Part shown: one piece after another, positions 1 to 48,610 of the stretch
Layout of the letters: each line of letters begins with the position of its first letter
How positions within the stretch are numbered: the stretch's first letter is position 1
Source: Desulfurellales bacterium
Lineage (GTDB): Bacteria; Campylobacterota_A; Desulfurellia; Desulfurellales; Hippeaceae
Reading direction: 5' to 3'
DNA: 48,610 nucleotides
Assembly (NCBI GenBank): GCA_027035575.1
Contig: JALVUQ010000045.1
Coordinates: 1-48,610 of the forward strand
Program-made: the position numbers and the translations under genes
Notes under the pieces: model-generated
Seen by the model: the letters and a program-made list of their open reading frames with translations, nothing else
Told to the model about the DNA's origin: nothing
Databases searched by the model: none

Positions 1-398
1 GCAGAAAGGAAGCCGAAGACATAGCCTTGGAGTTTTTAAACAAGGTGGGCATTGCAGACAAAAAAGATGACTACCCCGGAAATCTTTCCGGCGGACAGCA
101 GCAGAGAGTTGCAATAGCAAGAGCACTCGCAATGAACCCTAAGATTATGCTGTTCGACGAGGCTACAAGTGCTTTGGACCCTGAAATGGTAGGCGGAATA
201 CTAGATATAATGAAAAGTCTTGCAAAAGAGGGCATAACAATGGTTGTGGTCACTCACGAGATGGGCTTTGCCAGGGAAGCGGCAGACAGAATCGTTTTTA
301 TGGACCACGGTCAGATAATAGAGATAGATACGCCCGATAATGTATTTACAAATGCGAAAAGCGAAAGACTGAGGCAGTTTTTGAGCCAAATCCTGTAA
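1..398 (+). CDS. Polar amino acid ABC transporter ATP-binding protein, 3' part (GlnQ-like)
   Basis: The left window edge cuts this gene. The frame is open from base 3, so the N-terminus with Walker A lies outside. The visible part holds the ABC signature [15 protein letters not shown], Walker B ending in [13 protein letters not shown], and the switch histidine in VVTHEMGFA. The E-M-G-F-A sequence after the histidine and the C-terminal [13 protein letters not shown] segment are typical of GlnQ/HisP ATPases that energise uptake of polar amino acids. The ATPase works at the inner face of the membrane with permease and binding-protein partners that must lie to the left. The next gene starts one base after the stop, so the two may be co-transcribed, although their functions look unrelated. 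The substrate cannot be read from this fragment. Confidence 0.93.
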
Positions 399-399
399 G

Positions 400-1422
400 A
401 TGAGAAAAATCAAGATTCCCATAGAAAAAGCCATAGGAGAAAAAATTCCCCACGACTTTACAAAAATAGACAAAAAAGAGGGCTTTAAGGGGGCATATTT
501 CAAGAAAGGGCACATTATAAGAAAAAGCGATATAGAAAAACTGCGAAAAATAGGGAAGAACTACATTTACAAAATTACGCCCTCAAAAGACGATATACAC
601 GAAGACGATTTTGCCGTTTCCACAGCTCCTCTTTTAGCTGGGAGAAACGTCAGTTTTTCCAAAGAACCCTCAGAGGGCAAAATTATCTTCAAAGCCTCAA
701 TAGACGGGCTTTTGAAGATAGACAGAAAAAGACTGTTAAGAATAAACTGCATAAGTCAAACCTCTTTTCCAACGATACACGACAACTTTCCTGTCAAAAA
801 AGGTCAGCAAATAGCTGCGTTCAGGACAATCCCTCTTTATGTAAAAAGAAGGGTCTTGGATAGGGTTAAAAAGATTGCTGATAAACCCGTATTAAGCGTT
901 TTAGAGTATAAAATAAAAAAAGCTAGTATAGTAGTTACCGGAACGGAGATTTATAACGGGCTTGTAAAAGACGAATTTATACCGAAAATGACGGCAAAAC
1001 TAAAAGCCTTTGGTGTAAGTGTGGAAAACAGTGTTGTAGTGCCGGATGATAAACAAGCTGTAAAAGAGGCTTTTTTGAAGTTTAAAGATAGTGAATTTGT
1101 TATAGTGACAGGCGGTTCGAGCGTTGATCCCGATGATGTTACAAAAGAAGCTTTGAAAAAAGCAGGAGTCAAATTTATAAGAGAGGGTAACCCTATTCAG
1201 CCGGCTAACAACTTAACAATAGGTTATCTAAATAAAACAACCGTCTGTGTTGTGCCTGCCGGGGCTTTGTTTTATAAAGCCAGTGCCTTTGATGTAATGC
1301 TGCCCCGTCTGCTGGCTAAAGATAAGATAACAAAAAAAGATATAGCAAACTATGCGCTGGGCGGGCTGTGCCACTTTTGTGCAGTTTGCTTGTATCCGAT
1401 GTGTCCGTTTGGGAAGTCTTGA
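400..1422 (+). CDS. Molybdopterin-binding (MoCF_biosynth) domain protein with Cys-rich tail
   Basis: This 340-residue protein has an N-terminal region of about 160 residues with a basic, SAF-like character. A MoCF_biosynth domain follows, recognised by VVTGTEIYNG, by the TGGSSVDPDD loop near residues 238-247, and by PAGALFYK near the end. The last 20 residues contain four cysteines (CHFCAVCLYPMC) followed by PFG, a possible metal or Fe-S site. Such a tail is seen in anaerobe versions of this family but not in MoeA itself. The protein probably binds molybdopterin or adenylylated molybdopterin, but its reaction is unknown. It starts directly after the ABC ATPase and ends one base before the moeA start, which suggests co-translation with moeA and a shared role in Mo/W cofactor maturation. 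Confidence 0.8.
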   Translation: MRKIKIPIEKAIGEKIPHDFTKIDKKEGFKGAYFKKGHIIRKSDIEKLRKIGKNYIYKITPSKDDIHEDDFAVSTAPLLAGRNVSFSKEPSEGKIIFKASIDGLLKIDRKRLLRINCISQTSFPTIHDNFPVKKGQQIAAFRTIPLYVKRRVLDRVKKIADKPVLSVLEYKIKKASIVVTGTEIYNGLVKDEFIPKMTAKLKAFGVSVENSVVVPDDKQAVKEAFLKFKDSEFVIVTGGSSVDPDDVTKEALKKAGVKFIREGNPIQPANNLTIGYLNKTTVCVVPAGALFYKASAFDVMLPRLLAKDKITKKDIANYALGGLCHFCAVCLYPMCPFGKS

Positions 1423-1423
1423 A

Positions 1424-2593
1424 ATGATAACAACAAAAGAAGCAGTCGGTATTGTTCTAAACAACGCTAAATTCGAGGATATATACGAAGAGGTCTATGT
1501 CAGTGATTGTTTGGGGCGTGTAAGTTATGAAAATATTGTCTCTAAAGTTGATATACCCACCTTTACAAGAAGCTCGATGGACGGATACGCCGTTAGATTC
1601 GGCAATGAAAATCGCTACAAAATCATCAATGAGGGCGAGAAGTTAGAGCCCGGCAGCTGCATAAGGGTTAATACGGGTTTTGAAATACCTGCTTTTGCCG
1701 ATGCGGTTGTTGAGGTTGAAAAGGCAGCGGTTAAAGATGAATATATCGAAATTGAAGAGGAAATAAATAAACAAAGGAATTTTACCAAAAAGGGAAGTGA
1801 GCTTAAAAAGGGAGATATTTTAATAGGCGCACACAAAAGAATAGACATAAGAAAAAGGGCTTTGTTGGCTTATGCCGGAGTTGTCAGTCTGAAAGTATAT
1901 AAAAAACCGGTTGTCGGAATTATAACGACCGGAGATGAGGTTGTGTTTCCCGGATGTTTAGCGCAAAAAAACAGCGTATTTAACTCAAACTACTTCATAC
2001 TTGAGGGGCTCGTCAGAAAATGGGGAGCAGACCCTGTTTATTTTGGTCATATCCCTGATAAAAAAGAGGTGTTAAAACAGCGGTTGCTGTATGCTTTAAA
2101 CAGATGTGATGTCCTGTTGACGACAGGCGGGGTGAGCAAAGGCACTAAGGATTATGCAAAAGACGTGTTAAAAGAGGCTAAAGCGAAAATGTTGTTTGAA
2201 AAAAGCACGATAAAACCGGGTAAGCCGGCTGCATTTGCCGCATACGAGGATAGGTTTATCTTTTCACTTCCCGGGTGGCCTGCCGCTTTATATACAACCG
2301 CATATCTCTACCTAAAGCCGTTTTTGTTAAGAATTTCAGGCAGTGAAAATTATGAAAATATGTTTTTTGAGGGTATAATAGATGAGGATATGCACTCTCA
2401 AAAAGGTAAAGATTACTTTAACAGAGTTAAAATAGACTATAAAAACGGCGAGTTTCATTTGAAGCTTGTGGGTTCGCAAAAAACAGACAACTACTTTTCC
2501 ATTGCAAAAGCGGAAGGGCTTGTGTGGCTTGATACGGAAAAGGGTGATGAAAAAAAGGGAAGCAAGCTCCCCTTTCTGTTTTTTGACGATTAG
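1424..2593 (+). CDS. moeA: Molybdopterin molybdenumtransferase MoeA
   Basis: The product is 389 residues, close to the usual MoeA length. MoeA inserts molybdate (or tungstate) into adenylylated molybdopterin in the cytoplasm. Family landmarks are RSSMDGYAVR near residue 49, the TTGDEV segment, the TTGGVSKG loop and the SLPGWPAALY motif, followed by a C-terminal MoeA domain IV. An upstream in-frame extension to 1352 is possible, but the ATG at 1424 aligns with the family start and follows the preceding stop by one base. The stop codon overlaps the stop of the convergent gene on the minus strand. Co-location with the Cys-tailed molybdopterin-binding protein, and the Mo/W transporter and Mo/W enzyme elsewhere in the window, fit a Mo/W-dependent metabolism. 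Confidence 0.93.
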   Translation: MITTKEAVGIVLNNAKFEDIYEEVYVSDCLGRVSYENIVSKVDIPTFTRSSMDGYAVRFGNENRYKIINEGEKLEPGSCIRVNTGFEIPAFADAVVEVEKAAVKDEYIEIEEEINKQRNFTKKGSELKKGDILIGAHKRIDIRKRALLAYAGVVSLKVYKKPVVGIITTGDEVVFPGCLAQKNSVFNSNYFILEGLVRKWGADPVYFGHIPDKKEVLKQRLLYALNRCDVLLTTGGVSKGTKDYAKDVLKEAKAKMLFEKSTIKPGKPAAFAAYEDRFIFSLPGWPAALYTTAYLYLKPFLLRISGSENYENMFFEGIIDEDMHSQKGKDYFNRVKIDYKNGEFHLKLVGSQKTDNYFSIAKAEGLVWLDTEKGDEKKGSKLPFLFFDD

Positions 2594-2949
2594 GTTTTAT
2601 TAAACAGGTTGCCCAAATCAACGATTTTGTCGTTTGAAGAACCTGAAGTTTGAAGCGGGTCTGCGCCAGGTATGTTTGAGCTTATTGTTATGTTGCTTTT
2701 AGCCTGAATATATTTGTTTTCCAAATCCGAAGGCACGTTCTCAAATTCATAAACAACCTTGTCCATATCTATCAATCCGCCGATTTTTTCCTCAAATGGA
2801 AAGCCGTAGGGCACTATTGCTATCTGAATGCCGGATGATGCCGGTATAACCTGAATCAACGCAACATCCTCTATTGCATTTTTCTGTTCGTTGTAGGTTC
2901 CGATAACCGTTTCGCCGGTGACCAGTTTTGCAAATTTTATGTTACTCAT
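2590..2949 (-). CDS. Small conserved hypothetical protein, possibly Sm-like
   Basis: This is a 119-residue protein without signal peptide or membrane segment. The first 55 residues (KLVTGETVIGTY, then a run of alternating hydrophobic residues ending in VPYGFPFEE) look like a short beta-barrel and recall Sm-like proteins that open with K-L-x-T-G-E. The second half is polar and Ser/Asn-rich and ends in DLGNLFNKT. I do not recognise the family with certainty. The start ATG overlaps the yraN stop (ATGA) and lies behind GGAGG, so it is the last gene of the ffh operon and is probably translationally coupled. The Sm-like reading is inference from the opening motif only; no function is assigned. Confidence 0.6.
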   Translation of the reverse strand: MSNIKFAKLVTGETVIGTYNEQKNAIEDVALIQVIPASSGIQIAIVPYGFPFEEKIGGLIDMDKVVYEFENVPSDLENKYIQAKSNITISSNIPGADPLQTSGSSNDKIVDLGNLFNKT

Positions 2950-3296
2950 AAATCCTCCAAAAAAGCGTTTTCAATCCAATCAACACTGTCATTTTCTATA
3001 CCGATTACATCGAAACGCACATCGATATTTTCCAACTTCTTTTTCATTAAAAAATACTTGGCACACCCTACAATCCTTTGCTGTTTCTTTCTGTTCACAA
3101 ATTCTGAAGAATAGCCGAAATCACTGCTGTGGCGTGCCTTCACTTCAACAAAAATAACGAGACTGTCTTTTTTAGCGATTATATCTATCTCGCCGTTTTT
3201 ACATCTGAAGTTTCTCGCTATTACAACAAAACCATTGTTTTTTAAAAACAACGCTGCCCTATCTTCGCCCCATTTACCGTAATCAGCTTTTTTAAT
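2946..3296 (-). CDS. yraN: YraN family (UPF0102) nuclease-fold protein, probable ATT start
   Basis: YraN proteins are about 115-120 residues with a restriction-endonuclease-like fold. The core here is GEIDIIAKK followed by FVEVKAR, the E-D-ExK arrangement of that fold. The family also conserves a G..GE..A segment at the very N-terminus. That segment ([10 protein letters not shown]) is encoded upstream of the first canonical start, a TTG at 3251. No ATG, GTG or TTG exists between that TTG and the upstream in-frame stop at 3339-3341. The codon that restores full length is ATT at 3294-3296, behind AAAAAGG, and it overlaps the rplS stop as ATTAA. The product is then 116 residues. The family's role is not established; a DNA-processing function is inferred from the fold. 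Confidence 0.8.
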
Positions 3297-3648
3297 AACC
3301 TTTTTTCCTAATCTTGGCGGCTTTGCCCCTTCTGTTTCTTAAGTAGTAGAGTCTTGCTCTTCTTACCTTTCCTCTATAGACTATCTCTACCTTTTCAACC
3401 GTGTCGCTTAAATAGGGGAATATTTTTTCGACACCGACACCATAGGACTCTTTTCTAACCGTAAATGTGCCGTTTAGACCTCTTCCGCCTCTTCTTCTTA
3501 TTACCGTTCCTGCAAAAATTTGTGTTCTTTCTTTATTACCCTCCTTAACCTTGGTGTAAACCTTTACGGAATCGCCGGGCCACAACTCGGGAATTTCTTT
3601 ATTGTAGCTTTTTGCAATCTCCTCTTCAAAAGCTCTCATTTTATCCAT
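3292..3648 (-). CDS. rplS: 50S ribosomal protein L19
   Basis: L19 lies at the interface of the ribosomal subunits. The 118-residue length is standard. Family landmarks are [14 protein letters not shown], the [11 protein letters not shown] segment, [19 protein letters not shown] and the C-terminal [13 protein letters not shown] with its basic tail. The ATG at 3646-3648 follows GGAG with six bases between, and the gene overlaps the trmD stop by eight bases. It is followed at once by yraN, whose start overlaps the rplS stop. The order trmD-rplS is widely conserved. Confidence 0.97.
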
Positions 3649-4309
3649 CTTCCACTCCTATCTTAAAAGTTTTTTCTATCGCTTTCTGTTTTCTCCATTT
3701 TTTAATTTGATTATGGTTGCCGGAGAGCAGTATGTCCGGTACCCTCATTTTTCTGAACACCTCAGGTCTTGTATATTGAGGGTATTCTATGAGGCTGTTT
3801 TCAAACGTTTCTTCTTTCAAAGACTCCTCGTTACCGAGAACGCCGGGCAAGAGCCTTACAACACTGTCAACAACAACCATAGCCGCTATTTCACCACCGC
3901 TTAAAATAAACCTGCCTATTGAAATCTCCTCATCCGCCAATGTTCTTATTCTTTCGTCAAAACCTTCATATCTTCCGCATATCATAGCAATTGACTTCTT
4001 CTTCGAGAGCTCTACGGCTTTTTTTTGATTGAAAACTTTTGCTTGAGGTGTAAACAGAATGGTATAAACGTCTTTATCTTTGGAGAAGACATAATCCATA
4101 GCTTCAAAAACAGGTTCGGGTTTCATAACCATCCCTGCACCGCCTCCGTACGGATAGTCGTCGGTTGTTTTGTGTTTATCGTGAGCAAAATCCCTGATAT
4201 TAACCATTTCTATTTCCACTTTGTTTTTTTCTTGAGCCCTCTTGATTATGGTTTCCGTAAAAACACTCTCAAACATTCCGGGAAAAATAGACACTACGTA
4301 TATTTTCAT
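3641..4309 (-). CDS. trmD: tRNA (guanine-N1-)-methyltransferase TrmD
   Basis: TrmD methylates N1 of G37 in tRNAs with G36G37 using S-adenosylmethionine and so protects the reading frame. The protein is about 222 residues. It shows the deep-knot features FDERI (in YEGFDERI), the [17 protein letters not shown] segment forming the knot, and [10 protein letters not shown] downstream. A GTG at 4312 and an ATG at 4309 are adjacent start candidates; ATG matches the family's MKI start. In many bacteria khpA and rimM lie between rpsP and trmD, but here only about 22 bases separate them. The gene overlaps rplS by eight bases. Confidence 0.96.
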
Positions 4310-4334
4310 CACTCACAGGCAAATTGATACCTAC

Positions 4335-4571
4335 CTAAACCCCGGCTTTTTTAGCAAGATTTTTAACCGTTTCAGACGGCTGTGCACCCTTTTCAATCCA
4401 AGCCTTGTATTTTTCGATATCAAGCTTGATTTCCGGTGTTTCGATTTTGGGGTCGTAGTGCCCCAAAATGTCCAAAATCTTGCCGTCTCTTTTCTTTCTA
4501 GAATCAAGAACAACTATTCTGTAAAACGGTTTTTTCTTAGCTCCGCCTCTTCTCAACCTTATTGCTACCAC
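4335..4571 (-). CDS. rpsP: 30S ribosomal protein S16
   Basis: This is a 78-residue S16, recognised by the opening VAIRLRRGGAKKKPFYRIVV, the DSRKKRDGKI segment and the LGHYDPK motif. It starts with GTG immediately after the ffh stop codon. Its Shine-Dalgarno sequence (AAAGGAGGA) lies inside the last codons of ffh, so translation of the two is linked. S16 is a 30S assembly protein that binds 16S rRNA near h17/h7. Confidence 0.97.
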   Translation of the reverse strand: MVAIRLRRGGAKKKPFYRIVVLDSRKKRDGKILDILGHYDPKIETPEIKLDIEKYKAWIEKGAQPSETVKNLAKKAGV

Positions 4572-5906
4572 TTAAAATCCTCCTTTATTCATTATTCCCA
4601 TATTTTTCATCATACTCATTGCCTTCGTTTTGTTCATACCCTTCATCATCTTGCTCATTTCTATAAACTGCCTTATCAACTTGTTTATATCGCTAACCTT
4701 TGTGCCGCTTCCTTTCGCTATTCTTCTCTTTCTGCTTGCATTTAATATTCTGTAGTTTTGCCTTTCTTTCTTTGTCATAGACAGTATTATAGCCTCTATA
4801 TGTTTAAGCTCTTTTTCAAAGGCTTCCTCATCGTCTATTTTAATTTTGTTTAATCCGGGAATCATCTTCAAAAGCTTTGCCAAAGAACCCATTTTTTGTA
4901 TTTTTTTAAGCTGCGAGAGGAAATCGTCAAATGTAAACTGCTGCTTTTTAAGTTTCCTTTCAAGCTCTTTTGCCTCTTTTTCGTCTTCGTTTTCCCTGAC
5001 CTTCTCAATCAGGCTCAAAACATCGCCCATACCGAGAATTCTCGATGCAACCCTGTCAGGATAAAAAGGCTCGAAGTCGTTTATCTTTTCACCTATTCCG
5101 GCAAATTTTATCGGTTTTGATGTGATTTTCATTATGGATAGAGCCGCACCGCCCCTTGCATCACCGTCCATCTTGGTGAATATGGAACCGGTTATGCCAA
5201 TCTCGTCGTTAAATGTTTTTGCCACATTGACGGCTTCTTGCCCTATCATCGCATCTGCAACAAACAGTATCTCGTTGGGGTTAACCTTAGCTTTGATTTT
5301 TTTAAGCTCATCCATCAATTCGCTATCTATCTGCAAACGCCCGGCTGTATCGAGAATGATTATGTCTCTGCCGTTTTGAGATGCGTACTTAACGGCATTT
5401 TCGGCTATCTTTTCAGGTTTTTCCTCTTGCGAGAAGACCGGAATATCAATAGATTTTCCAAGCACCTGAATCTGTTTAATAGCCGCAGGTCTGTAGATAT
5501 CGCAAGCCACAAGCAGGGGCTGTCTTCCTTTTGATTTAAGAAATCTTGCCAGTTTTGCCGCCGTGGTTGTTTTTCCGCTTCCCTGCAATCCTATGAGCAT
5601 AATGATGAAGGGTCTCGTTTTAATTACAAGTTGTGTTGCCTCACCGCCGAGCAACTCGGTAAGCCTTTTATGCACCGCTTCTATTATTATTTGTCCCGGC
5701 GTTAAGCTCTTCTCAAGCTCTTTTCCGTCCAAATCCTCTTCCAACTCTTTTATAAAACTCTTTACGACCTTATAGTTTACATCGGCTTCAAGAAGGGCAA
5801 ACTTAACCTCTTTCAAGGCGATGCGCAAATCGTCTTTGCTTATCGTTCCTTGACCTTTTAACTTCTTTAAAATATCGGTAAGTTTGTCGCTCAAATCAGA
5901 AAACAT
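4572..5906 (-). CDS. ffh: Signal recognition particle protein Ffh
   Basis: Ffh is the GTPase of the bacterial SRP. With 4.5S RNA it delivers ribosomes making membrane proteins to FtsY. The 444 residues give an N domain (1-85), a G domain with the P-loop GLQGSGKTTTAAKLA, the DTAGR motif and TKMDGDARGG, and a Met-rich M domain from about residue 325 to the end (MIPGLNKI, RKRRIAKGSGT, then several Met-rich helices). It is the first gene of the minus-strand operon and has a good promoter 30-60 bases upstream. The 4.5S RNA gene is not visible in this window. Confidence 0.97.
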   Translation of the reverse strand: MFSDLSDKLTDILKKLKGQGTISKDDLRIALKEVKFALLEADVNYKVVKSFIKELEEDLDGKELEKSLTPGQIIIEAVHKRLTELLGGEATQLVIKTRPFIIMLIGLQGSGKTTTAAKLARFLKSKGRQPLLVACDIYRPAAIKQIQVLGKSIDIPVFSQEEKPEKIAENAVKYASQNGRDIIILDTAGRLQIDSELMDELKKIKAKVNPNEILFVADAMIGQEAVNVAKTFNDEIGITGSIFTKMDGDARGGAALSIMKITSKPIKFAGIGEKINDFEPFYPDRVASRILGMGDVLSLIEKVRENEDEKEAKELERKLKKQQFTFDDFLSQLKKIQKMGSLAKLLKMIPGLNKIKIDDEEAFEKELKHIEAIILSMTKKERQNYRILNASRKRRIAKGSGTKVSDINKLIRQFIEMSKMMKGMNKTKAMSMMKNMGIMNKGGF

Positions 5907-5934
5907 ACATCACCACCTTAAAAAACAGCGTATA

Positions 5935-5963
5935 ATACTATTACAGAAAGGATTGTATGTCAA
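5935..5963 (-). promoter_or_regulatory. Sigma-70-type promoter for the ffh operon
   Basis: On the minus strand TTGACA (5958-5963) is separated by 17 bases from TAGTAT (5935-5940). The ffh ATG begins 29 bases downstream of the -10 element. The -35 matches consensus fully and the -10 matches four of six bases. Confidence 0.6.
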
Positions 5964-6129
5964 TACCTAAATAGTTTTGTGACAATAAAAACCTAAAAAC
6001 CGTTTTTGCTTTTTTTTCGGATGCGCCTATGGCTTTATTTGTTGACATAGGCTCTGCATAAGAGGTATTGTTTGAAAGTAAGGCTGCCTGATAAAAACAG
6101 CGAAAAACTGCCGATTAAGGAATAGCGGA

Positions 6130-6582
6130 ATGAAAGAATTTATGGTTGAATTTTGCAAGTTTGTCGGAATAAACATAAAACTAAGCTGGATAAAAGACAT
6201 AATTTTTTGGATTGCTTTGCTTCTTGCCGTACCCGTTCGTTTTTTAATTATACCCGAAATTCCAAACAGCAGTCCGTTCTGCAGCTGTTTTTTGTTTGCC
6301 GATTTAATTTTATTAGCTTTTTGTGAGGAGCTGCTTTTCAGGGGTTTTTTAATGCCTGTTGTTGCTTATAAACTAAAAGGTAAAATATCTGTTTTTAGTT
6401 ATTCAAATATTTCCGCTGCTTTTGTTTTTTCACTTTTTCATCTTTTTGCACACAGCTTCTTTTGGTCTGCCGCCGTTTTTATCCCCGCTCTTGTTTTCGG
6501 ATATTTCAGAGAAAAACACGACTCGATACTACCCGCCGTTGTTTTGCATTTTTTCTATAATTTGGTTTACTTTTGTGTGTAA
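6130..6582 (+). CDS. CPBP family intramembrane glutamic endopeptidase
   Basis: This 150-residue polytopic membrane protein of the CAAX/Abi (CPBP) family has the catalytic EE pair in CEELLFRG (about residues 64-71), the F-x3-H motif FSLFHLF (about 98-104) and the H-x3-N motif HFFYN near the C-terminus. These are the three conserved motifs of bacterial members, which are predicted membrane proteases. Some members protect against bacteriocins or process peptides, but nothing here points to a substrate. The gene stands alone between the ffh promoter and a long A+T-rich gap, with a poor Shine-Dalgarno sequence before the ATG. The product is shorter than most members (200-280 residues) and has few N-terminal helices. 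Confidence 0.85.
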   Translation: MKEFMVEFCKFVGINIKLSWIKDIIFWIALLLAVPVRFLIIPEIPNSSPFCSCFLFADLILLAFCEELLFRGFLMPVVAYKLKGKISVFSYSNISAAFVFSLFHLFAHSFFWSAAVFIPALVFGYFREKHDSILPAVVLHFFYNLVYFCV

Positions 6583-7013
6583 AAAAGCCAAATACCCGTA
6601 TTAAAATTGAAGCCTGAAAATGTTCCGTTTTTATATCTTGGAAAGATTAACTTTTGCAAGATTTTTGTTTACGCAAAGTACCATATTCGGACTATAAAAG
6701 CAGAAGGTTGATACAATACGGTCTTTAAAGAAAAAAGTGTAATGTTTAATATCAAAAGCGATACAGTTAGTCAGCACCGTCTATTTTTATTTGATGTTGA
6801 CATTATAAATAAAATCCTTGACATTAAATAAAATATTTCATAAAACTAAATAAAATTAATTTAATTGCATCTAAGTACTTGTCCATAAAACGTGAACGGT
6901 AAAGTAGGGAGAGTTGGTTTTTTAAGTTAAAAGTTTTACATTATCAGCATTCTTAATTTTAATAAAAGCCACACTATGCTTTTTATAGTAAAAGGTTAGG
7001 AGGTTTAAGGGTT
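6583..7013 (+). other. 431-base A+T-rich gap with a near-direct repeat
   Basis: I see no convincing coding sequence here. The gap contains two near-copies of TTGACATTA(TA)AATAAAAT, starting at 6797 and 6818. The second TTGACA has a weak -10 candidate (TAAAAC, 6841-6846) at 17-base spacing. An AGGAGG at 6998-7003 serves the propeller gene that starts at 7014. The leader between the candidate promoter and the start would be about 160 bases long; I recognise no riboswitch in it. Confidence 0.45.
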
Positions 7014-8702
7014 ATGAAGTTTAAAGACAAAGGCGTTGTGTATTTGGTAATTCTCGGTATTTTTCTATTTTTTGGTATGCATTATGCCTACGGAGGAACG
7101 ACGGCTGGGACACTAAAGTGGAAGTATAAGACGGATGGTGAGATGCCTTCCTCTCCCGCCATTGACTCAAATGGAACAATATATGTAGGTTCAGGTGATG
7201 GTTATCTCTACGCCATAAGCCCAGATGGAACACTGAAGTGGAAGTATAAGACGGATAGTTCGGTATGGTCTTCCCCCGCCATTGACTCAAATGGAACAAT
7301 ATATGTGGGGTCGCGCGACAACTATCTCTACGCCATAAGCCCAGATGGAACACTGAAGTGGAAGTATAAGACGGGGTATTATATATATTCCTCCCCCGCC
7401 ATTGGCTCAGATGGAACAATATATGTGGGTTCGGATGATGGTTATCTCTACGCCATAAACCCCGATGGGACACTGAAGTGGAAGTTTCAAACGGATGATT
7501 ATATAGAATCCTCCCCCGCCATTGACTCAAATGGAACAATATATGTGGGGTCGCACGACAACTATCTCTACGCCATAAACCCAGATGGAACACTGAAGTG
7601 GAAGTATAAGACGGGTGGTGAGGTACATTCCTCCCCCGCCATTGGCTCAGATGGAACAATATATGTAGGTTCAGGTGATAGTTATGATGGTTATCTCTAC
7701 GCCCTAAGCCCAGATGGAACACTGAAGTGGAAGTATAAGACGGGGTATTATATATATTCCTCCCCCGCCATAGGCTCAGATGGAACAATATATGTAGGTT
7801 CGTATGATGGTTATCTCTATGCCATAAACCCAGATGGAACACTGAAGTGGAGGTATCAGACGGATAGTGAGATGCCTTCCTCTCCCGCCATTGGCTCAGA
7901 TGGAACAATATATGTAGGTTCAGGTGATGGTTATCTCTACGCCCTAAGCCCAGATGGAACACTGAAGTGGAAGTGTCATACGTGGAACTGGACAGAATCC
8001 TCCCCCGCCATAGGCTCAGATGGAACAATATATGTAGGTTCGTATGATGGTTATCTCTACGCCATAAATTCAGACTCACACGGTCCTGCCAACTCTCCCT
8101 GGCCTATGTTCCACCATGACTTAATGCATATCGGAAAAACAGGAGTTAAGGTTATAGGCTATACCACCAACAGACTCATCGAAATATCAGCAGACAACGC
8201 TACAATAGACAACGCCACCACTTCTATTGCTCAGTCTTCCAATGCACCAAAAGGAGTAACAGTAAAAAACAAAATAAAGCTGTCCTTAACACTTGCTTCT
8301 AATGCCGACTCAACCCGCATAACCATCTCAAACATACCGACATTGAGCAATATGGTCTTCTTTAAATACATCAACGGAAACTTCATAGACCTAACAGACA
8401 ATACATCCTGCGGTAACTGTAACTTCACAAGGACTGATAATCCGCCAACAGGAACAACAACCATCTCCTTCACCGTAACAGACGGAGGAGTGCTTGATGC
8501 AGACGGGGCAGTAAACGGTAAGATTAGTGACCCAGTAGTGGTAGCAACAAAAATAACATCTCCCTCACCCTCCCCTTCACCATCTCAACCCTCATCATCA
8601 GGCGGCGGAGGCTGTACGGTCTCAAACTCATCCTCAATAGGTCTTCTTCTCATCCTGTTTGCTGTGCTTGGGTTTGCAGTTAAAAGAAAGTATATAGGAT
8701 AA
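7014..8702 (+). CDS. Secreted PQQ-like beta-propeller protein with C-terminal anchoring signal
   Basis: The 562-residue product starts with a signal peptide (hydrophobic run at about residues 9-22). Eight copies of a 40-residue unit follow, with consensus DGTLKWKYKT..., SSPAI.S.GTIYVGS and YLYAI. This number of PQQ-type blades fits an eight-bladed propeller. The fifth unit carries a three-residue insertion. A PWPMFHHD motif closes the propeller. The region from about 375 to 505 (VKNKIKLSL, then DGGVLDADGAVNGKI.DP) resembles the choice-of-anchor U domain. A Pro/Ser linker, GGGGC, a hydrophobic helix and KRK form a CTERM-type sorting tail. It is likely a surface protein of unknown ligand; PQQ binding is not implied. 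The repeats are also very similar at DNA level. Confidence 0.85.
   Translation: MKFKDKGVVYLVILGIFLFFGMHYAYGGTTAGTLKWKYKTDGEMPSSPAIDSNGTIYVGSGDGYLYAISPDGTLKWKYKTDSSVWSSPAIDSNGTIYVGSRDNYLYAISPDGTLKWKYKTGYYIYSSPAIGSDGTIYVGSDDGYLYAINPDGTLKWKFQTDDYIESSPAIDSNGTIYVGSHDNYLYAINPDGTLKWKYKTGGEVHSSPAIGSDGTIYVGSGDSYDGYLYALSPDGTLKWKYKTGYYIYSSPAIGSDGTIYVGSYDGYLYAINPDGTLKWRYQTDSEMPSSPAIGSDGTIYVGSGDGYLYALSPDGTLKWKCHTWNWTESSPAIGSDGTIYVGSYDGYLYAINSDSHGPANSPWPMFHHDLMHIGKTGVKVIGYTTNRLIEISADNATIDNATTSIAQSSNAPKGVTVKNKIKLSLTLASNADSTRITISNIPTLSNMVFFKYINGNFIDLTDNTSCGNCNFTRTDNPPTGTTTISFTVTDGGVLDADGAVNGKISDPVVVATKITSPSPSPSPSQPSSSGGGGCTVSNSSSIGLLLILFAVLGFAVKRKYIG
7102..8070 (+). repeat. Eight in-frame tandem repeats of about 120 bases
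   Basis: Eight coding repeats of 120 bases (the fifth is 129) lie head to tail in the propeller gene. Conserved stretches such as GGAACACTGAAGTGGAAG and ACAATATATGT recur with the same codons. Repeats 3 and 6 encode the same 20-residue stretch from GYYIY to YVGS. Same-codon identity suggests recent unit duplication or gene conversion rather than protein-level selection alone. Confidence 0.9.
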
Positions 8703-8816
8703 AAAAGAATAAGACAGGAGAAGAAAACAGGAAAACAAGACCGAAGGAGAAGAATAAAAAAGAGTAAAGAACAATACAAAAGAAGATCGAAGAGCTAAGA
8801 GATAAGACAAAGAAAA
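8703..8816 (+). other. Purine-rich 3' untranslated stretch
   Basis: The 114 bases between the propeller gene stop and the terminator are almost all A and G on the plus strand. Read in the frame of the propeller gene beyond its TAA, they stay open for about 31 codons and would encode a strongly basic Lys/Arg/Gln peptide. That openness is expected from purine bias, since stop codons need a T. No independent start or ribosome binding site is evident, so it is treated as untranslated. Confidence 0.5.
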
Positions 8817-8848
8817 CAAAGGCGGCTAAAAAGCCGCCTTTGTTGTTT
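8817..8848 (+). terminator. Rho-independent terminator after the propeller gene
   Basis: A perfect 11-base-pair stem (8817-8827 with 8832-8842; CAAAGGCGGCT and its complement) encloses an AAAA loop. It is followed by TTGTTT. Confidence 0.85.
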
Positions 8849-9053
8849 AATAAGCCTATTGATTTTATAAAAGGTGTAAATAAAAAGTGGAGCCAGCGAT
8901 ACAAATGTTGAGATAAGGTTACAGATGATTCACAAAAAAGGACATCTTCATTTAGTATCGACAAAAAAGTTAAGAACTTGACGAATCACATTCCATAGTA
9001 TATGAAGGTGTAGGTATAATAAATTGTTATGTGCTAAATGAGGGGAGATTATA

Positions 9054-9257
9054 ATGAAATTAAAGATTATAGTTCACGAAGCCGAAGAAGGTGGTTGCTG
9101 GGCAGAAGTGCCGTCGATACCGGGGTGCGTAACTCAAGGGGAAACTTTCGAGGAATTATTGGCAAACATTTACGAGGCGGTAGAAGGATGTCTTTCAATA
9201 GATATTCAAGACATCTCGGTATCTGAAAAAGATAAGGTTATGGAGATTGCTGTTTGA
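9054..9257 (+). CDS. hicB: HicB family antitoxin, orphan
   Basis: This 67-residue HicB-like protein has the partial RNase H fold. The hallmark is EGGCWAEVPSIPGCVTQGET, followed by an amphipathic helix (FEELLANIYEAVEGCL). It belongs to the short HicB type that lacks a DNA-binding domain and is normally followed by hicA with overlapping ends. The start ATG is preceded by GAGGGGAG, with a possible promoter further upstream (TTGACG at 8978-8983, TATGAA at 9001-9006). The following hicA is reduced to 14 codons by an insertion-sequence junction, so this antitoxin has no intact partner here. It may act on another HicA or be a relic. Confidence 0.88.
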   Translation: MKLKIIVHEAEEGGCWAEVPSIPGCVTQGETFEELLANIYEAVEGCLSIDIQDISVSEKDKVMEIAV

Positions 9258-9298
9258 AAGCAATCAGCGGGAAGAAATTCTGCAAGCTCACTTTTTAG
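9254..9298 (+). pseudogene. hicA: hicA toxin remnant (first codons only)
   Basis: A TTG start overlaps the hicB stop (the TGA lies within the TTGA overlap). It opens a frame reading MKAISGKKFCKL before diverging and stopping at TAG 9296-9298. That opening matches the N-terminus of HicA mRNA interferases, which goes on to a Trp segment and the catalytic GSHH motif; both are missing. The break coincides with the end of an IS256-type transposase fragment on the opposite strand. The assignment rests on about 11 residues plus the exact hicB-hicA spacing. Confidence 0.75.
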
Positions 9299-9435
9299 CA
9301 TATTTTTATCATATTCTTCATAAACTGCTTGGTTAGAGAAGCTAAGTCTTTTTCAGTTTTGCAGTTCTTGCTTAATTCTTTGAAATCTATCTCCTCAATA
9401 AGATTGTCTTGGGTAAGTTCATCTGTTTTGCTCAT
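9278..9435 (-). pseudogene. IS256 family transposase, N-terminal remnant with frameshift
   Basis: From an ATG at 9433-9435, behind GGAGGGG, the minus strand reads MSKTDELTQDNLIEEIDF, then ELSKNCKTEKDLASLTKQFMKNMI. This is the typical start of an IS256 (Transposase_mut) transposase. The frame then stops at 9295-9297. A shift of one base near 9306 restores NMLKSELAEF, which continues the family pattern (MLxxELxEHLGY) up to the junction with hicA. The fragment therefore carries a one-base deletion and loses the rest of the protein, including the DDE catalytic domain. Confidence 0.8.
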
Positions 9436-9552
9436 GTTAAACCCCTCCATTAAAATTAAATATTTTACTTCTCTGTGATACTTAGATTCTATATCTGATG
9501 ATAACGCTATCATTGTATCACAGTTTGGGGTTTACACAAAATGTGGGGCGGG
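9278..9552 (-). mobile_element. Left-end remnant of an IS256 family element
   Basis: The remnant comprises the 5' part of the transposase and about 115 bases upstream of its start. The outer end probably lies near 9545-9555, where the minus strand reads CCCCACATTTTGTGTAAACC, similar to ends of IS256-type elements. The exact terminal repeat cannot be fixed because the right end is gone. The inner boundary falls in the hicA stub at 9275-9289. Confidence 0.65.
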
Positions 9553-9588
9553 ATCTTTTATTTCGCAATAAAACTAAAACACATAAAC

Positions 9589-10728
9589 TCATTTATCTAT
9601 CTTTATTCCCAAACTCTCAAACAGTTCCAATTTTTCACTGTCCATTTCAAGAGGATGAAAAATTATCACATCAACATTCTGTTTGACAAGCCAAGCAATC
9701 AGCTTTATGGAATGACCTTTTCCTCTTTCAAAGTAGGGGTTTTCATATCTAAAAGAGTTAAACACATTGCCTTTTTCATCTGTCTCGTCAATTTGCACAA
9801 CGGCAACATCCCTTAATCTCTGCGCTATTTCGCCGTTTTTTGTCAAAAAAGTAGCAACTTTCTTATATTTCTTCTTAACAGGTTCATAGTGGATTGTCAC
9901 TATTTCAAGATGCTCTATTTCTCTTTTAAGATTCTGTTCTATCTTTTCCACTATATCGTGAGCCGTATCCATATTTTTCAGGTTTATCTGCAACACAATA
10001 TCGGCTATAAATATACTGCCGGCTTTCCTGATAAACAGAGTCTCGATTTTACCGACTTCGGGATAGGAGCTTATTATCGACTTAGCCTTTTCAATTATGG
10101 ACACATCAACCGAAGCATCAAGCAGGGTTAGTGCGGCATCTTTTAGTATTTCGTATGCTCCGTGGAAAATCATTAATACTATAATAACAACCGCAACCTC
10201 TTGCGCATATGGTATTTTGTTATAACTCAATACTATACCCGAAATAGCCACTATTGTTGCTCCTATATCCATTATCCAATCCAATAAATCGGTTTGAACG
10301 CCGGGCGAGTTGAGTTTTTTGGAGGATTTAAACTCAAAAAATGCAAAACCGGCTTGAAAAAACAAGACAACTATCAAAAAACCTACTGTGAGATACGGAT
10401 GATTGATTGTCAATTCACCTTTTGACAAAATTACACTTCTTACTATTTCAAAACCTGCATATATTATGACAATACCGCCTATCAAAGCGGCAAAATCCTC
10501 CAACTTATGCATACCAAACGGAAATCTTTTTGTTTTCTTGCCGGCAAGTTTTATTGATGCGTATATCAAAATCGAGTTGGCAACATCCGAAAGACTATGA
10601 ATGCCGTCTGCTATAATAACACCCGTATTTGTCAAAATACCTACGGTGAGTTTACCTGCTGCCATTAAAAGATTTAATAATGTTGAAGCCAAAAGCCATT
10701 TTTCTTTTGTTAACTGTTTATCTGACAA
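9589..10728 (-). CDS. Cation diffusion facilitator transporter with C-terminal NifX/NifB-like domain
   Basis: CDF proteins export divalent metals in exchange for protons. The N-terminal 200 residues form the six-helix transporter with the TM2 motif DGIHSLSD (D41, H44, D48). The equivalent TM5 motif is DLLDWIMD (D150, D154), with Asp in place of the usual His. A cytoplasmic CDF ferredoxin-like domain follows (about 205-283). Residues 291-379 add a domain like the dinitrogenase iron-molybdenum cofactor binding fold (NGEIAQRLRDVAVVQI to DVIIFHPLEMDSEKLELFESLGI). The start is TTG, supported by GGAGG six bases upstream. The fusion occurs in some thermophiles; the added domain may sense or buffer a metal. 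The metal cannot be named, though Fe, Mn or Zn are reasonable. It lies 91 bases after tonB on the same strand. Confidence 0.9.
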   Translation of the reverse strand: MSDKQLTKEKWLLASTLLNLLMAAGKLTVGILTNTGVIIADGIHSLSDVANSILIYASIKLAGKKTKRFPFGMHKLEDFAALIGGIVIIYAGFEIVRSVILSKGELTINHPYLTVGFLIVVLFFQAGFAFFEFKSSKKLNSPGVQTDLLDWIMDIGATIVAISGIVLSYNKIPYAQEVAVVIIVLMIFHGAYEILKDAALTLLDASVDVSIIEKAKSIISSYPEVGKIETLFIRKAGSIFIADIVLQINLKNMDTAHDIVEKIEQNLKREIEHLEIVTIHYEPVKKKYKKVATFLTKNGEIAQRLRDVAVVQIDETDEKGNVFNSFRYENPYFERGKGHSIKLIAWLVKQNVDVIIFHPLEMDSEKLELFESLGIKIDK

Positions 10729-10819
10729 TTAACACCTCCGCATAAAAATAAGTCTCAATAGATAATGACAACAAAACTGCCTATTATCAAGCAAAAAATT
10801 ATAATTAAAAAGGATATTT

Positions 10820-11719
10820 TCACTCTATCTTAAAAACTATGTTTATCCGTGCTCTTAAAGGAAAATTGCTGACTGCCTCTAAAAATCTTTTCGGTATGGG
10901 TGACGAATTTTTAACTATAGCTACCGCAGCAGCATTGAGAACATCGTACTGTGAGGGGTTTTTCACATTAATATTTGCTATTTCCCCGTTTGAATTTATT
11001 GTAAAACTCAATCCTATTTTACCCTCGTCTTCTTTGTATAGGGCTTCGGTCGGGTAGAATTTATGCTTGTTTATCCACATAAATATATTCGCATAGCTGC
11101 TATTTGAAATATTTACAACCCTGAAATTATTTGCTTTACTTTTTTTGTATTTATTGTTTGTTTGTGGAGACTCGGCATCTTTTACAGGAGTTTTAAAAAC
11201 GGCTTTATTGTCTTTTGTTTCTTTTAAAGCAGCACCTTGCACCTTTTTTAAAACTTTAAATCTTATCGCTGTTTTGTGTGTTACACTTTTTGCTTTGTGC
11301 TTAGTCTTAAAAAAACTCTTTGCAGTGGTTTTTTTATGTATATTTTCAGACTGAACTTGCTTGAGAAAAGCAAACTTATGATGCCTCTGCTTAATAATAT
11401 TTTTCTTTTTTACCTCCGCAGACTTTAACGGCTCTTTTTTCTTTAACGTCAAAACTGCCTTATCTTTAGCGTTAGGCTTATTTTTTTTAACTTTAATATT
11501 TTTTAGCGCTTTTTTTTCAATACTGACAAAATCAACCGATATGTTCTTTTTACCATATTGCTTGGATGTTGTGCGGTTAAGGTACATAAAAAACATAGAA
11601 AGCGCCGCCCCGTTTATCACAAGCGAGACGGCAACCCCGAAAAAAAGGAGTTTAAAACTTATAGGAGATTGTGGCGAAAACGCTTCTCGGTAGCGTCGAA
11701 TAGCCGTAAACCTCTTCAT
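10820..11719 (-). CDS. tonB: TonB-like energy transducer
   Basis: The 299-residue protein has an N-terminal membrane helix at about residues 22-47, then a very Lys-rich linker (about 60-210) that replaces the usual Pro-rich spacer. The C-terminal TonB domain (about 218-299) includes YPTEALYKEDEGKIGLSF and the final SNFPLRARINIVFKIE. It would pass proton-motive force from ExbBD to the outer-membrane receptor. Its ATG lies inside btuB, giving a 68-base overlap, with only a weak Shine-Dalgarno sequence. No better canonical start precedes the membrane helix. Adjacency to btuB makes cobalamin uptake its obvious duty. exbB and exbD are not in the window. Confidence 0.82.
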   Translation of the reverse strand: MKRFTAIRRYREAFSPQSPISFKLLFFGVAVSLVINGAALSMFFMYLNRTTSKQYGKKNISVDFVSIEKKALKNIKVKKNKPNAKDKAVLTLKKKEPLKSAEVKKKNIIKQRHHKFAFLKQVQSENIHKKTTAKSFFKTKHKAKSVTHKTAIRFKVLKKVQGAALKETKDNKAVFKTPVKDAESPQTNNKYKKSKANNFRVVNISNSSYANIFMWINKHKFYPTEALYKEDEGKIGLSFTINSNGEIANINVKNPSQYDVLNAAAVAIVKNSSPIPKRFLEAVSNFPLRARINIVFKIE

Positions 11720-13547
11720 AAAATCTATCGAAAATATTCTTAATGCTCAAGGATGCGTTAAAGTTTTTATTAAACGAATACTGCGCAGCAAAATCAAACA
11801 CCGCATACTTGCCTATCTGATACTTGTTTTTTTGCCAATCGTAGTCGTATCTTTTACCCACATATCTTCCGTTAAGTGTAGAAGTAAGTCTGTTGTTCAA
11901 TGTCTTTATGCTTACATAACCGTTATAGACCCTCAAAGGCACTCCGCCTGTTTGGTCGTTTGTATCCGGATTTATGCTTTTTGTGTATGTATAATTTGCC
12001 CCCAAAGCAAGCCAATCAACAGGCTTTGCTTTAACGCCAAGTTCAACACCGTTTGATACGGTTTTACCGTGAACATTTTCATAGGTTGACTGCCAGCTTG
12101 AGTTTGTAAAATACTCTATTCTATCTTTAATCAGGCTCTTAAAATAAAGCACATTAAAAGAAAGTCTGTTTTGCAGTATGTGCTGCACAAATCCGAAATC
12201 CCATGTTTTGGCTTTTTCGGGTTCTAAATTTGCATTTCCGCCCAAAAACCACCAGGATATCGGAGCAGCGTATAACTCATATATACTCGGCGCTCTGAAC
12301 CCTGTTGAATAGTTTGCCTTCAAAATGGTGTTTGTAGCGCCAATCAGATAATTTGCCCCCAATTTATAGGTGAAATGCTTACCAAAGGTTTTGTACTCAT
12401 CCTCCCTTGCCACACCTTGAAGCGACAAGTCGCCTACCCTTTGCTCAATCTCAAAAAATCCCGCATAGTTATATCTCAGCTTCTTAAAGGGGGTCGTGTC
12501 CTCGTATTTATCCATCTTTTGGCTAAAACCAACGGTAAATATCGTTGACTCTAATTTGTATGTTGCAATTGCATCAACACCCCATTTTCTTCCTTTGTAA
12601 TTATTCCAGGACGGAGCCGATTTGTAATATCTAAGGTTCTGCATATAAAAAGCGTCCAATTTCAAACTTAAATTCTCAAATTTTTTGTTTACATACAACT
12701 TTGAGAGTAAAAAATCATTTACCATTCTTAAACTCAAAGCCTCAGGCGTATTGTTTGCCGGCGCCGAATCGTTAGGTGGATAGCCGTTATCGAGATAATT
12801 TCTCGTTTTATACCATTTAAAAACTGTCCCCATCTTCAAACTATTGTCGAAATTGTACTCCAATCTGGTTGAAAAAGCCGTTTTATGATAGCTATCGTTC
12901 TCATCCCCTCTCGAGTATGAACCGTCTTTGTTAAGTTTGTCCATCTTTGAGATGCCGTTTGTATCAAAACGAGAACCCTCAACGTAGTAGTTAAATTTAC
13001 CCAACGAACCGCCGCTTTGTGCCGTCTCTTCGTATGTTGCAAAAGAACCCACTTGTTGAGAATATTTAAAATACGGCTTTCCGAAACCTTTTTTCGTGAT
13101 AATGTTTATAACTCCTCCAACGGCGTTTGCACCGTAGAGTCCGCTTTGAGCACCTTGAACAATCTCAATCCTTTTAATGTCGTTAACCATCAAATTTGAC
13201 AAATTGTAGTACGGCTGAGGCTGAGTCGGGTCGGAAACATCAACACCGTCAATAAGAACCTTTGTATAATAGCTCGGCAATCCCCTAATATAAACGCTTG
13301 TTTTGCCCCCGAACGCTCCGCTTGATGCTACTGAAATACCTGCTATATCTTTTAAAGCATCTTTAACATATACAATACCCTCTTTTTTTAGTTGTTTTGC
13401 AGTTATTATATCTACTTTTGAGGGTGTTTGGGCGATTTTAACGGCGTTTCTTGTTGCCGTCACAACAATTGTATTGTCTTGAGCAAAACTCAAAAATGAA
13501 ACCGAAAAAAATAAAAAAACAACCGGTATAAATACTTTCTTAATCAT
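11652..13547 (-). CDS. btuB: TonB-dependent outer membrane receptor, probably for cobalamin
   Basis: The 631-residue receptor has a signal peptide (about 1-22), then the TonB-box-like NTIVVTATRN. The plug domain includes YIRGLPSYYTKVLIDGVDVSDP and RIEIVQGAQSGLYGANAVGGVINIITKK. A 22-strand-type barrel follows and ends in the typical C-terminal aromatic residue (ATISYKF). The length is close to BtuB. Substrate assignment comes from context: a cobalamin riboswitch lies in its leader and btuFCD genes lie upstream on the same strand. The start ATG follows GGAGG with four bases between. The last 68 bases overlap tonB. Confidence 0.92.
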   Translation of the reverse strand: MIKKVFIPVVFLFFSVSFLSFAQDNTIVVTATRNAVKIAQTPSKVDIITAKQLKKEGIVYVKDALKDIAGISVASSGAFGGKTSVYIRGLPSYYTKVLIDGVDVSDPTQPQPYYNLSNLMVNDIKRIEIVQGAQSGLYGANAVGGVINIITKKGFGKPYFKYSQQVGSFATYEETAQSGGSLGKFNYYVEGSRFDTNGISKMDKLNKDGSYSRGDENDSYHKTAFSTRLEYNFDNSLKMGTVFKWYKTRNYLDNGYPPNDSAPANNTPEALSLRMVNDFLLSKLYVNKKFENLSLKLDAFYMQNLRYYKSAPSWNNYKGRKWGVDAIATYKLESTIFTVGFSQKMDKYEDTTPFKKLRYNYAGFFEIEQRVGDLSLQGVAREDEYKTFGKHFTYKLGANYLIGATNTILKANYSTGFRAPSIYELYAAPISWWFLGGNANLEPEKAKTWDFGFVQHILQNRLSFNVLYFKSLIKDRIEYFTNSSWQSTYENVHGKTVSNGVELGVKAKPVDWLALGANYTYTKSINPDTNDQTGGVPLRVYNGYVSIKTLNNRLTSTLNGRYVGKRYDYDWQKNKYQIGKYAVFDFAAQYSFNKNFNASLSIKNIFDRFYEEVYGYSTLPRSVFATISYKF

Positions 13548-13593
13548 AATACCTCCGTAATTTTTTAAAAATAAACCTTAAAAAACAATATTT

Positions 13594-13632
13594 TTAAGAG
13601 GTATTATAATCGCAAGCGAAAAAAACGGACAT
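13594..13632 (-). CDS. Possible 12-residue leader peptide behind the cobalamin riboswitch
   Basis: An ATG at 13630-13632 lies six bases after a full AAGGAGG (13639-13645) and opens a 12-codon frame reading MSVFFACDYNTS, ending in TAA. It sits between the riboswitch and btuB, 46 bases before the btuB ATG. The 5' half of its Shine-Dalgarno sequence overlaps the 3' arm of a hairpin (CCTTA at 13653-13657 with TAAGG at 13642-13646). This small frame, not btuB, carries the ribosome binding site nearest the aptamer. No homology can be claimed for so short a peptide; the support is the ribosome binding site and the position. Confidence 0.35.
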   Translation of the reverse strand: MSVFFACDYNTS

Positions 13633-13671
13633 CGCACACCTCCTTATCCTCGTAAGGTTAGTGTCTTTAGA

Positions 13672-13820
13672 CTTTTCGACTCAGGTCTCCTGGCTCGGCT
13701 TCATCCTACTCTCTTTGCCTTCCCACCTTAAAAAGGCAGTGGCTTGAAATAAAGATTTCGTCAGCCTTACAGTTGCGGGACAGCGCCGGAGTTTCACCGG
13801 ACTTCCCTTAAGTCGAAAAG
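13672..13820 (-). promoter_or_regulatory. Cobalamin riboswitch
   Basis: On the minus strand the sequence shows the conserved core GGGAA...GGTGAAACTCC...GCGC, then TGTCCCGCAACTGTAA, and further on AGCCAGGAGACCTG, the B12 box. A ten-base-pair P1 stem is formed by 13811-13820 and 13672-13681 (CTTTTCGACT with AGTCGAAAAG). The element begins eight bases after the btuD stop and precedes btuB. It would repress btuB-tonB when adenosylcobalamin is abundant. The likely expression platform is the hairpin at 13642-13657, which overlaps an AAGGAGG. Confidence 0.96.
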
Positions 13821-13827
13821 ATAGACA

Positions 13828-14583
13828 TCAAAAATAAACTACTCTGCCCAAACCGTGTTTAAACTCGTTAAGTTTGATTTTAAAGAGTTTTTCGAGCTTT
13901 TGCAAGTCAAAAACATCCTCTTTTGTCCAACTGCATTCAACTCTGCCTTCGTTTAAGCAGATGAGATTGTCGTATATTTTAATCGCTTCGTTAATATCGT
14001 GCAGTATAACTATTATTGTGGTTTTGCTTTTTATGCGGCTTAAAAGATTCAAAATCGACGCAATATGTGCTATATCAAGCGCAGAGGTCGGTTCATCCAA
14101 CACGGCGTATTTTGTTTGCTGACAAAGAATTTTTGCTATGATTGCTCTCTGCAGTTCCCCGTCTGAAAGTTGAGACAGCAATATATCCTTTTTCTGCCTT
14201 AAATCCACAACATCAAGCATCTCGTCTATTATCATCCTGTCCTGCTTATTCAGGTTTAAAAAAACGCTTTCTTTATGAACATACCGTCCTATTCGGACAA
14301 ATCGCTCCACAGATATATACAAATCTTTAACCATTCTTCTGTGAATGTAGGAAATAATCCTGCTTCTGTTTTTTATGTCGAGCTTTTTAATATCATAGGA
14401 ATCTATCTCAACACTGCCTTCGTAGTCGTCAATCAATCCCGAAATAATTTTTGCAAATGTCGTCTTACCGCTTCCGTTCGGACCTATTATTACGCTCAAA
14501 GAGCCGTCCGATATGTCAAGCCTCTCTATATTCAAAGAAAATGCTCGATTATATGTAAAATGCAGTTGTCTAACGCTCAGCAT
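13828..14583 (-). CDS. btuD: Cobalamin/iron-chelate ABC transporter ATP-binding protein (BtuD-like)
   Basis: The 251-residue ATPase shows Walker A IIGPNGSGKTTFAKI, the signature LSDGELQRAIIAKIL, Walker B YAVLDEPTSALD and the switch His in ILHDINEAIKIYDN. This is the FecE/BtuD pattern. The start overlaps the 3' end of the permease gene by 14 bases. It would power the permease upstream, with the binding protein also encoded in this operon. Vitamin B12 as substrate is inferred from the riboswitch and the receptor directly downstream; siderophore ATPases look similar. Confidence 0.9.
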   Translation of the reverse strand: MLSVRQLHFTYNRAFSLNIERLDISDGSLSVIIGPNGSGKTTFAKIISGLIDDYEGSVEIDSYDIKKLDIKNRSRIISYIHRRMVKDLYISVERFVRIGRYVHKESVFLNLNKQDRMIIDEMLDVVDLRQKKDILLSQLSDGELQRAIIAKILCQQTKYAVLDEPTSALDIAHIASILNLLSRIKSKTTIIVILHDINEAIKIYDNLICLNEGRVECSWTKEDVFDLQKLEKLFKIKLNEFKHGLGRVVYF

Positions 14584-15544
14584 ACCTGAATTTCCTCATA
14601 AGCAAAATCAAAAACGGGCTGCCTATCATTGCCGTAATCACTCCAATCGGTATCTCCATAGGATAAACAATACTTTTTATAAGTGTATCAACGATAATTA
14701 AAAATATACCGCCCAAAAAGAACGTAAGCACGAAATTTAATTTATTGTCTTTGCCAAAGAGCATTTTCACTATGTGGGGCACAATAAGCCCAACAAAACC
14801 TATGGCTCCGCATTTGGAAACAACCACAGCCGTTATCAAAGAACCCAAGATATACTGCCTGTAAATTAGAGATTTTATATTCACTCCGGAGGTTTGGGCA
14901 AACTCCTCTCCCACGCCGTAAATATTGAGTTTTTCAGCATCAAAAAACATAACAACCGAAAAAAACGCAACAATAAAAAGAGAGAAAACCGCGGAATTTA
15001 AAGTTAAACCTGTTGTATCTCCGAGATACCACAAAAATATATTTTTAACAAAACGAGAGCTTAAAAATATGCTCATAACAGAAATAATGGAACTGTAAAA
15101 AAAGCCTACGGCAACACCCGTCAAAACCATTGACGAAGGGGCGTTATCCCTGTCTCTCAAAGCAAAAAACATAACAAAAAACACGGTAAAAACAGACAAA
15201 AGAAAACTTAAAACATAGGAATAGATTCCGCTTAAAAATATGCTTCCCAAAACATAGCCCAAAGCCGCCGCACCCGATATACCGAAAAGGTACGGCTCGG
15301 CAAGAGGATTTCTAACCAACGTCTGAAAACTCAAACCTACGATTGATAGCCCGGCTCCCACCGTAAAATCAGCCAAAATTCTCGGAAGCCTCAAATGAAC
15401 AACCAGAAGGCTGTTTTGACGGTCAAACAAATCGCTAAAAGGTATTGTTTTTCCGCCGTATCTTAATGCAAAAATCCCGACAAAGAGGCTTAAAAACAAC
15501 AAAAAAAAGATTAGTAGGAGGTTCTTTTTCTCAAATCCAAACAT
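14570..15544 (-). CDS. btuC: FecCD/BtuC family ABC transporter permease
   Basis: The 324-residue protein has about ten membrane helices. Family landmarks are LRLPRILADFTVGAGLSIVGLSFQTLVRNPLAEPYLFGISGAAALG in the N-terminal third (residues 50-95), GVAVGFFYSSII, and GFVGLIVPHIVKMLFG with D-N-K before the last helices. The start overlaps the 3' end of btuF by 34 bases. It forms the membrane channel of the BtuCDF-type importer. Confidence 0.93.
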   Translation of the reverse strand: MFGFEKKNLLLIFFLLFLSLFVGIFALRYGGKTIPFSDLFDRQNSLLVVHLRLPRILADFTVGAGLSIVGLSFQTLVRNPLAEPYLFGISGAAALGYVLGSIFLSGIYSYVLSFLLSVFTVFFVMFFALRDRDNAPSSMVLTGVAVGFFYSSIISVMSIFLSSRFVKNIFLWYLGDTTGLTLNSAVFSLFIVAFFSVVMFFDAEKLNIYGVGEEFAQTSGVNIKSLIYRQYILGSLITAVVVSKCGAIGFVGLIVPHIVKMLFGKDNKLNFVLTFFLGGIFLIIVDTLIKSIVYPMEIPIGVITAMIGSPFLILLMRKFRYAER

Positions 15545-16287
15545 GCATTTACTATCCTGTATGAAGGCCTGTTATATATATTCGGGTCAACTATGAGCAA
15601 CTTGGATTTCAAATGAAATCTTTTGATAAACGACCTTGCCATATCTATCTGTTTTTTTACACCCAAAGAAACTATTATGTAATCCGGCTGTTTTTTGATG
15701 ATATACTCCTTGTCAATAATAATAAACTCCAAAGCCTTGTCTTTCACGATGTTTCTAATGCCGGCACATCTTAATATGCTGTTTACAAAGGTGTTGCGGG
15801 TGGCGACAATCAAAGGCTGAACGCTCACAACAAAGATACCGGTTTTTTTTGCCGGCGGAAACTTTTTGTAATATTTTTCTATCTCTGCCACCACAGCATT
15901 AGGGTTTTTGTGAAATATTCCCGCAATATCCCTAATCATATAAATTATATCCGACACGTTTCTTGATGCGTAAAATCTGTTTTTTATGCCCAACTCGTTT
16001 AACTTGTTCTGCACACTTTTGTTCATTCCCTCTTTCATACCTATCACATAGTCCGGTTTAAGTTCCAATATTTTTTCTAAGTTAGGTCTGATATAACTGC
16101 CGACTTTTGTTATCTTTTTTGCTTTTTCAGGGTAGTTGCTAAACAGCGTATCCCCGACAATATCTCCTCCCAAACCGAGTTTAAATAAAATTTCGGTAGT
16201 TGAGGGAGACAGAGAAACTATACGCAAAGCATAACTGTTGGTTGAACAAAATATAATGAACAATACGGCAAAAATAAACTTTTTCAT
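15511..16287 (-). CDS. btuF: Periplasmic cobalamin-type substrate-binding protein (BtuF-like)
   Basis: A signal peptide (MKKFIFAVLFIIFCSTNSYA) leads into RIVSLSPSTTEILFKLGLG, the standard BtuF/TroA-fold opening. VGSYIRPNLEKILELKPDYVIG follows, and the C-terminal lobe contains PDYIIVSLG. The length of about 258 residues fits. An in-frame ATG lies 36 bases further upstream, but the ATG at 16285-16287 follows AGGGGG and begins directly with the signal peptide. It captures the corrinoid after BtuB transport and hands it to BtuCD. Confidence 0.9.
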   Translation of the reverse strand: MKKFIFAVLFIIFCSTNSYALRIVSLSPSTTEILFKLGLGGDIVGDTLFSNYPEKAKKITKVGSYIRPNLEKILELKPDYVIGMKEGMNKSVQNKLNELGIKNRFYASRNVSDIIYMIRDIAGIFHKNPNAVVAEIEKYYKKFPPAKKTGIFVVSVQPLIVATRNTFVNSILRCAGIRNIVKDKALEFIIIDKEYIIKKQPDYIIVSLGVKKQIDMARSFIKRFHLKSKLLIVDPNIYNRPSYRIVNACLDLRKRTSY

Positions 16288-16325
16288 ACGCTTTTTCCCC
16301 CTAAAAACAGACCGGATGCTCATTT

Positions 16326-16354
16326 AGAATACAACAATAATATCCAAATATCAA
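16326..16354 (-). promoter_or_regulatory. Promoter for btuFCD
   Basis: On the minus strand TTGATA (16349-16354), 17 bases and TATTCT (16326-16331) precede the btuF start by about 40 bases. No riboswitch core is visible between this promoter and btuF. Confidence 0.5.
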
Positions 16355-16470
16355 CAAGCTAAAATTTCAAAGACACGGATATTTTATGCCAAAACACACT
16401 CTTTTCTTGAAAAATATTAAAATTCATATAAACTAATGCTGCCAAATTTATTGCGATTGCGGAGGTGCAT

Positions 16471-17022
16471 ATGACATATGAAGAAGCAAGAAAATTGTTG
16501 GAGGAATATACGAAAAGTGAAAGCCTTTTAACACACGCAACCTGTGTTGAGACGGCTATGCGCTGCTATGCAAAGAAATTTAACGAAGATGAGGAAAAAT
16601 GGGCAGTAACGGGATTACTGCACGATTTCGACTATGAGAAATACCACGATGAGCATCCCTACAAGGGAGCTGAGATTTTAAAGGAGCAGGGCGTTGATGC
16701 CGATATCATAGAGGCTATTATGGGGCATGCGCAATACACGGGCGTAAAAAGAGAAACACTTATGGCAAAAGCACTTTTTGCCGTTGATGAGTTGAGCGGC
16801 TTTTTATATGCCTATGCACTGGTCAGGCCTACAAGAAACCTAAAAGACGTTAAACTGAAGTCAATTAAGAAAAAACTGAAAGACAAGGCTTTTGCAAAAG
16901 GTGTCAACAGAGAAGAGATTGAACTTGGAGCAAAAGAACTCGGTGTCGAGCTGTCCGACCACATACTTTTTGTTGCCGAGTGTCTGCAAAACAGTGCAAA
17001 AAATATAGGATTGGAAGAGTAA
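16471..17022 (+). CDS. HD domain protein (predicted metal-dependent phosphohydrolase)
   Basis: This 183-residue HD-domain protein has H in LLTHATCVETAMR, the HD pair in LLHDFDYEKYHDEHPYKG, and further metal ligands in IMGHAQYTG and FAVDELSGF. Proteins of this size and pattern (with DYEKYPDEHP-like and DELSGF motifs) are common single-domain hydrolases of unknown substrate, often annotated as HDIG proteins. A GTG at 16465 is in frame, but it is part of the GGAGG at 16461-16465; the ATG at 16471 lies five bases after it and is preferred. A weak promoter may be TTGAAA 16407 / TAAACT 16429. It precedes efp by a few bases. Confidence 0.88.
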   Translation: MTYEEARKLLEEYTKSESLLTHATCVETAMRCYAKKFNEDEEKWAVTGLLHDFDYEKYHDEHPYKGAEILKEQGVDADIIEAIMGHAQYTGVKRETLMAKALFAVDELSGFLYAYALVRPTRNLKDVKLKSIKKKLKDKAFAKGVNREEIELGAKELGVELSDHILFVAECLQNSAKNIGLEE

Positions 17023-17034
17023 GAAAGGAGAAGT

Positions 17035-17613
17035 GTGAAAATGGGAGAGATGATTGCCACAAACGAATTTAAAAGAGGGGTTAAACTTCAAATTGACAAC
17101 GACCCTTACGAGATAGTTGACTACGAACACGTTAAGCCAGGAAAAGGGCAGGCTTTTGTCAGGGTTAAGCTGAAAAATCTTAAAACAGGCAACGTGGTGG
17201 AGAAAACCTATAAATCGGGAACAAAACTCGACAAAGCGGATGTGGAAGAGAGGGTTATGCAGTATCTTTACAAAGACAGCGAAGGATTCCATTTTATGGA
17301 TACATCCAATTACGACCAGTTTTCCATAGATGAAAAGATTATGGGAGAGGCTGCAAACTTCATACAGGAAAACAAAGATGTATCTGTTATGCTCTACAAC
17401 GGAACACCAATAGGCGTATCTCTGCCGAACTTTGTGGAACTGAAGATTGTTGAAACGGAACCGGGCTTTAAGGGAGATACGGCTGCAACAGGCTCAAAAC
17501 CGGCAACACTTGAAACGGGCGCAATCGTTCAAGTCCCTTTTTTCTTAAAAGAAGGAGAAATAATAAAGATAGATACCCGCACCGGAGAATATGTTGAGCG
17601 TGTAAATAAATAG
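17035..17613 (+). CDS. efp: Translation elongation factor P
   Basis: EF-P relieves ribosome stalling at polyproline. The product is about 190 residues with the KOW-like N-domain (TNEFKRGVKLQIDNDPYEIVDYEHVKPGKGQAF), the acceptor loop lysine in PGKGQA, and two OB domains ending in IVQVPFFLKEGEIIKIDTRTGEYVERV. GTG at 17035, ATG at 17041 and ATG at 17050 are all possible starts. The AAGGAG at about 17024-17029 favours 17035 or 17041. A lysine at the loop tip suggests modification by EpmA-type lysylation or none; no modification genes are nearby. Confidence 0.96.
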   Translation: MKMGEMIATNEFKRGVKLQIDNDPYEIVDYEHVKPGKGQAFVRVKLKNLKTGNVVEKTYKSGTKLDKADVEERVMQYLYKDSEGFHFMDTSNYDQFSIDEKIMGEAANFIQENKDVSVMLYNGTPIGVSLPNFVELKIVETEPGFKGDTAATGSKPATLETGAIVQVPFFLKEGEIIKIDTRTGEYVERVNK

Positions 17614-17619
17614 ACGTTA

Positions 17620-18759
17620 ATGAAAAAGACAACGAATCCGGTCATTCTCCTTGCAGCCATAGCACTGGCTCATTTGGTGAATGACTGGTATTCGATTTTA
17701 ATACCCCCGGCTTTACCTTTAATAAAAAAGATGTACCACATAAATTATCTTCAATCCGGGCTTTTATTAAGTGTGCCCTATTTAACAAGTGCCGTCCTTC
17801 AATCGCCCATAGCTCACTTCAGCGAGCGTTATGCCAAAAGAAAATTTGCTCTTATTGCAGGCTTTCTCATACTTTCTGCATCATACATATTGTTTTATCT
17901 GTCAAATTCATACTACAGTGCTCTGTTTACAACCTTTTTCATAGGTATAGGGCTTGGAACATATCACCCACAGGGAATGGGAATATTGAGCGTCGTGTTT
18001 AAAGAAAAAAAAGGCACGGCAATAGGCATTAACGGAACAGGAGGCGCTTTGGGATTTTTCCTTGCACCGATAGCAATGGGATATCTGCTGTCGCTCTACA
18101 ACACAAAGGCGTTTTTAATAGTCTCCATACCCGGCGTAGTAATAGCCCTTCTTATCCTTATTATTGTTAAAATAGAAGAAAAACCCATAAAAACAACAAT
18201 GAAAAGCACTTTAACAAAAGAACTCGTGCTTCTCGGCTTTATTGCCATAGTGATACCGTTTTTTTCAAGAGGAATCAGTTCATTTTTACCGTCCTATTTT
18301 TATGCAAAAGGCTCTTCGATATTAAACGCAAATTTGAAAGCCTCCGTTATGCTGTTTGCCGGAATGGTTGCTCAACCGCTTGGAGGATACATATCCGATA
18401 AACTCGGAAGAAGAAAAACCATATCGTTCAGTTATTTCTTGATGGGCGTGTTTTTACTCCTTTTCATTGCGTACACAAACATAATTTTCTTATTTTTTAT
18501 GGGATTTTTTATGTCCCTGTCGATACCGGTAAGACACGCCTTTGCCGCTGAAATCGGCGGTAAAAAGGTCAATACCAACATAGCCGTAGTTTTCGGTATG
18601 GTTATGATTGCATCATCTGTTGCCCCGAGTGTTGTTGGAGCTTTGGCAGATAGTTTCGGTTTTAAAGTTGCCTTCGGATTCAACGCATTGATAGCATTTG
18701 CAGGAAGTATGCTTGTCTGGACCATTAAAAAGGATAATAAAACACCCTCAATTTCTTAA
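17620..18759 (+). CDS. MFS transporter, fosmidomycin-resistance (Fsr) family
   Basis: The 379-residue, 12-helix major facilitator protein has the Fsr-family signature AHLVNDWYSILIPPALP at the first helix, GTYHPQGMGI in helix 4 and GGALGFFLAPI in helix 5. DKLGRRKTI lies in the loop between helices 8 and 9. Such proteins export small anionic compounds; the physiological substrate is unknown and drug resistance should not be assumed. It begins seven bases after the efp stop, so the two are probably co-transcribed. A shared terminator follows. Confidence 0.88.
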   Translation: MKKTTNPVILLAAIALAHLVNDWYSILIPPALPLIKKMYHINYLQSGLLLSVPYLTSAVLQSPIAHFSERYAKRKFALIAGFLILSASYILFYLSNSYYSALFTTFFIGIGLGTYHPQGMGILSVVFKEKKGTAIGINGTGGALGFFLAPIAMGYLLSLYNTKAFLIVSIPGVVIALLILIIVKIEEKPIKTTMKSTLTKELVLLGFIAIVIPFFSRGISSFLPSYFYAKGSSILNANLKASVMLFAGMVAQPLGGYISDKLGRRKTISFSYFLMGVFLLLFIAYTNIIFLFFMGFFMSLSIPVRHAFAAEIGGKKVNTNIAVVFGMVMIASSVAPSVVGALADSFGFKVAFGFNALIAFAGSMLVWTIKKDNKTPSIS

Positions 18760-18803
18760 AAACAATCTCATAGGTTCAAATTAAACGGTATGCAAAAGGA
18801 AAG

Positions 18804-18830
18804 AAAGCGCTTTTTGAACAAAGCGCTTTA
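18804..18830. terminator. Bidirectional terminator between the MFS gene and porB
   Basis: A ten-base-pair stem (18804-18813 AAAGCGCTTT with 18820-18829 AAAGCGCTTT) closes a six-base loop. It lies between convergent genes, 45 bases after the MFS stop and directly before the porB stop. Flanking T-rich and A-rich arms suit use in either direction, although the T-tract after the stem is short. Confidence 0.65.
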
Positions 18831-18831
18831 A

Positions 18832-19701
18832 TCAACACTCGAATTTTTTAGTGAGTTTCTCCCATCTCTGCTTAATATTTTCGGTTATTATTTCTGCTTC
18901 CTTGTCATCGAGGTGTTTAAATCTTCCCTGAAGATAGAGATACTCCCTAACGTCCGTAAATTTCGGTTTTCTTGTTAATTTATGCACACCGTTTTCAATT
19001 TCATACAAGGGGAATATACCCGTTTCAACAGCCAATTTTGCAATTTCAACCGATTTTGATTCTACGGATTTGTGCCCCGGAGGACAGGGTGAGAACAGGT
19101 GTATCAATTTAAATCCTCTGGTGTTTTTAGCCTTTTCAAATTTCTTCATCAAGTCTTTAGGATAGGCTATAGTGGCAGAAGCAATATACGGAACCTCGTG
19201 TGCGTTCACTATCTCCATCAAATCTTTTTTTGGTCTGTCTTTTTGTATCGGAGGAGGTGTTGTCGTTGTTGCAGCACCGTAAGGCGTTGCGGAGCTCCTT
19301 TGAATTCCGGTATTCATATACGCTTCATTGTCGTAACATACGTATATTATATCATCGTTTCTCTCCGCTGCTCCGCTTAAAGCCTGTAGTCCTATATCGA
19401 AGGTTCCGCCGTCTCCGGCCCAACCCATAACCGTTATATCACTTTTACCCTGCATATCAAACGAAGCCTTTATCCCGCTTGCAACGGCTGCCGTTGTTTC
19501 AAAAGCAGTATGAAAAACAGGAACACCCGCATAGTTCTTGCCGTGAGGACCATTGATGATAGTCCAGCAGCAGGCAGGTATCACAATAACGGTTTTCCTT
19601 CCCAAAGCTTTAAGTGCCAGTCTCATTGAGAGCGTGGCGCCACAACCCGGACAAGCCAGGTGGTTAGCCTGCAATATTTCATCTCTGTTTATTTTTTTCA
19701 T
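18832..19701 (-). CDS. porB: Pyruvate/2-oxoacid:ferredoxin oxidoreductase, beta subunit
   Basis: The 289-residue TPP-binding subunit has the Fe-S ligating CPGCG (C17, C20), a cysteine in PACCW and one in SPCPPGHK. The TPP/Mg motif is GWAGDGGTFDIGLQAL, then YDNEAYMNTGIQRS. With PorA and PorG it converts a 2-oxoacid and CoA to acyl-CoA, CO2 and reduced ferredoxin, or runs in reverse for CO2 fixation. YMNTGIQRS and the TP-rich stretch resemble pyruvate-type enzymes, but other 2-oxoacids cannot be excluded. It is the last gene of porGAB; its start overlaps the porA stop by four bases. Confidence 0.94.
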   Translation of the reverse strand: MKKINRDEILQANHLACPGCGATLSMRLALKALGRKTVIVIPACCWTIINGPHGKNYAGVPVFHTAFETTAAVASGIKASFDMQGKSDITVMGWAGDGGTFDIGLQALSGAAERNDDIIYVCYDNEAYMNTGIQRSSATPYGAATTTTPPPIQKDRPKKDLMEIVNAHEVPYIASATIAYPKDLMKKFEKAKNTRGFKLIHLFSPCPPGHKSVESKSVEIAKLAVETGIFPLYEIENGVHKLTRKPKFTDVREYLYLQGRFKHLDDKEAEIITENIKQRWEKLTKKFEC

Positions 19702-20837
19702 TTTTCACTCCACAAATAGCTATCTTCTTTAACCTTACCGTCAAGAACGTCTCTAACGGCATTAACCATATCGTCCTCTGTTACGTCGTATCCTCCGAGA
19801 CCGCAAACATAACCTACAACATTCCCAAGCCCCAAAGAACCGGTAACCTCGTCTTTCACTATTCCGCCTTTGCCGTGAGATATGTTTCTGTCAAAAACAA
19901 CGATATGCTTAACATTTTTCAGCTCGGCATCCAAATATTTTTTAGGGAAAGGCCTAAACATATTTATTTTAACGAGTTTTGATTTTATGCCGGAGTTATT
20001 CAAAACATCAACGGCTAAATGGGCTGTCTCGGCTATGGAACCCAAAGCGACAACTGCAACCTCAGCGCTGTTTTCACCGTAAATCTCAAGTTCTTTGTAT
20101 TTCCTGCCGGATATATCGTAAAATTGCTCACTAAGCTCATCAAAAGCCTCAGCCGCACTAAACACGGCTTTGTTTTGCTCTAATTTTATAGGCATATAAT
20201 CTTTGGGAAAAGCCAGTGCTCCGAATGCTTTTGGGTCATCTATGTCGAGCACTTCTCTTTTTTCTTTAATCTTAATAAAATCGTCTATTTCATCCTCAAA
20301 AATCTCAACCGGCTCTTTTGTATGGGTCACCAAAAATCCGTCCATACAAACCATTGCCGGTATTTTAACTCTCTCTGCCACTCTAAAGGCAATAAACAAC
20401 AAATCGTAAGCCTCTTGGGAGTTGGAAGCGTAAAATTGAATCCAACCCGTGTCCCTTTGAGCAAGAGAGTCCGTTTGCTCAGCCCATATACTCCACGGAG
20501 GCGCAACCGCTCTGTTTGCATTTGCCATAACTATGGGCAATCTCGCTCCGCTTGCCCAGTGCAAAACCTCGTGCATTAAAAGCAAACCTTGAGAGCTTGT
20601 AGCCGTGAATACCCTGCCTCCGGCAATAGAAGCCCCCATAGCCGCAGCCATTGCAGAATGTTCGGACTCTACCTTAATAAATCTGGTATTCATCTCGCCT
20701 TTTGCTATAAAATCGGCTATCTTTTCTATAATCGATGTTTGCGGTGTTATCGGATAAGCGCTTATAACATCCACAAAACTCTGCTTTGCCGCATACGCTA
20801 CCGCATCGTTTCCACCTATAACTATCTTTTTGCTCAT
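19698..20837 (-). CDS. porA: Pyruvate/2-oxoacid:ferredoxin oxidoreductase, alpha subunit
   Basis: The 379-residue subunit has the TPP-facing loop SAYPITPQTSIIEKI, the VESEHSAMAAAMGASIAGGRVFTATSS region, and the C-terminal domain with GSIAETAHLAVDVLNN and the VVFDRNISHGKGG motif. It supplies the substrate and pyrimidine-binding half of the active site. Start and stop codons overlap porG upstream and porB downstream by four bases each, indicating tight co-translation. Confidence 0.94.
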   Translation of the reverse strand: MSKKIVIGGNDAVAYAAKQSFVDVISAYPITPQTSIIEKIADFIAKGEMNTRFIKVESEHSAMAAAMGASIAGGRVFTATSSQGLLLMHEVLHWASGARLPIVMANANRAVAPPWSIWAEQTDSLAQRDTGWIQFYASNSQEAYDLLFIAFRVAERVKIPAMVCMDGFLVTHTKEPVEIFEDEIDDFIKIKEKREVLDIDDPKAFGALAFPKDYMPIKLEQNKAVFSAAEAFDELSEQFYDISGRKYKELEIYGENSAEVAVVALGSIAETAHLAVDVLNNSGIKSKLVKINMFRPFPKKYLDAELKNVKHIVVFDRNISHGKGGIVKDEVTGSLGLGNVVGYVCGLGGYDVTEDDMVNAVRDVLDGKVKEDSYLWSEK

Positions 20838-21370
20838 AATTCCCTCACTCTCTCGTAAGCCAATCTGGCAGCTTCTATATTAACATCCGAATGCTTGCCT
20901 ATTTTTTCATTTAAAACCCTGGCAAGATTTTCAAAGGAGTAATCGCCGGCAACCTTACAAAAAGCACCTAAAAGTGCCGTATTTATTATAGGCATAGCAG
21001 GTGTGCCGAGATTTAAAGACAACGCTATGGTATTGGCATCAACAACAAATATTCTGGCGTTTGTCTCTGCTTTTTTGATGCTGCCGGATATATTCAAAAG
21101 GACAACACCGTTTTCTTTAACCCTAATGTTTTCAAGAAGACTGGTGTTAAATACTACAACCATATCGGGAAGCGTGACCGTGTATCTGTTGTATATTCTT
21201 TTGCCCTTCTCCACTCTGACATAAGCGTTGGATGGTGAACCTCTCCTTTCGGCACCGTAAGATGGCATAAATTGAACATTATACCCCTCGTAAAAATAGA
21301 TGTTGGCAAGCATTTCACCGGATAGAACAATTCCTTGCCCGCCTCGTCCGTGTAAACCTATCTCTCTCAT
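20834..21370 (-). CDS. porG: Pyruvate/2-oxoacid:ferredoxin oxidoreductase, gamma subunit
   Basis: This is a 178-residue gamma subunit, recognised by GLHGRGGQGIVLSGEMLANI, the PSYGAERRGSPSNAYVR segment and GTPAMPIINTALLGAF. The ATG at 21368-21370 lies six bases after AAAGGGG; a TTG two codons upstream is less likely. The small ferredoxin-like delta subunit gene normally found next to porG is not between porG and porA nor elsewhere in this window, so electrons may go to a separate ferredoxin. Confidence 0.93.
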   Translation of the reverse strand: MREIGLHGRGGQGIVLSGEMLANIYFYEGYNVQFMPSYGAERRGSPSNAYVRVEKGKRIYNRYTVTLPDMVVVFNTSLLENIRVKENGVVLLNISGSIKKAETNARIFVVDANTIALSLNLGTPAMPIINTALLGAFCKVAGDYSFENLARVLNEKIGKHSDVNIEAARLAYERVREL

Positions 21371-21494
21371 AAACAACCCCTTTTCAAAACTCGAATAAAA
21401 ACAAAGTTCAAAAAAATAATTCTTGAAATTCGAATAATATATAAAAACGAACGATTTGTAAACCTTATTGTTTATAAAAAGGGTAGAAAGGGGT

Positions 21495-21525
21495 GCCGGT
21501 TAACCTTAAAAAGTCAACCGGCTTG
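21495..21525 (-). terminator. Weak stem-loop after the FadL gene
   Basis: Seven base pairs (GCCGGTT at 21495-21501 with AACCGGC at 21516-21522) enclose a 14-base loop, 20 bases after the stop of the minus-strand FadL gene. The run after the stem on the minus strand is C- and T-rich rather than a clean T-tract, so termination is uncertain. Confidence 0.4.
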
Positions 21526-21542
21526 TGTGACGTAGGCTTATT

Positions 21543-22847
21543 TTAGAAGTTGTATGTCGCTTCGATCGCAAATGTATCCTGATACATCTTTGCTTCGGTT
21601 TCTGGACCATACATCATTTGGTCTTGCATTGTCGTATTTCTATGCGTTTGTTTATGTTCGAATGCGTGGGCATATGCAAAAGAGAGTTCTAGATTTCTAT
21701 TTATTTTATAACTTGCACCTGCCGTCACATGGGTTTCAACTACAGCAGGAGCCACTATATTTGCATTTAAATCGCTGTCGTCAATCGGGCTTTTGGCGTA
21801 GTTAAAACCGGCTCTCAACGTCAAAGCCCTCGTTGCATAATACTCGGCACCCAAAGCATAAACCCATTGATTGTCCCAATGAAACGGCCATTTATCGATA
21901 GCCAACCCCGAAACACTCGGCTCGTTCATAACATCGTGATAGTTAATCCATCTTACATCGGCTTCAAGTCTCAGTTTTCTGATGGGCCTGAAATTAACAC
22001 CGAATGCAAACTCACGAGGCATATCAAGTCTCATTTCAACCTTATCGCCCGTAATCATTAAGCCGTTACCCGGCAGAGTATTCCACTCAAGCTTTTGCAT
22101 CCATCTTTTTGATTTATATACAAAACCGAACTGAAGCATATCATTTAATTTGTAAACAACTCCCAAGTCGAAACCGATACCGTACGCATTTGCAGTATCA
22201 AGAGAATCCGTATGAACACCCGGTGAAGGAAGCCCCATTTGTTGATTAGTGTAAACCCCGTGACCAAAAGTATTTTTATAATCAGGAACATTCCAACCAA
22301 ATTCCATCTGGAGTGCCTGATAAACAAAAGCCGGAGCAAACCCAACTGACAAATGTCCGTTAACCCTGTAGGCAACACCCAAAACCATCTGCATCATCTG
22401 CATTTGGGAGTATGCCTTCTTCAGCCAACCGCCGTTTGTCAAGTTGTTGGAGCTCCAATCAACACCCATACCGGACGTACCGTACATTCCGACACCGTAA
22501 ACAAAGTGAGGCGTGTCGCAGTTACAACCAAGCGGGTTATAAGCAAACCCGGCGGAAGGAATCATAAAAACATTTGAATCGCTGTCGTTGCCGTTCAGCT
22601 TTCTTCTTGGGACAAAAACAGCACCTCCGATATCAAATGTAGTGTTTGTTAGCCAGGCAATTCCCGCAGGGTTTTGTAAAATCGTTGAAGCATCCTGGGG
22701 GTTTGCCACTACGGCGCCTGCCATTCCAAGAGATTTGGCACCGGTAGCTATCATATAATAGCCGTTTGTTGCATTGGAAACCGAAGCAGCTCCAATAACC
22801 AAGCCGGCTGCCAAAACAGCACTAAATAGTTTTTTCTTAAACCTCAT
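21543..22847 (-). CDS. FadL/OmpP1/TodX family outer membrane transport protein
   Basis: The 434-residue protein has a signal peptide (hydrophobic at residues 7-24, ending near SNA). The family's N-terminal hatch follows: NGYYMIATGAKSLGMAGAVVANPQDASTILQNPAGIA. A long beta-barrel follows, ending in the C-terminal phenylalanine (TFAIEATYNF). FadL channels pass hydrophobic molecules such as fatty acids laterally into the outer membrane. Internal Met- and Gln-rich stretches (around MQMMQM and MQDQMMYG) are noticeable. The ATG at 22845-22847 follows TAGGAGG with a suitable gap; an ATG 21 bases upstream lies before the Shine-Dalgarno sequence. It is a single gene with its own promoter. Confidence 0.9.
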   Translation of the reverse strand: MRFKKKLFSAVLAAGLVIGAASVSNATNGYYMIATGAKSLGMAGAVVANPQDASTILQNPAGIAWLTNTTFDIGGAVFVPRRKLNGNDSDSNVFMIPSAGFAYNPLGCNCDTPHFVYGVGMYGTSGMGVDWSSNNLTNGGWLKKAYSQMQMMQMVLGVAYRVNGHLSVGFAPAFVYQALQMEFGWNVPDYKNTFGHGVYTNQQMGLPSPGVHTDSLDTANAYGIGFDLGVVYKLNDMLQFGFVYKSKRWMQKLEWNTLPGNGLMITGDKVEMRLDMPREFAFGVNFRPIRKLRLEADVRWINYHDVMNEPSVSGLAIDKWPFHWDNQWVYALGAEYYATRALTLRAGFNYAKSPIDDSDLNANIVAPAVVETHVTAGASYKINRNLELSFAYAHAFEHKQTHRNTTMQDQMMYGPETEAKMYQDTFAIEATYNF

Positions 22848-22912
22848 AGAAAAACCTCCTAAATACAATAAGTTTCATACCTATATTACTTAGGTACTAC
22901 AAAATCTTCCTA

Positions 22913-22941
22913 TTAATATAACTTTCTAATCTATTTGTCAA
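22913..22941 (-). promoter_or_regulatory. Promoter for the FadL gene
   Basis: On the minus strand a perfect TTGACA (22936-22941), 17 bases, then TATTAA (22913-22918). The ATG is about 66 bases downstream of the -10. Confidence 0.6.
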
Positions 22942-23112
22942 TAAAAAAATATATTTTTATTAAAATTTCCGTTGCAATTCATATTAACTATTTCAGATAG
23001 CACTTTGTATTCCAATAAGCCGTATGAAAACAGATTTTATTGTGAAATAGAGAAGGTCTTATAAATTTCCTCTTTTTTAAAAAACGTTCTTTAAGTATCG
23101 TATTTTTTTGGC

Positions 23113-23736
23113 TTACGGGCTTTTTATTGTCTCAATCCTCTTATCTTTTTTCTCAATAACCAATGTTTTGTTGTTATTTGCTATACTCGAAGCTGTTACG
23201 GAATAGAAAGTCGTATAGGTATTATTTGCATTTATCCCGTATTTTTTAAACCAAAAATATCCATTCCCACCTCTTGCCAAGAAGTCATTTGTCAAAACGG
23301 AGTATATTTTATTGTCTTTTAACGGTTTGTTCCCTACTTTTATTCTTTCTATCTTCGCCGCAGAGCATTTTTTTAAATCCACAACATATTTGATGCCGGC
23401 AACCTGAAGCCAACCGCCGCCTCCGTAACTTAAAGCGCTCTTTTCAAGAATCTTTTTTATATATCTACCCTTTAATTTCATAGTAACAACAGTATTGTCA
23501 AACTCAAAAATGTTGTGAAGTTCAATATCCGTTATATAGTTATTGTTATAAATTTTATCTCCTCTAAACATGCCGGAGTTGTCGAGCACTACATCAACCT
23601 TAAACTTCTTTTTTAAAATATCGTTAACCGTATCAGCAAAAGCCGACTCTTTAAACCTCAAAACACTATCCCTCAAATCCGCTTTTCCTTTTAATTTTCC
23701 TAAAATAATCGATTTGGGGAGCATCTTTTTGTATTT
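23113..23736 (-). pseudogene. 5'-nucleotidase C-terminal domain, cut off by an in-frame TAA
   Basis: About 203 residues match the C-terminal substrate-binding domain of UshA-type nucleotidases: FKESAFADTVNDIL, then DNSGMFRG (N-G-R-type substrate loop), the SGxxY-like GGGGWLQVAGIKYVVD and TNDFLARGGNGYFWF. The frame is the same as that of the preceding phosphoesterase half. Only one TAA (23737-23739) and four codons separate its first ATG (23722-23724) from that half. No ribosome binding site stands before the ATG: the upstream AAATACAAAAAG is A-rich but lacks GGAGG. It therefore looks like the 3' part of a single gene broken by one nonsense change, although independent translation cannot be excluded. 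Confidence 0.78.
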
Positions 23737-24900
23737 TTAAAGCTCTTTTTCTATGCCGGCAATCGGCTTAACTTCTTTTGATACCCTTATCAGTCGATAT
23801 TTAGTTTTATTGACCAAAAACCTTTTTTTGTTATTTAAACACACATCAAGTTCAACAACGTACTTTCCGCGCTCACCGCCGTTTACGATAACGGTTTTAT
23901 CGACAAACGCCGCTTTTTTAAGATAGTTATGGGAATGCCCGCCGAAAATGATATCTATTCCTTTAACCTTAGATGCCATATACCTATCCTGCTTATAACC
24001 TATATGCGTCAGGGCGATAATAAGATTGACTTTTCGGCTTTTTAGAATTTTAACCATTCTTTTTGCTGCAAATACGTTGTCGTATTTTACTTTTACTTTT
24101 TTTGCAAAACTTATGTCTTTCAGCTTCGTTGTCATAAGGGAAAAAATACCTACGCGCACTCCGCCGATATTCTTTATTACATAGGGCTTGCAAATATTTT
24201 TCAAGGCTGTATGTTCAACCGATAAATCGGAGCATAAGACATCGAATTTTGCATACTTCAAAGCCTTTACAAGCACCTTGCAGCCGTTATCGAATTCATG
24301 ATTGCCCAATGCATAAACATCAAGCCCCGTATTATTAAAAAGCGAGTAGATAGCCTTACCGAAAAAGGTGTGAAAATATCTGCCCGTCAAGTCGTCTCCG
24401 CTGAAAAGAACAAGTGTGTTTCTGTTTTTAGCTTTTATTTGCTTTATGATTGCGGCTATACGGGCAATTCCTCCGCCCTTTGACGAGTTATCGAGATTTC
24501 CCTGCAAATCGGCAATACCTGCGATTGTTATGTGGTATGTGCAAGAGTTGTTTTCTTTTGAAGTCGATATGATTTTTTTAACCTCTATGCTCCCGGACCA
24601 GCCTGTTCTTTTTATTTTACCCTCAACGGTTATAACTTTCCCTTTAAAAGCCGCCACCCTATCTTTCAACTGTCCCAAAACTTTATAATCAACCCTCGAG
24701 CGACTCCAATATTTCGTTATTATGTAAACGTTTTTACTGCCTGTCTCTACCAAGCCTTTAAGCGTTTTGCAGTGCGCTTGAGCCTGCTCAACTCTGCTAT
24801 GAGCATCAACTCCTTTTGCAAAAGAAATATTTAACATCAAGCAAATAAAAAAGATAATCGTTGTTGATAACAGGTATCTTCTTATTTTCATAACTTTCAT
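23737..24900 (-). CDS. UshA-like secreted metallophosphoesterase half, truncated by TAA
   Basis: A signal peptide (YLLSTTIIFFICLMLNISFA) is followed by an extra region of about 100 residues including KGKVITVEGKIKRTGW, which looks like an OB-type strand pair. The calcineurin-like domain follows: ADLQGNL (the usual D-x-H motif has Gln for His), FSGDDLTG, GNHEFDNG, THIGY and GGHSHN. The C-terminal nucleotidase domain follows in the same frame after a TAA. Starts at 24924, 24900 and 24891 are in frame. AAGGAGG sits just before 24900, too close for it and better placed for 24891, so the exact start is open. The intact protein would be a periplasmic nucleotidase of roughly 600 residues. Whether the truncated half works alone is unknown. 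Confidence 0.8.
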   Translation of the reverse strand: MKVMKIRRYLLSTTIIFFICLMLNISFAKGVDAHSRVEQAQAHCKTLKGLVETGSKNVYIITKYWSRSRVDYKVLGQLKDRVAAFKGKVITVEGKIKRTGWSGSIEVKKIISTSKENNSCTYHITIAGIADLQGNLDNSSKGGGIARIAAIIKQIKAKNRNTLVLFSGDDLTGRYFHTFFGKAIYSLFNNTGLDVYALGNHEFDNGCKVLVKALKYAKFDVLCSDLSVEHTALKNICKPYVIKNIGGVRVGIFSLMTTKLKDISFAKKVKVKYDNVFAAKRMVKILKSRKVNLIIALTHIGYKQDRYMASKVKGIDIIFGGHSHNYLKKAAFVDKTVIVNGGERGKYVVELDVCLNNKKRFLVNKTKYRLIRVSKEVKPIAGIEKEL

Positions 24901-24933
24901 TGCCTCCTTAAATTCAATGAACACCTATTTGAT

Positions 24934-25764
24934 TTAAAAAATAACCTTTTCTATCTCTTCAAAAGCCTCTTTGGCTCTTTTTTTCAAAAACAAATCAGGC
25001 ATACATACAGCAAGCGCCGATTCGTCCGGGTTAATCGTAACAACGAAAGAGCCCATACTTTGGAGTCTGCTTGCAAGGTAGTCATTTGTAGGAACGGCTG
25101 AGCTTGAACCAACCAAAAACACCAAATCAGGAACTCCCACATCCCTTAAAAAGTCGTTGTAGTTATTTATCTGATAATCGTTTTCAATGTAATACCAATC
25201 TCCGAACATTAAAATATTGGGTCTTAAAAGCTCTCCGCAAACCGGACAGGTAGGCAGATTCGTTGCAATCATTGTGTCGTAGTCCAAATCGCACAGAGGA
25301 ACATCCATGTTATTTTTAATGCCGTATGAACAAGCCGAGCCTCTCATACACTGCAAACGCCACATAGAACCGTGGACTTCGTACACCAAAGATTCGTCGA
25401 GCCCTGAAATAATATGATAGCCGTCCGTATTTGTGGTATGAACAAAGGATTTATCGAAAACCTCGTTTATAAGACGATTGATTATCCTATACCCGCTGTG
25501 GGGTTTGTTTTTATGCGCATTTCGCCTGCGCCATTCATAAAACGCCCAGGCATATTGAGGTCTGACCTCAAAACTGTGAGGATTCGCAAGCTCTACAGCC
25601 TCAAGCCCCAATTTTTTAAAAACCGGAAAATTGCGCCAATAACCCTCTTTATCCCTAAATGTCGGTATGCCGCTGTCCGCGCTCATTCCGGCGCTTGTTA
25701 AAAACATACAGGTTTTGCTTTTTTTAATTACCTCTTTCAATTTTTCTATGTCGTTTACAATCAT
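24934..25764 (-). CDS. SIR2 family NAD-dependent protein deacylase
   Basis: The 276-residue sirtuin binds NAD through LTSAGMSADSGIPTFRD (residues about 22-38). It has the TNTDGYH motif, the catalytic histidine in YEVHGS, and a C-terminal GSSSAVPTND and TINPDESA for ribose binding. The zinc module has cysteines in CMRGSAC and CPVC, so the first pair is spaced by five residues rather than two. The ATG at 25762-25764 lies four bases after AGGAGGG; an upstream in-frame start would precede that site. Deacetylase or deacylase specificity cannot be read from sequence. It precedes the nucleotidase gene with 33 bases between, possibly as one unit. Confidence 0.9.
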   Translation of the reverse strand: MIVNDIEKLKEVIKKSKTCMFLTSAGMSADSGIPTFRDKEGYWRNFPVFKKLGLEAVELANPHSFEVRPQYAWAFYEWRRRNAHKNKPHSGYRIINRLINEVFDKSFVHTTNTDGYHIISGLDESLVYEVHGSMWRLQCMRGSACSYGIKNNMDVPLCDLDYDTMIATNLPTCPVCGELLRPNILMFGDWYYIENDYQINNYNDFLRDVGVPDLVFLVGSSSAVPTNDYLASRLQSMGSFVVTINPDESALAVCMPDLFLKKRAKEAFEEIEKVIF

Positions 25765-25952
25765 ACTGCCCTCCTTTTGACCGTTTATCTCCTTTATCGT
25801 GCTTCTCAAAGTGCAGATTTTTGTTTTATATTATTAAACCGCACCACTATGTCAATCTTTTTTATAAAGTAAAATTTTTTTATGGGAGTTGTTGACTTTG
25901 AAGATATTCTGATGTAGTATGACAAAAATTCGGTGTGTTGAAAAAGGTAGTG

Positions 25953-27839
25953 ATGTTGATGGATAAAATCAGACAGACCATAAAACAGGACTTCAAAAAA
26001 CAGTTTGGTGATTTAGCCGACGAGAAAGATATAGAGCTTTTAAGCGAAGCTACCTGTAGTATGCTTGAACATAAAATGGACAAGTTGTGCGAGATAGGAA
26101 AGCAGCTGTTTTTAAACAATATTCTGCTCACACACTTCTTTTATGTTTTTGAAAAGATTGTTTCGGAATTGGAGAAAGATTCTATTGAGCTGCAACTTAA
26201 AGATATGTTGGCGGCAAAAAGGATGCTCTCAAAAGGATACATCTACGAAGAGATGAAGTTCGACAAACAGCTGTTTCAAAAGTATATGAAAAGAAAAATC
26301 GTGGCAGAGAGTAAGGAGCTCTCTTTTTTACTGAATTCGCACATCAATTGGATGATATGTTTTATCAATGCCGTACTGGACGGCTCTGTACATAAGGACA
26401 GCATGTTGAGCGAGTGGATAGAACTGACACAACAAACCGAAATGGAAACCCTGCACAACGATACATATAAAAAACTCAGCTCTTCACTTAAAAAAATTGC
26501 AAAACGTCTAATTGAAGCCTATAAAAGCGAAAGGTATTTTTACTTTTCCCTGCTCTACAGGGAGCTAATGGGATACTCCTCCAAAATGCAAAATATACTA
26601 ATTTTAAACTTTATGAGCGAAGAAATAATTTCGATATATACCGACTACATTACCGGTCTTGACAACCAATTCAAACTCAAAAAAGAGTTGGATAATTTTA
26701 AGGATAAGTACCTGTTTTTGATAGACATACACAACTTTAAGAAAATTAATGTGACATACGGTTTTGATACGGGAGATGAGGTTTTAAAATCCGTAGCACA
26801 AAAACTAAAGAATATAAAAGAGTGTACCGCATATAGATTTATAGGAAATGAATTTGCAATTATTGTCAATAATAAGAAAAAGCCGTACGAAATCATCAAA
26901 GAGCTTGAGGCAACTACCTGTGAGGTTGACGGTCATTCTATATCGCTGTTTTTTTATGGAGCTTTCGGTAAAATAGGAGCTAAAATTTTAGAATACACGG
27001 AATACGGGTTGATGGAAGCAAAAAAACTGAAAAATCACATAATGAATATAGACGATGTAAAAAATAAACCGGCTTTTATAGCAAACAAAGCCCAAGATAT
27101 CTTTTCGATAAACACAGAAATAAAACTTGCCGTTGCTTCTGACAGAATTGTGCCGTATCTTCAAGGAATTTTCAGCTCTGCAAAAACAGATAAACCCGCT
27201 AAATACGAAGCGCTGGCAAGAATAGAATCTATGGACGGTTCAATCCTGCCGCCGTCAAAATTTTTGAATGTTTTGAAAAATACCTATTTATATTCGGAAG
27301 CAACGAAGATTCTGTTTTTTAAGTGTGTGGATTTCGTTGAAAAAACCGGCATTGAGATAAGTTTTAACTTAAGTATGTTAGATATTGTCAATCCCTATAC
27401 CACAAAATTCTTAAAAAGCATACTGATAGACAAAACAAATGTTGCTAACAAAATCACATTTGAGATAACAGAGGAAGAAGCCGTTGAAAACTTCAAAGAG
27501 GTCAAAGAATTTATACAGGATATAAAAAAGCTCGGTGCAAAAATAGCTATTGACGACTTCGGCAGCGGCTATGCCAATTACAACTATATATTTAATATGA
27601 ACCCGGATTACATAAAAATTGACGGGGGATTGGTGTCTGAAATCCTGACAAACGAAAATCAGGTTATCCTCATAAAATCTCTTGTTGAGATGAGCAGAAA
27701 GATAGGCATAAAAACCGTTGCGGAATTTGTTGATTCAAAAGAAAAGATGGAAAAGCTCAGACAGCTTGGAGTTGATTATTTTCAGGGATTTTATTTTCAC
27801 AAGCCTGAGCCCTACAAAAAAGTGCTGCAATTAAACTAA
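25953..27839 (+). CDS. Degenerate-GGDEF / EAL domain c-di-GMP phosphodiesterase-like protein
   Basis: The roughly 628-residue protein has no membrane helix. Residues 1-230 form an all-helical sensory region; a stretch with H-x2-W (SHINWMICFINAVLDG) recalls zinc-binding CZB domains but lacks their later Cys motif. The GGDEF domain (about 235-370) carries IGNEF in place of GGDEF, so cyclase activity is unlikely. The EAL domain (about 390-628) keeps EAL (YEALARI), N in SFNLS, E in EITEEE and DDFGSGY, so it is probably an active phosphodiesterase. AAAAAGG five bases before the ATG at 25953 supports this start. ATG 25959 is an alternative. It would lower c-di-GMP in response to a cytoplasmic signal. 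Confidence 0.88.
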   Translation: MLMDKIRQTIKQDFKKQFGDLADEKDIELLSEATCSMLEHKMDKLCEIGKQLFLNNILLTHFFYVFEKIVSELEKDSIELQLKDMLAAKRMLSKGYIYEEMKFDKQLFQKYMKRKIVAESKELSFLLNSHINWMICFINAVLDGSVHKDSMLSEWIELTQQTEMETLHNDTYKKLSSSLKKIAKRLIEAYKSERYFYFSLLYRELMGYSSKMQNILILNFMSEEIISIYTDYITGLDNQFKLKKELDNFKDKYLFLIDIHNFKKINVTYGFDTGDEVLKSVAQKLKNIKECTAYRFIGNEFAIIVNNKKKPYEIIKELEATTCEVDGHSISLFFYGAFGKIGAKILEYTEYGLMEAKKLKNHIMNIDDVKNKPAFIANKAQDIFSINTEIKLAVASDRIVPYLQGIFSSAKTDKPAKYEALARIESMDGSILPPSKFLNVLKNTYLYSEATKILFFKCVDFVEKTGIEISFNLSMLDIVNPYTTKFLKSILIDKTNVANKITFEITEEEAVENFKEVKEFIQDIKKLGAKIAIDDFGSGYANYNYIFNMNPDYIKIDGGLVSEILTNENQVILIKSLVEMSRKIGIKTVAEFVDSKEKMEKLRQLGVDYFQGFYFHKPEPYKKVLQLN

Positions 27840-27931
27840 CGTCGATACAAAATTTCATTGAAAAATAATTCCGATACGGGTATAGTCAAAAGCTGGTATG
27901 TGCAGTTTATGTAATTTCTCGGTGTTTATTT

Positions 27932-30325
27932 ATGCGTAAGTTCTACGATTTTCTATTCTCGCCAAAGTTTAGCGTCCTTATTATAGTTATCTTTTTGATA
28001 GCCCAAATCACAGCAACATTTCTTCCAAGCGAAGCCGAAAGCTGGAGGTATGTCTATGCAGCAAAATGGTTTGAGATTGTGATTTGGCTTTTCGGCATTA
28101 ACCTTTTCGGCGTTATGTTTAAATACAAAACCTACAGAAAAATCCCCGTATTTATCCTGCATCTGTCGGTAATCGTAATTCTTATCGGAGCGGGCATTAC
28201 AAGATATGCAGGCTACAACGGCATTTTGCATTTAAGAGACAATCAAACTAAATCTCAAATAGTCATAACGAACAAAAAAAACCCTCTTGATACAAGAACG
28301 AAACGCCTCGGTTTTAGCATAAAACTCGATAGATTCGTTCTTAAAAGATACCCCGGCAGTATGCAGCCGAGTTCATACGACAGCTATGTGACTGTGACAG
28401 ATAAACACGGTTCGTTTTCATACCACATCTATATGAATCACATATTAACATACAAAGGCTATAGGTTTTATCAGGCGGATTTCGATAAAGACGCAAAAGG
28501 CAGCATATTAGCCGTCAGTTACGACCCGGGTATGTATATTACCTATGCAGGTTACATTTTGCTGATTTTGGGATTTTTATTAAGCATTTTTTACAAAAAA
28601 GGGAGATTTGCGGCTTGCTTAAACGCCCTTAAAAAAGGCGGTGCTTTCGTGCTTATTATTTTGTTTATGACAACCTCCTATGCCAAAGCCTTCGACCTGC
28701 ATACATTTGCTCAAAATTCAAAATCCGCCGCAAAGGCGTTTTCCTCTATTCTTGTCCAGCAAAACGGAAGAGTGGAGCCTATGGATACGCTCGATATGAA
28801 TATAGTCCATAAATTAACGATGAAATCCTCTCTTTTGGGCTTAAATTACAATCAAATTGTTTTGGGGATGATTACAAACCCTAAAGAGTTTCAAAACCTG
28901 CCGTTAATACATATCGGAAACAAAAACATAAGAAGATTGTTAAAAATCAAGGGCTGCTATGCCTCTTACAACTCTTTTTTTGACAAAAACGGAAAACTAA
29001 AGTTCATTAAAGAAATCGGAGAGGCTTTCCATACGCCCGATTCAAAAAGAACCACAACTCAAAGGGAGTGGCTAAAAATTAACGAGCTTATATACGTCTC
29101 ATCTTTGGTTTATACATACGATATATTCAAACTCTTCCCGCTGCCGGATTCAAAAATACACAACTATGTTTGGTATTCTCCGTTTGATATTGAACAAATG
29201 TTTAAGCTAAAAAAGATAGGCTTCGATAAGGCTTTGTTTTATATAAAAATGTACGGAAACCTTATGAAAGGCTTAAAAACCCTGAATTTACAAGAAATTA
29301 ACAAAGCAAAAAGCGAAATCTACAAAGTGCAAAAGATGTTTTCAGGCAATATTATACCAAGCAAAAGCAGGATAAAATGGGAAATACTGTACAACCATCT
29401 TCAAATATTCACATACTTGATTGGCGTCTATTCTCTTTTGGGTCTTTTTGCCATACTGCTCGGTTTTTTCGAGATTTTCAAACAAAAAAGGTTTAAGTGG
29501 CTTGGAAGAGGCTTAATAACTTTTAGTGTCTTTGCTCTGCTTCTGCACACTGCCAATATGATAGTCAGGTGGTATATAGCCGGTCACGCACCGTGGTCTG
29601 ACGCATACGAATCCATAATATTTATAGCCTGGGGCAGCGCTTTTGCTTCTATTGTTTTCTTTAGGAAATCTATGCTCAGTTTGGGCAGCGGTCTGTTCAG
29701 CGCCGGTATGTTTATGATGGTTGCCAATCTCGACAACATAAATCCGCAAATCACAAATATGGTTCCCGTTTTAAACTCCTATTGGCTGTTGATACACGTG
29801 GCATTTTCAATAATTAGCTACGGTTTTATGTCTGTCGGGGCAATGCTTGGCGGACTTAATATGATTTTATATGCTTTAAAAAGGAAAAGAGAGCTTGAAA
29901 ATCAAATAAACAGCCTCAATAACATAATATATATCTGCCTCTTTATAGGATTTGCCCTTTTGAGCATAGGCACGATTTTCGGCGCTGTGTGGGCAAATGA
30001 GAGCTGGGGTGCATACTGGTCGTGGGACCCGAAAGAGACCTGGTCTTTAATAAGCATACTTGTGTATGCCTATATTCTGCACAACGGCATAATGTATAAA
30101 ACATCCGGCGGTTTTTACTTTTCTTTATTGGCGCTGTTGAGCTTCTTTTTTATCTTGATGACCTATTTCGGTGTAAATTTTTACATAGCCCAAGGGCTGC
30201 ACTCATACGGAAGAGGCTCGGCAGGGTACGGATGGTTTTATGTTCTCCAGGCTGGCATCGTATTGTGGTTTTGTGTTGTTCTGTTCAAATACCTTGTGGA
30301 GCTAACCAAAAAGAAAATTTTTTAA
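27932..30325 (+). CDS. ccsBA: Fused ResB-CcsA cytochrome c biogenesis protein (system II)
   Basis: The 797-residue membrane protein joins ResB (first 220 residues, opening FYDFLFSPKFSVLIIVIFLIAQIT, with a periplasmic loop) to CcsA (about 490-797). CcsA holds the heme-handling Trp-rich motif WGAYWSWDPKETWSL with flanking histidines (HVAFSIISYGF and HSYGRGSAGYGW). Between them is a large extracytoplasmic domain starting with a second hydrophobic segment at about residue 235. The complex moves heme across the membrane and attaches it to apocytochrome c. The fusion is typical of epsilonproteobacteria and related lineages. The thiol partner ResA/CcdA is not next to it. No strong Shine-Dalgarno sequence precedes the ATG. 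Confidence 0.93.
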   Translation: MRKFYDFLFSPKFSVLIIVIFLIAQITATFLPSEAESWRYVYAAKWFEIVIWLFGINLFGVMFKYKTYRKIPVFILHLSVIVILIGAGITRYAGYNGILHLRDNQTKSQIVITNKKNPLDTRTKRLGFSIKLDRFVLKRYPGSMQPSSYDSYVTVTDKHGSFSYHIYMNHILTYKGYRFYQADFDKDAKGSILAVSYDPGMYITYAGYILLILGFLLSIFYKKGRFAACLNALKKGGAFVLIILFMTTSYAKAFDLHTFAQNSKSAAKAFSSILVQQNGRVEPMDTLDMNIVHKLTMKSSLLGLNYNQIVLGMITNPKEFQNLPLIHIGNKNIRRLLKIKGCYASYNSFFDKNGKLKFIKEIGEAFHTPDSKRTTTQREWLKINELIYVSSLVYTYDIFKLFPLPDSKIHNYVWYSPFDIEQMFKLKKIGFDKALFYIKMYGNLMKGLKTLNLQEINKAKSEIYKVQKMFSGNIIPSKSRIKWEILYNHLQIFTYLIGVYSLLGLFAILLGFFEIFKQKRFKWLGRGLITFSVFALLLHTANMIVRWYIAGHAPWSDAYESIIFIAWGSAFASIVFFRKSMLSLGSGLFSAGMFMMVANLDNINPQITNMVPVLNSYWLLIHVAFSIISYGFMSVGAMLGGLNMILYALKRKRELENQINSLNNIIYICLFIGFALLSIGTIFGAVWANESWGAYWSWDPKETWSLISILVYAYILHNGIMYKTSGGFYFSLLALLSFFFILMTYFGVNFYIAQGLHSYGRGSAGYGWFYVLQAGIVLWFCVVLFKYLVELTKKKIF

Positions 30326-30362
30326 CTCTTCCCCAAGTGTAAATTTTAAACCGGAATTTTTG

Positions 30363-30391
30363 CTGACAAAATATTTTCTTATTTATATAAT
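30363..30391 (+). promoter_or_regulatory. Promoter for the ArsC-type gene
   Basis: CTGACA (30363-30368), 17 bases, TATAAT (30386-30391). The start codon is 27 bases downstream of the -10. Confidence 0.65.
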
Positions 30392-30417
30392 CACATCCAA
30401 GAAAAGAAAGGATGGTT

Positions 30418-30834
30418 ATGAAAAAGAATATTCTCTTTTTATGCACGGGAAATTCCTGTAGAAGCCAAATGGCTGAAGGATACGCAAAGCTGTATTTAAA
30501 TGATAGGTTTAATATTTACTCTGCGGGTATAGAAAAACACGGGCTAAATAAATACACCGTGCAGGTTATGGAAGAAGACGGCGTGGATATGAGCAGACAC
30601 TATTCAAAAACAGTATCGGAACTCGACAGTATTGATTTTGATATTGTTGTTACGGTTTGCGGTGATGCGAATGAACGCTGCCCGGCTTATCTTAAAAAAA
30701 CGAAACTCATACATAAAGGTTTCAAAGACCCGGCAAAAGCAGCGGGCAGCGAACTTGAAGTCGTACATTTTTTCAGAAAAATCAGAAAGGAAATAAAAGA
30801 GTTTGTAAAAAACGAGTTGATTAAACTTATATGA
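30418..30834 (+). CDS. arsC: ArsC-type arsenate reductase / low-molecular-weight phosphatase
   Basis: The 138-residue protein of the LMW-PTP superfamily has the P-loop FLCTGNSCRSQMAEGYA (C-x5-R). The second cysteine region VCGDANERCP contains the cysteines used by thioredoxin-linked arsenate reductases, and DPAKA carries the acid. The presence of the two downstream cysteines favours ArsC over plain tyrosine phosphatase. ATG 30418 lies six bases after GAAAGG; ATG 30412 would be within reach of the same site. It stands as a single gene without arsR, arsB or acr3 nearby, so its arsenic role is inferred only from motifs. Confidence 0.87.
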   Translation: MKKNILFLCTGNSCRSQMAEGYAKLYLNDRFNIYSAGIEKHGLNKYTVQVMEEDGVDMSRHYSKTVSELDSIDFDIVVTVCGDANERCPAYLKKTKLIHKGFKDPAKAAGSELEVVHFFRKIRKEIKEFVKNELIKLI

Positions 30835-30896
30835 TTGTATAATTGCAGAGATTTGACAGTCAGCTTAACCTTTTTCTTTCAAAACTTCACACCTCT

Positions 30897-30934
30897 CCCC
30901 TTTTTGCACACCTACGAAGTGTGAAAAAAGGGGG
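30897..30934 (+). terminator. Long stem-loop between arsC and rplU
   Basis: A 15-base stem with one mismatch (30897-30911 with 30919-30933, built of CCCCTTTTT and CACAC arms) closes a CTACGAA loop. It is followed by TATTGTTTTTG. The 3' strand GTGTGAA can alternatively pair with TTCACAC at 30886-30892. It probably terminates the arsC transcript, since a fresh promoter for rplU lies downstream. The T-tract is displaced by a few bases. Confidence 0.5.
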
Positions 30935-30979
30935 TATTGTTTTTGAAAAGTTAAAAAAGGAGAAAGTTGCATAAAATTG

Positions 30980-31008
30980 TTGACAAAAATAGCTTAATTT
31001 TGTAGAAG
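30980..31008 (+). promoter_or_regulatory. Promoter for the rplU operon
   Basis: A perfect TTGACA (30980-30985), 17 bases, TAGAAG (31003-31008). The rplU start is 38 bases further on. Confidence 0.6.
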
Positions 31009-31046
31009 CATAGGGCTTGATTAGATGAGAAGTGAAGGAGTGTGTT

Positions 31047-31343
31047 ATGTTTGCGGTTATAGAAACAGGCGGTAAGCAATACATCGTCAAAGAGGGCGAT
31101 GTTATAAAGGTTGAAAAGCTGCCCGTAGAAGAGGGCGAGATTGAGTTTGATAAGGTTTTGATGGTAGGTGATAAGGTAGGAACTCCTTATGTTGAGGGAG
31201 CAAAGGTAAAAGCTGAAGCCGTAAGGATTGGCAAGGCAAAAAAGGTTGTCGTATTTAAGTTTAAAAGAAGGAAAGGCTACTCTAAAAAGCAGGGGCACAG
31301 GCAGCTTTTTAGCGAAGTAAAAATAACTCAAATTAGCGCTTGA
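31047..31343 (+). CDS. rplU: 50S ribosomal protein L21
   Basis: This is a 98-residue L21 recognised by [18 protein letters not shown], the [11 protein letters not shown] segment and the basic [22 protein letters not shown] at 31032 is in frame, but ATG 31047 fits the family start and lies six bases after AAGGAG. L21 binds 23S rRNA. It heads the operon rplU-rpmA-obgE-proB-proA-nadD-rsfS. Confidence 0.97.
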
Positions 31344-31357
31344 TTTGGAGGCTTTAG

Positions 31358-31606
31358 ATGGCTCATAAAAAAGGTTTGGGAAGCACAAAGAACGGAAGAG
31401 ACAGTATAGGAAAGCGTCTCGGCGTCAAAAGAGGCGACGGTCAGTTTGTCAATGCCGGCGAGATACTTGTTAGACAAAGAGGAACGAAGTGGCATCCCGG
31501 TAAGAATACGGGAAAAGGAAGAGACGATACGCTGTTTGCTTTGGTTGAGGGTAAGGTAAAATTTGAAGAAAAGTTGGGCAAAAAGGTCGTTAGCGTCTAT
31601 CCTTAA
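31358..31606 (+). CDS. rpmA: 50S ribosomal protein L27
   Basis: This is an 82-residue L27 with the family start [24 protein letters not shown] and the [18 protein letters not shown] segment. The N-terminus reaches the peptidyl transferase centre. It begins directly with MAHKKG, so there is no cleavable N-terminal extension of the Firmicutes kind. It is preceded by GGAGG and follows rplU by 14 bases. Confidence 0.97.
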
Positions 31607-31619
31607 AAGATATTTGTAG

Positions 31620-33690
<2,071 letters not shown>

Positions 33691-33694
<4 letters not shown>

Positions 33695-34944
33695 TTAAGG
33701 AGTATGTCGAGAGTATTTGCAAAAAAGCCAAAGAGGCGTTCTTCGAGCTTTCAAAGGCAGATGAAAAGCAAATAAACGGTGTTTTGCTTTTCCTTGTAGA
33801 GCTTATAGATAAAAAGAGAGAGGCTATAAAGCGGGAAAACTTAAAGGATATGGAAAACGGTGAGCAAAATAACTTGAGCAGTGCGCTGCTTGACAGATTG
33901 CTTTTAAACGACAAGAGAATTGACTCGATGATAGAGTCCTTGCAGACGCTTGTTTCTTTAAGAAGCCCCGTCGGAGAGGTTATCGACGGGTGGGTTTTGG
34001 AAAATGCACTGAAGATAGAAAAGGTAAGAGTACCAATAGGTGTTGTGGGGATTATATACGAATCAAGACCCAATGTTACGATAGATGCGGCGTCTTTATG
34101 TTTGAAATCGTCGAACTGCGCAGTGCTTAGGGGCGGAAAAGAGGCTGTAAACTCAAATAGAATTTTAAGCGAGCTAATAAAAGAGGCGCTAAGGTCAAAT
34201 GCACTTAGCGAAGATTGTGTCGGATTTATAGATAACACGGATAGAGAATGTGTTTTACACCTTGCAAAAGCAGATAAATATATAGATGTCATAGTCCCGA
34301 GAGGTGGTGAGGGATTAATTAAATTTGTATCTCAAAACGCAACGGTAAGTGTTATAAAACACGACAAAGGATTATGCCATACGTTCATAGATAAAGATGC
34401 GGATTTGGATAAGGCATTGAATATAGCCTACAATGCAAAGGTTCAAAGGCCGGGTGTTTGCAATGCTATGGAAACTTTGCTTGTGCATAAAGATATAGCC
34501 GGTAAATTTTTGCCCGAATTTTACCTGTTATCCAAACAGGCAAAAGTTGAACTTAGGGGCTGCAAACGTACGCTTGAAATATTGAAAGACATTAAGGAAG
34601 CCGCTGAGGACGATTGGAATAGGGAGTATCTGGATTTAATACTCTCGATTAAAATAGTTGATGATTTGGAGGAAGCCATAGGACATATTAACAAATACGG
34701 CTCTTCACACTCAGAAGCTATAGTGACGGAAAATTACTCCAATGCCGAAGATTTTCTAAACAGGGTGGATGCTTCCTGCGTTTATGTAAACGCATCCACC
34801 AGGTTTACCGACGGCGGAGTGTTCGGAATGGGGGCTGAAATAGGCATAAGTACAAACAAGCTCCACGCAAGAGGTCCTGTCGGATTGAAAGAACTTACAA
34901 CATACAAATATAAAATACGCGGCAGCGGGCAGATAAGAAAGTGA
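33691..34944 (+). CDS. proA: Glutamate-5-semialdehyde dehydrogenase
   Basis: The 417-residue NADPH-dependent reductase converts glutamyl phosphate to the semialdehyde that cyclises toward proline. The catalytic cysteine is in RPGVCNAMETLLVH. Other landmarks are VPIGVVGIIYESRPNVT and the C-terminal HARGPVGLKELTTYKYKIRG. Start and stop overlap proB and nadD by four bases, so the three are co-translated. No proC is present in the window. Confidence 0.97.
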
Positions 34945-35573
34945 GAGTCGGAGTCTTCGGAGGAACATTTAACCCTGTTCATATAGGACACATACGCGGT
35001 GCTATAAGTGTCTATGAAGCTTTTTCTTTGGATAGGGTTTTGTTTATGCCTACGGGTATTCCTCCTCACAAAAAGGACGATGTTGCCCCCGCCGAGTATA
35101 GGTATGAGATGCTTCTTTTGGCTACGGAAGGTCTTAAAAATTTCTACGTGTCCAAAATGGAGATAGACTCAAACAGAGTAAACTATACCATAGACACTAT
35201 AAAAGAGTTGAAAAAAGAGTATGGAGACGACGAGATGTTTTTTGTCGTCGGAACGGATGCCTTTTTTTATTTGGAACTGTGGAAGGAGTATGAAAAGCTT
35301 ATCGATATGGTGTCTTTTATTTTAATGCGCAGACCGGAGTATAACGTATCTCGGATAATTGCAAAGTATAAAAATACAATTGAATTTGTCAGTGTGGAGA
35401 ATAGATTTGAAGGTGCGGCTCAAAGAAGGCATACCTATATCTATACTCCGCCTGCATTTGACATATCATCAAGTATGGTGCGAAGCAAAATAAGAAACGG
35501 GGAAACTATCAGATACCTTGTACCGGAAAAGGTCGAGAATTTTATAAAAGAGAAGGGGTTGTATAAAATATGA
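34941..35573 (+). CDS. nadD: Nicotinate-nucleotide adenylyltransferase
   Basis: The 210-residue protein makes deamido-NAD from nicotinate mononucleotide and ATP. The nucleotidyltransferase motifs are GGTFNPVHIGHI at the N-terminus and DISSSMVRSKIRNGE near the C-terminus. Also visible are FMPTGIPPHKK and VGTDAFFYLELWKEYEKL. The start is GTG overlapping the proA stop (GTGA). It overlaps rsfS by four bases. Confidence 0.95.
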   Translation: MRVGVFGGTFNPVHIGHIRGAISVYEAFSLDRVLFMPTGIPPHKKDDVAPAEYRYEMLLLATEGLKNFYVSKMEIDSNRVNYTIDTIKELKKEYGDDEMFFVVGTDAFFYLELWKEYEKLIDMVSFILMRRPEYNVSRIIAKYKNTIEFVSVENRFEGAAQRRHTYIYTPPAFDISSSMVRSKIRNGETIRYLVPEKVENFIKEKGLYKI

Positions 35574-35893
35574 AAGAAGAAGTCGTAAGAGTTTTGGAGG
35601 AAAAAAAGGTAGAAGATATATCAATCATTGACGTAAGGACAAGGTTGGCTCTTTTTGACTATTTTGTTATAGGCACAATAGAGTCGGGAAGACAGGTTGA
35701 TGCCGTTATAGATGAGCTTAAAAAATCGTCTTTTGAAATACACCATATAGAACAGACCGACGATAATGAGTGGGTTTTGATAGATTTGTTCGATGTTGTG
35801 GTTCATCTTTTTTCTCCCGAAAAAAGGGCGGAGTACGATTTGGATTCTCTGTGGAAAAATACCGTCGAAACAATCAGCGAAAACGGAAGGTAG
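35570..35893 (+). CDS. rsfS: Ribosomal silencing factor RsfS
   Basis: The 107-residue RsfS/YbeB/Iojap protein binds L14 and blocks subunit joining in starved cells. Family motifs are YFVIGTIESGRQVDAV and WVLIDLFDVVVHLFSPEKRAEYDLDSLW. It is the last gene of the operon. The order nadD-rsfS is conserved in many bacteria. Confidence 0.95.
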   Translation: MKEEVVRVLEEKKVEDISIIDVRTRLALFDYFVIGTIESGRQVDAVIDELKKSSFEIHHIEQTDDNEWVLIDLFDVVVHLFSPEKRAEYDLDSLWKNTVETISENGR

Positions 35894-36067
35894 TGTTTTG
35901 GAATTTTTATGTCTTAAACGGGCTTGATTAAAAATTCTTTAAAGGCATATTTGACTTTTTTGACTTCAAAGATTTGCTGTACTAAATATTAATCTCAAAA
36001 CATCATAGAAACTTCTATATTTGCTCTTTACTCATTGTGTTTTTTATAGTAATCTTTAAAAGGAATC

Positions 36068-36093
36068 GTTTAAAAAGGGGGAGGTTTTTAAAC
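36068..36093 (+). promoter_or_regulatory. Hairpin with a GGGGGAGG loop in the leader of the HD-GYP-like gene
   Basis: A perfect nine-base-pair A+T stem (GTTTAAAAA 36068-36076 with TTTTTAAAC 36085-36093) displays an eight-base loop GGGGGAGG. It lies 43 bases before the next start codon. A loop GGA on a hairpin is the form bound by CsrA/RsmA, and the loop also resembles a Shine-Dalgarno sequence without a start codon nearby. Its function is unknown. Confidence 0.4.
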
Positions 36094-36136
36094 TATCCGA
36101 TTTTTAGAGAGATAATTCAATCAAAAGAGGTAAAAA

Positions 36137-37318
36137 ATGGATTTAAACAAAGCGCTCTATGTGTTGTCTGTTTTTTCAGACACCATTAACGGGAAAGATA
36201 CGTTTCATCAAAGAAGGGTTGCCTTTATTGCTTATAAGATAGCCGAAAATCTTGATTTTAAGAGATACGGTCTAAATCTTGTTTTGCAGTCCGGTTTAAT
36301 TCACGATATAGGATTGTTGTCTGAGGCATCCAAACTCGAGACCTACAGGCAGATAATAGAGGAAGATTTTAAGCAGTTAAATAAACACGCAGTTATAGGC
36401 TCGAAATTGGCACGTTTTTTTAACCTTCACCTCGATGTTTCAAATGCCGTAGGTTTGCACCATACACCTCAGGATAAAAACACCTCGGCACTCGGCAGCC
36501 TGCTTTTTCTTGCCGATAATATTGAAGCTGTGTACCGTAGCATTTCAAACCCATTTGCTTTTGATGAGATATACAATTTTATAGCCCAAAAAGAGCATCT
36601 GTTCAATAAAGAGATGTTTAAGGTGTTCAGGGAACTGGCTCAAACGGAGAGTTTTTGGTATGCTTTAAACAAGCAGAACATAGACAGAGAGCTTGTTAAA
36701 ATAATTGACGAACATAAAGCCGAAGCCGATGATGAGTTTTTAAAACGCCTGGCTTATTTTGTGGCGTATGTTTCAGACCATATAACCCCGTTTTTTGAAA
36801 ACTACTCAGTTTTTATTAAAAACATAGCCGTTGCCATAGGTTATAAAATGTCTTTAAACAGAGAGGATTTGGAGCTATCTGCTCTGTTTTCTCACAGCGG
36901 ATATATTTTTATTCCGACAAACCTTCTAAACTCCTCGGAAAAATTAAACGAAAGTGATTTTAATATAATAAAAGCCCATCCCTACTACACGAAACTTCTG
37001 CTTGACGCTTTGGAGATAAGCGATAATATAAAATATCCTGCCGTATATCACCACGAGAAAAAAAGTAAAGACGGATACCCTTTTAAGGTTACCGTTGTGG
37101 ATGAATATACGGAAGTATTAAGGATTTCCACATTTTTGGCTGCTTTGTTACAGGATAGACCATACAGGGTTTCCTACGAATATGAAGAGGCGAAAAACAT
37201 ACTCAACTCCGAGGAGTTTGATAAGAAAATATTGGATATTGCACTGGAGTTAGAGCTTGAAAACGTGGTTAAAACCCGGGACGAATACTATGATGGGATA
37301 GGGAGATTGTTCTTATGA
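36137..37318 (+). CDS. Tandem HD-GYP-like phosphohydrolase, second domain degenerate
   Basis: This is a 393-residue cytoplasmic protein. The first HD domain (about 15-150) is complete in metal ligands: H in FHQRRVAF, HD in LIHDIG, H in NKHAVIGSKLA, HH in GLHHTPQDK and D in LADNIEAV. The second (about 215-360) has HS for HD (FSHSGYIF), keeps IIKAHPYYTKLLLDAL and the GYP-type HHEKKSKDGYPF, and has no clear first histidine. Such proteins hydrolyse c-di-GMP or another phosphoester; the substrate is uncertain. The stop overlaps the ugd start (ATGA), which suggests a link to polysaccharide control. Clean RBS AAAGAGG before the ATG. Confidence 0.82.
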   Translation: MDLNKALYVLSVFSDTINGKDTFHQRRVAFIAYKIAENLDFKRYGLNLVLQSGLIHDIGLLSEASKLETYRQIIEEDFKQLNKHAVIGSKLARFFNLHLDVSNAVGLHHTPQDKNTSALGSLLFLADNIEAVYRSISNPFAFDEIYNFIAQKEHLFNKEMFKVFRELAQTESFWYALNKQNIDRELVKIIDEHKAEADDEFLKRLAYFVAYVSDHITPFFENYSVFIKNIAVAIGYKMSLNREDLELSALFSHSGYIFIPTNLLNSSEKLNESDFNIIKAHPYYTKLLLDALEISDNIKYPAVYHHEKKSKDGYPFKVTVVDEYTEVLRISTFLAALLQDRPYRVSYEYEEAKNILNSEEFDKKILDIALELELENVVKTRDEYYDGIGRLFL

Positions 37319-38649
37319 AGTTAGGTATGGTAGGAACGGGATATGTGGGTTTGGTTACAGGAACCTGCTTTGCCGAGATGGGTAACGATGTTATATGCGT
37401 GGATATAGATAAGAATAAGATTGAAAATCTTAAAAAAGGTATAATTCCTATTTATGAGCCGGGGCTTGAAAAACTCGTTAGAAAAAATTACGAAAAGGGC
37501 AGTCTGAGTTTTACAACGGAAATAAAAGAGGCTGTTTCAAAAAGCGATATAATTTTCATTGCCGTGGGCACGCCGCAGTCCGAAGACGGAAGTGCCGATT
37601 TAGGTTATGTTTTGGAGGTTGCCAAAAGTATAGGACGCTATATCGACCACAATCTGATAGTCGTTGACAAATCCACCGTGCCTGTCGGAACCGCCCAAAA
37701 GGTGAAAGATACAATACAAAAAGAGTTGGATAAAAGATTTAAAGGAAAAGCCCCTTTTGATTTTGATGTTGTGAGCAACCCTGAGTTTTTAAAAGAGGGG
37801 GATGCGGTCAGTGATTTTATGAAGCCGGACAGGGTTGTTGTTGGAGCTGACAGCAGGGAATCTCTGGAAATTATGAAAGAGCTCTACAGACCTTTTACGC
37901 TAAACCACGAGCGTTTTATATCGATGGATGTAAAAAGCGCGGAGATGACCAAATATACGGCAAATGCTATGCTTGCCACCAAAATTTCTTTTATGAATGA
38001 GATAGCCAATATATGCGAACTTGTCGGGGCTGATGTAAATATGGTCAGGATAGGCATAGGCAGCGACAGAAGAATAGGTTACTATTTTATATATCCCGGA
38101 ATAGGTTGGGGCGGCAGTTGTTTCCCGAAAGATGTCAGGGCTTTGGAAAAAACCGCTCTTGATTACGGATACGAGCCAAAAATTATAAAAGCCGTAAGCG
38201 AGGTTAACGAGAGGCAGAAACATAAACTTGTTGAAAAAATTGTGGATAGATTCGGCAAGCCCTTGGAAGGAAAGTGCTTTGCTGTGTGGGGTTTGGCTTT
38301 TAAGCCCCAGACGGACGATATGAGAGAAGCACCGTCTATCGTTACAGCAAAAGAGCTGATAAAATTAGGAGCAAAAATAAAAGCCTACGACCCCGAAGCT
38401 ATGGAAAATGCAAAAAATTTCTGGCTGAAGGATTTAAAAAACATTGAGTATTGCGACAATAAATACGATACGTTAAACGACTCGGATGCTATGCTGCTTA
38501 TTACCGAATGGAAAGAGTTCAGAAGCCCGGATTTTTATGAAATCAAAAAAAGGCTTAAACAGCCGGTTATTTTTGACGGCAGAAATCAATACAACAGGGA
38601 GGTTCTGTCTCAACTTGAATTTGAGTATTACCAAATAGGCGTGAGATAG
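37315..38649 (+). CDS. ugd: UDP-glucose 6-dehydrogenase
   Basis: The 444-residue enzyme oxidises UDP-glucose to UDP-glucuronate. The Rossmann motif GMVGTGYVGLVTGTCFAEMG opens the protein. The catalytic cysteine is in GWGGSCFPKDVRAL. FKPQTDDMREAPSI marks the C-terminal UDP-binding domain. Its ATG overlaps the stop of the HD-GYP-like gene. No glycosyltransferase genes are beside it, so the destination of the sugar (capsule, LPS or other) is not shown. Confidence 0.96.
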   Translation: MKLGMVGTGYVGLVTGTCFAEMGNDVICVDIDKNKIENLKKGIIPIYEPGLEKLVRKNYEKGSLSFTTEIKEAVSKSDIIFIAVGTPQSEDGSADLGYVLEVAKSIGRYIDHNLIVVDKSTVPVGTAQKVKDTIQKELDKRFKGKAPFDFDVVSNPEFLKEGDAVSDFMKPDRVVVGADSRESLEIMKELYRPFTLNHERFISMDVKSAEMTKYTANAMLATKISFMNEIANICELVGADVNMVRIGIGSDRRIGYYFIYPGIGWGGSCFPKDVRALEKTALDYGYEPKIIKAVSEVNERQKHKLVEKIVDRFGKPLEGKCFAVWGLAFKPQTDDMREAPSIVTAKELIKLGAKIKAYDPEAMENAKNFWLKDLKNIEYCDNKYDTLNDSDAMLLITEWKEFRSPDFYEIKKRLKQPVIFDGRNQYNREVLSQLEFEYYQIGVR

Positions 38650-38660
38650 GCTCAAAAAAG

Positions 38661-38688
38661 TTGACTTTTATATTTTGTCATCTAATAT
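38661..38688 (+). promoter_or_regulatory. Promoter for the sensor-like gene
   Basis: TTGACT (38661-38666), 16 bases, TAATAT (38683-38688). The start codon at 38726 follows AGGAGGAG. Confidence 0.45.
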
Positions 38689-38725
38689 TAATTATGTAAT
38701 GAAATTTTAAAAGAAGGAGGAGAAA

Positions 38726-39751
38726 ATGGGTAGCTTGGAAAAGAAAGAGAGGTTTGATAAGTTAAGCGGAGCTCAACTGCTGTGGGCAAGTACGATGGGT
38801 GCAACGTTTGACCTTGGAGTTATGAGCAGAGGGATGTTGATTCCGTCAATGAGAACGGCGGCTCAAAGGCTTATTCTCCATCAAATGCAAAAGGGCACCT
38901 TTCCTTTTTTTGAATCAGACGAGTTAAGCTTAAAAATTTTTGAATCAATCTTCAAAAGCCTCAATGATTTTATATTTTTTGCAAACAGATACGAAGTTTC
39001 AACAGATGGAGATGTTGTAACCCTGAAGATAAACAGGGATTCTTGTATGTACTGCCCTACGGGTGTCGGTGGTTCTCAGCTTGGTTTCGCCGTATGTCCA
39101 TATCCTGAGATTTTCAGTGTTTATCTCGATGTGGCTTTAAAAAACAGCCTGTTTGACAAATCCGTCTCTATGGTAAAAGAGCAAGACGGCTCGTATATGA
39201 CAAAAGAGGGAGATTGGGACATTATTAATTTCAAGATAGCCGACGATGAAGGGTTTAAACAGATAAAAGAGGCTTTGGCTAACGGTGTTAAAGAGATAGA
39301 AAACGTTTTGACAACATCGGTAGAAAACGGTGTAATAAGCGAAGAAGATTTATGGGATAGAAATTATGTAGAAGTTCCGAATACAGACCCTCAAAAATAC
39401 AAAACGAAATTTACCGATTTTGCAAAAGAGTATATACAGCCGATTGAGGATAGAGTACTTGATTTAAACAAAAGATTTATATTTGTGGTTTTGGTTGATG
39501 AGAACGGGTATCTGCCGTCTCACAACACAAAATACGATAAACCTTTAACGGGTGATTATAAGAAAGACCTTGTAGGTAACCGTTCTATGAGAATCTTTAA
39601 CGACCCGACGGGATTGGCGGCAGCAAGAAACGAAAGAAAGATACTGTTGCAGCCCTATCCGAGAGATGTAGGCGTCCTGATGTACGATATATCCGCTCCT
39701 GTTTACCTAAACGGTAAGCACTGGGGAGGTTTGAGAATAGGATTCAAATAG
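38726..39751 (+). CDS. Soluble two-part sensor-like protein of unknown function
   Basis: This is a 341-residue protein with no signal peptide or membrane helix. The N-terminal 150 residues are helical and contain C107-x2-C110 and C124, each of the last two followed by Pro (SCMYCPTG and VCPYP), a possible metal or redox site. Residues about 205-341 closely resemble the domain found in methyl-accepting chemotaxis proteins, with DENGYLPSHNTKYDKPLTGD, then NRSMRIFNDPTGLAAARN, LLQPYPRDVGV and HWGGLRIGF. No HAMP, kinase, signalling or DNA-binding domain follows. The gene lies 137 bases before the PsrA-like gene on the same strand and has its own promoter. It may sense a ligand or redox state for that operon, but this is inference. 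Confidence 0.7.
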   Translation: MGSLEKKERFDKLSGAQLLWASTMGATFDLGVMSRGMLIPSMRTAAQRLILHQMQKGTFPFFESDELSLKIFESIFKSLNDFIFFANRYEVSTDGDVVTLKINRDSCMYCPTGVGGSQLGFAVCPYPEIFSVYLDVALKNSLFDKSVSMVKEQDGSYMTKEGDWDIINFKIADDEGFKQIKEALANGVKEIENVLTTSVENGVISEEDLWDRNYVEVPNTDPQKYKTKFTDFAKEYIQPIEDRVLDLNKRFIFVVLVDENGYLPSHNTKYDKPLTGDYKKDLVGNRSMRIFNDPTGLAAARNERKILLQPYPRDVGVLMYDISAPVYLNGKHWGGLRIGFK

Positions 39752-39812
39752 AGTGTCAAATCTTTTTATGAGCCGACCATAGTTTAAAAAGTTAGAAATA
39801 TTGAATATTTAC

Positions 39813-39857
39813 TTGCTCATCAATTTTTTTTATATATAATTGTCACTTAGAAGTGAC
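39813..39857 (+). promoter_or_regulatory. Promoter with downstream dyad before psrA
   Basis: TATAAT at 39835-39840 with a weak -35 (TTGCTC, 39813-39818; 16-base spacing). Immediately downstream is a perfect 16-base palindrome, GTCACTTAGAAGTGAC-type (39842-39857, arms of seven bases around AG), covering the expected transcription start. It could be an operator, or a short hairpin at the 5' end of the mRNA. Confidence 0.5.
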
Positions 39858-39888
39858 TGAGTAATGAATAATGGTATGGAGGTTGCCT

Positions 39889-42681
39889 ATGATTTCTCTA
39901 AATAGAAGGTCCTTCCTGAAGATTTCTTCGCTTGTAGGCGGCGGTTTGATGTTCTTTAAACCGACGGCAAAGGCGGGGCTCTATACGCCCAATGTGAAGA
40001 AACCCAAAGGAAGTATCAAGTATTACCCGAATATCTGTAGCTTTTGTTCGACAGCGTGCGATATCGTTGTTAGAACAAGAGTGAACGGAGATTTTAAGAA
40101 ACCCCAAAAGATTGACGGCAACGAGAAATCCACTCTTAATAGAGGAAAGATTTGCGCGAGGGGACAATCCGGTATAAGAACGGTTTACAACCCCGACAGA
40201 ATTACACATCCTTTAATAAGGGTAGAGGGCTCAAAAAGAGGCGAATGGAAGTTTAAAAAAGCAACCTGGCAGGAGGCTTACGAATACATAGCAAAAAAAG
40301 TTAAAGAGCATAATATTAAGCCTCACGAATTTTCTATTTTTGCAGGACAAAGAGCTTGCGCCTATGAAAGGTTGGGAGCGTTTGCATTTTTGGCATCCAT
40401 AGGTTCTCCCAATATGATTGGTTCTCCGATGCAGCAGTGTGTTATGGCTGAGCATGCCGGAACGGATGTTACGGTTGGAACAATGACAACACACGACGAG
40501 TTCCTGGTTGATATGGATAATGCAAAACTGTTGATGACCATAGGTTCAAATGCTGCAATTGCAGGTATATCCGTATCCAGAGGAGTTAGGTTTGCTCACG
40601 GTAAAGAGTATAACAAAATGGAGATTATTGCCGTTGACCCGAGGCAGGGAGAGGTTGCTGCAAAAGCCGATATGTGGGTTCCGATTAAGCCCGGAACAGA
40701 CTTACCTTTCCTTATGGGTATAATCAGAGGTGTAATAGCAAAAAAAGGCTATGAGGATGAATTTTTAAGAAGATATACAACAGCACCGTTTCTTTTGACT
40801 GAAAATGAAGACGGATTCCCGGAGGCTTTGGGGCAGAATACAAATCCGCAGGAACTTCCTTTCTCGCAAGGGTACTATGTTTACGACGAAATGACCCAAA
40901 CAATTGTTCAAGTTCCGGGATTTACAAACGACAATCTTAAAGAGAACAAAAACTTAAAACCCGCTCTGTTTGCACCCAAGGGGCTTACCTATCAGGGTAA
41001 AGCCGTGAAGACGGCATTCGATTATCTTTGGGATGCGGTACAAAAAGCTACGCCTGAATGGACGGCAAAGATTTGCGATATCCCGAAAAAGACCGTAGAA
41101 GAGATAATCTACAAATTTTCAACAATAAGACCTGCAACCGTATATCCCGGATGGATGGATGCAAGGTATGAAACAACCGTACCGGCAAGGAAAGCAGCAG
41201 CAATACTGAATGTTATGCTGGGTGCAATGGACAAATCCGGCGGATGGATTTTTAACCCCGAAATGAGAGAGGGTATAGAAAAGTTTACCGAGGCTTATGA
41301 GTCCGGCAAACTAAACAACCCTATGGCTTTGATGATGGCAGTAGCCAACGGTCCCGGACTGCTTGGAATGATGGGAAAACTCGAAGGTATGATGTATTCG
41401 GGTAAATTCCCGTTGTTTAGAGGTTGGCCGCACTTTTCAAGGGCATATTTTGACTACAGAAAGCAAAAAGGTGAAAAGGGAATTCCTTTTTCTCTATTTA
41501 CAAATGCCGGCTTCCAGGAAGCGGTCGAAGGAAAATTATCCTGGAACGGAAAACCCTATCAGATAAAGATGGCATATATATACTCCACAAATCCTCTGAA
41601 AGATTATTACGGGTATAAGACGTGGGTTGATGCCTTTACGAATCCGAATTTAAAACTTATTGTTGTAACGGATATTTTACCTTCGGATATGACAAAATTT
41701 GCCGATGTTATCTTGCCGGACAAGACCTATCTTGAAAAAGAGAGCGAGATAATGCCCGACGGACCGAACCCCGATATGATAATCAGAAAGAGATTTCCTT
41801 CTGTAAGCCAAATCGGTGAAGCGAAGGGCGGCGGCGAAATATTTACCATAATCTCAAAAGCCCTCAACGGTTCGTATCAAACGGCTGCCGGTATAGTCAG
41901 CACATTTACGGGATGGAATTTTAAAACGGTGGCTCAGCAGTTGAGACTTGCCTGGGAAGGCAAAAAGGAGTTGTATAAGGCATTTGGAGATATTGCGCTT
42001 GAAGAGGTAGGTAAAAAACTCGGAATGAGCGCTGAGCAACTTGAGAAGGTGCTTGAAAAGAAAGGTGTTTTGAAATTAAAAGACCATAAAGAATTGATGG
42101 AAGAAGCCGGAATGCCGTATAAATTGCCTGTTCCGACATTTTCAGGAAGAATTGAAATTTATTCAACTTTATTTGCCCATTTTAATTATGCGTACGGTTA
42201 TGACGAACACTGGAATCCGGTTTTGGCATATATACCTATAGAATACAGAAAAGGGGCAAACGAAGACTTTATGCCTAAGGATAACGAGTTTTTCTTTGCG
42301 TTTGGTAAAACACCACAACAGACATATTTAACAACGGCGGACAATCCTTTATTGATGTCTATAACAGAGAGATATCCAAACGAGAACTTCGGTTTCTGGA
42401 TAAATCCGTCAAGGGCAAAGAAGCTTGGATTGAAAGAAGGCGATAAGGTAGAGGTTGAAAACACCGTATCAGGACAGAAAGTAAAGTCGTTTGTACACCT
42501 CACCGAGTTGGTCAGACCGGATACGCTCTATGTTATGAGTGACTTCGGTATAGACAATAAGATGCTAACATATGCAGCCGGAAAAGGTGTTGATTTGGGA
42601 AGACTTATACCAAACAGACTCGGCCCTGTAACGGCGGGTGCAATGAGTTGCCAATTTACAGTCAAGTTAAGAAAAATATAG
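39889..42681 (+). CDS. Molybdopterin oxidoreductase catalytic subunit (PsrA/PhsA/SreA-like)
   Basis: This 930-residue member of the Mo/W-bisPGD family starts with a twin-arginine signal (NRRSFLKISSLVGGG), so it is exported folded. The [4Fe-4S] motif is CSFCSTACD with the fourth Cys in GKICARGQ. The probable Mo/W ligand is the cysteine in SPMQQCVMAEHAG, after IGSPN. Molybdopterin-binding segments follow to the C-terminal NRLGPVTAGAMSCQF. The best functional guess is reduction of polysulfide, sulfur or thiosulfate, because it is followed by PsrB- and PsrC-like genes. It is about 170 residues longer than classical PsrA/PhsA, nearer the larger sulfur-reductase types. The ATG at 39889 lies six bases after GGAGG; ATG 39871 precedes that site. 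Confidence 0.88.
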   Translation: MISLNRRSFLKISSLVGGGLMFFKPTAKAGLYTPNVKKPKGSIKYYPNICSFCSTACDIVVRTRVNGDFKKPQKIDGNEKSTLNRGKICARGQSGIRTVYNPDRITHPLIRVEGSKRGEWKFKKATWQEAYEYIAKKVKEHNIKPHEFSIFAGQRACAYERLGAFAFLASIGSPNMIGSPMQQCVMAEHAGTDVTVGTMTTHDEFLVDMDNAKLLMTIGSNAAIAGISVSRGVRFAHGKEYNKMEIIAVDPRQGEVAAKADMWVPIKPGTDLPFLMGIIRGVIAKKGYEDEFLRRYTTAPFLLTENEDGFPEALGQNTNPQELPFSQGYYVYDEMTQTIVQVPGFTNDNLKENKNLKPALFAPKGLTYQGKAVKTAFDYLWDAVQKATPEWTAKICDIPKKTVEEIIYKFSTIRPATVYPGWMDARYETTVPARKAAAILNVMLGAMDKSGGWIFNPEMREGIEKFTEAYESGKLNNPMALMMAVANGPGLLGMMGKLEGMMYSGKFPLFRGWPHFSRAYFDYRKQKGEKGIPFSLFTNAGFQEAVEGKLSWNGKPYQIKMAYIYSTNPLKDYYGYKTWVDAFTNPNLKLIVVTDILPSDMTKFADVILPDKTYLEKESEIMPDGPNPDMIIRKRFPSVSQIGEAKGGGEIFTIISKALNGSYQTAAGIVSTFTGWNFKTVAQQLRLAWEGKKELYKAFGDIALEEVGKKLGMSAEQLEKVLEKKGVLKLKDHKELMEEAGMPYKLPVPTFSGRIEIYSTLFAHFNYAYGYDEHWNPVLAYIPIEYRKGANEDFMPKDNEFFFAFGKTPQQTYLTTADNPLLMSITERYPNENFGFWINPSRAKKLGLKEGDKVEVENTVSGQKVKSFVHLTELVRPDTLYVMSDFGIDNKMLTYAAGKGVDLGRLIPNRLGPVTAGAMSCQFTVKLRKI

Positions 42682-42693
42682 TTGGAGGATAAG

Positions 42694-43299
42694 ATGGCTA
42701 GATATGGGATGGTAATGAATGTTAAAACCTGTTTGGGTTGCAAAGCCTGCATGGCAGCTTGTTCTCAATGGAACCAAACACCTTTTTGGGCAGAAGACGG
42801 CGGTAAGTGGAGAACAAGGGTTACCGAGCTTCAAGAAGGAAAGTTCCCGGAGGTTAAAAGAGAATTTTTCCCCACTATATGTATGCACTGTGTAAACCCG
42901 CCGTGCCACAGCGTTTGCCCGACAGGTGCCACGTATATCAACAAAGACGGCATTGTATTGATTGATTACGATTTGTGTCTCGGATGCGGGTATTGTATTG
43001 AGGCGTGTCCTTACGATGCAAGATATGAGTATGAAAAAGATGATTTGGAGAAGGATGAGTTTTACTTCGGAGAGGATGCAAGACATCACCAGGTTCACGT
43101 TGATAAATGTACGTTCTGCGTTGATAGGCTGGCTGAGGGCGAAGAGCCGTCATGCGCTGCCACCTGCGTGGGACATGCGAGAATATTCGGTGATTTGGAT
43201 GACCCGAAATCGGAAGTTGCTCAGCTTGTTAATAGTGGAAAGGCTAAACCGCTCGGTGAGTATATGGGTGCTCAGCCGAAGGTTTATTATATAAAATAA
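42694..43299 (+). CDS. 4Fe-4S ferredoxin-type electron transfer subunit (PsrB-like)
   Basis: The 201-residue periplasmic-side subunit has four cysteine clusters. The first is CLGCKACMAACSQWN, the second CMHCVNPPCHSVCPTGA, and the third CLGCGYCIEACPYDA. The fourth is CTFCVDRLAEGEEPSCAATC. These bind four [4Fe-4S] centres that pass electrons between the membrane subunit and the catalytic subunit. It has no signal peptide of its own, so it is probably carried by the Tat signal of the large subunit. ATG 42694 lies five bases after GGAGG; a TTG at 42682 is inside that region. Confidence 0.93.
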   Translation: MARYGMVMNVKTCLGCKACMAACSQWNQTPFWAEDGGKWRTRVTELQEGKFPEVKREFFPTICMHCVNPPCHSVCPTGATYINKDGIVLIDYDLCLGCGYCIEACPYDARYEYEKDDLEKDEFYFGEDARHHQVHVDKCTFCVDRLAEGEEPSCAATCVGHARIFGDLDDPKSEVAQLVNSGKAKPLGEYMGAQPKVYYIK

Positions 43300-43310
43300 A
43301 GGAGGAAAAT

Positions 43311-44180
43311 ATGGATTTAGTACAGCAACATACTTGGGGCTGGTTTATAGCCATTTATCTATATTTCGGCGGACTGGGTGGTGCTACTATTGCCCTTGGA
43401 ATACTTGGAGAGCTAAGATTTAATAAGGGGAAATGGTTTGGAATAGGAACAGCACTGTTGGGATTGGCTATTTTGAGTTTCGGTCTTATTTGGCTGATAT
43501 TGGATTTGATAAATCCTTTAAGATTTTTATTGGCTTTGTGGGTTAAAGGAATTGCACATTCCTGGATTGCTCGCGGTATGATAATTATAACAGGAGCCTA
43601 TGTTTTTGGTGTATTATATGCTCTTGCAGCGTTTTTTGAGTGGACTACATTTAAAAAATGGATGGGGTATGCTGCTATGTTCTGCGGATTCGGCGTTACG
43701 ACATATACCGGATTATTGTTAAATGCAAATGTTGGAATCCCATTTTGGCATACGCCTGCTTTGCCCGTATTATTCACAGTCAGTGCATTCTCAACAGGAT
43801 GTGCTTTGTTGATGTGGGTTTTGGCTGGTAAAAACGACCATGAATCGGAGCACTTCTTTCACGCGGTAGAGGGTTTCGATATATTTTTAATCTCATTGGA
43901 GTTGTTAATTCTTTTTGCATATTTCGACTTTGCAAGATTGGGAAATGCTGCCGTTATGAAAAGCTCGCATATGTTGTTAACCAATCCTTTATTTACGATA
44001 GGTTTTGTAGTACTGGGACTTATAGCTCCGCTTATTCTTGAGGCTTATGCGTCTATGAAGGAAAATTCCAAAGGCTTGGCTGCTTTCGCCTCTGCTTTGG
44101 TTTTAATAGGCGGATTTTTATTGAGATATTTGATTGTTTGGGCGGGTGTTTTCCAATATCCGCACGGACTTGCAGGGTGA
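43311..44180 (+). CDS. NrfD/PsrC-like membrane anchor subunit
   Basis: The 289-residue protein has about eight or nine membrane helices. It opens with HTWGWFIAIYLYFGGLGGATIALGIL, and YTGLLLNANVGIPFWHTPALPVLFTVSAFSTG is typical of NrfD/PsrC proteins. It exchanges electrons with the menaquinone pool and binds the two hydrophilic subunits outside the membrane. Starts eight bases after the ferredoxin-subunit stop codon region, behind GGAGG. It is the last gene of the operon, before a shared terminator. Confidence 0.92.
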   Translation: MDLVQQHTWGWFIAIYLYFGGLGGATIALGILGELRFNKGKWFGIGTALLGLAILSFGLIWLILDLINPLRFLLALWVKGIAHSWIARGMIIITGAYVFGVLYALAAFFEWTTFKKWMGYAAMFCGFGVTTYTGLLLNANVGIPFWHTPALPVLFTVSAFSTGCALLMWVLAGKNDHESEHFFHAVEGFDIFLISLELLILFAYFDFARLGNAAVMKSSHMLLTNPLFTIGFVVLGLIAPLILEAYASMKENSKGLAAFASALVLIGGFLLRYLIVWAGVFQYPHGLAG

Positions 44181-44193
44181 GCAAGATTAAATA

Positions 44194-44233
44194 AACAAAA
44201 AAAAGGGGGTTTTTGAAGCCCCCTTTTTTGTTT
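44194..44233. terminator. Bidirectional terminator between psrC-like gene and the Mo/W permease
   Basis: A stem of AAAAAAGGGGG with CCCCCTTTTTT, extended by AAAC/GTTT (44194-44209 with 44219-44233), closes a loop of about nine bases (TTTTTGAAG). T-tracts follow on both strands, so it serves both convergent operons. Confidence 0.88.
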
Positions 44234-44267
44234 GTGTGAATAGATAATTTACGAGATTACAATATTT

Positions 44268-45032
44268 TTACAGGTTCTTTGGTTTTTTAAAGAAAGATTT
44301 AATCGCGACAACGGCAATAAATGAGAACAGCACAACGAATACGGATGCCGCCAAGCCTTTATTAAAATTACCCTCAGTCATTTTAAGGTAGATGTTTATC
44401 GGTATGTTGGCGGTTTTATAAGATATTCCGCCGCCAACCATCAGTGTTGCTCCGAACTCTCCCAAACTTCTTAACCACGTAAGTACAAGACCGGACAAAA
44501 TACCGTTAAAAGCCAACTTGAACGTTGTATCGTAAAACGAGGAAAAGTTGGATGCACCAAGCGTCATAGCTATTCTTTCATATACGGGAGATATGAGCTC
44601 AAAAGCATTTTTTGAAGCTTTAACGCTGAACGGAAACGCAACAAAAAACTGTGCGATTATTGCGCCGGCGGTTGTAAATATAAAGGAATAAAAGGTTTTA
44701 ACAAACGGTGCATTAAAAAAGGTTAAAAGTAAAGCACCTACAACAAGTGGCGGTATGATTAAGGGTATGTCGAAAAAAGAATCAAGTCCTTTTGATATAA
44801 ATGTATCGCTCCTTGCCAAAAAAAATCCTGTTGGAATACCAAATACTGCAGAAAGTAGAGTTGCCGTTACGGATGTTTTTAGCCCGAATACCACAGACGA
44901 TAAAAACTCCTTATCGCTAAACAACTCAAGAACGTATCTCGGATTGACCTTAAAAAACCCGTATAAAATAACGCTCAATATAAAAGCGCATAAGAGCAGC
45001 GCAAAAACAAGAGAAATTTTTGTAAGTTTCAT
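44268..45032 (-). CDS. modB: Molybdate/tungstate ABC transporter permease
   Basis: The 254-residue permease has about six helices. It shows PLIIPPLVVGALLL, the EAA-type loop FELISPVYERIAMTLGAS that contacts the ATPase, and RSLGEFGATLMVGGG, which is diagnostic of ModB/WtpB/CysT permeases. The start overlaps the 3' end of the binding-protein gene by four bases. Whether molybdate or tungstate is preferred cannot be told from the permease. Confidence 0.9.
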   Translation of the reverse strand: MKLTKISLVFALLLCAFILSVILYGFFKVNPRYVLELFSDKEFLSSVVFGLKTSVTATLLSAVFGIPTGFFLARSDTFISKGLDSFFDIPLIIPPLVVGALLLTFFNAPFVKTFYSFIFTTAGAIIAQFFVAFPFSVKASKNAFELISPVYERIAMTLGASNFSSFYDTTFKLAFNGILSGLVLTWLRSLGEFGATLMVGGGISYKTANIPINIYLKMTEGNFNKGLAASVFVVLFSFIAVVAIKSFFKKPKNL

Positions 45033-45769
45033 TTTACCGGTATTTTATAGCCGTATTGTTTATACACGTTTAAATGTTTGAGTATGAAGTTAAGCAGCCT
45101 ATTTTTAGCTTTTTGATTTTTACCGAATTTCATTTCGGCAAGGTAACCCGTTTTAATTTTGTTGTACTGTTTCGGTATGGACACATATTGTATATTGTTA
45201 ATCTTTGCAACCGCAGCAAAAATCAATCCTGCATCCACACTGTTCATTTTTATGTAGTTTACTATTTGAGATATATTGATTGCTTCTATTGTTACGTTGT
45301 TTTTTAACTTTTGCCTCATATTTTCGGGGAGTTTATTCAAAATGTAAAGATATGTTTTCCCCAAAGCCATCGTTTTAGGGTTGCCTGCCGCAATTTTTAT
45401 GCCTTTTTTGAGAATATCGTTAAAAGAACGTATCCTTTTTTCTGCTTCCTTTGAGACACCGAATACGGGGATTAGCTTTATGAATTTTACATAACTTTCA
45501 ACAAGCCCCTTTTTTTGAGCCATCCTGAAAAACTTCGGGTCAAGGCAGCCGTATATATCCCCCTTCTTTGATAAAATCATCTGTTGTAAAATTTGTCCTG
45601 TTCCACCTGCAATTACAACTACCTTATCACTATGGGTTTTGTTAAACATCTCTGCTATTTTTTGGGACGGTTTTTTTACGGCGGCTCCTGTGAACCAAAA
45701 AAGCGTGTAGGCGTAAGAATTAAAGGAAAACACGAAAACAGACATCAATAACAACAACAAGTACCTCAT
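45029..45769 (-). CDS. modA: Molybdate/tungstate-type periplasmic binding protein
   Basis: The 246-residue protein has a signal peptide (MRYLLLLLMSVFVFSFNSYA). The ModA-like fold is seen in FWFTGAAVKKPSQKIAEMFNKT, AGGTGQILQQMILSKKGDIYGCLDP and VDAGLIFAAVAKIN. The GGTGQ stretch replaces the usual GSSG oxyanion loop. It binds an oxyanion for the permease encoded next. Molybdate versus tungstate is undecided. The gene overlaps modC upstream and modB downstream by four bases. Confidence 0.85.
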   Translation of the reverse strand: MRYLLLLLMSVFVFSFNSYAYTLFWFTGAAVKKPSQKIAEMFNKTHSDKVVVIAGGTGQILQQMILSKKGDIYGCLDPKFFRMAQKKGLVESYVKFIKLIPVFGVSKEAEKRIRSFNDILKKGIKIAAGNPKTMALGKTYLYILNKLPENMRQKLKNNVTIEAINISQIVNYIKMNSVDAGLIFAAVAKINNIQYVSIPKQYNKIKTGYLAEMKFGKNQKAKNRLLNFILKHLNVYKQYGYKIPVK

Positions 45770-46833
45770 ACTGCAAACTCCTTACAAAAAATAATAGATT
45801 CTTTTTTCAATGATACCGTTATGTATGAGCCCACGCTCAAAGACATCTTGGATAGTATATGCTCCGGTATGTTTATTGAAACAGCGGTGTTATTCTTGGT
45901 TGAGGTTACCAAATTCACATATCTCCCCCTGAAGTTAATTCTCTCTATTTTTACATCTATCTTGTTTTCTTTGTCAGATATATCTGTATCTTTTCTCAAA
46001 ATCATTATGTTTTCAGGTTTTATACAGCAAAACTTAGCTTCATCAGTTAATCCTTCAATATTAAGCTTTATTCCGTTTGCAAGCTCAACGAAGCCTCTTT
46101 TTGCTTTTTTTATTCTCCAGATATTAGCGAAATCCAGAAGTTTTGCCGTTTCAACAAAAGACGGAGTGTTAAATATTTTGCTTTTGTCGCCGAACTCCAT
46201 AACCAACCCGTCCTTAACTATGACGATTTCATCTCCGAATACGAAAGCCTCCTCCAAATCGTGCGTAACAAATAAAACAGGTATTGAAAATGAGGATGCA
46301 ACGTCTGCTACCAACTCTCTCAACTCTTCCCTTATGGGTCTGTCTAAGGCGCTGAAAGGCTCATCAAGGAGCATAATATCAGGTTTTACAACCAAAGCCC
46401 TTGCCAGAGCTGCTCTTTGTCTTTGCCCTCCCGATATTTCGCCCGGATATTTGTCAAGGCAGTGAAAAATACCGAATCTTTTTGCAATATCTTTAACGCC
46501 GAGTGTGTCTTTCAGCCCCTTTTTCTTTAAACCGTATCTTATATTTTCCTCCACGCTCATATTAGGAAAAAGCGTATATTCTTGAGGCAGATAGCCAACA
46601 TTTCTTGCCTGTATGGATAAAGCCGTTTTGTTGTTTGATGAGAAAAACTCTCTGCGGTTTATTTTTATAAAACCTCTATCGGGGTTGTAGAAACCAGCAA
46701 TCATCTTTAAAAGGGAAGATTTTCCGCTTCCAGATGCGCCGAAGATGACGCATTTAAGTGAGTGCAGTTTGAAAACCATTGATATGTCGAATGAACCGAG
46801 TTTCTTTTTTATGTTTATATCAATCATATTCAC
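45766..46833 (-). CDS. modC: Molybdate/tungstate ABC transporter ATP-binding protein with TOBE domain
   Basis: The 355-residue ATPase has Walker A VIFGASGSGKSSLLKMIAG, the signature EISGGQRQRAALARALVV, Walker B IMLLDEPFSALDRP and the switch His in VTHDLEEAFVFGDE. Residues about 275-355 form a TOBE oxyanion-binding domain (FCCIKPENIMI, then INFRGRYVNLV), typical of ModC/WtpC and used for trans-inhibition. A GTG start at 46833 overlaps the stop of a small upstream frame (GTGA) and lies eight bases after AAAAGGA; ATG 46827 is the alternative. It is the first classical gene of the riboswitch-controlled operon. Confidence 0.9.
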   Translation of the reverse strand: MNMIDINIKKKLGSFDISMVFKLHSLKCVIFGASGSGKSSLLKMIAGFYNPDRGFIKINRREFFSSNNKTALSIQARNVGYLPQEYTLFPNMSVEENIRYGLKKKGLKDTLGVKDIAKRFGIFHCLDKYPGEISGGQRQRAALARALVVKPDIMLLDEPFSALDRPIREELRELVADVASSFSIPVLFVTHDLEEAFVFGDEIVIVKDGLVMEFGDKSKIFNTPSFVETAKLLDFANIWRIKKAKRGFVELANGIKLNIEGLTDEAKFCCIKPENIMILRKDTDISDKENKIDVKIERINFRGRYVNLVTSTKNNTAVSINIPEHILSKMSLSVGSYITVSLKKESIIFCKEFAV

Positions 46834-47039
46834 AGCTTCATTCCTTTTCCTGTGTTTATTCTTGAATTTATGTCATATAAATATAGACTTTTCTTACACT
46901 TCTCACTGTTGTTATCCGGATATGTAGAGATAGTTTTATTGGAAGTTACAGTAGGACTTTGAAAGATGAACGCGGAGAACATAAGATATAATAAAGTGCT
47001 GTAAAGAGCACGCAAGAATTGAGGAATAAAAAAAGTCAC
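46830..47039 (-). CDS. Small membrane/exported peptide encoded between Moco riboswitch and modC
   Basis: A 69-codon frame starts with GTG at 47037-47039, seven bases after AAAGGAG (47047-47053), and ends in TGA overlapping the GTG start of modC. The peptide has a hydrophobic segment at about residues 7-26 (FLRALYSTLLYLMFSAFIF) followed by a polar Ser/Asn/Lys-rich tail ending KGMKL. It resembles a signal-anchored or secreted small protein; I recognise no family. Its Shine-Dalgarno sequence is part of the riboswitch 3' strand, so it would be the direct translational target, with modC coupled through GTGA. The ribosome site, position and overlap support it; without homologues it could still be a chance frame. 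Confidence 0.5.
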   Translation of the reverse strand: MTFFIPQFLRALYSTLLYLMFSAFIFQSPTVTSNKTISTYPDNNSEKCKKSLYLYDINSRINTGKGMKL

Positions 47040-47043
47040 AAAA

Positions 47044-47146
47044 CATCTCCTTTCCAAATACGGGAGGCGTAAGCGTTTCCCCTTACACCCTATCGGTCTA
47101 TAACCCGATAGCTTTTCAAGCCTTAGGTTTATAGACTCGGAGCTTT
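47044..47146 (-). promoter_or_regulatory. Moco/Tuco-family riboswitch
   Basis: On the minus strand the conserved pieces of the molybdenum/tungsten cofactor RNA motif appear in order: CTCCGAG, then ACCTAAGGC, an internal hairpin CTATCGG...CCGATAG, GGGGAAACGC, GCCTCCCG and GGAAAGGAG. The last piece closes P1 with the first CTCC and contains the AAAGGAG ribosome binding site. It precedes the Mo/W transporter operon. Cofactor binding would be expected to hide that site and stop import. The ligand form (Mo or W) depends on helix details that I cannot settle by eye. Confidence 0.88.
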
Positions 47147-47150
47147 ACAA

Positions 47151-47178
47151 ACTATATCAAAATAGATTAAAATTGCAA
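47151..47178 (-). promoter_or_regulatory. Promoter for the riboswitch-modCAB transcript
   Basis: On the minus strand TTGCAA (47173-47178), 16 bases, TATAGT (47151-47156). The predicted transcription start falls within a few bases of the riboswitch 5' end. Confidence 0.55.
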
Positions 47179-47211
47179 GAGGAAGTAAAATAAAAGTATC
47201 GGGAGGTTGTT

Positions 47212-47928
47212 ATGAGGTCTGTAAAAATTTTATTTGTCGTTGTTTTTTCTTTTTTTATAGGTTTGGGCTATGCAAATGCACAAGGGGTTAAAAATCCCGT
47301 ATATTCTTCTGTTTCGACATCTTTTGTACTGACAAAAACCATAAAATGCGATGAGGTGAAAGCAAAATTTGAGGTTTATGCGGAAGGCGATACATATTCT
47401 ATGGCATTAAAAAGATTGGCTAAGATAAATAACGATTTCGTTAAGTTCTTAAGAAAGATTTTTAACCCCAAAGAGGTTCAAACAAGCAACGCATACGGAT
47501 ATTCAAAAACGGCTGTGCTCTATGTATCTGTTCAAAGTAAGAAAACAGATAAGATTTCTTATGTTTTGAGCTATATAGCAAATAAAACTTTTCAATATAA
47601 AACCGGTATAAAGCCTATGTATATCAGGTTTGTCGTATCGAATAAACTAAAAAGAGAGGTTAAAAATTCACTATTTCTTGAAGCTTTGAAGGTGTCCAAT
47701 GCCAAGTTAGCGGTAGTCAACAGTGTTTTGTCAAACGGCTATAAGATAGGCTCGCTCGATATAGGTGAAAATACGGAGTATCCTATATTGTATGAGAGAA
47801 ATACCTTTAGAACGTTGTATAAAAGCGCTTCGGTTTCACCGGGAGGAGAGGAGAAAATTCAAACATCACCGGGTAGTGTAACAATAAAAGTTAAAGTAAG
47901 ATTAAAATTGATTAAAAAAATCGATTAA
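47212..47928 (+). CDS. Secreted SIMPL-domain (DUF541)-like protein
   Basis: The 238-residue protein has a signal peptide (residues about 1-23, ending YANA). The mature part has a SIMPL-like pattern: KCDEVKAKFEVYAEGDTYSMALKRLAKINNDFVKFLRKI, then a second half with SLFLEALKVSNAKLAVVNSVLSNGYKIGSLDIGE and a closing beta strand VTIKVKVRLKLIKKI. SIMPL proteins are periplasmic or outer-membrane associated and poorly understood. It is divergently transcribed from the Mo/W transporter with less than 70 bases between the riboswitch and its start. RBS GGGAGG precedes the ATG. Family assignment is moderate. Confidence 0.65.
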   Translation: MRSVKILFVVVFSFFIGLGYANAQGVKNPVYSSVSTSFVLTKTIKCDEVKAKFEVYAEGDTYSMALKRLAKINNDFVKFLRKIFNPKEVQTSNAYGYSKTAVLYVSVQSKKTDKISYVLSYIANKTFQYKTGIKPMYIRFVVSNKLKREVKNSLFLEALKVSNAKLAVVNSVLSNGYKIGSLDIGENTEYPILYERNTFRTLYKSASVSPGGEEKIQTSPGSVTIKVKVRLKLIKKID

Positions 47929-47932
47929 AAAA

Positions 47933-47958
47933 AAGACCGAGCATTAAGCTCGGCCTTT
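47933..47958. terminator. Bidirectional terminator between the SIMPL-like gene and the peroxiredoxin
   Basis: CCGAGC (47937-47942) pairs with GCTCGG (47948-47953) around ATTAA. The stem is extended by A/T pairs across one mismatch, with AAAAAAA before and CCTTTTG after. Confidence 0.75.
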
Positions 47959-47990
47959 TGTCTATCTATTATTTAAAGGAAGGGTCGGCT

Positions 47991-48610
47991 TTATGATAAA
48001 ATCTCATCAATCGTTACATAATCCCCTACGCGGCCTGTCATCTGCTCAACGTCGGTGTTTACCGGCAGTGTTTTCTTTCCAGGTCTCCAGTTTGCCGGGC
48101 AAACCTCGCCTGTTTTATATGCGTGCTGCCAGGCTTGAATCTGCCTTATGAATTCATTAACATTTCTTCCCACCGAAGGAGCCTGAACTTCTTGAGCTTC
48201 TACAACGCCGTCGGGGTTGATTAAAAATCTTCCTCTTAAGGCTATGCCTTCTTCTTCAATCATAACGCCAAAAGCTCTTGAAACCTCGCCTGTCGGGTCT
48301 GCGCCTATTGTAAGCTTTAAATCTTTCAATAGAGGCTCAGTTTCGGCAAATCTTTTGTGAGAGAATTTTGTGTCTGTAGATACAGCCAAAACCTCAACAC
48401 CCATCGACTTCAGCTCATCATATTTAGCATTCATAGCCGCAATTTCCGTAGGGCATACGAATGTAAAGTCAGCCGGATAGAAGCAAACTACATACCATTT
48501 TCCTTTATAATCCTCGTTTGAAACCTCTGTGTAGTGACCCGTTGCAGCATCATAGGCTGCCATTTTGAATTCCGGTGCCTGCTTTAGTACCAATACTCCT
48601 GCCTGTGTGT
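47991..48610 (-). CDS. Peroxiredoxin, AhpC/Prx1 type (5' end at or beyond window edge)
   Basis: This is a typical 2-Cys peroxiredoxin that reduces hydrogen and organic peroxides. The peroxidatic cysteine is in DFTFVCPTE and the resolving cysteine in EVCPANW. Further landmarks are VLAVSTDTKFSHKRF, GADPTGEVSRAFGV and LRGRFLINPDG. The C-terminus runs to DYVTIDEILS, including a conserved tail after the resolving cysteine. A TTG at 48593 is in frame, but AGGAG lies only two bases before it, and the frame stays open (TQAGV) to the window edge. The true start is therefore probably beyond 48610. The reductant (AhpF, thioredoxin or rubredoxin) is not visible here. Confidence 0.95.
   Translation of the reverse strand, partial: TQAGVLVLKQAPEFKMAAYDAATGHYTEVSNEDYKGKWYVVCFYPADFTFVCPTEIAAMNAKYDELKSMGVEVLAVSTDTKFSHKRFAETEPLLKDLKLTIGADPTGEVSRAFGVMIEEEGIALRGRFLINPDGVVEAQEVQAPSVGRNVNEFIRQIQAWQHAYKTGEVCPANWRPGKKTLPVNTDVEQMTGRVGDYVTIDEILS

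Follow-up and report, generated by a model that had tools for sequence, protein, structure and literature searches.

A Moco-family riboswitch precedes a short open frame and modCAB-like genes

The DNA analyzed here (the window) is a 48,610-nucleotide (nt) stretch of contig JALVUQ010000045.1 from a Desulfurellales bacterium. Along its minus strand, a Moco-family riboswitch aptamer is followed by an open frame of 69 codons and then by modC-like, modA-like, and modB-like genes. These three encode a modC/wtpC-like ABC ATPase (45766..46827; PF00005), a substrate-binding protein (SBP_bac_11; 45029..45769), and a permease (44268..45032). All coordinates below are on this strand unless otherwise stated. 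On the plus strand, divergent from the aptamer, lies a SIMPL-domain (DUF541) gene (47212-47928), whose position is kept in two related genomes (G002 and G007). The minus strand also carries a cobalamin riboswitch (13663-13852; 98.9 bits).

The aptamer (47031..47154) matches the complete Moco/Tuco riboswitch model RF01055 (positions 1-135) with a cmscan score of 80.2 bits, against a gathering score of 36. Its sequence is 100% identical in the nearest relative having the locus, a Desulfurellaceae MAG (G002, contig WGCD01000056.1; here, the congener). The P3 stem is absent, its positions being deleted in the Rfam alignment, and the genome contains an AOR-family (AFOR_N) gene, of the tungsten aldehyde oxidoreductase family. 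The P3-lacking form was linked to the tungsten cofactor by Regulski et al. 2008, a correlative link (PMC2408646). Based on the missing stem and the tungsten-related gene, the window aptamer is predicted to be of the tungsten-cofactor subtype.

The ribosome binding site that follows is part of the aptamer itself. The sequence AAAGGAG (47047..47053) is at once the 3' strand of helix P1 and the Shine-Dalgarno (SD) sequence of the small frame: its GGAG (47050-47047) pairs with CTCC of the P1 5' strand (47142-47139) and lies 7 nt upstream of GTG 47039. The SD is therefore located within an aptamer helix and could be occluded by it. An initial annotation had assigned this aptamer-embedded SD to a small GTG-started frame and not to modC, and the anatomy confirms that assignment.

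The frame (46830..47039) is open for 69 codons, from GTG 47039 to TGA 46832-46830; in the list of open reading frames, it reaches further upstream to TTG 47057, which lies within the aptamer. Its TGA overlaps GTG 46833 and adjoins ATG 46827. GTG 46833 (46825-46833) is a start that a gene caller might choose, and the initial annotation had the TGA overlapping it. This overlap exists, but comparison with relatives places the modC start probably at ATG 46827, with GTG 46833 possible: the congener has GGAAAATATG and no GTG at the 46833 position, and close orthologs begin M/L-I-D/E at the ATG position. With this start, the small frame would end 2 nt before modC. An SD-like AAAGGA (46847-46842) precedes modC.

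Within the frame, GTGCTCTTTACAGCAC and TTTATTATAT can form a weak terminator-like hairpin (46996..47011). We considered and rejected an intrinsic terminator as the switch: the window offers this one weak 5-pair hairpin, its stem is lost in the congener, and in the clear family loci the aptamer-to-gene interval holds no strong intrinsic terminator.

The small frame contains a relic of a porin gene

The locus in the congener is orthologous to that of the window, as the SIMPL-domain neighbor (217/238 residues; 91%), a peroxiredoxin (194/200; 97%), and modC (93%) are all highly similar. There, 1.3 kb separates the aptamer from modC, and the interval contains an intact gene of 410 codons. The encoded protein begins like a signal peptide and ends in phenylalanine; a profile of six sequences (the porin and its relatives) places it in the DcaP-like porin family (PDB 6eus, E 7.6e-12).

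A search of 17 genomes with the 69-residue product identified no homolog; besides the query itself it returned, among weak matches, this porin gene, read in the frame of the query (G002:C56:7370-7519, E 0.097). When the search was confined to the syntenic gene, 46945-46846 aligned with porin nucleotides 716-815 ungapped and in frame, with 66/100 nt identical. The matched segment corresponds to about codons 239-272 of the congener's 410, and the conserved core of the alignment is NNSEKCKKSLYLYDINSRIN in the window versus NSAEYRENAYLYSIASRLN in the congener. Its score of 32 was reached by none of 1,000 dinucleotide shuffles and by none of 243 same-sized control chunks of these genomes (best score, 18). 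The tail of the frame thus matches the porin gene above chance, in frame, and at the same place in an orthologous locus.

The head of the frame has a different source. Positions 46985..47039 are homologous to the congener's leader (45/55 columns; 82% identical), and two single-base indels shift the frame between them. Downstream of the porin match, homology with the congener resumes at 46841, just upstream of modC (46820..46841). A search of the window's whole genome found no further match to the congener's porin. As judged from these alignments, the frame is most likely a leader joined to a fragment of the porin gene, most of which was lost. About 34 of 410 porin codons are still recognizable in the window, and no barrel-forming protein is possible from them. 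For a third genome of the same genus (G001), the assembly is 76% complete and contains neither the aptamer nor modC.

The length of the frame is unremarkable given this origin. An open frame of 69 codons occurs in 0.6% of plain dinucleotide shuffles, but the first 31 codons would be open with a probability of 0.31, and a tail that was once coding would stay free of stops under neutral drift with one of 0.24-0.40. Similarly, the hydrophobic N terminus follows from a T-rich linker, T making up 45% of aptamer-to-gene linkers across the family. With the porin match, a false small-protein gene can be struck from a transporter operon, and its origin becomes clear: once a gene is deleted, an open frame remains downstream of a ribosome binding site, and that site is protected from erosion as part of the aptamer.

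In two genera, a P3-lacking Moco aptamer is also followed directly by a DcaP-like porin gene (L031:3571-4983 and L145, G003:C136). The DcaP-like porin is a candidate tungstate/molybdate outer-membrane channel under cofactor control, one that would have been lost in the window's genome.

No amino acid constraint is detected in the encoded peptide

The initial annotation had proposed that a small membrane or exported peptide is the direct target of cofactor control, and had taken as its refutation related genomes in which riboswitch and modC persist but the frame shows stops, frameshifts, or neutral substitution. Such genomes exist, and the peptide is missing from relatives that keep the riboswitch and modC. 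In four of these (G003, G004, G005, and G007) the aptamer SD serves modC directly, a fifth (G008) has a 7-codon frame, MYISPSS, before modC, and the congener has the frameshifted leader and the porin gene. The 69-residue product has no family match in Pfam, NCBIfam, or PHROGs.

Codon substitutions likewise fail to bear out a conserved peptide. Across the 32 alignable codons of the tail, dN is 0.48 and dS is 0.46, so amino acids change as fast as silent sites; for modC in the same genome pair, the values are 0.035 and 0.44. The equal dS fits divergence over the same time, and the difference lies at amino acid sites. Of the 32 tail residues, 22 differ, compared to a maximum of 5 in any 32-codon window of modC. 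The bootstrap interval of the tail omega is wide (0.26-5.2, from only 32 codons), so that the ratio by itself is compatible with weak constraint, and the sequence compared is an outer-membrane porin that may itself evolve fast. For this reason, the argument combines the ratio with the frameshifts in the head, the loss of most of the porin gene, and the absence of the peptide elsewhere. Together these give good support for rejecting a conserved membrane-peptide gene. The peptide sequence is probably dispensable, and initiation at the aptamer SD is probably the element that matters.

Start codons recur at the aptamer SD across the family

To place the frame in context, we surveyed all Moco aptamers found in the class. 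Four serve modC directly, probably the older arrangement of the modC locus, and 21 do not serve a gene directly. In 18 of these 21, a start codon lies 5-11 nt past the SD core GGAAAGGA, versus a background of 0.196 in an equal window of the same linkers; the remaining three have no suitably placed start. For ATG alone, the count is 10/21 against a background of 0.018. Binomial probabilities are 1e-10 for any start and 1e-12 for ATG, values that overstate independence, as the species are related.

Most of these starts open frames of 6-38 codons with products unrelated to each other. The genes behind them are of at least five types (modA, modC, DUF364, TonB-dependent receptor [PF07715], and porins). 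Two of the 18 frames (G011 and G019) continue in frame into the downstream gene, and stop/start overlaps occur at the gene start in G006 (TAATG) and G008 (ATGA). The modA loci illustrate what is kept. Their mini-ORFs encode MRKTRFYS, MHNHSLF, MFAFVLI, MTALIF, and MVLSVLLSKGIAL, and all five leaders have an ATG 7-8 nt after the core in a linker that is otherwise largely unalignable. Orthologous modA leaders share a conserved aptamer core but not the codons past the start. The peptides thus differ both across loci and across orthologs, and the survey indicates that a start codon on the aptamer SD is kept, while peptide and length are not.

Most genes that follow mini-ORFs in the family carry their own strong SD, from which it follows that coupling is not obligatory. 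The C/G ratio of the linkers is 1.58, versus 0.62 in genes and 1.14 upstream of aptamers; such C-rich linkers are compatible with Rho loading, which is suggestive only.

The frame as a probable translation-gated leader

We consider it likely that the 69-codon frame is a leader (uORF) gated at translation by a tungsten-cofactor-type Moco riboswitch and lengthened by the porin relic. Without cofactor, the SD would be open, and ribosomes would start at GTG 47039, cross the leader, and stop 2 nt before modC. A stop beside modC would favor its expression through termination-reinitiation, and RNA covered by ribosomes would be shielded from Rho. When tungsten (or molybdenum) cofactor is bound, P1 would lock the SD, the leader would go untranslated, and modCAB expression would fall. 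That the frame is translated, and that modC needs this, we infer from the start codon enrichment across loci. Of the two roles first suggested for the small frame, the one as a leader whose translation opens modC survives and is strengthened, with the coupling being the presumptive part. Our best reading broadens that role to a recurrent mini-ORF in the family, presumably riboswitch gated, of which the window copy is stretched by a porin relic.

Each part of this arrangement has a counterpart in characterized systems. The Escherichia coli moaA riboswitch belongs to the same RNA family and has its SD within P1, where occlusion is the established model and ligand is expected to repress (PMC2408646); the moaA leader is also Rho sensitive (PMC7815308). 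In moaA, however, the SD serves the regulated gene directly and P3 is present, whereas the window SD serves the leader frame and P3 is absent. Mycobacterium tuberculosis has riboswitch-gated uORFs coupled to downstream genes, both B12 and Mbox, with or without Rho (PMC11260477, PMC12810186). The ppe2 B12 riboswitch resembles the window in having an aptamer-controlled uORF with a stop/start overlap with the next gene (PMC11260477). It differs in aptamer class and in that uORF translation was shown to be required there, whereas coupling in the window is presumed and modC may have its own SD. At pe20, the Mbox riboswitch has direct control of a small upstream frame that precedes an operon of several genes, with Rho-dependent termination. 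The pe20 uORF peptide is conserved and has a homolog elsewhere, unlike that of the window (PMC12810186). We found no report of a uORF with a Moco riboswitch in the literature searched, coverage of which was incomplete.

One alternative is that the frame is purely accidental. The SD core would belong to the aptamer, the start codon after it would be there by chance, and modC would use its own AAAGGA, with any control acting through the transcript. TTG and GTG starts are common in T-rich DNA, mini-ORF lengths of 6-38 codons resemble those of random frames, and modC has an SD of its own, as do most mini-ORF genes. Chance does not account for starts at SD spacing so far above the linker background, nor for the ATG in all five modA leaders where the linker around it has largely diverged, and we regard an accident as unlikely.

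A second possibility is that the aptamer SD is a standby or loading site for ribosomes that start at a distant gene, with the frame untranslated. The precedent is the SAM-II switch of Sinorhizobium meliloti metA, where an SD embedded in the riboswitch acts at a distance of 74 nt on a start codon far downstream (PMC9373788). In that system, no separate mini-ORF is invoked, and initiation occurs at AUG2 in frame. Gene starts in most non-direct family loci lie 52-77 nt past the aptamer core, but the distance in the window is about 210 nt. A standby site also does not predict an enriched start codon at SD spacing. We find this explanation quite improbable.

Coupling might instead be mediated by structure, if translation of the frame opened a helix that its early part forms with the start of modC. 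In the predicted fold, TTATATCTTATGTTC from the frame does base-pair with the region where modC starts, and this duplex beats 96% of shuffles. The signal is marginal (p 0.042), consists mostly of A-U pairs, and sits in an overall fold with a z of -1.12; a comparable signal was absent in 12/13 other family loci tested. In addition, the TTATTATATC stretch is common to the congener, where modC is 1.3 kb away. We therefore set aside helix-mediated opening of the gene start, which likewise seems to us quite improbable. Finally, it is highly improbable that porin debris was recruited as a young membrane or exported peptide modulating the Mod transporter: an open frame with a suitably spaced SD, a hydrophobic N-terminal region, and a stop where modC begins would suit such a peptide, orphan small proteins can be lineage specific, and the omega interval includes values below 1, but the product lacks homologs in relatives and any family match, is frameshifted against the congener leader, changes amino acids at the silent rate where alignable, and owes its openness to its origin.

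Mini-ORFs behind Moco aptamers in other lineages

Mini-ORFs on aptamer SDs also occur outside the class, in the phylum of G054 (L018 and L151-L154) and in genus g63 (L156, L157, L189, and L190). The pattern is not universal, as the phylum of G037 has mostly direct genes or genes with their own SD. A broader claim, on which we are evenly divided, covers Desulfurellaceae and two or more lineages beyond it, among them the phylum of G054 and genus g63: there, the common target of Moco/Tuco riboswitches would be a short leader frame that acts independently of its peptide, in place of the regulated gene. The SD built into the aptamer and the start codon would together make up a translation gate, passed on to the gene by reinitiation, by exclusion of Rho, or, at mini-ORFs that cross a terminator-like hairpin, by ribosome-mediated antitermination. 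Should this pattern be confirmed across the family, the Moco/Tuco class would be added to the small set of riboswitches for which uORF gating has been shown by experiment. The loci before modA, modC, DUF364, porin, and TonB-receptor genes would also be natural replicates for asking whether uORF translation, rather than the peptide, carries the signal.

Several Moco aptamer loci have features of their own. In the phylum of G054, modB-like genes at L018, L151, and L152 are preceded by mini-ORFs on the aptamer SD that run across terminator-like hairpins, where a translating ribosome could serve as an antiterminator. The L018 mini-ORF stop overlaps the gene start (TGATG). At another locus (L003:719-2338; G012:C154), a Moco aptamer is followed by a 16-codon mini-ORF and then by a TonB-dependent receptor gene (Plug domain, E 8.9e-17) that is cut by the contig end, pointing to possible TonB-dependent Mo/W uptake under riboswitch control. 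Lastly, Moco aptamers in genus g5 are most often followed by a gene for a DUF364 protein (putative heavy-metal chelation), found at L144:1201-1956 and at seven further family loci, and this protein is a candidate for a role in Mo/W handling.
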